From IMG/VR virus record IMGVR_UViG_3300031566_000262, positions 1 through 29,717 of that record: DNA of 29,717 nucleotides. One strand, written 5' to 3'. The notes beneath the pieces are model-generated. The model was not told where the DNA came from. It saw only the letters and a program-made list of their open reading frames with translations, and ran no database searches. Shown here in pieces: positions 1 through 29,717 of this stretch; positions within the stretch are counted from its first letter, which is position 1; every line of letters starts with the position of its first letter. Position numbers and translations under genes: made by a program. The stretch comes from a virus.

Positions 1-48
1 ACCATACTTATTATCTATCAACCTTAAACTTATTACTTCAACGTCCAT
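1..48 (-). CDS. Partial CDS running off the left edge, unknown
   Basis: An ATG at 48 reading leftward is preceded by a near-ideal ribosome site (AAGGAGATAAA then ATG). The frame stays open to the window edge, giving only MDVEVISLRLIDNKYG. This is the next gene of the leftward operon after the RecB-like nuclease. Nothing can be said about its function. The 111 bases between it and the nuclease stop hold no convincing ORF. Confidence 0.6.
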   Translation of the reverse strand, partial: MDVEVISLRLIDNKYG

Positions 49-159
49 TTTATCTCCTTAAATTTTCATTTGACATGTAGGTAGGGAATTCCATCCATTT
101 AACTTTGCATAATACGATTTGCACTGCGCCTATCACGCTCTACATGTTTTGTTGTACTA

Positions 160-1038
160 CTACTGTTCCTCTGCAAATTGCGAACAGTATTGCTTCACAA
201 AGCAGTAATCATTACAGCGTGGCGTTTCACCTAATCGCTCTTCAATGTGGAAAGCACTTTCAGGTGTTTTAGAATCTACATGTTCTGTAATCCAATCTTC
301 TGCTTCTTTTTGAGTATCAAGAACCCGCTTAGCATTCTTAATACCTTTCTTCATTACAGCCCATTTACTTTCTTTGCGCCATGTTTCAGAATCAGTACAT
401 AACGGTAGATTATCAGATGATAATGCCTGCGCCGCTATGTGTCCCTCAACTCGCTCCTTTATGAATTCCTCGGTTTGGCTATAGGGCCAATGAGGTACGG
501 TAAACGTACTCAGAGCACACTGTGGATAATTTCCGCCTTGCTTAGCTTTGTTTATGCTCCAATCCCGAAAGTATGCAACAGCCATACATTTAGATGTATG
601 TACACCTAAGCACCTTTTTAAGAGGTAAGAATAGACGTTCATCTGTGCAGTCCATTCGGGTGAAACACCACGAATTGCAGCCCAAACAGAAGTAGTTTTG
701 TAATCTTTGAGTAGGTCCCCTTCTACCCTGTCAGGCTTTCCAACTAATTCAATTTTACCAAGTTTTAATTCAAGTTTTTGTTCTATTAGAGCATTGCTAC
801 CCCCTGCCTGTTGGGCAACTAAATGAAATGCTCTGCCCATTAACATATATATAAGCTGAGAAGCATCAATTACTAAATCATTCCAATATCTCCTTTCAAG
901 TTCTCGTTGGCGATATGGTGATACCAAATTAACCACACCAAATCTGTGCTTCTTCGGTGGATATCTTCCTTCCGTTAATATTCTAAATAATTCATCTGGA
1001 ATATCAAATTTATTTGTGTATGTTGGACCTTTAGTCAT
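160..1038 (-). CDS. PD-(D/E)XK nuclease, RecB/Cas4-like, with C-terminal cysteine cluster
   Basis: 292 aa. The RecB-type nuclease motifs appear in order: GRAFH (H72), GKPD with D103, DYKT (D112, K114) and QMNVYSY (Q132, Y136). Together they form the metal site that cleaves DNA. C214 and the C-terminal cluster C275, C279 and C285 resemble the four cysteines that hold a 4Fe-4S cluster in Cas4/AddB-type nucleases, although here all four lie after the catalytic core. The segment KWAVMKKGIKNAKRV between them is shared, as I recall, with phage homologues. The likely role is a phage DNA exonuclease or endonuclease in recombination, replication or host DNA degradation. It overlaps the upstream gene by 8 bases, so the two are probably translationally coupled. 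There is no cas gene nearby, so it is unlikely to be an adaptation protein. Confidence 0.85.
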   Translation of the reverse strand: MTKGPTYTNKFDIPDELFRILTEGRYPPKKHRFGVVNLVSPYRQRELERRYWNDLVIDASQLIYMLMGRAFHLVAQQAGGSNALIEQKLELKLGKIELVGKPDRVEGDLLKDYKTTSVWAAIRGVSPEWTAQMNVYSYLLKRCLGVHTSKCMAVAYFRDWSINKAKQGGNYPQCALSTFTVPHWPYSQTEEFIKERVEGHIAAQALSSDNLPLCTDSETWRKESKWAVMKKGIKNAKRVLDTQKEAEDWITEHVDSKTPESAFHIEERLGETPRCNDYCFVKQYCSQFAEEQ

Positions 1039-1363
1039 CGTTTTTTGGGATACTCTTTAAATATTTTTTTCCGCCAGGATTGTTTAAAATTTCTTTTTTA
1101 ACTTTTTCTGTTTCAATTTGTTCAGTAATAATTTTTCGACTTACGTTAGCCCTAACTTTAGGATTGTTGATTTTAATTGTCGATTTATACCAATCACACA
1201 TAGTCCTACAGTTGTTATCCTTTTTAGTTTGACGAGCTTTACACGTTTGTATATGTATCCAGCAACCATGCTTATATCTTTTGCTTGAGCCAGCCTCGCA
1301 CCACACATAGTTATTTAACAAGTCAGTATTGTTTTTTATCTTTCTTGCTTTTGTTTTAGACAT
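1031..1363 (-). CDS. Small cysteine-rich protein, unknown
   Basis: 110 aa from the ATG at 1363. A longer in-frame start at 1405 lies inside the upstream gene and is less likely, because the 1363 start has AAGGG just ahead of it and follows the upstream stop directly. The N-terminal half carries five cysteines (C22, C34, C41, C52, C56) among W, H and K residues, which suggests a metal-binding fold. The C-terminal half is basic and helical. I do not recognise the family. It sits directly before the RecB-like nuclease and could be its partner, but that is only inferred from the 8-base overlap. Confidence 0.65.
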   Translation of the reverse strand: MSKTKARKIKNNTDLLNNYVWCEAGSSKRYKHGCWIHIQTCKARQTKKDNNCRTMCDWYKSTIKINNPKVRANVSRKIITEQIETEKVKKEILNNPGGKKYLKSIPKNDD

Positions 1364-1364
1364 A

Positions 1365-1679
1365 TTAAACCCTTGTTGCTTTTGGAATGCCAACCCCGTG
1401 TTCATATTTACGTGCCTGAAGCCATATCTTTTTTAGTTCAATAGTTCGTAAAACAGCCTTCTTTTTAAGAAAACCTGTTGCTTCTTGATATGTTTCAAAA
1501 TATCGCGTAGATTCATCAATATCTTTATCAACATAATCACGTAATAATGTATTTGGTTCTATAGCAATGGCTACCCTTGTTATCCAACCATCACGATTTT
1601 TGGTTCGCACTCTTCCATATAACCATTCTAATATTAACATATCGGAATTAACTCTCCATAAAGTGTGTAAGGCTGGCAT
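1365..1679 (-). CDS. Hypothetical protein
   Basis: 104 aa, family not recognised. The sequence is mixed alpha/beta with two tryptophan-bearing N-terminal segments (TLWRVNSD, LEWLYGRVRTKNRDGW), an acidic middle and a basic C-terminal helix. It has no signal peptide, membrane segment or cysteine motif. It lies tightly between two small genes (10 bases upstream, 1 base downstream of its stop), so it is clearly part of the leftward operon. Confidence 0.6.
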   Translation of the reverse strand: MPALHTLWRVNSDMLILEWLYGRVRTKNRDGWITRVAIAIEPNTLLRDYVDKDIDESTRYFETYQEATGFLKKKAVLRTIELKKIWLQARKYEHGVGIPKATRV

Positions 1680-1689
1680 AATTATACCC

Positions 1690-1884
1690 CTATTCCATTT
1701 TTTGTTTTAACAAACACTCAATAATTACTGTATTAACTTCTTCTGTTGTTAAATAATTAAATCTGCGAAGTAATGTTATCGCAGCATGAACTCCTTTTCT
1801 AATGTGTCGTACCACTTCAACGTTTCTACCATTGGGATATATCACGTGATGTTTCTGTATAACTGACGGTCGGCCTTGTTTCAT
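1690..1884 (-). CDS. Small basic hypothetical protein
   Basis: 64 aa. A strong ribosome site (AGAGAGG) precedes the ATG at 1884. The N-terminal part is basic (KQGRPSVIQKHHVIYPNG) and a predicted helix follows (GVHAAITLLRRFNYLTTEEV). It overlaps the 3' end of the preceding gene by 59 bases in another frame, which is long for this phage, so either that gene has an extended tail or this start is used despite the overlap. Function unknown. The size and charge would fit a small nucleic-acid-binding protein. Confidence 0.55.
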   Translation of the reverse strand: MKQGRPSVIQKHHVIYPNGRNVEVVRHIRKGVHAAITLLRRFNYLTTEEVNTVIIECLLKQKME

Positions 1885-2401
1885 ATCCCATATCCTCTCT
1901 ATGCGTTGACGGGGGCGCGTTTGTATTTATTGATATATTACGATGGTGTAATCTATTGCGTCGTCTTGCCCACCGAAAAGGTGCTGGAGCTAGTGCATTT
2001 AAATAATTAACAGCACTTATTGTTTGTCTCTGTGCACGGGTTGATGTTTCACATGATCTACGCCATTTTTGCAATCTACTTATTTTATTTAAGTTTTTTA
2101 TAGACACCATAAGGACTAATGATATTATCTGTATATGGCTATACACAATTAATCCCAAGCAATCACTACATACAACCATTAATTGATCATTAGAATTTTC
2201 TATCCTAAAAAGATTAGGATTAAAATATTGGCTACAACTACACCATCCGATTGGTTTAGAAGAAAAAAATGGATTAATTAAATCTTTATTTTGTATTACC
2301 ACATTACTATATCGCGTATCAAATTGGTGGGTTATGTTATTTTTAACAAATGTAGAGAGATAATTTTCTGGAATAGGGGTTCTATTAGACTGAAGAGGCA
2401 T
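1826..2401 (-). CDS. Hypothetical protein with CxC/CxxC zinc-like motif
   Basis: 191 aa starting after AAAGGAA. The middle region has a cysteine set (WCSCSQYF and VVCSDC, residues about 53-81) that looks like a four-cysteine zinc site. A strongly hydrophobic stretch follows (LGLIVYSHIQIISLVLMVSI). The C-terminal 90 residues are basic and low in predicted structure (RWARRRNRLHHRN). The family is not recognised. The hydrophobic stretch may be a membrane helix or part of the zinc-bound core. Confidence 0.6.
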   Translation of the reverse strand: MPLQSNRTPIPENYLSTFVKNNITHQFDTRYSNVVIQNKDLINPFFSSKPIGWCSCSQYFNPNLFRIENSNDQLMVVCSDCLGLIVYSHIQIISLVLMVSIKNLNKISRLQKWRRSCETSTRAQRQTISAVNYLNALAPAPFRWARRRNRLHHRNISINTNAPPSTHREDMGYETRPTVSYTETSRDISQW

Positions 2402-2414
2402 TTCACAATTTCCT

Positions 2415-2957
2415 TTATATATAATTAGTTATTGTTTCTATTGCTCCCGCAAAAGACGTTTCGTATAATCGCATTACAGCACCAATGGAATCTTCTTTTG
2501 CTCCACATCCAAAGCAATATCCAAAATTACCCTTAATTAAAAAGCTTGGATTTGTGTCATGATGAAATGGGCAGCTAATTGTAACATTGTCTTTTTTTAG
2601 ACCAAGAATGCGATAATATGGCACTGTTCTTGCAACCTCTATTTTCCTTTGTGATATTTTACAAGCAAAATTGCATGTTTGTAATTCCATTTCTAACGTT
2701 CTTTTATTGTTCCTAATGGTTAAAAAATTTTGCTCTATTATTTTTTTGGCTAACTTTGCAAGCGGGCCATCATGAGATATAGTTTTAAATTTAGACAATA
2801 GAGCATCGAGTTCAATTTTTATGGATTCTAATTTATCAATTAGAAATGCCCTTTTTTTAGACATTGCCCAGCCCAAATCAACATTAAGTTCTCTTGCAGC
2901 ATCTATACAATGCAAAAAATTGCGGTTTTTATATTGGTCATCAAAACTATTTTTCAT
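2415..2957 (-). CDS. Stand-alone DnaG-type zinc domain protein (CHC2 fold)
   Basis: 180 aa. The C-terminal 60 residues match the CHC2 zinc domain of DnaG primases: CPFHHDTNPSF, then GYCFGCG, then D156-S157-I158 and a helix. The zinc ligands would be C129, H132, C148 and C151. In DnaG this domain recognises template DNA and sits at the N-terminus before the TOPRIM catalytic domain. Here it is C-terminal and no TOPRIM follows; the first 110 residues are a helical, lysine-rich extension. The start at 2957 has AGGGA close by; an in-frame ATG at 2975 has no ribosome site. It overlaps the RecA/DnaB-like ATPase gene by 11 bases. It is probably a priming or helicase-loading accessory rather than a full primase. 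Confidence 0.8.
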   Translation of the reverse strand: MKNSFDDQYKNRNFLHCIDAARELNVDLGWAMSKKRAFLIDKLESIKIELDALLSKFKTISHDGPLAKLAKKIIEQNFLTIRNNKRTLEMELQTCNFACKISQRKIEVARTVPYYRILGLKKDNVTISCPFHHDTNPSFLIKGNFGYCFGCGAKEDSIGAVMRLYETSFAGAIETITNYI

Positions 2958-3825
2958 CTTCCCTGACCCACTCATTTATTAATGGAGTAATTATTGCTCC
3001 ACCAGATATAGAAAATGTTCTCATTAATCCGTTTGGATTTATCGAGCTTGCTCTATTCTTAGCTTTTCGTATAATAATTTGACTGATTGATGGCGTTATC
3101 GCCTCTAGGGATAAATATATTCGCGCTTTTTCAGCTCCAAATGATCCACCACGACCGTATTTGGTTCCTTCAGACTTCTGTATTGCAATAATTGCCACAC
3201 CACGGTTTAGCTTATCTCTAATTTCTTTAATTTGTCCAGCTACTTTAAAAAAACTGTCAGATATTTCTAAATAATCTATTAGATTTATTGCATCTGGCTC
3301 AATTACATCGGCAAAATTATCTGATCTCTCATATGCCATAAATTTCCACCAGTCAATCTCCTTGTCAAACATATCTAATCTGTTGCGTAGCTCTACTGCT
3401 CCCATTTCTGACGAGAAATAAACAATATCATTTGCATGCTTTACATTATTAAGATAAATTAAATTCAATATAAATGCTGTCTTACCAGACTCAGGCTCTC
3501 CTGCAATTACCGCAATTGTTTTTGGGTATAGGCTCACTAACTTATCAATTTTTAAGGGCCAGATTATAGGAAATATGGTCTTTGGTGCATTTTTAAAATC
3601 AATTTCATCAATATCATGTACAATTATTCTAAATGTTCCACTCTTTATTGGATCACGCTCGATGATTCCTTCTTCGATTAAACGAATCATATATGTACTA
3701 ATATTTTTTTTATCAATCCGACTTGTAACCTCAAGCGCATTATATAGCTCTTGTAAAGTAAACTTCCCGAATTGAAGTGCAACAAACTCTCGTATCTCTA
3801 ACATTAAATCAGTTACTTTGCGCAT
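2947..3825 (-). CDS. RecA/DnaB-fold ATPase with N-terminal winged helix, probable replicative helicase or recombinase
   Basis: 292 aa. Residues 1-70 look like a winged helix (FTLQELYNALEVTSRIDKKN, then LIEEGIIERD). Residues 85-285 form a RecA-type ATPase: Walker A GEPESGKT (109-116), FSSEM (137-141) as in DnaB family proteins, a Walker B-like strand (AIIAIQKSEG, 211-220) with Q216 in the sensor position, and a GRGGSFGAEKARIY segment. It lacks the usual DnaB N-terminal domain, so it is a compact phage version. It probably translocates on or loads onto single-stranded DNA. The overlapping primase-type zinc protein gene downstream supports a joint role in replication. Confidence 0.8.
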   Translation of the reverse strand: MRKVTDLMLEIREFVALQFGKFTLQELYNALEVTSRIDKKNISTYMIRLIEEGIIERDPIKSGTFRIIVHDIDEIDFKNAPKTIFPIIWPLKIDKLVSLYPKTIAVIAGEPESGKTAFILNLIYLNNVKHANDIVYFSSEMGAVELRNRLDMFDKEIDWWKFMAYERSDNFADVIEPDAINLIDYLEISDSFFKVAGQIKEIRDKLNRGVAIIAIQKSEGTKYGRGGSFGAEKARIYLSLEAITPSISQIIIRKAKNRASSINPNGLMRTFSISGGAIITPLINEWVREDEK

Positions 3826-4039
3826 TGTCTACTTGCTTTTTCCATAAATCTATTAACATATCAATTTCGTGCTTTGCTTTTTCTAAATCTTGTATCCCAT
3901 CTTTGTCTTTGTATCTACATATTCGCTTTATTATACATCCCTGTAAAAAAGAAAGTTTATTTCTCTCTATGAACTCTGTGGGCTGAATAACCATATTTTT
4001 ATAATGACTTCCGCCAATTTGTATTGACCATGGGTTCAC
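3809..4039 (-). CDS. DUF3310 family protein
   Basis: 76 aa with a GTG start behind AGGAG. The sequence follows the DUF3310 pattern closely: IGGSHYKNMVIQPTEFI, FLQGCIIKRICRYKDKDG, and DLEKAKHEIDMLID. This family is widespread in phages of many hosts, is usually found among replication and nucleotide genes, and has no established function. The start overlaps the exonuclease stop by one base and the end overlaps the next gene by 17 bases, so it lies in the replication operon. Confidence 0.9.
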   Translation of the reverse strand: MNPWSIQIGGSHYKNMVIQPTEFIERNKLSFLQGCIIKRICRYKDKDGIQDLEKAKHEIDMLIDLWKKQVDNAQSN

Positions 4040-4710
4040 TATATGCTCCTGTTTGTTAATGCCCCAGTAAATTGAGTCATAACATTAAATAATCGTTCTG
4101 TTTCAAGGACATCATTTTTACAGTGGTCTAAAATATATTCCAATGATTCTTTATCGCTCATTAATGCTCGTATCCAATACTCATTTTCTATATGTGTCTT
4201 ATGCGTTTTACCAAATACCGTTCTACAAGTGGTTTCAAGTCTATTTGAGTTCTGTCGCAGCTTATTCCGAACCATATAATATAAATCAGTATGTAGAATC
4301 TCGCCATATCCAGGAAAAGATACACCTTGCGACAAAGCGCGTGTTCTTATAAACGGTATATCGAATTTTGTTCCATAAAATGTGACTAATCTATCGAATT
4401 GCTTCATATCACTTACGCATTTTTCAACTATTTCTTTATCAAGATCCTTTTTAAAGGTTTTTGGTTCAGTGATTCCAAATAAAATTTCATTTTTCCAACT
4501 TTTTTTAATACAATATGCAAACATAACTCCAAAGTTTGCAGCTAAATTACTTGTTTCTATATCAAGAAAACCAATCCGTTCTGGTGGTCTTACCTCTGTT
4601 AAATAACATTCATAATGTTCTATATAGGGCCTTCCATGTCTCAAACAATTATTGTTCTGCATCCATATCAAGTCCGCTTTCTTTGTCTTGCTCATCTTTG
4701 GTAATGACAT
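4039..4710 (-). CDS. DnaQ/YprB-like 3'-5' exonuclease with N-terminal zinc-like motif
   Basis: 223 aa after GAGGAAG. RNase H-fold exonuclease motifs: ExoI FLDIETS (D50, E52), ExoII FYGTKFDIPF (D117) and ExoIII HCKNDVLETERLF (H196, D200). These carboxylates bind two metal ions for 3'-5' hydrolysis of DNA or RNA ends. The ExoIII motif is unusual: it has the YxxxD spacing of DEDDy enzymes with His in place of Tyr. The N-terminus has C22, H25, H32 and C35, which could bind zinc. It is a single-domain protein with no polymerase attached. Possible roles are proofreading in trans, end resection or RNA processing. Confidence 0.85.
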   Translation of the reverse strand: MSLPKMSKTKKADLIWMQNNNCLRHGRPYIEHYECYLTEVRPPERIGFLDIETSNLAANFGVMFAYCIKKSWKNEILFGITEPKTFKKDLDKEIVEKCVSDMKQFDRLVTFYGTKFDIPFIRTRALSQGVSFPGYGEILHTDLYYMVRNKLRQNSNRLETTCRTVFGKTHKTHIENEYWIRALMSDKESLEYILDHCKNDVLETERLFNVMTQFTGALTNRSI

Positions 4711-4768
4711 TTACTTCCTCATAATACATCTTTTTCTCCAATACTGAAATAAGTTTGTGTTTTACTAA

Positions 4769-4915
4769 TTAATCATACAATTCTTTATTATCAGTTGCCT
4801 CTAATTTAGTACTTTTTGTTTCAAGCATTCTTTTCTTAGAATTTATCACCCACTCTCTAGCTAAATATTGTAAAAAATTATTTAATTTAGAAACAGATAC
4901 AATCCATTTCTTCAT
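4769..4915 (-). CDS. Possible small protein in the gap after the amidotransferase gene
   Basis: A 48-codon ORF begins with an ATG inside the 3' end of the amidotransferase gene (29-base overlap) and reads MKKWIVSVSKLNNFLQYLAR followed by a lysine-rich tail. It fills most of the otherwise empty 4711-4886 interval, which supports it. No clear ribosome site precedes it, which counts against it. No family recognised. The remaining bases up to 4768 hold only the ribosome site of the exonuclease gene. Confidence 0.35.
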   Translation of the reverse strand: MKKWIVSVSKLNNFLQYLAREWVINSKKRMLETKSTKLEATDNKELYD

Positions 4916-5819
4916 CTATTTGAGCCATAGTTGTTCTATATACTTTATCTATAAAGCTTTCTTCTGTATTGTCTGCATTATCCCCAATGCAACTCTGTTG
5001 GGAATAACTGCCTAATCGTTCCCTTGTTTCGCATATCTGTTTTTTTTTATTAATATCACTATTATCTTTAACTTTATATGTTTTTGTTTTTGAATCATAA
5101 GTCACCCAATTACCAGTATATGCATTGCTAGCAAGCCTTGGTAAGAGAGCAATTTTTTTACCCTTCATATATGTGTCTTTAATCAGCACTAAATAATCAG
5201 TAATCATATCTGAAATCATTGCAGCCCGTACTGGTCTCATAATATTAAATGTACTCGCCCAAAATATTGTATTTTCTTTCTGTCCAATAATTAATGGGTT
5301 TCCTGCTGATAATAAAAATAATTGCCTACTGTTGGTTTCAAACAATGAGAAAGCAATCGAACCACTAATTGAATATAATGCATCAGATATTATTTTAAAA
5401 CTTAGAGCACCTATTCCGTTAGTACTTAATCGTAATGCCTCTAAAATAGCTAAACTATCACAAACGTCTTTTTCTACAAAATCATCAGAATTTAAAATAA
5501 CACCATTATGCGCTAATATATAATTGTTTTGCTGTAGGGGATGATTATTGGTAAATACTGTTGGTGTTCCCTGTGTTACAGACCTTGTATGCATAATACA
5601 TATTGGAGATTTTATAATTTTATCCCATGGAATATGCTTAGAAAATTCGCTAGCTTCAATTGGGGCTTTGAATAACTTATAATCATCTTTTTCTTCCCAA
5701 AAGATACCGGTTGCATCAGTTCCTCGACTTGAACACTCTAATAACATTGCACGTAATTGTCGTATTGATGTCGCTGGTTTTTTGCGATCTTTGGTTATAA
5801 AACCACATAATCCACACAT
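4887..5819 (-). CDS. Class II glutamine amidotransferase (Ntn hydrolase)
   Basis: 310 aa. Begins MCGLCGF: after Met removal, Cys2 is the N-terminal nucleophile that releases ammonia from glutamine, as in PurF, GlmS and AsnB. Other family landmarks are RGTDATG (32-38), HTRS (77-80), NNHPL (91-95) and AHNGVI (103-108). There is no synthase domain; the last ~100 residues are a diverged tail. The neighbour 11 bases upstream is an amidoligase, and such pairs are described in phages and bacteria as predicted peptide-tagging or amidation systems in which the amidotransferase supplies nitrogen or remodels amide bonds. Biochemical substrate unknown. Confidence 0.88.
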   Translation of the reverse strand: MCGLCGFITKDRKKPATSIRQLRAMLLECSSRGTDATGIFWEEKDDYKLFKAPIEASEFSKHIPWDKIIKSPICIMHTRSVTQGTPTVFTNNHPLQQNNYILAHNGVILNSDDFVEKDVCDSLAILEALRLSTNGIGALSFKIISDALYSISGSIAFSLFETNSRQLFLLSAGNPLIIGQKENTIFWASTFNIMRPVRAAMISDMITDYLVLIKDTYMKGKKIALLPRLASNAYTGNWVTYDSKTKTYKVKDNSDINKKKQICETRERLGSYSQQSCIGDNADNTEESFIDKVYRTTMAQIDEEMDCICF

Positions 5820-5830
5820 AGATTGTATTC

Positions 5831-6670
5831 CTATCTTCTTCTAGCTAAAATATTTTGTTGATTTACTTGTTTGTTTAATCTTCGCTTTTTAGCCTTTTCA
5901 AAATGTTGCATTCTATATATATAATATCTATGTGTTTTTGTATTAGATATATCGAGAAAATTAAATATGTCAAATGTTATATGTTTAAACGGTCCATGCA
6001 AATATTCCTCAAGTTCTTTTGTGGTCAATTTATTTGCTAATCGCATAAATGATAAACAAAATAACACCCACTTTTTAACTTTCTTATAATTTAATGTTCC
6101 ACTATGACCCCGAAATTCTACTGTACGCTTATGTGTCCATGGTGCTATATTTAATATATTATACCTATTAGCAGTCGCTGGATTAAAGGCTTCTGGTCGC
6201 GAATTTGTTAACTTAATACAATAAGAGTTGTTATGCCTAGTTAATGGAAACACTTTCATGATTTCTAATTCAGATATATACCACAATATGGCCATTTTTG
6301 TTACAAGTTCTTGTGACGATACCCCTACATGACAATGCAATCCACATGAACCATTTACGCTAGAAAAGGGACTTACTATGCTTAATGCTTTCTCGATTAC
6401 TGGAAAATCATTCTGTCTTAATGGCGGAGTAATTAACTCTATTCTTTCTTGATGTTTTTTTGTTGTCTCAATAGAACTATCATATTCAACTCCCCATTTA
6501 TCTGGTGAATGTTGATGATATTCAAAGACTTTTGTATCAACTTTGTGTTTTTCGTATAATATATCATTTTTTCCTTTAAATGTTCTAAATGCCCTTACCA
6601 GTCTTGATGCTATTTCTGGTCTGGTTAATGAAGACATAAATTCGAATTCTAGTCCAAATGTTTGTTTCAT
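5831..6670 (-). CDS. Amidoligase (COOH-NH2 ligase, glutamine-synthetase-like fold)
   Basis: 279 aa behind AGGATAG. Hallmarks of the Amidoligase_2 family: GLEFEF with E8 and E10, a W-x-V-E-Y-D motif (59-64), IELITPP (77-83), GLHCHVG (110-116), NRYNILN (168-174) and TVEFRGHSG (183-191). Enzymes of this fold use ATP to join a carboxyl group to an amine. It is followed directly by a class II amidotransferase, a pairing noted in comparative genomics of the family. Plausible targets are a peptide or protein tail, or host peptidoglycan precursors; the sequence does not say which. The C-terminus is strongly basic (KKRRLNKQVNQQ), possibly for nucleic acid or membrane contact. Confidence 0.88.
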   Translation of the reverse strand: MKQTFGLEFEFMSSLTRPEIASRLVRAFRTFKGKNDILYEKHKVDTKVFEYHQHSPDKWGVEYDSSIETTKKHQERIELITPPLRQNDFPVIEKALSIVSPFSSVNGSCGLHCHVGVSSQELVTKMAILWYISELEIMKVFPLTRHNNSYCIKLTNSRPEAFNPATANRYNILNIAPWTHKRTVEFRGHSGTLNYKKVKKWVLFCLSFMRLANKLTTKELEEYLHGPFKHITFDIFNFLDISNTKTHRYYIYRMQHFEKAKKRRLNKQVNQQNILARRR

Positions 6671-6930
6671 TTAATTTGCTATCCTAAATTATTATCAGCA
6701 TTATAACTTTTAGAAACCACCATTAAGACCTGTAAGCGTTTCAAGCATTGGAGTGTTCGGGCTAATGCCTTAATAGATCACAAGCTATCCATGCATATAC
6801 AAATGGTGTTATTGGTGATTCCAAAAAACTATAATACATCATAACACATAAATAGTAGATTGTCGATCCATACCATTTCCTAAAATAGCTATAATTTATG
6901 TATCTGATAGAAGCTTCCAATTTTTCTACC

Positions 6931-7071
6931 CTAGTTTTTTAGCTTTTCTCTGACATGAACAAACGCATGCCAAATACATTCATAAATAGCTATCGCACTT
7001 AAATAAACAACTATCATTAAAATTACAGCATAAGGATTTTCACATAAACATCTAACGCTACAGGCTGACAA
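6931..7071 (-). CDS. Possible tiny single-pass membrane protein
   Basis: Open from a TTG at 7071 (46 codons) or an ATG at 7017 (28 codons). The coding pattern is membrane-like: a Cys-rich N-terminus (SACSVRCLCEN), a hydrophobic helix (AVILMIVVYLSAIAIY), then a short basic tail (HVREKLKN). This order of hydrophobic helix and charged tail is hard to get by chance, but neither start has a good ribosome site. It could be a real small membrane protein or a remnant. Confidence 0.28.
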   Translation of the reverse strand: MSACSVRCLCENPYAVILMIVVYLSAIAIYECIWHAFVHVREKLKN

Positions 7072-7343
7072 CCCATAGCATTATTTAATAGCCCCGTACT
7101 CATCACATTAGCTGTCGCACAACACTTAATTGCAATGTAGAGATTTAAATAAATAACATAGCTATCAGCGGAATGCAAACTATAAAATTTTGGAGTAGCC
7201 CGCAGATGGATTCCAAGCCCCTGCGGATACTTCCCATGACCCGCTCATCCCTTTCACCTCGCAAGGTTTCCGGGAATTTATTAATACCATTTAAAACATT
7301 TAATATAGGCTATGATATTAATGCGCAGGAGAACATGCTGCTT

Positions 7344-7503
7344 TGTTCCAATTGCAACGGAACATACAAAGAACAACTGTTTCAATTGTTCCAATTGGTA
7401 ATTAAATGGGGTTATTTTCCCTCATCTATTACCCCCTAACTCTGATTTATTTTGTTTAGGGCTGAGTCCTTTAATTACCAAATGCAAAAATTGTTCCAAT
7501 TGC
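7344..7503. repeat. Short repeats TGTTCCAATTG and a 12-bp inverted repeat
   Basis: TGTTCCAATTG occurs three times in the same orientation, at 7344, 7387 and 7492 (third-party extension C, G, C). In addition TTGGTAATTAAA at 7395-7406 is the exact reverse complement of TTTAATTACCAA at 7470-7481. The set lies in the gap just downstream of the stop of the small secreted protein gene at 7505 (leftward sense). It may be a protein-binding array or a transcript end structure; no T-run follows on either strand. Confidence 0.5.
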
Positions 7504-7504
7504 T

Positions 7505-7957
7505 TTATACTTCTGTCCCTGGTATCCATTCGATTAAACAGGGATGGTCTTTTTTCATAAAGTCTTTAAAGTTAATCTCATCAGCTATAGATGGCATCTC
7601 GGAATCTCTATAAATCCAATAGTGATAGTTTTTGCCGCTATTAGTCGTCATTATTAATCCAACGGGCTCTGGACATTTGGCCTTCATGAAAAGAATAAAT
7701 GTCCTGTCGCTTTTGGTGTCCACAAATATCAACGCAACCATTTCTTCAGAAATAAGTCCTGCTTCCGATATTCCTAATAAAGAAAAATCACCATATTCTT
7801 CTGGAACCAAAACCTTAATTGTATGTCCTCGAAAGGCAAGGTTAGTCAATGCCATTGTTTTGATAGGTGTTTTGTTGGATAATGTTCCCATAAAAGCACA
7901 ACAAGACAACCCAATAAGAGTCACAAGGGCACTAATAATAAAAAACTTTTTTTTCAT
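7505..7957 (-). CDS. Small exported or membrane-anchored protein
   Basis: 150 aa behind AAAGGAAT. The N-terminus MKKKFFIISALVTLIGLSCC is a basic stretch followed by a hydrophobic core, typical of a signal peptide or anchor. The double Cys at 19-20 resembles a lipoprotein site, but the residues before it do not fit the lipobox well. The remainder is a compact alpha/beta domain ending in a Trp-bearing tail (LIEWIPGTEV). I do not recognise the family. Being exported and next to a PagL-like barrel gene, it may act in the host envelope. Confidence 0.65.
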   Translation of the reverse strand: MKKKFFIISALVTLIGLSCCAFMGTLSNKTPIKTMALTNLAFRGHTIKVLVPEEYGDFSLLGISEAGLISEEMVALIFVDTKSDRTFILFMKAKCPEPVGLIMTTNSGKNYHYWIYRDSEMPSIADEINFKDFMKKDHPCLIEWIPGTEV

Positions 7958-7986
7958 AATTTATTCCTTTCAATGGTTATTAATAA

Positions 7987-8175
7987 CTATATTGGAACAC
8001 CTCGTCTCAATGTCTTTAGCGTTTTTACTGGTATACCACATCTAGGATATGGGCCATTCCATCCTTCAAGCGCCACACACTCTTTATTATCGCATGTTTC
8101 GTTATATTCATGCAAGCCATAATGTATGCATTGAAGCATGTTACAATATTTACTTGATATGCATTTTACTATCAT
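7987..8175 (-). CDS. Small cysteine-rich protein, likely metal binding
   Basis: 62 aa with GGGAA before the start, one base after the PagL-like gene ends. Cysteines at about 5, 11, 16, 28, 33 and 46 with intervening His (IHYGLHEYNE) suggest a zinc-bound or disulfide-linked mini-domain of the type common in phage accessory regions. No catalytic motif and no signal peptide. Function unknown. Confidence 0.6.
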   Translation of the reverse strand: MIVKCISSKYCNMLQCIHYGLHEYNETCDNKECVALEGWNGPYPRCGIPVKTLKTLRRGVPI

Positions 8176-8176
8176 A

Positions 8177-8638
8177 CTATTCCCATCTAAACCCTATTAT
8201 ACTACTTATTACATTATGTCCATATTCATCTTGTTCAAACGGATTACTGGAGTGAGTAAATCGTAATTGAACATCTATATATTTATATATAATTCCTATT
8301 CCAGTGCCCCATTTTCCGATAGTGCTATCTGCTAAGTCTTCTGCATTATTATTAAATGCATGCCCTAATCCTGCAAATATACATATATATTTCTTACCAA
8401 ACATCCTTTTAACTTGCAATTCACCAGAAAATATATTAACCGTTCCGTCATTATAATGCTTTGATCCTTCAATTCCAATGCTTAAATGCCAATTATTAAT
8501 ATTCTCTCCGACATCAAACCTAATAGATTTAGTACTTACTTCATTTTGTCCGGCGCCAGCACCAACAGATAAACAATAATCCATTGAATATGCTATTGTC
8601 GGTATAAACATAAATAATATTATCAATATCCATTTCAT
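8177..8638 (-). CDS. PagL-like outer-membrane beta-barrel (lipid A deacylase/acyloxyacyl hydrolase family)
   Basis: 153 aa behind GGGGGGAAG. It has a signal peptide (MKWILIILFMFIPTIAYS) and then alternating beta strands typical of an eight-stranded barrel, ending in the aromatic GFRW expected of outer-membrane proteins. Near the C-terminus, FTHSSNPF gives an HxSN motif (H129, S131, N132) as in PagL, where His and Ser are catalytic and remove an acyl chain from lipid A. The third residue, a Glu downstream in PagL, is not clearly conserved: the matching region reads EYGHNVISS. Its length equals mature PagL plus a signal. Likely role: altering lipopolysaccharide in the infected cell, for example against superinfection. 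It could instead be a catalytically silent barrel. Confidence 0.7.
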   Translation of the reverse strand: MKWILIILFMFIPTIAYSMDYCLSVGAGAGQNEVSTKSIRFDVGENINNWHLSIGIEGSKHYNDGTVNIFSGELQVKRMFGKKYICIFAGLGHAFNNNAEDLADSTIGKWGTGIGIIYKYIDVQLRFTHSSNPFEQDEYGHNVISSIIGFRWE

Positions 8639-8848
8639 TTATCTTCCCCCCATGGCACTCATACTATTTTTCTTTCTGCTTTTTTCACACCATATGGCAT
8701 AATCCTTATGCTTATATGACCTACTTTTTCGGGCAAAGAACTTGTCCAGATAGGTTATTTGACAAGGTGCCTTTTGCTTTCCAGGAGTTCTACTAGCATG
8801 TGTTTTCTTTCTATCCTTAAAGGAATTTCTATATCCCAACGTCTTCAT
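8639..8848 (-). CDS. Small highly basic protein
   Basis: 69 aa, stopping one base before the PagL-like start. Extremely rich in Lys and Arg (NSFKDRKKTHASRTPGKQK, FFARKSRSYKHKDY), with two Cys. No recognised family; likely nucleic-acid or membrane-surface binding. The ribosome site is weak, but the stop of the tiny membrane protein gene upstream lies just one base before its ATG, so coupled translation is likely. Confidence 0.5.
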   Translation of the reverse strand: MKTLGYRNSFKDRKKTHASRTPGKQKAPCQITYLDKFFARKSRSYKHKDYAIWCEKSRKKNSMSAMGGR

Positions 8849-8849
8849 A

Positions 8850-8981
8850 TTAGTGTACCATAATTTGGTGTGAAATACAAACCATTTTCCACATTGTGAC
8901 CATTATTACGCTACATACAAAAGCCGTCCACAATATAATGCATAATGCCTTGATTGTTCTCTTTATCTCTTGTGTTATCAT
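8850..8981 (-). CDS. 43-aa single-pass membrane protein
   Basis: An ATG at 8981 is preceded by AGAGGG at ideal spacing. The protein has a charged N-terminus (MITQEIKRTIK), a hydrophobic helix (ALCIILWTAFVCSVIMVTMW) and a short tail. It ends one base before the next ATG, the tight packing seen across this operon. It is too short for routine gene callers. Function unknown; such proteins in phages can act on host membranes or other phage proteins. Confidence 0.6.
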   Translation of the reverse strand: MITQEIKRTIKALCIILWTAFVCSVIMVTMWKMVCISHQIMVH

Positions 8982-9064
8982 ATATACCCTCTAGAATAGG
9001 ACATAAGGCATGCTGGCAATATGGGGAGAGTGCTATTTCAACATGTACCTTATGCCCTTAGTGG

Positions 9065-9241
9065 TTAGAAATATCTTGGTACTGACAACTTATTAATTGT
9101 CAATATGGCAATAATTGCATTGAGAGACCTTGGATGTGCCATAACTGATTTTTCAGCTAATGACACATACATCCTACCAGTAGAATAAACTGTTGGATAT
9201 AATCCAATTTTCTTTTTACCAAATGTTCTAACCCTTTTCAT
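9065..9241 (-). CDS. 58-aa basic hypothetical protein
   Basis: An ATG at 9241 sits behind AGGGGAG, the same ribosome site type as its upstream neighbours. The sequence begins MKRVRTFGKKKIGLYPTVYS and continues with an Ala/Ile-rich C-terminal helix (LNAIIAILTINKLSV). No family recognised. The 83 bases between its stop and the next start (8982-9064) hold CATAAGG/CCTTATG, an imperfectly conserved inverted repeat, and nothing else I can call. Confidence 0.6.
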   Translation of the reverse strand: MKRVRTFGKKKIGLYPTVYSTGRMYVSLAEKSVMAHPRSLNAIIAILTINKLSVPRYF

Positions 9242-9271
9242 TGTGTTTCTCCCCTTATTTCTTTTATTTGA

Positions 9272-9970
9272 TTATTTAATAAGTCCTATTTCTTTTAAAT
9301 CTTTTTCTCCAACAACTTTACATTTATATACTCTGAATTTTCCGTCTGTAGCTGTAGGAATTGCTGCTATATTTTTGGATGTAAACTCTACTATCAAAAT
9401 ATGGTATCCTTTTTTCCAATTTTTTATACACCAGTCAAGGGTGGCCAAAGAGATACCGAATGAACACTGACGTTCAACAGAACAATCTGCATACTTTACG
9501 GTATATGTTTTTCCAATTTCATATTTAATACCCCCAAAAAATGGACCTCTATATAAATTGTTAACAAGTTTATAGGCTCTAATTTTTCCAATTTGATCTT
9601 TTAAAATTAACAATGGTGTACATAAGTTAGGATTTATACCAATGGTTTCGATGAAATTAGCACCATTGAGATCAGCACCATTGAGATCAGCACCATTGAG
9701 ATCAGCACCACTGAGATTAGCACCACTGAGATTAGCACCACTGAGATTAGCACCATAGAGACTAGCGTTATAAAGATTAGCACCACTGAGATCAGCATTA
9801 CAAAGATCAGCACCATTGAGATCAGCACCACTGAGATTAGCACCATTGAGATTAGCGTTATAAAGATTAGCCCTGCTTTGTTGAGCCAAATTTCTTATAG
9901 AATCTTCCCCCTCAGTAATAAGCCTTTTTGAATATTTCCTTCTTATTTCATTTATTATTCTATCTTTCAT
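9272..9970 (-). CDS. Pentapeptide-repeat protein with C-terminal DUF7666-like domain
   Basis: 232 aa behind AGGGGAG. Residues 34-106 are about 15 tandem A(N/D)LxG pentapeptides, which fold into a right-handed quadrilateral beta helix that can mimic DNA. The C-terminal ~100 residues (AYKLVNNLYRGPFFGGIKYE, IGKTYTVKY, then a Cys-containing core and FRVYKCKVVGE) resemble a small domain often fused to pentapeptide repeats in phage and bacterial proteins. An N-terminal helix of about 30 residues is charged. Role unknown. DNA-mimic action against a topoisomerase or a restriction factor is known for some pentapeptide proteins, but is not shown here. Confidence 0.82.
   Translation of the reverse strand: MKDRIINEIRRKYSKRLITEGEDSIRNLAQQSRANLYNANLNGANLSGADLNGADLCNADLSGANLYNASLYGANLSGANLSGANLSGADLNGADLNGADLNGANFIETIGINPNLCTPLLILKDQIGKIRAYKLVNNLYRGPFFGGIKYEIGKTYTVKYADCSVERQCSFGISLATLDWCIKNWKKGYHILIVEFTSKNIAAIPTATDGKFRVYKCKVVGEKDLKEIGLIK
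9653..9871 (-). repeat. 15-bp tandem repeats encoding pentapeptides
   Basis: The DNA behind the pentapeptide region is itself a tandem array of near-identical 15-base units (forms such as CACCATTGAGATCAG and CACCACTGAGATTAG on the + strand). Several neighbouring units are exact copies, which implies recent duplication or gene conversion and makes copy-number change likely. Confidence 0.85.
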
Positions 9971-10236
9971 TGTATTTCTCCCCTTAATGTCTCTATTTTG
10001 TTAATATATGTACTTATTAATTTACCATAATCACTTGTTTCTGGTATTTGTCTAATGGTTATTTTGGCAGGTTTTTTTCTACAATTAGTATTTATTTGGC
10101 GTACTACTTCTTGTGTCAATTGCTTTGGTGTATTGCCTAATACTTTAAATATTCTACGGGAAGTGCGCTGCTTATACATTGCAATGGCACCATATTTGCG
10201 TGCATTATTATTTTGCATAACCATATAGACGTACAT
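9967..10236 (-). CDS. Hypothetical basic protein
   Basis: 89 aa with AGGGGG before the start at 10236 and a 4-base overlap with the pentapeptide gene. Several Met residues lie near the start (MYVYMVMQNNN), so the true N-terminus could be a few residues later. The middle (YKQRTSRRIFKVLGNTPKQL) and the end (KKPAKITIRQIPE) are basic. No family recognised. Confidence 0.6.
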   Translation of the reverse strand: MYVYMVMQNNNARKYGAIAMYKQRTSRRIFKVLGNTPKQLTQEVVRQINTNCRKKPAKITIRQIPETSDYGKLISTYINKIETLRGEIQ

Positions 10237-10245
10237 AATTTCCCC

Positions 10246-10464
10246 CTATCCATTTGTTATATGGATTCTACCATGTACTTCATTTGGCAATAGTTGAGAT
10301 ACTTTCCCAACAAAGTTTTTTATACATTCCTGTCTGGTGTTTCCATTTCCATAAAAGAAATAGTTGAACGGCTTTATTGTAACTTTACCATGCATTGACC
10401 ATGCTTTGTTATAGTCATCTGCAATAATTGGATTTTGTATTGTTGCTTTAATGTCTATGTTCAT
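10246..10464 (-). CDS. Hypothetical protein, 72 aa
   Basis: The start at 10464 is chosen over an in-frame ATG at 10521 because it has a strong GGGGGAG ribosome site and because its ATG overlaps the stop of the upstream 47-aa gene (ATGA). The sequence is mixed beta strand (KATIQNPIIAD, GKVTIKPFNYFFYGNG) with a C-terminal helix and strand (LLPNEVHGRIHITNG). No recognised motif. Confidence 0.6.
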   Translation of the reverse strand: MNIDIKATIQNPIIADDYNKAWSMHGKVTIKPFNYFFYGNGNTRQECIKNFVGKVSQLLPNEVHGRIHITNG

Positions 10465-10604
10465 TGTCTCCCCCATAAAATATATATTATACACAGTAAT
10501 GTTATGCTTCCCAAAAACCATATCAATGATATATAATTAGAGGTATATGGCCATAATTCAAACATTTCGCCAAAGTCAAACCCTATAAAACCATTCGGAC
10601 TCAT
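10461..10604 (-). CDS. 47-aa single-pass membrane protein
   Basis: Reads MSPNGFIGFDFGEMFELWPY and then a hydrophobic helix (ISLIWFLGSITLLCIIYILW) with a GRQ tail. The stop TGA overlaps the next ATG as ATGA, and the ATG lies 3 bases after the preceding stop, so it fits the operon exactly. The ribosome site is weak. An acidic, Phe-rich N-terminus next to a membrane helix is all that can be seen of its function. Confidence 0.6.
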   Translation of the reverse strand: MSPNGFIGFDFGEMFELWPYTSNYISLIWFLGSITLLCIIYILWGRQ

Positions 10605-10607
10605 ATT

Positions 10608-10901
10608 TTATAAACCTAACTTACGGAGGATTACATTTGCAGATGGTTTAGATGTTTGTTTAGGCTTTTCCCCCATTAAGTATATCATTGTTCCACGCTT
10701 GCATTGACTTGTCTCAATATACTTAGCTTCCGACAATCGTTTAATTGCCTGTTCCGGGTCTTGATAATTTCCAAAGTATTTTCTAAATGCCTCATTAAAC
10801 CCGCAAGTATTAATACATATACCTGCCCTTTTGCCGCGTAATGTTTTTATGGCCTTTATGGTAAAAGCACTCATAGATATTTTTGGTATTTGTGCATTCA
10901 T
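10608..10901 (-). CDS. Small protein, paralogue of the 11176-11514 gene
   Basis: 97 aa behind GGGGGAG. It aligns along most of its length with the first leftward gene: shared FT-KAI--LR, GFN-A---YFG, RG-M-YL-G, and a Ser/Ala-rich end with LxKxxG. The pattern suggests a winged-helix-sized domain with a beta hairpin (RGTMIYLMG). Function unknown. A nucleic-acid-binding or early regulatory role would fit its size and promoter-proximal position, but this is inference. Confidence 0.65.
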   Translation of the reverse strand: MNAQIPKISMSAFTIKAIKTLRGKRAGICINTCGFNEAFRKYFGNYQDPEQAIKRLSEAKYIETSQCKRGTMIYLMGEKPKQTSKPSANVILRKLGL

Positions 10902-10910
10902 GTTCTCCCC

Positions 10911-11087
10911 CTATCTGTCCATTCTCGTTAGCATGATAGTACCTGTTGATATTTCACAAATACCTGTCTCATTTAGCGATATTTGGTCTACCATATCTAA
11001 GTTATACTCTTGCGATAGATAATATATTGCATGCTGTTTATCGCCAAATTCCCCTACCGGCCTACTGGCCACATGTGCTTCATACAT
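10911..11087 (-). CDS. Hypothetical protein, 58 aa
   Basis: The start at 11087 (MYEAHVASRPVGEFGDKQHA) is preferred over the in-frame ATG at 11126, because GGGGGAG lies immediately before it and the upstream ATG has no ribosome site. Pattern: strand, helix (KQHAIYYLSQEYN), strands (QISLNETGICEISTGTIML). No family recognised. It lies between the two paralogous genes. Confidence 0.6.
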   Translation of the reverse strand: MYEAHVASRPVGEFGDKQHAIYYLSQEYNLDMVDQISLNETGICEISTGTIMLTRMDR

Positions 11088-11128
11088 AACATTCTCCCCC
11101 ATGTTATATGTTAGTAATAATACCAATT

Positions 11129-11161
11129 GAGTGTATAGACTCTATTATGGCCTATACACTC
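11129..11161 (-). promoter_or_regulatory. 10-bp perfect inverted repeat between leftward genes
   Basis: GAGTGTATAG at 11129-11138 and CTATACACTC at 11152-11161 pair perfectly around a 13-base loop. It follows the stop of the first leftward gene. There is no T-run after it, so it is not a classical terminator. It could be an attenuating hairpin that sets the ratio of the promoter-proximal gene to the rest, or an operator. Confidence 0.5.
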
Positions 11162-11175
11162 TCAGGCATTATTGC

Positions 11176-11514
11176 CTAACCGAATATCTTGGCCAAAGCT
11201 GTAGCACCGCTATTGTCTACCCTGGCAGGGATATCACCGGGTAAATATAACATCACGCCTCGTTTTGCAGGTATGATCACGATATCGCCTGCATCGGCAA
11301 GCTGTTGTGTCATGGGTACTGCGCTTTCAACGCCAAAATACTCTTTCACTGCTGCGTTAAACCCGCTAAACACACTGTGAATACCCTTGTAACCCTCTTT
11401 ACGAAGGGCTACAATTGCCTTATGGGTGAACTGCTTTGGGGATAACTTATCAGCGTTATCCTTGTCATTGCCCTTAACGGCTTTACCGTTAACCACTGTG
11501 ACTTTCTGTGACAT
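11176..11514 (-). CDS. First leftward gene, small conserved protein (paralogue of 10608-10901)
   Basis: 112 aa. The start at 11514 has AGGGG at good spacing; an ATG at 11532 is less likely. After a charged ~25-residue N-terminus comes the shared domain: KQFTHKAIVALRKEGYKGIH, SGFNAAVKEYFG, a middle helix, and KRGVMLYLPGD. It is visibly richer in G and C than neighbouring genes and uses codons such as GGC, GCC and CTG, so it may be highly expressed. As the gene nearest the control region it is probably transcribed first and most. Function unknown; similar proteins appear, as I recall, in other environmental phages. Confidence 0.68.
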   Translation of the reverse strand: MSQKVTVVNGKAVKGNDKDNADKLSPKQFTHKAIVALRKEGYKGIHSVFSGFNAAVKEYFGVESAVPMTQQLADAGDIVIIPAKRGVMLYLPGDIPARVDNSGATALAKIFG

Positions 11515-11581
11515 GTCTTGATCCCCTTTCATGTTATTGGGTATTGTGTTGTTGTTGTTGGGCGACCGGCTCGCCCGCGCA

Positions 11582-11640
11582 TCTCTTTCTCTTGAGTTGC
11601 TTCTCGAAGATTAGAAGCAACGAAAGAGAATACTAATCTT
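11582..11640. promoter_or_regulatory. Overlapping, mutually exclusive hairpins
   Basis: GTTGCTTCT (11596-11604) pairs with AGAAGCAAC (11613-11621), extended by TCTCTTTC (11582-11589) with GAAAGAGA (11622-11629) across a 6-base bulge. A second pairing, AAGATTAG (11607-11614) with CTAATCTT (11633-11640), uses the loop and part of one arm of the first, so both cannot form at once. On the minus strand this lies in the leader of the leftward operon, about 70-125 bases before its first start codon. Confidence 0.6.
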
Positions 11641-11822
11641 GTAAAGACTAACATACTCTGCATAACTGTGCATCTCTTCTTCTTTTTAGCATAATATAAG
11701 ATTCTATACTATAATATAAATATATATAAGAATATAATATTAGTTATCTTGTATATAAGCATAGTAAAGAACTACTTCTTCTTTCTTTTTAGTAATATAT
11801 ATAAGATTAGTATATAATTTCC

Positions 11823-11876
11823 GCGCATACACGCGCATGGGAACCCTCCGAAACGTCTTTCGCATGATCGTATGCG
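11823..11876. repeat. GCGCAT element cluster
   Basis: GCGCAT occurs at 11823-11828 and 11833-11838, exactly one helical turn apart. CGCAT at 11861-11865 and ATGCG at 11872-11876 form an inverted pair. These GC-rich elements stand out in an AT-rich region and have the layout of a protein-binding site. Confidence 0.45.
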
Positions 11877-11906
11877 TGGTATATTATATTCACTAGTTCA
11901 TATATA

Positions 11907-11973
11907 ACCTAAATATAAAAGAATACTTACCTATATATAATATAAAATAGGTCATATAACCTATATAGTAGGT
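11907..11973. repeat. TAGGT/ACCTA element cluster
   Basis: ACCTA at 11907, 11929 and 11959 and TAGGT at 11948 and 11969 lie within 67 bases. TAGGTCATA is repeated exactly at 11948 and 11969, 21 bases apart (two helical turns). TAGGT-6 bases-ACCTA at 11948-11963 makes a 16-bp operator-like palindrome. The arrangement suggests cooperative binding by a repressor or initiator protein. Confidence 0.5.
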
Positions 11974-12045
11974 CATACTATATATAATATATATACTATA
12001 TAGAGGGCTTCGCAGAGAAAAGATGGTGGGACCCTAAGATTTTTC

Positions 12046-12074
12046 TTGACATGGGAGAAAAAACATGGTATAAT
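12046..12074 (+). promoter_or_regulatory. Consensus sigma70 promoter 1
   Basis: TTGACA (12046-12051), 17-base spacer, TATAAT (12069-12074), with TGG directly before the -10 box (extended -10). This is a perfect match to both boxes and the optimal spacing, so a host vegetative RNA polymerase should use it strongly and early. GGGACCCTA lies 10 bases before the -35 box and TAGGGTCCC lies downstream, possibly as operators. Confidence 0.9.
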
Positions 12075-12099
12075 AGATAGAAAATTAGGAAAGAGGGGG

Positions 12100-12129
12100 T
12101 AGGGTCCCGCAGGATACCCGTAGGGTCCC
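12100..12129. repeat. TAGGGTCCC repeats downstream of promoter 1
   Basis: TAGGGTCCC at 12100-12108 and 12121-12129 are direct repeats. Their reverse complement GGGACCCTA lies at 12028-12036, so the three copies bracket promoter 1. The transcript from promoter 1 could also fold here (GGGGG with CCCCC, GGGT with ACCC). There is no ORF between the two promoters. Confidence 0.5.
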
Positions 12130-12181
12130 CCGGACTTGTACTGATTCATACAAAATAATTGTATCTGGGTATACAATTTAC

Positions 12182-12210
12182 TTGACAAACAGAATCAGAT
12201 ATGGTATAAT
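12182..12210 (+). promoter_or_regulatory. Consensus sigma70 promoter 2
   Basis: TTGACA (12182-12187), 17-base spacer, TATAAT (12205-12210) and again TGG before the -10 box. The block ATGGTATAATAG followed by TAGAAA matches promoter 1, so one probably arose by duplication. It lies 25 bases before the start codon of the first rightward gene and its ribosome site. Confidence 0.92.
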
Positions 12211-12235
12211 AGTTAGAAATTGAAAGGAGAAAAGA

Positions 12236-12406
12236 ATGAATCTTAAAGAATGCATTAGGGAAGAGCAGGAAGCTTGGGATAGATATATAGACATTAAGAA
12301 AGATCCCAAGACACGAGACCTACAGGAGTTCTATTATGATGAATATAAAAAGAAAAATGAAATTCTTATACAGAAATTAGATGAAAATATTGCTGAGGAT
12401 GATTAA
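12236..12406 (+). CDS. First rightward early gene, 56-aa acidic/basic helical protein
   Basis: An ATG at 12236 follows GAAAGGAG at good spacing, just downstream of promoter 2. It begins MNLKECIREEQEAWDRYIDI and continues as one or two long charged helices, ending NIAEDD. It has no membrane segment. The family is not recognised. Its position suggests an immediate-early product, perhaps one that binds a host protein; that is inference. Confidence 0.7.
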   Translation: MNLKECIREEQEAWDRYIDIKKDPKTRDLQEFYYDEYKKKNEILIQKLDENIAEDD

Positions 12407-12691
12407 GGTGTGGACCAAACAGGAAAGAAATTGTATAGCATTGGCTACTTTTAGTATTTTATATTATATATATTATATAAATATAGTAATTATATAGGTT
12501 TGGGCCTGAGTTGGAAGAGAAAGAAAAAAGAAACGGTTCCTTCCCCCTCACACTCCCCTATCTTCCACTATAAAAAAGAAAGAGAAAAGAATAAGAATAA
12601 CTATAACATACTGTTTTATAGTTATATACTATTTAACAATGAGACCCCCCAAGAATTATTACTTCCTGTTGGGGAAAAGAAAGGTGATTAA
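12407..12691 (+). other. 285-base leader or spacer with AT hairpin
   Basis: No sure gene. A 29-codon GTG ORF (12408-12497) would encode a small hydrophobic peptide (ALATFSILYYIYYINIVII). A 63-codon TTG ORF (12500-12691) is low complexity and Lys-rich, and probably noise. ATAACTATAA (12597-12606) and TTATAGTTAT (12616-12625) form a 10-bp hairpin about 65 bases before the next start codon. The last bases carry the ribosome site AAAGGTGA of the next gene. Confidence 0.45.
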
Positions 12692-12895
12692 ATGACAAAC
12701 GATGAACGAAGGATTGAAACTTACAAGATTCTGAATCCTGAGACGAAGGATGACCAATTTATCTGCCGCCCGTCGGGGGTGATAGAATGGGTTTGTAAGC
12801 ATGGTGTTGGGCATCCAATAGATGCTAACATCCATAACGGAATTCATGGATGTGATGGATGCTGTGTCCACAATAGAATGGTGGCATCAGCATGA
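12692..12895 (+). CDS. Small zinc-finger-like protein
   Basis: 67 aa. The motif WVCKHGVGHPI followed by IHGCDGCC gives a set of Cys and His ligands (C35, H37, H41, then the C-terminal H-x-C-x2-C-C) of a kind common in short phage proteins. Its TGA stop overlaps the next start as ATGA, so it is coupled to the HAD gene. Function unknown; nucleic-acid or protein binding is likely. Confidence 0.7.
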   Translation: MTNDERRIETYKILNPETKDDQFICRPSGVIEWVCKHGVGHPIDANIHNGIHGCDGCCVHNRMVASA

Positions 12896-13317
12896 AAAAA
12901 GAAATATTAGAAGAAATAGAAAGAAAATACATGGAAGAATATAAAGAAAAGAATGATGCAGAAAGAAACTTTTTTGCATTTACCTCAACAAATACTGATA
13001 TTTCAAAACTTAAGATATTTGTATTTGATATTGATGGGATTATATTTAACTATTATCTTGATACTGGATATAATTTTTCTGATCCCATTCAATGTAATAT
13101 TGATTTAATAAATAAACTACACAACAAGGGACATAAAATTATTTTGAATACCGCGAGACATGATAAATATAGAACCATAACAATTAAACAGTTAAAAAAG
13201 TGGGCAGTTTCTTATGATGAATTGCATTTTGGAAAACCACAGGGAGATTTTTATATAGATGATAGGGGTATTTCTACTGATAATTTAAGAAATATGCTAT
13301 CACTTGGAGAAATATAA
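12892..13317 (+). CDS. HAD-superfamily phosphatase
   Basis: 141 aa. A helical N-terminus of about 38 residues precedes a short HAD core: FVFDIDGIIF (nucleophile D46, acid D48), NTARH with T87, FGKPQGD with K115, and YIDDRG with D123/D124. The spacing matches small cap-less HAD phosphatases such as the phosphatase part of polynucleotide kinase and capsule-type phosphatases. The T after DxDG is replaced by Ile-Ile. It is followed after 11 bases by a metallophosphoesterase, so the two may work on the same phosphorylated substrate, possibly a nucleic-acid end. Confidence 0.82.
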   Translation: MKKEILEEIERKYMEEYKEKNDAERNFFAFTSTNTDISKLKIFVFDIDGIIFNYYLDTGYNFSDPIQCNIDLINKLHNKGHKIILNTARHDKYRTITIKQLKKWAVSYDELHFGKPQGDFYIDDRGISTDNLRNMLSLGEI

Positions 13318-13328
13318 AACAAAGACAA

Positions 13329-13913
13329 ATGAAGACATACAGAAAATATAACGAAACAGAACGATACAATGTATTTTTTATAGCTGATGAACATTATTTT
13401 CATGAAAATATCCTTAGATTTCATCAACGACCATTCGAAAATGTATTAGAAATGAATGATGCGCTGATTGTTGCAAACAACGAAGTGGTTAAATCAGGGG
13501 ATTCAGTATATCATATAGGAGATTTTTCATTTGGTTCAGTGGTTGATACTTGGAAACTGCTATGCAAACTCAACGGAACGCATTATTTTATAGAAGGTTC
13601 TCATGATGATACAATGGTTCGCATGAATAGGAACCACAAATATCCCATCAACATGATTGGCAGAATAGAAGTGATTAGGATTGGGTCTATACATTGCGCT
13701 CTTTCCCATTATGCGCTGGAGATATGGCCCAAGAAACACTATGGTGCCGTTCATTTTCATGGACATTCGCATGGAAATTCCTGTATGAGAAAGAATAGGG
13801 CTGATCTTGGGGTGGATGTTATCGGCTATAATCCAATATCCATCGACCATGCTATGGAAATAATATGTGATATAAATGAAAACATAAAGGAGATGGATGA
13901 TGCCATACGATAG
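13329..13913 (+). CDS. Calcineurin-like metallophosphoesterase
   Basis: 194 aa with all metal motifs in order: IADEHYFH (D20, H22), HIGDF (D65), GSHDD (H92, in place of the usual GNHD), LSHYAL (H127) and HFHGHSHG (H146, H148). This is the two-metal phosphoesterase fold that cleaves phosphomono- or diesters. The Asn normally in GNHD is Ser here, which could affect the rate. Phage homologues are often found in early regions, with no single known substrate. Confidence 0.88.
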   Translation: MKTYRKYNETERYNVFFIADEHYFHENILRFHQRPFENVLEMNDALIVANNEVVKSGDSVYHIGDFSFGSVVDTWKLLCKLNGTHYFIEGSHDDTMVRMNRNHKYPINMIGRIEVIRIGSIHCALSHYALEIWPKKHYGAVHFHGHSHGNSCMRKNRADLGVDVIGYNPISIDHAMEIICDINENIKEMDDAIR

Positions 13914-14319
13914 TAGGATGCATGGATATTGCTTGAGATGCAAGAATCCTGGACGAGATAAATGTACAAAGTTATGCGATCAGGCAGAACATTATACCAA
14001 TCAGGATTATGTATATCAGAGAGAACGACTCATGTGTGATGTGGGAAGCGAATATTCTTCTGAACCCGAATTGCCCTATATTGGTGATTTAATTGAAAGC
14101 TTTGGTCCATTAGAGTGGAATATATTGAGGGCTGCCGGAATACCCGATCTAGAGATTAAGATGCTTCAATTATTTCATATTGAGGGTGAATCTTATCGAA
14201 AAATATCCCAAAAATGCTGTTTAGGGGTTAATGCCTGTAAGATACGCCTATCTAAGGCTAGAAAGAAATTAAGACACTTTTTTACAATAGTAGAAAGAGA
14301 GAATAATAATGAAGTGTAA
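13897..14319 (+). CDS. Zinc-finger plus sigma-region-4-like HTH protein, probable transcription regulator
   Basis: 140 aa. The N-terminus has CLRCKNPGRDKCTKLC (C12, C15, C23, C27), a likely zinc site. Residues about 84-127 resemble the helix-turn-helix of sigma70 region 4: LEIKMLQLFHIEGESYRKIS, then LSKARKKLRHFF. The gene lies just before the lysis and packaging genes, where phages often carry a late activator. It overlaps the previous gene by 17 bases; ATG codons at 13897 and 13900 are both possible starts. A full sigma factor is excluded because region 2 is missing. Confidence 0.68.
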   Translation: MMPYDSRMHGYCLRCKNPGRDKCTKLCDQAEHYTNQDYVYQRERLMCDVGSEYSSEPELPYIGDLIESFGPLEWNILRAAGIPDLEIKMLQLFHIEGESYRKISQKCCLGVNACKIRLSKARKKLRHFFTIVERENNNEV

Positions 14320-14494
14320 ACATGGCGTTGAATCAACACAATGCGCTTTCTGTACAGGAATTATAAAAACAACAAATTATCGACACGGACAACCACATCC
14401 GCATGATCTTGTAAGCTTATTTGATGGTTTAGCACCAGAAGAAGATTATGATTATGAAGATGAAATTGTCGAACAAGAAATAAGTTTAGCCTAA
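14309..14494 (+). CDS. Small zinc-finger-like protein
   Basis: 61 aa. Begins MKCKHGVESTQCAFC, a C-x-H-x6-C-x2-C ligand set, then a His-rich stretch (YRHGQPHPHD) and a very acidic tail (PEEDYDYEDEIVEQE). It overlaps the preceding regulator gene by 11 bases. Function unknown. Confidence 0.62.
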   Translation: MKCKHGVESTQCAFCTGIIKTTNYRHGQPHPHDLVSLFDGLAPEEDYDYEDEIVEQEISLA

Positions 14495-14562
14495 TCTAAA
14501 AGGCTGGATGACGGGTGGGATGCGTTAATCTGTGGTGGATTAACAACAAAATAGAGATTGAT

Positions 14563-15015
14563 ATGATTAACTGGAAGTTTGTCAAAAATTTTGAATCATA
14601 TGAATTTGATGACCCACGGGTTCCCGGAAGTGGAAGTCAAGTTAATGGGGAACTTTTGTTTAAACTTCAAAGTCTTAGAGATTTAGTTGATTTACCGATT
14701 ATAACTCATTGGAAAGTCGGCGGTTGTGTTGATATAAACGGAACCCATGGTCATGCAAAGAATAGTTACCATCTCAAATCAATGGGATGTAAAGCATGTG
14801 ATTTTCATTTTGATGATTCCAAAGATTTTATAGACCCAAGAAAGTTATATAGGTTTGTAGAAGAAATCGGATTTGGTGGAATTGGCGTTTATTATGATTG
14901 GCACTGGGATGGAAAGCTTTTACCAATTGGATTTCATGTTGATGTGCGTCCAGTAACCAAGACACAAAGATGGGTTAGGCGCGATAACAATTATTTATAT
15001 CTATTGGGGAGGTAA
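14563..15015 (+). CDS. M15-type peptidase, probable endolysin
   Basis: 150 aa from the ATG at 14563. A GTG at 14515 would add 16 residues before the domain and is less likely. The zinc site of M15 peptidases is visible: SYHLKSMGCKACDFHF (H70 and D80) and GFHVDVRP (H125). The spacing between H70 and D80 is about three residues longer than usual. N-terminal EFDDPRVPGSG is typical of phage members. It would cleave peptide cross-links or stem peptides of peptidoglycan. It has no signal peptide, so it needs the holin two genes downstream. Confidence 0.78.
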   Translation: MINWKFVKNFESYEFDDPRVPGSGSQVNGELLFKLQSLRDLVDLPIITHWKVGGCVDINGTHGHAKNSYHLKSMGCKACDFHFDDSKDFIDPRKLYRFVEEIGFGGIGVYYDWHWDGKLLPIGFHVDVRPVTKTQRWVRRDNNYLYLLGR

Positions 15016-15018
15016 AAT

Positions 15019-15630
15019 ATGAAAATTAATAAAATTAAAACATTGATATTTGGATTAATTTTATTAACATTTGGCGCAATGGGATTTTCAGCATGTGAGG
15101 TTTCACCAAGCAAGCAAGCCATATCTCAACTTAAAACAATCAATGGGGTTGTTCAATTTGAGGTTTTTGGAGAAATGACTGGATATACTTCAAAAATTCT
15201 TTATGAAAAAATTCAACTCATGAAAATTGCTGGATTAACTCATATGAAAATTTTTATAATGAGTGGTGGTGGAAATGCATTTGACTGTATGGGCGTTATA
15301 GATGTGCTTCAGGATGCCCAAAAGGCAGGAATTCATATTACAACTGTAGGAATAGGAATAGTTGCAAGTGCGGCTGTACCTGTGTTTTTATGTGGAGATA
15401 CTAGAATAGCTGGCCCCGATACAATTTTTATGCTTCATAAAATTGAACGTCCATCATATTTAGATGAAGATACAAAAGAAATTATTGAGCTTTTGGAATA
15501 TCAATATCAATCATTCGTAGTTGATCATTCTAATTTGACCTATGAACAAGTTGATAAAATATGTGGAGACTATACTTGGTTTACAGTTAAAGAAGCCATT
15601 CAATGGGGAATGGTAGACCAGGTTTTATAA
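15019..15630 (+). CDS. Secreted ClpP-like serine protease, probable lipoprotein
   Basis: 203 aa. The N-terminus has Lys residues, a hydrophobic core (LIFGLILLTFGAMGF) and FSAC, so either signal peptidase II would lipidate C26 or the segment stays as an anchor. The rest is ClpP/enoyl-CoA-hydratase fold: MSGGGNAFD (oxyanion region, 81-89), GIVASAA (nucleophile S117), FMLHK (H140), and a probable third residue D184 before EAIQWGMVD. In phages this fold is normally the head maturation protease next to the portal. Here it is exported and lies between the M15 peptidase and the holin. It may degrade periplasmic or envelope proteins during lysis or protect the infected cell; this is inference. Confidence 0.78.
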   Translation: MKINKIKTLIFGLILLTFGAMGFSACEVSPSKQAISQLKTINGVVQFEVFGEMTGYTSKILYEKIQLMKIAGLTHMKIFIMSGGGNAFDCMGVIDVLQDAQKAGIHITTVGIGIVASAAVPVFLCGDTRIAGPDTIFMLHKIERPSYLDEDTKEIIELLEYQYQSFVVDHSNLTYEQVDKICGDYTWFTVKEAIQWGMVDQVL

Positions 15631-15647
15631 TTCAAGGATAGACAATA

Positions 15648-15998
15648 ATGGGATTATTAAATATATTACTTGGACCTATAATGACTGTTTTAAAGGGAAC
15701 TGGAATTTTAAAAGACCCGGAAACAGAACTTAAAGTTCAAGAAGCAGTATCAAAACAGCTTGAAGCAAATCAAGATTTCTTTTTACAATATTTTACTGCA
15801 ACGATAGGAAAGGATGAACCCTGGTATTCACCGTCTAAATTATTTAGACCGCTTTGTTCATTTTCAATTGTTATATTTTATATCGTAGCAAGAATATATG
15901 GATTAGAGTTTACTCCCATGGACCAAACAATATTATTTGGTGTGGTTGGTTTCTGGTTTGGGGGAAGGACTTTAGAAAAATTAATAGGAAAAAATTAA
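15648..15998 (+). CDS. Holin, GTA/3TM type
   Basis: 116 aa. Hydrophobic segments at about 3-20 (LLNILLGPIMTVLKGTGIL, amphipathic), 68-86 (LCSFSIVIFYIVARIYGL) and 94-107 (TILFGVVGFWFGG). The central PWYSPSKLFRPL matches the W...RP signature of three-helix phage and GTA holins. It would form lesions in the inner membrane that let the M15 peptidase reach peptidoglycan. Position in the lysis cassette supports the call. Confidence 0.8.
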   Translation: MGLLNILLGPIMTVLKGTGILKDPETELKVQEAVSKQLEANQDFFLQYFTATIGKDEPWYSPSKLFRPLCSFSIVIFYIVARIYGLEFTPMDQTILFGVVGFWFGGRTLEKLIGKN

Positions 15999-16193
15999 AT
16001 GGCAGATAATGATTTTTTAGTTAGGATACAAAGGGTTGTTACTGAACTGTGTGATGAAGTAGATAATAAATGTAGCGATCCATATAAATTTGTATCTATG
16101 TTATATAATACAGAAATGTATATATGTCAACTGTTTGGACAAAGAATGGAGCGTCATTTAGACGGATTGAGAAGGATAAAAAATGACAGTTAG
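15999..16193 (+). CDS. Hypothetical protein, 64 aa
   Basis: The ATG lies directly after the holin stop, with no clear ribosome site, so translation is probably coupled. All-helical, charged, with two Cys (LCDEVDNKCSD) and an amphipathic C-terminus (RMERHLDGLRRIKND). A spanin is possible by position, but I see no signal peptide or lipobox, so I leave it unnamed. Confidence 0.6.
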   Translation: MADNDFLVRIQRVVTELCDEVDNKCSDPYKFVSMLYNTEMYICQLFGQRMERHLDGLRRIKNDS

Positions 16194-16335
16194 AAAATCA
16201 AAATCGGGGTCGGGCTACGAAACCGTTCATTGTCATGGAAAAGATAAGGGAAAAGTAATTGCTAAGTTCCCGACAAAAGCTAAGGCAATGGCTCAGCATC
16301 GGGCTATTATGGCAAACAAAAAGAAGGGTAAATAA
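16183..16335 (+). CDS. Small basic phage protein, 50 aa
   Basis: Starts MTVRKSKSGSGYETVHCHGK and continues KDKGKVIAKFPTKAKAMAQHRAIMANK. This short basic protein, with its central HCHGKDKGK and terminal HRAIMANK, is a recurrent type I recognise from many phage genomes near packaging genes. It overlaps the preceding gene by 11 bases. Probably nucleic-acid binding; function not established. Confidence 0.72.
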   Translation: MTVRKSKSGSGYETVHCHGKDKGKVIAKFPTKAKAMAQHRAIMANKKKGK

Positions 16336-16337
16336 CG

Positions 16338-16607
16338 ATGGCGAAGAAAGGTAAATTCAGTTTATCGTCAGATAGAAAATCTGCATTATATGAAAAGCTG
16401 GAAACACAAAAACCCCGGAAGGGGGAAACGCTTCCCACATATAATGAATTTGTATTTGGGGATGGTGTGGCAGAAGGATTTCTTTCTGCGAGAGCTAATG
16501 TAAAAAAGACCCACAAAGAAAGTGCCGTGATTAAAAAGATTAGTTCTAAGGCATCTAGTGCGATAGCAGAAAATCAAAGAAAAAAGAAAGAAGCCCTCGG
16601 TTACTAA
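16338..16607 (+). CDS. Hypothetical basic protein
   Basis: 89 aa starting MAKKGKFSLSSDRKSALYEK. Rich in Lys, Ser and Ala with a helical C-terminus (KKISSKASSAIAENQRKKKE). Its stop overlaps the next start as TAATG, placing it in the packaging operon. No recognised domain. Confidence 0.6.
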   Translation: MAKKGKFSLSSDRKSALYEKLETQKPRKGETLPTYNEFVFGDGVAEGFLSARANVKKTHKESAVIKKISSKASSAIAENQRKKKEALGY

Positions 16608-17011
16608 TGCCTAAAATACCAAAACATAAGACGGACGAGATAGCCAATGCAATGGCTATTCTATCAAACGAGGGTACCGAAATTCCAGAACGCTTATTGC
16701 GGTATGTAAAGTGGGGAGATAAATATCTATCTGGTAAAAAGAGACCAACCAAAAAAATGGTTGATAAGATATTGCTTGACTTTGCAAGAGATTTTAATAT
16801 ATGGCTTTTACAATTATCACTGGAAAAGGGTGATTTTGAAGCACTTGCGCGTATAGCATCAGAGGTATTGGATAGATATGAATCAAGACCAAAAGCTGAT
16901 ACAGAAATAGTTGAAGATGGAAAGGGAGTTGGCGGTATAGTTTTGTTGCCCCCACAAAACATTATTGGTGTACAGGATGTCGAAGAAAGAGATAATATGG
17001 AAACCGAATAA
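16607..17011 (+). CDS. Candidate terminase small subunit
   Basis: 134 aa, directly before and overlapping the large terminase gene by 35 bases, where the DNA-recognition subunit normally lies. Mostly helical; residues 8-60 could hold a DNA-binding domain (HKTDEIANAMAILSNEG) and 66-95 a helical oligomer segment. The C-terminus has a flexible acidic tail (VQDVEERDNMETE) of the kind that contacts the large subunit. Sequence similarity to a known family is not evident to me, so the call rests on position and size. Confidence 0.5.
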   Translation: MPKIPKHKTDEIANAMAILSNEGTEIPERLLRYVKWGDKYLSGKKRPTKKMVDKILLDFARDFNIWLLQLSLEKGDFEALARIASEVLDRYESRPKADTEIVEDGKGVGGIVLLPPQNIIGVQDVEERDNMETE

Positions 17012-18395
17012 GGGACCACAAACCAACTTTCTTAGCCGTGGTGAAGACGAAGTTCTTTATGGTGGGGCACGTGGCGGAGGTAAGTCAGAAGCAGCATTGA
17101 TGGGTGCCCTACGACATGTTGACAATCCAGAATATAAAGCAATCTTTTTTAGAAGGACATATCCACAGCTTCAAGATTTGATTGATAGGGCAAGGTCACG
17201 GTATAGGGCATTTGCACCAAAGGCTAGATGGCAAGAAGCAAAGCATAGATTCACATTTCCGAGTGGTGCCATTATTAATTTTGCTCATATGGAAAATGAG
17301 TTATCTGGTGAAGACCATCGTGGAAAAGAATATCATTATATTTGTTTTGAAGAGTTGACATATTTCTCGTATAAACAATATTCAGACCTAATAACATGTT
17401 CGCGGTCCAGCGTAAAAGAACTTATACCAAAAATAATTGCTACAACAAATCCTGGTGGACCAGGTCATATTTGGGTTAAGGATTATTTTATTGACCCAGC
17501 TCCACCCGGAACCACAATTATAAACAAAATTACGGGATTAACGCGAGTATTTATTCCAGCAAAGGTATGGGATAATCCAATACTTATTGCGAATGACCCA
17601 AGATATATTCTCAAACTGAGGGCACTTCCAGAACGTGATCGCAAGATGCAACTTGAAGGTGAATGGAATGTGTTTGAGGGTCAGGCATTGGCTGAGTGGA
17701 ATCCAGCATATCATATAATCAGCCATAGAGAACCGGACCAAAATACAACTAAATTTATTTCTATGGACTGGGGATATACAAAACCATTTTCTGTTGGTTG
17801 GTATGAAATAGATACATATGATAGATTATATAAATATAGAGAATGGTATGGTGTTCAGTATGATGAAGAAGGAAAGGTGCGGGGTAATGTTGGAATCCAA
17901 AAGGAGATTATAGATGTTGCCATATCTATTGTCCAACGCACAAAAGAACCTATTTCATATGTGGTTTGTGACCCATCCATGTGGGCAAAACATGGACACG
18001 GTGGTTCTATTGCTGCTATGCTTATTTCTAAACTTCCAAGAACTTGGAGCGTAATAAAGGGAGACAATGATAGAGTACAGGGAAAAGCACAGATACACTC
18101 CAGATTAAGGGTTAGACCAGACGGTAGACCGGGTGCTGAATTTTCAGAGAGATGCATTCATACACTTAGAACATTACCTGGACTTCCTGTTGGACAAACG
18201 AATACGGAAGACATAGATACTCGGTCTGAAGACCACGCTTATGATGAATTAAGATATGCAGTTATGTCTCAACCAGCGAATGATTATATAGTATATGGAG
18301 AGGGTGGAACGACTAAAAGTCTTTGTAGGATAGAAGACTTTAGGGCTATGCGGCGACAAAAAGAAGAAGAAAGGTTAGTAGATAGTTATGGGTAA
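16977..18395 (+). CDS. terL: Terminase large subunit (packaging ATPase and nuclease)
   Basis: 472 aa from the ATG at 16977; an upstream TTG start is less likely. ATPase domain: Walker A GGARGGGKSEA (29-39), Walker B YICFEE (121-126) and coupling motif ATTNPGGPG. Nuclease domain, RNase H fold: SMDWGYTKPF (D264), VCDPSMW (D332) and EDHAYDELRY (D419, D423). It drives DNA into the prohead and cuts the concatemer. Complete length for the family. Headful or cos packaging cannot be decided by eye. Confidence 0.95.
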   Translation: MSKKEIIWKPNKGPQTNFLSRGEDEVLYGGARGGGKSEAALMGALRHVDNPEYKAIFFRRTYPQLQDLIDRARSRYRAFAPKARWQEAKHRFTFPSGAIINFAHMENELSGEDHRGKEYHYICFEELTYFSYKQYSDLITCSRSSVKELIPKIIATTNPGGPGHIWVKDYFIDPAPPGTTIINKITGLTRVFIPAKVWDNPILIANDPRYILKLRALPERDRKMQLEGEWNVFEGQALAEWNPAYHIISHREPDQNTTKFISMDWGYTKPFSVGWYEIDTYDRLYKYREWYGVQYDEEGKVRGNVGIQKEIIDVAISIVQRTKEPISYVVCDPSMWAKHGHGGSIAAMLISKLPRTWSVIKGDNDRVQGKAQIHSRLRVRPDGRPGAEFSERCIHTLRTLPGLPVGQTNTEDIDTRSEDHAYDELRYAVMSQPANDYIVYGEGGTTKSLCRIEDFRAMRRQKEEERLVDSYG

Positions 18396-18576
18396 AGTTA
18401 GCAATTTTGTTATTCTTGACGCAGATGAAACAGATGAATTAATGTGTCCAGATTGTGACAGCAATACATTTAAAATATTACTAATCGACAACAAAGTTAT
18501 TGGTTATTTATGTAGAGATTGTAATCTTTTTATAGAGAAAGAGAATGGGACGGATAATAACCTCGACACTGCTTAA
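18388..18576 (+). CDS. Small zinc-ribbon protein
   Basis: 62 aa with CPDCDSNTFKIL and YLCRDCNLFI, a standard CxxC...CxxC zinc ribbon (about residues 20-45). It overlaps the terminase by 8 bases. No catalytic domain attached. It is one of two zinc-ribbon genes set between terminase and portal. Confidence 0.68.
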   Translation: MGKVSNFVILDADETDELMCPDCDSNTFKILLIDNKVIGYLCRDCNLFIEKENGTDNNLDTA

Positions 18577-19012
18577 TGAGAATATGCGCTGTGACTTATG
18601 CAATGGAGAGTTGGCATTAAGTTATACTGCCGTTAAGGATGAAGAAAGTCAGGTTAGAGTATATAAGTGCAAAGAATGTGGTGCTGAATATGATTTTAAA
18701 ATTCATAAATATACACCATTGACATGCCCCAAGCATATATGGATATTCTCTCATAGAATATTTATTGATACACCATTTAGTCATACAATTGAAATGGTAT
18801 TTATCTGTGATAGATGTGCATGCGAACGAAGAGAACGGCAGGATACATATGGTGTTGGAATAAGCGGTCGTGTAGAAATTGATGACCCACGGGTTTTGAA
18901 TACATTAATAATTAATAAATCATGGGCAAAACATTTTATAAATAATAAAGAAATATATAGAGATAACTTCAAAGATGCAACAGACCAACCCATGTATAAG
19001 GTCATAGTGTAA
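18545..19012 (+). CDS. Zinc-ribbon protein
   Basis: 155 aa from the ATG at 18545. An ATG at 18584 (MRCDLCN) would remove the 32-base overlap with the previous gene and is also plausible. CDLCNGE and YKCKECGAEYDF make one ribbon; CPKH and FICDRCACERR make a second possible metal site. The C-terminal ~60 residues are unlike anything I know. The position inside the head operon suggests a virion or packaging accessory role. Confidence 0.6.
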   Translation: MGRIITSTLLNENMRCDLCNGELALSYTAVKDEESQVRVYKCKECGAEYDFKIHKYTPLTCPKHIWIFSHRIFIDTPFSHTIEMVFICDRCACERRERQDTYGVGISGRVEIDDPRVLNTLIINKSWAKHFINNKEIYRDNFKDATDQPMYKVIV

Positions 19013-19022
19013 AGGGGTAACA

Positions 19023-20960
19023 ATGGCTAAGAGTTATGGTGGTACAACAAAAGATCACTTGATGCAATATTATCATGCAGTTAAGAAAGAGGCTGATGAT
19101 GCCATTAAAAATATCAGAACAGCACAAGATATATCTTTGGCCCAATACATGTGTAGTAAAAATTGGGGATCTGACAAGAAGAAGAAATGGCAATCAAAAA
19201 TATATATACCATTAGCTAAATCCACTGTAAAGAAAGCTGTGCGCCTCGTTAAAAAAGCGTTGCTTGATTCTGAGTATTATTTTGATTTTCGTGTTGCATC
19301 AAACGATGAACAGACCAAACAGTTTGCAAACTTGATGCGCCGAGTTCTTTTAATGCATCTTAACGCAGATAAATTTATCAATACATTTTCTGAGACCATT
19401 GAATCGGGATTTGTTCTCGGTGAAATGATTATGAAAATATGGGTTGAAAATGTTCCCGGACATTATTCAATTGATGCAGCACGAGACCAATATGTAAAAA
19501 AGACATTACCAAGATTACGTTTTAAGGCTATCAATCCATATGATTTTCATTTTACTCCCGACAAGAGAATTATGATTGAAGATGAGTTCATTAAGGTTCA
19601 TGATCTTATTACTCTTGCTGAAAAAGAAAGTTCTAAGATAGATAAATCAATACTGAATGAACTTATTAAGGGTGATTATAGCGGGGGAAGCGCAAGTTCA
19701 GACCGTGAAGAGAGATTACGAAAATTAGGAATAGCAGAACACAGTAATCACTTTAGAAACGATGTGTTAATATCCCACGTTTGGGGACCGGTTATTAATG
19801 CAAAAGGAAAAATCACGTTAGACAATGCACATTGGTTAGTGGCAAATGATAAGTATGCATTAACCCAACCAGAACCAAATCCATTTATACATGGTAGTGC
19901 TCCATATATTATTGGTAGTCCAATTCCTGTTATCTTTCGATATTTGGGAAAGGGAATAGTTGAAGATGTTGCTCCGCTTGAAGATGCTATTGTTAATTAT
20001 GTCAACCTGCAATTAGATAATCTCAAATGGATTATGCTTGGAATAAACGAAGTTGATGTAATGTCTTTATCCGATAAGGGAAAAGAAGAAACAAAAGATT
20101 TATATCCTGGAAAACTTATAGAGAAAAGAACCGGAACTGAAAAACCAGCCTTTACGCATACCGAGATAGGTACGCCGCCGGAAAAAGCAATGTCTATGTT
20201 GCAAGAGTTAAAGCAGTTTCGTGAGATGGATACAAATATTACCGAGTATGTACAATCGCAACCCGGAAGCAGAACTGATACGCTTGGAGAATATGAAGGT
20301 AAGCGTGGATCTGCTATGCAGGATTTTGCTAGTATAGCCGCAGATATTGAACAAGGATTTATGGTTGATTGTATAGATATGGCTCGTGACCTTGTTGTTC
20401 AATATATGTATCAGTTTGAAAAATATCCAGAGATTAAAGTTATATTTGACAATGCTAAACTCAATGTTAGCGCATTAAATCCAGCGCAAAAAAGGGCATT
20501 AATTGTAAACGACCTTGAAATAGCTGGACGTGGTATATCAATTTTCTTTGATAGGATGGATAAGCTTAACAAACTGGGTGCATATGTTAAAATGCTTAAT
20601 GCAATGCCGGAACCAGCACAAATGTTTCCTAAGTGGGAAGAGATTCTCAAGCGGGTTAATGATGCTTTTGCATTTGATAAACGTGAAGATCTTGTAAGAA
20701 CGATACAAGAAGTTGAACAGTTACAAAAACAAACACAACAAGCGCAGCAACAGCAAATGCAGCAACAGATTATGATTCAAATGCAAATGCAACAGTCGGA
20801 ATGGCAGAAAGAATTTAAACTTGAACAATTAAAAATTCAAGGTGAGTTGCAAAAACTTCGTGAAGAAATAAAATCTGATGATGCAGAACGTGACTTGAAG
20901 TGGGATATTGCTGTACTTAAAGCAACCAATGAACGTAAAAAACAAAATGCTAAAGATTAA
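19023..20960 (+). CDS. Portal protein
   Basis: 645 aa behind AAAGGGG. The order (terminase, portal, scaffold, coat) and length fit a P22/podovirus-type portal. Features: the helical N-terminus, YIPLAKSTVKKAVRLVKKAL, a wing/stem region with VNYVNLQLDNLKWIMLGIN and PGKLIEKRTGTEKP, and a C-terminal Gln-rich coiled coil (QTQQAQQQQMQQQIMIQMQM) ending in a charged helix. It forms the dodecameric ring for DNA entry and tail attachment. Confidence 0.88.
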   Translation: MAKSYGGTTKDHLMQYYHAVKKEADDAIKNIRTAQDISLAQYMCSKNWGSDKKKKWQSKIYIPLAKSTVKKAVRLVKKALLDSEYYFDFRVASNDEQTKQFANLMRRVLLMHLNADKFINTFSETIESGFVLGEMIMKIWVENVPGHYSIDAARDQYVKKTLPRLRFKAINPYDFHFTPDKRIMIEDEFIKVHDLITLAEKESSKIDKSILNELIKGDYSGGSASSDREERLRKLGIAEHSNHFRNDVLISHVWGPVINAKGKITLDNAHWLVANDKYALTQPEPNPFIHGSAPYIIGSPIPVIFRYLGKGIVEDVAPLEDAIVNYVNLQLDNLKWIMLGINEVDVMSLSDKGKEETKDLYPGKLIEKRTGTEKPAFTHTEIGTPPEKAMSMLQELKQFREMDTNITEYVQSQPGSRTDTLGEYEGKRGSAMQDFASIAADIEQGFMVDCIDMARDLVVQYMYQFEKYPEIKVIFDNAKLNVSALNPAQKRALIVNDLEIAGRGISIFFDRMDKLNKLGAYVKMLNAMPEPAQMFPKWEEILKRVNDAFAFDKREDLVRTIQEVEQLQKQTQQAQQQQMQQQIMIQMQMQQSEWQKEFKLEQLKIQGELQKLREEIKSDDAERDLKWDIAVLKATNERKKQNAKD

Positions 20961-20971
20961 TGAGGAATGAT

Positions 20972-21178
20972 ATGTCAGTTAAGGTAATACCCATTACAAA
21001 AGAATATCGTGATGGATATGATAATATGAATTGGAATTTGGAAAATACTCGGCCCACGAGAACATCAGAAGATTTTTTTAAAGCATCCCCAGAAGACATA
21101 ACAGAATTAAAACAAAGAATACAAGCTCGATGGGATTATAATAAAAGAGTTCAGGAATCATTTAATGATAGACATTAA
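20972..21178 (+). CDS. Hypothetical protein, 68 aa
   Basis: The ATG at 20972 follows GAGGAA, making it better than the in-frame ATG at 20960 that overlaps the portal stop. Polar, with YRDGYDNMNWNLENTRPTRT and a charged C-terminal helix. No family recognised. Small genes of this type often sit between portal and scaffold. Confidence 0.6.
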   Translation: MSVKVIPITKEYRDGYDNMNWNLENTRPTRTSEDFFKASPEDITELKQRIQARWDYNKRVQESFNDRH

Positions 21179-21374
21179 AGAAGGATATATTACAGAGTTT
21201 GCCAATTCTAAAGAATGGCGAAATGTTATGAAACCATTGTTGGAAAACCAGATTGAATTGGTTGAAAACAAAATGGAAGGTGCAGTCTTGCCACATGATA
21301 CCCATGCGCTTAAAGAGACATGGACCACGTTACGCAGACTGATTGCAATAATAGATATTTACAATGAGGAATAA
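21165..21374 (+). CDS. Hypothetical protein, 69 aa
   Basis: Overlaps the preceding gene by 14 bases. Helical: EFANSKEWRNVMKPLLENQI and HALKETWTTLRRLIAIIDIY. Proteins with this pattern are common next to phage portals, but have no known role that I can cite. Cytosolic by composition. Confidence 0.6.
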   Translation: MIDIKEGYITEFANSKEWRNVMKPLLENQIELVENKMEGAVLPHDTHALKETWTTLRRLIAIIDIYNEE

Positions 21375-21376
21375 TT

Positions 21377-22129
21377 ATGTCAGACCCGACCCCCACTAAT
21401 GATGGCACGGCGGCAACTCCTGTTGATGATGTTAAAACATTAAAGCAGGAAATGGAAAATTTGCAAAAACAACTTGCAGAAAACAACAAAAGGATAGCTG
21501 GACAGACTCGATCATGGCAAGAAGAAAGGGCTGGTAGAGAGGCCGCAGAGGCTGCTAAGGCAGCAGCTGAAGCCAAACTTCAGCGATATTCTAAGTATGA
21601 TGGTATTTTGAGTGATTTGGATGATGACAGTACCAAGGTACATACTCCTACTCCTGCACCCGCCAATGATGGAATCTCACAACAGCTAAACCAAGTACGT
21701 CTCGAACTCATACAAACAAAGTATGCAGCTAACCCTAATAATAGGGAAAAGGCTCACATTGTGGCTGACCCGAAACTTAAGAATATGGTGCTCCAAGAAG
21801 TTGGAAGACTATACTCACAGGAGCAAGCAGAATATGGTCGTCAGCAGTCATCTGACGATGAACTATTCGCTAAAGGAGTAGATGAGGTCGCAAAATTTGT
21901 TGATACCCTAAAGGCTGATGGAGCAAAGATTGTGGAAGAAGAGAGACACAACATACCAGGGAATGTAAACCTTGGTAATCGTGGGAAAGGCCAACAAGCA
22001 TCCAATGCTAATACTGATGAAGAAGAGCCCATATTTATGGAGCAAACCAATGAATCAGTTAAGCCTGCTTATGATGAATATATTAGCAATAAACAGGATA
22101 GACAGCGTAAGATGCGAGGGGGTCAATAA
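21377..22129 (+). CDS. Probable scaffolding protein
   Basis: 250 aa, highly charged and low in hydrophobics. Residues 19-75 form a coiled coil (DDVKTLKQEMENLQKQLAEN, then an Ala/Glu-rich helix); a Pro/Thr-rich linker and further helices follow; the C-terminus is basic (KQDRQRKMRGGQ), as needed to contact coat protein. Its place between portal and coat gene is the usual scaffold position. It would guide coat assembly and leave the prohead before packaging. Confidence 0.78.
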   Translation: MSDPTPTNDGTAATPVDDVKTLKQEMENLQKQLAENNKRIAGQTRSWQEERAGREAAEAAKAAAEAKLQRYSKYDGILSDLDDDSTKVHTPTPAPANDGISQQLNQVRLELIQTKYAANPNNREKAHIVADPKLKNMVLQEVGRLYSQEQAEYGRQQSSDDELFAKGVDEVAKFVDTLKADGAKIVEEERHNIPGNVNLGNRGKGQQASNANTDEEEPIFMEQTNESVKPAYDEYISNKQDRQRKMRGGQ

Positions 22130-22161
22130 ACAATAACTTTTAAGCAAGAGGGGAATATAGT

Positions 22162-23088
22162 ATGCCCGGACAGTTGTTTGCTACCGCTAATCAGGGCGGC
22201 TACACCTGGTCTAAACTCTTGTCAAAGGAAGTTGTCCACGCTGCTCAGCCCGACATGAAATTTACGCAATTTACTGTCATGCGAGAGCAGTGGGGGAGAA
22301 ATGCCGGTGAGTCTTTTCTGTTCGATAAGTATGGAAATATAGACACACAGGGATCAACCCTTACGGAGACTTCCACTATTCCCGCTCATAGCTACAGGCT
22401 CTATCAGAGCACTGCAACGCTATATGAGAGAGGGAATTCAATTCCGTGGACTAAGAAGTATGAGCTTCTTGCCCAAACAAATGAAAGAGCTGCGCCGGTT
22501 GCTATTCTTAAGAATGACATGGCAAAGGCTCTTGACATTGCTTGTGAGGCGGAATTTGACAAGGCTAAGATTAGGTACATTGGTACAGCAACCAATGTTG
22601 GTGCAACGACAACTAATGGTACTGCGTCCTCAACATGTAAGTCATCTTTAAATACTTATCATGTGAAAGAGATCGTTGATTATATGTATCAGACTATGAA
22701 GGCTGAGCCATATGACGGTCAGAATTTCATGGCTATTTGTTCTACGGATGCCATGCGTGGTTTGTATGATGAGGTAGAGGCTATCTTGCAGTACACTAAG
22801 TTTCCTGCATCTGGCGAGGTTGGCAAGTTTTATGATTGCCGTTTTATAAAGACTAACCATGCTCTAAGTAATACCATGGGATCAAGTTCCGCTTATGGCG
22901 AGGCTTATTTCTTTGGTGGAAACGAGGGGCCGGTATGTGAGGGTGTTGCTAATCCTCCGCAGGTTATTCCTAAGGAGGTAACTGATTACGGTCGGTCAAG
23001 GGGTCTTGCTTGGTATCTCGTTAATGCCTACAAGATTTTCTGGGAAGGCGATCCCGATAACAATATCGTAAAGTACGATTCTGCATAA
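22162..23088 (+). CDS. Major capsid protein, N4-gp56/P22 coat-like
   Basis: 308 aa behind GAGGGG. Typical N-terminus (TWSKLLSKEVVHAAQPDMKF), REQWGRNAGESFLFDKYGNI, and the conserved block LYERGNSIPWTKKYELLAQ followed by an Ile/Lys-rich helix and EAEFDKAKIRYIGTA. This matches the N4-gp56 family with an HK97-type fold. The codons are richer in GC than those of flanking genes, as expected for the most abundant virion protein. Confidence 0.88.
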   Translation: MPGQLFATANQGGYTWSKLLSKEVVHAAQPDMKFTQFTVMREQWGRNAGESFLFDKYGNIDTQGSTLTETSTIPAHSYRLYQSTATLYERGNSIPWTKKYELLAQTNERAAPVAILKNDMAKALDIACEAEFDKAKIRYIGTATNVGATTTNGTASSTCKSSLNTYHVKEIVDYMYQTMKAEPYDGQNFMAICSTDAMRGLYDEVEAILQYTKFPASGEVGKFYDCRFIKTNHALSNTMGSSSAYGEAYFFGGNEGPVCEGVANPPQVIPKEVTDYGRSRGLAWYLVNAYKIFWEGDPDNNIVKYDSA

Positions 23089-23099
23089 GGAGGAACATC

Positions 23100-23498
23100 A
23101 TGCCTAATATGAGCTATGACGACCAGCAGTTTAATATGGTCGAGCGGGAATATCTGGGTAAACATGTTCCTACCGTAACGTTAGCAACATGGGTTACTCG
23201 ATGGTATCCTAAGGGTCCGATACTTATTAAAAAGTTCGGAGTTGTTACAACTGTTGAGAGTACGGGTTCAGAGTTTAGCGTTTCATTACTTGATAGCGCT
23301 GGTAGCACTTTGGCTACAATTGTTTGTTCCACTACTCAGGCGGTTGGTTTGGCGAGTAAAGCACTAACAGGTCTTACGGCTGATCTTATTGTTGCTGGTG
23401 ATTATATTGTTGTCACCGCTGATGGTACATCAGACGCAGGGTCAATGATTCCATTCATTGACTATGTTAGGTCTTATAACGCTAATCACGCCATATAA
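23100..23498 (+). CDS. Probable head decoration or accessory protein
   Basis: 132 aa with a strong AGGAGG site, directly after the coat gene and before the terminator. After 20 polar residues it is beta-rich with small residues (VVTTVESTGSEFSVSLLDSA, IVAGDYIVVTADGTSDAG), like capsid-stabilising or decoration proteins. High expression is expected. No family assigned. Confidence 0.65.
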   Translation: MPNMSYDDQQFNMVEREYLGKHVPTVTLATWVTRWYPKGPILIKKFGVVTTVESTGSEFSVSLLDSAGSTLATIVCSTTQAVGLASKALTGLTADLIVAGDYIVVTADGTSDAGSMIPFIDYVRSYNANHAI

Positions 23499-23512
23499 AC
23501 ATTAACCAACAT

Positions 23513-23547
23513 AGGGGGGAGGGAGTATTTCCCTTTCCCCTTTTTTT
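23513..23547 (+). terminator. Intrinsic terminator after the head operon
   Basis: A 12-bp stem, AGGGGGGAGGGA (23513-23524) with TCCCTTTCCCCT (23530-23541) allowing two G-U pairs, has a five-base loop and is followed by a run of Ts to 23547. It separates the virion genes from the sugar cassette; partial read-through would be the simplest source of transcription for the latter, since I see no promoter in the 12 bases before it. Confidence 0.93.
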
Positions 23548-23558
23548 CTTGGAGATTT

Positions 23559-24608
23559 ATGAAGATTGTTAAAATAACAAATCATTGTTGTTTTCGTCTA
23601 AGCAAAGAGGCTATTGCATTACAAAATCTTGGCCATGAAGTTCATGTTATTACACAAAAGATTTCAGCATTTGCTGGTAAATTTGATTCTATTCTTTATT
23701 ATTCGCATCAAGATCAGTTGATTGAGGCCATCAAACTACATGGAGATGCTGATGTATTTCATGCACACAATGAACCATGTTGGTTTGTTAATTTAACAAA
23801 AGCAATATATCCTAATATACCAGTAGTATTAGATGTTCATGATTCTATGTTAATCAGATACCCCGAAGACTGTAAAGATCCAAATGCAGTTAGAATAAGC
23901 GTTGATGAACGCGACAATATGCAACTTGCAGATGGATTGGTATTTGTGTCAGAACCAATGGCAGACATTTGTCGCAAGACATTTAATTTAGAACAACCAT
24001 ATACGATATTACACTCTTATGTCCCCAAAGAATTATATCGAATAGATGCATTTAGATGGATCGGTGGAGTGGTATATGAAGGTCGGGTAGATATTCCAGA
24101 AAACATGGCACCACATTCTCAATTCTTTTCATATTGTGATTATAGAGAATTAGCCAAATCATTGGCAGAAATGGGAATACAATTATTTATGTTTGCTCCA
24201 AATAGAGACATAGACGAAATGACAAAACTATATGATGGCAATGCTATATTCCAAACACCAGTTAATCCAACCGAATTAATTAGAGCAATAGGGTCTCATA
24301 ATTATGGTATCCTTGGAAACTTAACGATACATGAAGATTGGAAACATGCCATGCCAAATAAGTTATTTGATTATCTGGCTGCTGGATTACCAATTATTGC
24401 CATTAATGCTCCACTGGCGGGCAAGTTTGTAGAAGAACATGGGTTTGGAATGAATATAACAGATCCCACAGAGATACCTAGACGATGGGCAGAACACAGA
24501 AAGTTCAGAAAGAACATAGCACAGTATCGCTATGAATGGTGTATGGAAAATCACATACATAAAGTTACAGACTTATATAAGGAGTTAGGGTGTCGAATAA
24601 AGTCTTAG
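23559..24608 (+). CDS. GT-B glycosyltransferase (GT4-like)
   Basis: 349 aa. The N-terminal Rossmann domain begins MKIVKITNHCCFRLSKEAIA and NLGHEVHVIT; DVFHAHNEP (65-73) and VVLDVHDSM are the usual acceptor-domain strands. The C-terminal domain has HAMPNKLFDYLAAGLPIIA (263-281), where the conserved Lys and nearby acidic residues bind the nucleotide-sugar. The classical EX7E is not clear. It transfers a sugar from an activated donor to an unknown acceptor, and is the first gene of the cassette. Confidence 0.82.
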   Translation: MKIVKITNHCCFRLSKEAIALQNLGHEVHVITQKISAFAGKFDSILYYSHQDQLIEAIKLHGDADVFHAHNEPCWFVNLTKAIYPNIPVVLDVHDSMLIRYPEDCKDPNAVRISVDERDNMQLADGLVFVSEPMADICRKTFNLEQPYTILHSYVPKELYRIDAFRWIGGVVYEGRVDIPENMAPHSQFFSYCDYRELAKSLAEMGIQLFMFAPNRDIDEMTKLYDGNAIFQTPVNPTELIRAIGSHNYGILGNLTIHEDWKHAMPNKLFDYLAAGLPIIAINAPLAGKFVEEHGFGMNITDPTEIPRRWAEHRKFRKNIAQYRYEWCMENHIHKVTDLYKELGCRIKS

Positions 24609-25216
24609 CAATAAGTTCCCATCCAGATGATATTGAAATTGGTTGCGGTGCTACACTGGCTCAAGCAGCACGGGATGGTGCAGATATAACACTTTTGGTT
24701 CTCTCATACCATCATCAAGATTTTAAAGGATCAGATGAAAATATAAAATTGTTTGAACTGCGAAATTCAACTGAAAAACTTGGTATAAATAAATATGTAG
24801 AGATTAAGGATTTTCCGAATAGAAAGTTTTATGAACACTATAATGAAATATCAGAATTGTTTTTTGATATATCTGAAGAGATAGATCCAGATATTGTATT
24901 TTTACCAGCATCATCAGACTATCACCAAGATCACAGAACAGTATATGAAACTGGTGTTCGTGCGTTTAAAGAGTGTACCATGCTTGGATATGAGGTTCCG
25001 TGGGATCACCGCATATTTCATCCAGAAGTATTTTTTACATTGGAAGAAAAGTATATTATGCAAAAATGTGATGCTATAGAATGTTATAAATCGGTTTATA
25101 TGAAACATGGTAGCACACTAAGGGAACTCATGATAAGCCTTGCCAGGGTTAGAGGATCACAGGTTCGTACGGAATATGCGGAGGCGTTTGAATGCATAAA
25201 AATGGTGCTGAGATAG
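24590..25216 (+). CDS. PIG-L/LmbE-family deacetylase
   Basis: 208 aa, GTG start behind GGAG, overlapping the glycosyltransferase by 19 bases. Zinc motif HPDDIEIGCG (H11, D13, D14) and HQDH (112-115), with the family spacing. These enzymes remove the N-acetyl group from GlcNAc-linked compounds. The next gene is an acyltransferase of the LpxD type, so the product amine may be re-acylated with a different group. Confidence 0.9.
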   Translation: MSNKVLAISSHPDDIEIGCGATLAQAARDGADITLLVLSYHHQDFKGSDENIKLFELRNSTEKLGINKYVEIKDFPNRKFYEHYNEISELFFDISEEIDPDIVFLPASSDYHQDHRTVYETGVRAFKECTMLGYEVPWDHRIFHPEVFFTLEEKYIMQKCDAIECYKSVYMKHGSTLRELMISLARVRGSQVRTEYAEAFECIKMVLR

Positions 25217-25854
25217 CGGCTAAAAGAGATGAGCGATTAATATTTGCTTTATCTAGAAAAAGACCAAATGAATTATCATTACCGATTGGTAAGAATTGTT
25301 TTATAGATAGAACTGTTAAGATCGGAAAGAGAACAACCATCGGGCACAATGTAGTAATTATTGGTCGAGTTGTAATTGGAGACAACTGCATTATTCGCTC
25401 TGGGGCAGTCATCGGTGAGGAAGGATTCAGTTGGGGATTTGATAAGATGAATATTCCAATTAGATTTATTCATCTTGGTGGAATTATAATCGGAAATAAT
25501 GTAGAAATAGGTTCACAATGCCATATTGCACGGGCAACACTTGAGGAAGCAAATACAATTATCGAAGACAATGTTAAGCTTGATACCATGGTACACATAG
25601 CCCACAATGCCAGAATAGGAGCAAGAACTTGTATGGCTTCAGGCTGTATAATAGCTGGCAGTGTTGTGGTTGGAAAAGATTGTTGGATGGCAACAAAATG
25701 TAATACAACTAGCAACATTACAATAGGTGATCGAGTCCTAGGCGGAACTGGATCAAATATAATTAGGGATATTCCAGACAATGCAATAATTGCTGGTAAT
25801 CCCGCAAGAATACTAAGGACACATAATGATAGACGTGCTGATTCTTACTCTTAA
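25192..25854 (+). CDS. LpxD-like left-handed beta-helix acyltransferase
   Basis: 220 aa. Hexapeptide repeats (VIGDNCIIRSGAVIG, IIIGNNVEIGSQCHIA) form a left-handed helix. The block EEGFSW (76-81) and KLDTMVHIAHNARIG (129-143) match the LpxD signature, with H138 the likely catalytic His. LpxD attaches an acyl chain to the 2-amine of UDP-3-O-acylglucosamine in lipid A synthesis. The N-terminal uridine-binding domain of true LpxD (~100 residues) is missing, so the substrate may differ. It overlaps the deacetylase gene by 25 bases. Confidence 0.82.
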   Translation: MHKNGAEIAAKRDERLIFALSRKRPNELSLPIGKNCFIDRTVKIGKRTTIGHNVVIIGRVVIGDNCIIRSGAVIGEEGFSWGFDKMNIPIRFIHLGGIIIGNNVEIGSQCHIARATLEEANTIIEDNVKLDTMVHIAHNARIGARTCMASGCIIAGSVVVGKDCWMATKCNTTSNITIGDRVLGGTGSNIIRDIPDNAIIAGNPARILRTHNDRRADSYS

Positions 25855-26857
25855 TGATAGTGCCAATACAGCTTGGCGATATATGCAATGTTTAAGAATG
25901 TTGGGATTAAATGTAATGGGGTTCAAGGGTATTTTACATCCATTTTATTACCCTGAACAATTGCCGCTTCATCCTGGTTTAATGCGACATGGAATAGAAT
26001 GGGCAAAAAACAAATCGCATATAAATTTAGTAATGGGAATTGATCATCCAGATCTTGAACATTTTATGAAACAAGCGAAAGTTATTCATTTTTTTCATAC
26101 AACTGCATTTCAAGGTCAAACAGATTTTTCTAAAAAAATAGTAATAGCAAACCATGGTGGATATATATATCGAAAGTTTCATGAAAAATGGAATGGGTTT
26201 ATGAATAAATTTATAGATGCTACTATTATTCAGATGCCAGACTTACTTGACCTTGGAGCAAATAATGAACATTATTTTTCTTTTCCGGTTCAAACTGGAT
26301 TTTTAAAACCAGAATATCGAGACACAACCGATGAATTACGAATAGGTCATTTTCCACCTAACGCCTATTCAAAGGGTACTGCTGATATATTTAATATTGT
26401 TGATGAAAAAATTGCTCCTAAGTTTTCGGACAGGCTCCGCTATGGTGGTCCGACAGGACGAGAAGAAGCACCTATAGTATTTATACCATGGTATAATAAT
26501 CTTGATCAACTTCGATGGGCTGATATTGTTATTGATGATGTCGCTCCCCTTACACCTGGGGGACTTGGATATGGAGAATTTGGAAATACTTCTATGGAGG
26601 CTGCTGCGTTAGGAAAGATTGTGGTTGCTAATTCACTTCGTGTTCATAAATATGCTGAAGTATATGGCGAACTGCCCGAGATTCAAATAGCCAATACTGC
26701 CGAGGAATTAGAGGAAGTGCTTGCTAGATTGTTTTCCGAAACACCAAGCAAGATACATGAACTTCAAGTTAAAACCAGAGAATGGGTAGTACGCAATCAT
26801 AGCATGAAGGCCCACGCCGAGAGGCTATGGAATGAAGTATATAAGCATTTAATGTAA
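25826..26857 (+). CDS. GT-B glycosyltransferase-like protein
   Basis: 343 aa behind AAGGA, overlapping the acyltransferase by 29 bases. N-terminal Rossmann strand MIDVLILTLNDSANTAWRY; the C-terminal half has IGHFPPNAYSKGT, WADIVIDD (231-238) and GEFGNTSMEAAALGKIVVAN (250-269), a nucleotide-sugar binding layout as in GT4-type enzymes. Acceptor and donor unknown. A weaker match than the first glycosyltransferase, hence lower confidence in catalytic activity. Confidence 0.7.
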   Translation: MIDVLILTLNDSANTAWRYMQCLRMLGLNVMGFKGILHPFYYPEQLPLHPGLMRHGIEWAKNKSHINLVMGIDHPDLEHFMKQAKVIHFFHTTAFQGQTDFSKKIVIANHGGYIYRKFHEKWNGFMNKFIDATIIQMPDLLDLGANNEHYFSFPVQTGFLKPEYRDTTDELRIGHFPPNAYSKGTADIFNIVDEKIAPKFSDRLRYGGPTGREEAPIVFIPWYNNLDQLRWADIVIDDVAPLTPGGLGYGEFGNTSMEAAALGKIVVANSLRVHKYAEVYGELPEIQIANTAEELEEVLARLFSETPSKIHELQVKTREWVVRNHSMKAHAERLWNEVYKHLM

Positions 26858-26865
26858 GGAATCGC

Positions 26866-27534
26866 ATGAATGAAATAGAACACTGGGATAACCAGTGGAA
26901 AAAAAGAATTATTTCAGATGATAGGGTTAAAATGAACATGCCTAAATTCTGGAAAATACGCAGAGAATTGTTGAAACGACCATCATTCGGTAGGGCAGAA
27001 AAACTTGAGATAGGATGTGCAAGTGGAATACATGCCAGAATAATGGCACAAGATAATCCATGGTGGAAAGAAAGATGGACTGGAATTGATTTATCTGAGA
27101 TTGCTGTAAATTATGCAAAAAAAATTGGAATGAATGCAATAGTTGCAGACATATCTACATTTAAAACGGATAAGAGATTTAATGTTTTTCTGTTGCTGGA
27201 TACACTAGAACACATTAAAGATAGAGACGCAGCAGCAGCGACAATAAAATCACTTGGTGCCAAATCATATATAATCTTTGGAAACATTCCATTATATACT
27301 GGTAAGTTAGCACATGAAAGTGGATGTGAATGGCCGGTTTCTCCAGCAGATGTTGTTGATTTTTTGAAGAAAGCGGGCTGCACAAAGTCAATGTGGTATT
27401 ATATGTATGGAATGTCTGCGTGTCCATATATGTTATTTGAATCCAGTACGCTTGGATATGTAACGCATGATGTTGGAGCAGCAGATATGAATGATCAATA
27501 TTGTGAATTTCCGAAAGAGAGCGGAAATGAGTAA
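26866..27534 (+). CDS. Class I SAM-dependent methyltransferase
   Basis: 222 aa behind AAGGAA. Motif I is EIGCASG (48-54), followed by GIDLSEIAVNYAKK (73-86), VADIS, and LLDTLEHIKD (110-119) as motif post-II. Similar small methyltransferases modify hydroxyl groups of sugars in polysaccharide cassettes. The lack of a DNA target motif (for example NPPY/DPPY) makes a DNA methyltransferase unlikely. Confidence 0.85.
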   Translation: MNEIEHWDNQWKKRIISDDRVKMNMPKFWKIRRELLKRPSFGRAEKLEIGCASGIHARIMAQDNPWWKERWTGIDLSEIAVNYAKKIGMNAIVADISTFKTDKRFNVFLLLDTLEHIKDRDAAAATIKSLGAKSYIIFGNIPLYTGKLAHESGCEWPVSPADVVDFLKKAGCTKSMWYYMYGMSACPYMLFESSTLGYVTHDVGAADMNDQYCEFPKESGNE

Positions 27535-28573
27535 AGAAGATTGCATAGTATGTCATTATCAAGCATATGGCGATACAATCCATATGTCTGTTATTATAGA
27601 TGAACTAAAGAAAAAATATAAACATATCTATATGGATGTCAACGAATATGGTCTTCAATTATTTAACCATGATCCAAGAATAGATAAAATATCATACTTT
27701 GAGCCTTGGTTTCATTTTGATGGAATGAACCTAGGGCCAGGAATACAGAAACACATTCAAAAGATTAGGGATAAAAATCCAAATAAAGATGTAATCGATT
27801 TCTTTGGTTTTGCTGATTATCAATTTTTTGACACAGAGGTTGAACCCTGGTCATTTGAAAAGCGTAAAGAAATATATGGGAGGAACTGGCATGAAAGATA
27901 TTTTGAGGCTGCTGGTCTTGAAGTTCCGAATAATTTTACTGCGTCTTATCCGAGCATATCATTTAATCCGACTGTATATGATGAAATAGAAAAACATTGG
28001 TATGCGCCGAATAAAGATTCTTTTAATATTATCACCCCCTTGGGCGGTTCAACCCGAAACAAGGGGTTCCCCCAGTGGATAGATGACTTTGGTATTCGTA
28101 TAATAGACGCTCTGCCTAAAGCCAAGCTATTCACTGTGGGCGATCAGCATTGTCCCAGCCTTGAATGGAGACATGAAAGAACTATACATCTTAGTCATCG
28201 CAATGATAGGGCGCACCTTCCAATGGTAAATGCTATAGTTATGACAAAATATGCCAATTATGTTTTTGGTGCGGAGACTGGAATTTTATCTGCTGCCGGT
28301 ATGTACGGAACTCCGAAGACTACATTGTGTACCTGTTCCTCGGTATCACAATTATGTAAATACCATAAGAATGATTATTCTATGCAAGCAGAGATTGACT
28401 GTTCCCCCTGTCATAGAACTTGCTTTCATGGGCCGAGCAGGCAAAAAGAACCATGCCCCAAATCTGAGATGATGATATATCCATTTATGCCATTATGTAC
28501 AGAGAGATTTAATCTTGATAAATTATTTGATTTAATATATGGACAATATATACAATGGGAAAAACAACAATAG
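27527..28573 (+). CDS. GT9-like (heptosyltransferase-type) glycosyltransferase A
   Basis: 348 aa from the ATG at 27527, which overlaps the methyltransferase stop by 8 bases. N-terminus HYQAYGDTIHMSVIIDEL, like the GD-I motif of GT9. C-terminal domain: PLGGSTRNKGFPQW (171-184) and FGAETGILSAAG (247-258), where the conserved ETG and following residues bind the donor phosphates. A Cys set (C292, C295, C299) near the end, CSPCHRTC, is shared with its neighbour. GT9 enzymes such as WaaC and WaaF add heptose to the LPS core. Confidence 0.78.
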   Translation: MSKEDCIVCHYQAYGDTIHMSVIIDELKKKYKHIYMDVNEYGLQLFNHDPRIDKISYFEPWFHFDGMNLGPGIQKHIQKIRDKNPNKDVIDFFGFADYQFFDTEVEPWSFEKRKEIYGRNWHERYFEAAGLEVPNNFTASYPSISFNPTVYDEIEKHWYAPNKDSFNIITPLGGSTRNKGFPQWIDDFGIRIIDALPKAKLFTVGDQHCPSLEWRHERTIHLSHRNDRAHLPMVNAIVMTKYANYVFGAETGILSAAGMYGTPKTTLCTCSSVSQLCKYHKNDYSMQAEIDCSPCHRTCFHGPSRQKEPCPKSEMMIYPFMPLCTERFNLDKLFDLIYGQYIQWEKQQ

Positions 28574-29577
28574 TATTTCGTCACGCTGGTTGTGGTGATG
28601 CGATACAGGCATCCTGTGTATTACCATATCTAAAAAATGATGGATATGAAATTACATTCTGTGCGAATAGACGTGTAAAAGAAATTCTTTCTAATAACCC
28701 ACATATTAGTAATTGGATGCACTTTGAAGATGATGTAATTCCTTATCATGAATTGGATGAATGGTATAAAAATACTGCAAAACCATTTGATAAGAGTGTG
28801 ATTCTTACAGGTGTAGTTGAAAATGAATTACTATATGGCCTTGGACAACCTGAATGGGAATGGACAGACGAGGCAAGAAGGGCTAAGGCAAATGGAAAGA
28901 ATTATTTTGATGCTCATATTGAGCGTGCTGGTTATATCGGAGGTCGCCCTAACGGTGAATTATATTTTACGAGATCGGAAAACAGGCGAGCAATTGCTTG
29001 GAGAAAGAAACTCAAGGATAAAGGAAAAGTAATTATTGGTTGGGCATTAGCAGGTTCAGCGGCACACAAGGCATACAAACATACAGAACAAGTAATCCGA
29101 TTATTTGCTAAGGTATATCCAGATAGTCATTTCGTTTTCTTTGGAGATTATATAACAAAGTTATTAACGTTTGAACACCCAAATACTGATAATCATTTTG
29201 TGGTTACTGAACCATTCTTTAGAGAAAGTCTTTTGTTTGCAACATATTGTGATATGGTAATAGGGCCTGAGACCGGAATAGTGATGGGAGCTGGCACAAA
29301 GAACAGTATACATAAAATACTTTTAGCAAGCCATAGTTACCCAGAACAGATTATAAAATATTGGGACAATGCTGAGGCCATACTTCCTCCGTGTGAGAAA
29401 TGCTCCCCATGCCATAGATTGTTTAAATTTGCTGGTACATATGGAGACGTGTGTGAAATAATTCATGAGACCAGCCAAGACAATGACGATATACTTATTC
29501 CAAAATGTTGTTATCATGAACCAGAATTAGTATTGGCTGCAATCGAGAGAGCATATATAGCGGTTAACAGCGGTTAA
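28555..29577 (+). CDS. GT9-like (heptosyltransferase-type) glycosyltransferase B
   Basis: 340 aa. Tandem paralogue of the preceding gene, overlapping it by 19 bases. FRHAGCGDAIQASCVLPYL (8-26), GWALAGSAAHKAYK (162-175), MVIGPETGIVMGAG (234-247) and CEKCSPCH (280-287) match its pattern. Likely uses a related donor. The stop codon lies in the second copy of a 10-bp tandem repeat AGCGGTTAAC (29559-29568, 29569-29578). Confidence 0.78.
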   Translation: MGKTTIVFRHAGCGDAIQASCVLPYLKNDGYEITFCANRRVKEILSNNPHISNWMHFEDDVIPYHELDEWYKNTAKPFDKSVILTGVVENELLYGLGQPEWEWTDEARRAKANGKNYFDAHIERAGYIGGRPNGELYFTRSENRRAIAWRKKLKDKGKVIIGWALAGSAAHKAYKHTEQVIRLFAKVYPDSHFVFFGDYITKLLTFEHPNTDNHFVVTEPFFRESLLFATYCDMVIGPETGIVMGAGTKNSIHKILLASHSYPEQIIKYWDNAEAILPPCEKCSPCHRLFKFAGTYGDVCEIIHETSQDNDDILIPKCCYHEPELVLAAIERAYIAVNSG

Positions 29578-29597
29578 CCTAGGAGTAGCAAGTTAAC

Positions 29598-29717
29598 ATG
29601 AAGGTTTTAAATAATAAATCATGCGTTATCTGTGGGTTCAATGCACGAAGAATGACTGAACATTGGTTTCAATGTGATTATTGTGGGCACCTTGAAGACA
29701 TACGGAGTCCCAATCTT
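29598..29717 (+). CDS. Partial zinc-ribbon protein running off the right edge
   Basis: 40 codons from the ATG at 29598, still open at the edge. MKVLNNKSCVICGFNARRMT and FQCDYCGHLED give a CxxC...CxxC ribbon. Such an N-terminal ribbon is found on some sugar C-methyltransferases of polysaccharide cassettes, which would fit the neighbours, but the domain that decides this is outside the window. AGGAG lies rather far (12 bases) before the start. Confidence 0.6.
   Translation, partial: MKVLNNKSCVICGFNARRMTEHWFQCDYCGHLEDIRSPNL

Follow-up and report, generated by a model that had tools for sequence, protein, structure and literature searches.

A phage encodes, in overlapping genes, a PIG-L-type de-N-acetylase and an LpxD-like acyltransferase that would probably act in succession on the same amino sugar, exchanging its N-acetyl group for another acyl group. 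The window analysed here, a virus record of 29.7 kb (29,717 nucleotides), contains terminase, portal and major capsid genes identified by family profile matches. Related phages carry both genes of the pair or neither, and in bacteria the same kind of deacetylase stands beside an LpxD-like enzyme or beside another candidate amine-modifying enzyme.

A glycosyltransferase island in the structural region

Downstream of the capsid gene and the gene for a 132-residue protein, which gave no match in a family search, the island runs in the order GT1, PIG-L, LpxD-like gene, GT2, methyltransferase, GT3 and GT4, with all genes on the plus strand and tightly packed (Table 1). Neighbouring genes overlap at the first three junctions, by 19 nt (GT1/PIG-L), 25 nt (PIG-L/acyltransferase) and 29 nt (acyltransferase/GT2), and SD-like sequences stand at the expected spacing, aaggag 5 nt upstream of the PIG-L GTG and ggagg 7 nt upstream of the acyltransferase ATG; the island genes are therefore probably translationally coupled. 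The original prediction, a PIG-L gene overlapping an LpxD-like gene by 25 bases between two glycosyltransferases, agrees exactly with the coordinates of the open reading frames, and both glycosyltransferase-like neighbours themselves overlap the pair. GT2 has no Pfam match of its own; its relatives match Glyco_trans_1_2 weakly, just under the cut-off, and a search for relatives of known structure returned nothing significant. None of the seven island proteins contains a convincing membrane segment (maximal 19-residue hydropathy mean, 1.6), and no lipid genes were found in the cassette.

Table 1. Features of the island and its upstream context, in window coordinates.
Feature	Coordinates	Strand	Evidence
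Major capsid protein	22162..23088	+	phrog_1357, E=1.3e-11; start of the island's context
132-aa protein, possible head decoration protein	23100..23498	+	position; recurrence in L064, L065, L070, L075
GT1, glycosyltransferase, Glyco_transf_4 N-terminal domain	23559..24608	+	PF13439, E=6.7e-14
PIG-L (LmbE-like) de-N-acetylase, 208 aa, GTG start	24590..25216	+	PF02585, E=1e-19
LpxD-like left-handed-beta-helix acyltransferase, 220 aa, ATG start	25192..25854	+	NCBIfam LpxD models best
25-nt overlap of PIG-L and acyltransferase genes	25192..25216	+	ORF coordinates
GT2, GT-B-like glycosyltransferase	25826..26857	+	weak Glyco_trans_1_2 match of relatives; conserved adjoining pair
SAM-dependent methyltransferase	26866..27534	+	PF13489, E=2.2e-9
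GT3, putative glycosyltransferase, GT9-like by eye only	27491..28573	+	no family match
GT4, putative glycosyltransferase, GT9-like	28555..29577	+	weak Glyco_transf_9 match of L064 relative

Elsewhere in the window, at 4887-6670 on the minus strand, an amidoligase gene (PF12224, E=2e-25) adjoins a class-II glutamine amidotransferase-like gene, possibly as a peptide- or cell-wall-modifying pair, and a 232-residue pentapeptide-repeat protein is encoded at 9272-9970 on the minus strand.

Identity of the deacetylase and the acyltransferase

By its sequence, the predicted product of 24590-25216 is clearly a member of the PIG-L/LmbE superfamily with its catalytic residues kept. It scores 71.7 bits against Pfam family PF02585 (gathering score 28.2), and residues H11, D13, D14, H112, D114 and H115 (HxDD ... 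HxDH), which we take to match the catalytic and metal sites of LmbE-like enzymes residue by residue, are invariant among 10 phage and bacterial relatives. The AF2 model (pLDDT 89.3) has the Rossmann-like PIG-L fold; its best Foldseek matches are TT1542, BshB, diacetylchitobiose deacetylase and teicoplanin deacetylase, with TM values of 0.81-0.84 against TT1542, BC1534 and BshB. Members of the LmbE-like superfamily have been reviewed as metal-dependent enzymes (PMC4101496). The nearest named deacetylase family is BshB1, and identity with this bacillithiol deacetylase was rejected at a TIGR04001 score of 68.3 bits, far under the cut-off of 182.5. PHROG 11796, listed as of unknown function, is matched by the window protein over nearly its full length and could be named accordingly.

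The second enzyme had been called LpxD-like, a description that holds for kinship and fails for membership. Its best profiles are those of LpxD, PRK00892 with 161.6 bits (cut-off 207) and TIGR01853 with 149.3 bits (cut-off 242.5), followed by LpxA with 90 and NeuD with 87 bits, and the top PDB matches of the sequence are LpxD chains. Could it side with the sugar O-acetyltransferases instead, the grouping that would have told against the original prediction? The profile scores, on which we base this comparison since O-acetyltransferase outgroups are placed unreliably by long branches, put LpxD closer: WbbJ reaches 67, maltose acetyltransferase 55 and LacA 52 bits against 161.6 for LpxD. An earlier tree that included E. 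coli O-acetyltransferases joined them to the window protein through long branches at an unsupported 24%, and was rebuilt without them.

As anticipated, the uridine-binding domain of LpxD is missing and the HIAHN core is kept. The N-terminal domain profile PF04613 finds no match in the acyltransferase (control, E. coli LpxD, 76.9 bits), and LpxD matches begin only at profile position ~131-140; in the PRK00892 alignment, protein residues 32-210 cover profile positions 140-317. Within HIAHN, H138 aligns with H239 of E. coli LpxD and H125 of LpxA. The second active-site histidine of E. coli LpxD, H276, corresponds to N175 in the window protein, and no aligned pair-type member has His at this position. 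The C-terminal helical ACP-binding extension of LpxD is missing as well: the window protein stops ~16 residues past AGNPAR, a C-terminus resembling that of many acetyl-CoA-dependent hexapeptide enzymes.

In the rebuilt tree, a single clade unites the pair-type proteins of phages and bacteria and excludes the 16 canonical LpxD sequences (support 97/98); within this clade, the phage members are a single group (100/99) whose nearest neighbour is a Fibrobacter protein (94/83). All seven phage members in the tree, 197-220 aa long, are without the N-terminal domain; most bacterial pair-type members keep a diverged PF04613 domain, in one case above the cut-off. Scores below the curated cut-offs, the missing uridine domain, H276 and ACP helices, and a position outside the LpxD clade led us to reject membership in LpxD. 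The putative acyltransferase is, on these comparisons, a sister or offshoot of LpxD forming its own clade. Its AF2 model, built from an eight-sequence alignment, reached a pLDDT of 69, and Foldseek placed pentapeptide-repeat proteins and right-handed helices first, with nothing at E<=0.001; we set this model aside as uninformative.

The pair and its exchange in phages and bacteria

With GT2 as bait, 14 related phage contigs were retrieved, eight carrying both pair genes and six neither. When near-identical contigs were merged into lineages and the window added, both genes were present in six lineages (window, L064, L065, L066-L069, L070, L077), neither in five and one alone in none; the pair is thus conserved together, as the original prediction entailed. 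Co-occurrence this perfect would arise by chance 1 time in 462 if the lineages were independent; their common ancestry and the shortness of some contigs qualify this figure. Recurrence in other phages argues that the arrangement in the window is not fortuitous. In L075, GT1 and GT2 are separated by just a 110-aa ORF, and because they stand there without the pair, the latter seems to be gained or lost as a unit. The constant core in this phage group consists of PIG-L, acyltransferase and GT2, and GT1 lies beside the pair in some phages only. We therefore dismissed GT1 as an obligatory partner by PIG-A/PIG-L logic, since L066-L069 and L077 have the three core genes and no detected GT1. In L065, a relative of the methyltransferase is placed between GT1 and PIG-L; in L009/L013, which belong to a different phage type, the genes come in the opposite order, with a longer acyltransferase.

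Bacterial genomes were scanned with the acyltransferase, and the best 80 loci were retained. Of these best 80, 71 were LpxD-type, called by length and, mostly, by a nearby LpxA-like gene, and a neighbourhood scan found a PIG-L match in 0 of the 71. Six of the nine non-LpxD-type loci have PIG-L directly upstream. The pair is preceded by WbpA-, WbpB-, WbpD- and WbpE-like genes in L095 and L119, and by WbuX- and HisH-like genes in L082. Their gene content identifies these three loci as predicted O-antigen/EPS-type clusters that make unusual amino sugars; those of L082 and L119 belong to Pseudoalteromonas or Chryseobacterium strains. Since L095 and L119 already encode a WbpD-like acetyltransferase, the pair would supply an additional N-modification there. 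At L141:3372-6552, a single bacterial polysaccharide cluster encodes two different LpxD-like proteins, with no PIG-L found nearby.

Which enzymes accompany this PIG-L subfamily in bacteria? A subfamily profile was run on the phyla of L082 and L119 and matched in 3 of 299 and 17 of 296 genomes, respectively. Within ~1.5 kb of these 20 copies we found an LpxD-like gene in nine (by clade-type profile; two are seeds, L162 is divergent and L163 reversed), WbqC in four, ATP-grasp (PF15632) in three, another hexapeptide protein in one and none of these in three, so that 17 of the 20 sampled copies have a candidate partner enzyme. In two of the four WbqC loci a GNAT-like gene is present as well, in one of them confirmed by Pfam. 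In L162, the PIG-L and LpxD-like genes are adjacent but back to back on opposite strands, sharing no operon. Viral contigs L017, L022, L025, L028 and L039 likewise carry the same kind of PIG-L near ATP-grasp (PF15632) or WbqC instead of the LpxD-like gene. The PIG-L tree requires at least 10 partner changes: L174, with WbqC, falls within an LpxD-like group (group support 99/99), and L039, also with WbqC, is sister to L017, which has ATP-grasp (100/94). Coupling of acids to amines is a reaction open to ATP-grasp ligases, as amine acylation is to GNAT enzymes. The best evidence for a second step on the amine exposed by the first is this combination of a constant deacetylase with a variable second enzyme. 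It amounts to association and falls short of proof, because polysaccharide loci are the usual setting of every one of these families.

Proposed reaction, alternatives and precedents

We propose that PIG-L, using a metal-bound water, would remove the N-acetyl group from an N-acetyl amino sugar; its substrate would be UDP-GlcNAc of the host (or a relative) or the sugar once transferred to its acceptor. The LpxD-like enzyme, with H138 as general base, would then acylate the freed amine anew; the incoming group is expected to differ from acetyl, because re-acetylating the same amine would be futile. A short acyl-CoA would be a likelier donor than a fatty acyl-ACP, because the ACP helices are lost. 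Bacterial forms with the uridine-type domain probably act on UDP-sugars, and the phage forms, having lost it, may act after transfer or on another carrier. The neighbouring soluble glycosyltransferases, GT2 at least, would build the modified sugar into a glycan. Relatives of this phage have the island within their block of structural genes, with capsid/decoration genes on one side and an SU10-type (neck) adaptor gene on the other; the acceptor would for this reason most likely be a virion protein, gene position being what suggests virion glycosylation.

The analysis shows the gene structure, the homologies, the catalytic residues, the conservation of the pair as a unit and the exchange of partners; a common amine for both steps, the identity of sugar and donor, and delivery to the virion are what we infer. 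We regard the complete statement, including short acyl-CoA donor and virion-protein glycan, as evenly balanced between right and wrong, and place more confidence in the swap by itself. The swap, the core of the original prediction, gains support from the unit-like conservation of the pair, the intact catalytic residues, and the replacement of the acyltransferase, beside the same PIG-L subfamily, by other enzymes that may modify amines. On the other side, PIG-L and hexapeptide genes are common in polysaccharide loci and their association may be looser than it appears, the predicted phage acyltransferase is without a domain for binding a UDP-sugar, and no partner was recognised for 3 of the 20 PIG-L copies in bacteria. 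A broader view is offered tentatively, as possible though somewhat doubtful: the phage capsid would be decorated with an N-acyl-swapped amino sugar through a plug-in cassette, common to bacterial surface-polysaccharide loci, that combines an amine-exposing PIG-L with an exchangeable enzyme (LpxD-like, WbqC, ATP-grasp).

The main rival on the acceptor keeps the swap and directs its product into a glycan on the surface of the infected cell, such as O-antigen or capsule, rather than the virion; blocking superinfection would be one possible purpose. O-antigen/EPS clusters do contain bacterial relatives of the pair, but no flippase, polymerase or membrane protein was found in the cassette (maximal hydropathy 1.6), and genes in the structural block would come late for cell protection; we judge this destination unlikely. 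The two enzymes might instead serve different sugars or positions, with the acyltransferase working as an N- or O-acetyltransferase that depends on acetyl-CoA, and the product of the deacetylase staying a free amino sugar. Joint retention or loss of the overlapping genes, and the usual presence of another possible amine-modifying enzyme where the acyltransferase is missing, make this improbable, although the C-terminus and length of the acyltransferase are like those of acetyl-CoA-dependent sugar acetyltransferases and the PIG-L subfamily also occurs without an LpxD-like partner.

The product had been foreseen for a surface glycan or a glycolipid, of which the glycan remains plausible and the glycolipid does not fare well. 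A true LpxD-type reaction, moving a fatty acyl group from acyl-ACP onto the amine, would be in keeping with LpxD as the best characterised relatives and with the retained HIAHN. We nevertheless consider it very unlikely: the C-terminal ACP-binding helices, H276 and the uridine domain are all missing, the acyltransferase falls outside the LpxD clade, and the cassette is devoid of lipid genes and membrane segments. It is just as hard to credit phage DNA, with hypermodified bases, as the target of the glycan, or a small thiol-like metabolite of the kind made in bacillithiol or mycothiol synthesis; BshB1 is the nearest named deacetylase family, but its score is far under the cut-off (68 vs 182 bits), and no base-modification gene was recognised among the proteins scanned from this incomplete record.

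Deacetylation followed by reacylation is already known from lipid A, Nod factors and teicoplanin. In lipid A synthesis, LpxC and LpxD likewise de-N-acetylate and then N-acylate a GlcNAc derivative, with a homologous acyltransferase and the same catalytic His; however, the phage deacetylase is PIG-L and not LpxC, and the phage acyltransferase is without the N- and C-terminal domains and H276 of LpxD and outside its clade. Rhizobial NodB and NodA deacetylate GlcNAc and then N-acylate it, but belong to families unrelated to the phage pair. A GT-B glycosyltransferase followed by a PIG-L deacetylase is the order in GPI (PIG-A/PIG-L), MshA/MshB and BshA/BshB; these differ in the next step, and in L066-L069 and L077 no GT1 was detected next to the pair. 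WbpA-B-E-D clusters for 2,3-diamino-uronic sugars resemble the genes that the bacterial pair follows in L095 and L119, but the described pathway is without the pair, and the window proteins scanned include no recognised member of this gene set. For teicoplanin and A40926, the freed glucosamine amine is later acylated with a non-acetyl group, with a glycopeptide antibiotic as target and an acyltransferase from another family. There too, a PIG-L-type deacetylase frees the amine (PMC4101496). In P. aeruginosa, the PIG-L gene PA5002 (DnpA) adjoins the GNAT gene PA5003 in an LPS-core cluster (PMC8005017), and it has been proposed that WaaG transfers GalNAc, DnpA may deacetylate it and a further enzyme adds L-Ala (PMC10579960). 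This system differs in being bacterial and in its partner family, and the role of DnpA there is speculative.

In the open library, which does not extend to subscription journals, we found no paper on the pairing of PIG-L with an LpxD-like enzyme in bacteria or phages, nor any that links PIG-L to WbqC or describes the pair from O-antigen clusters. If the proposed swap is correct, the pair would serve as a marker in genomes for surface polysaccharides with amino sugars N-acylated by groups other than acetyl, and would suggest that phages apply the same chemistry to their own glycans. It would also call for caution with short 'LpxD' annotations outside lipid A operons, which would often be something else. 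A tblastn search of plasmids returned mostly matches annotated as lpxD.
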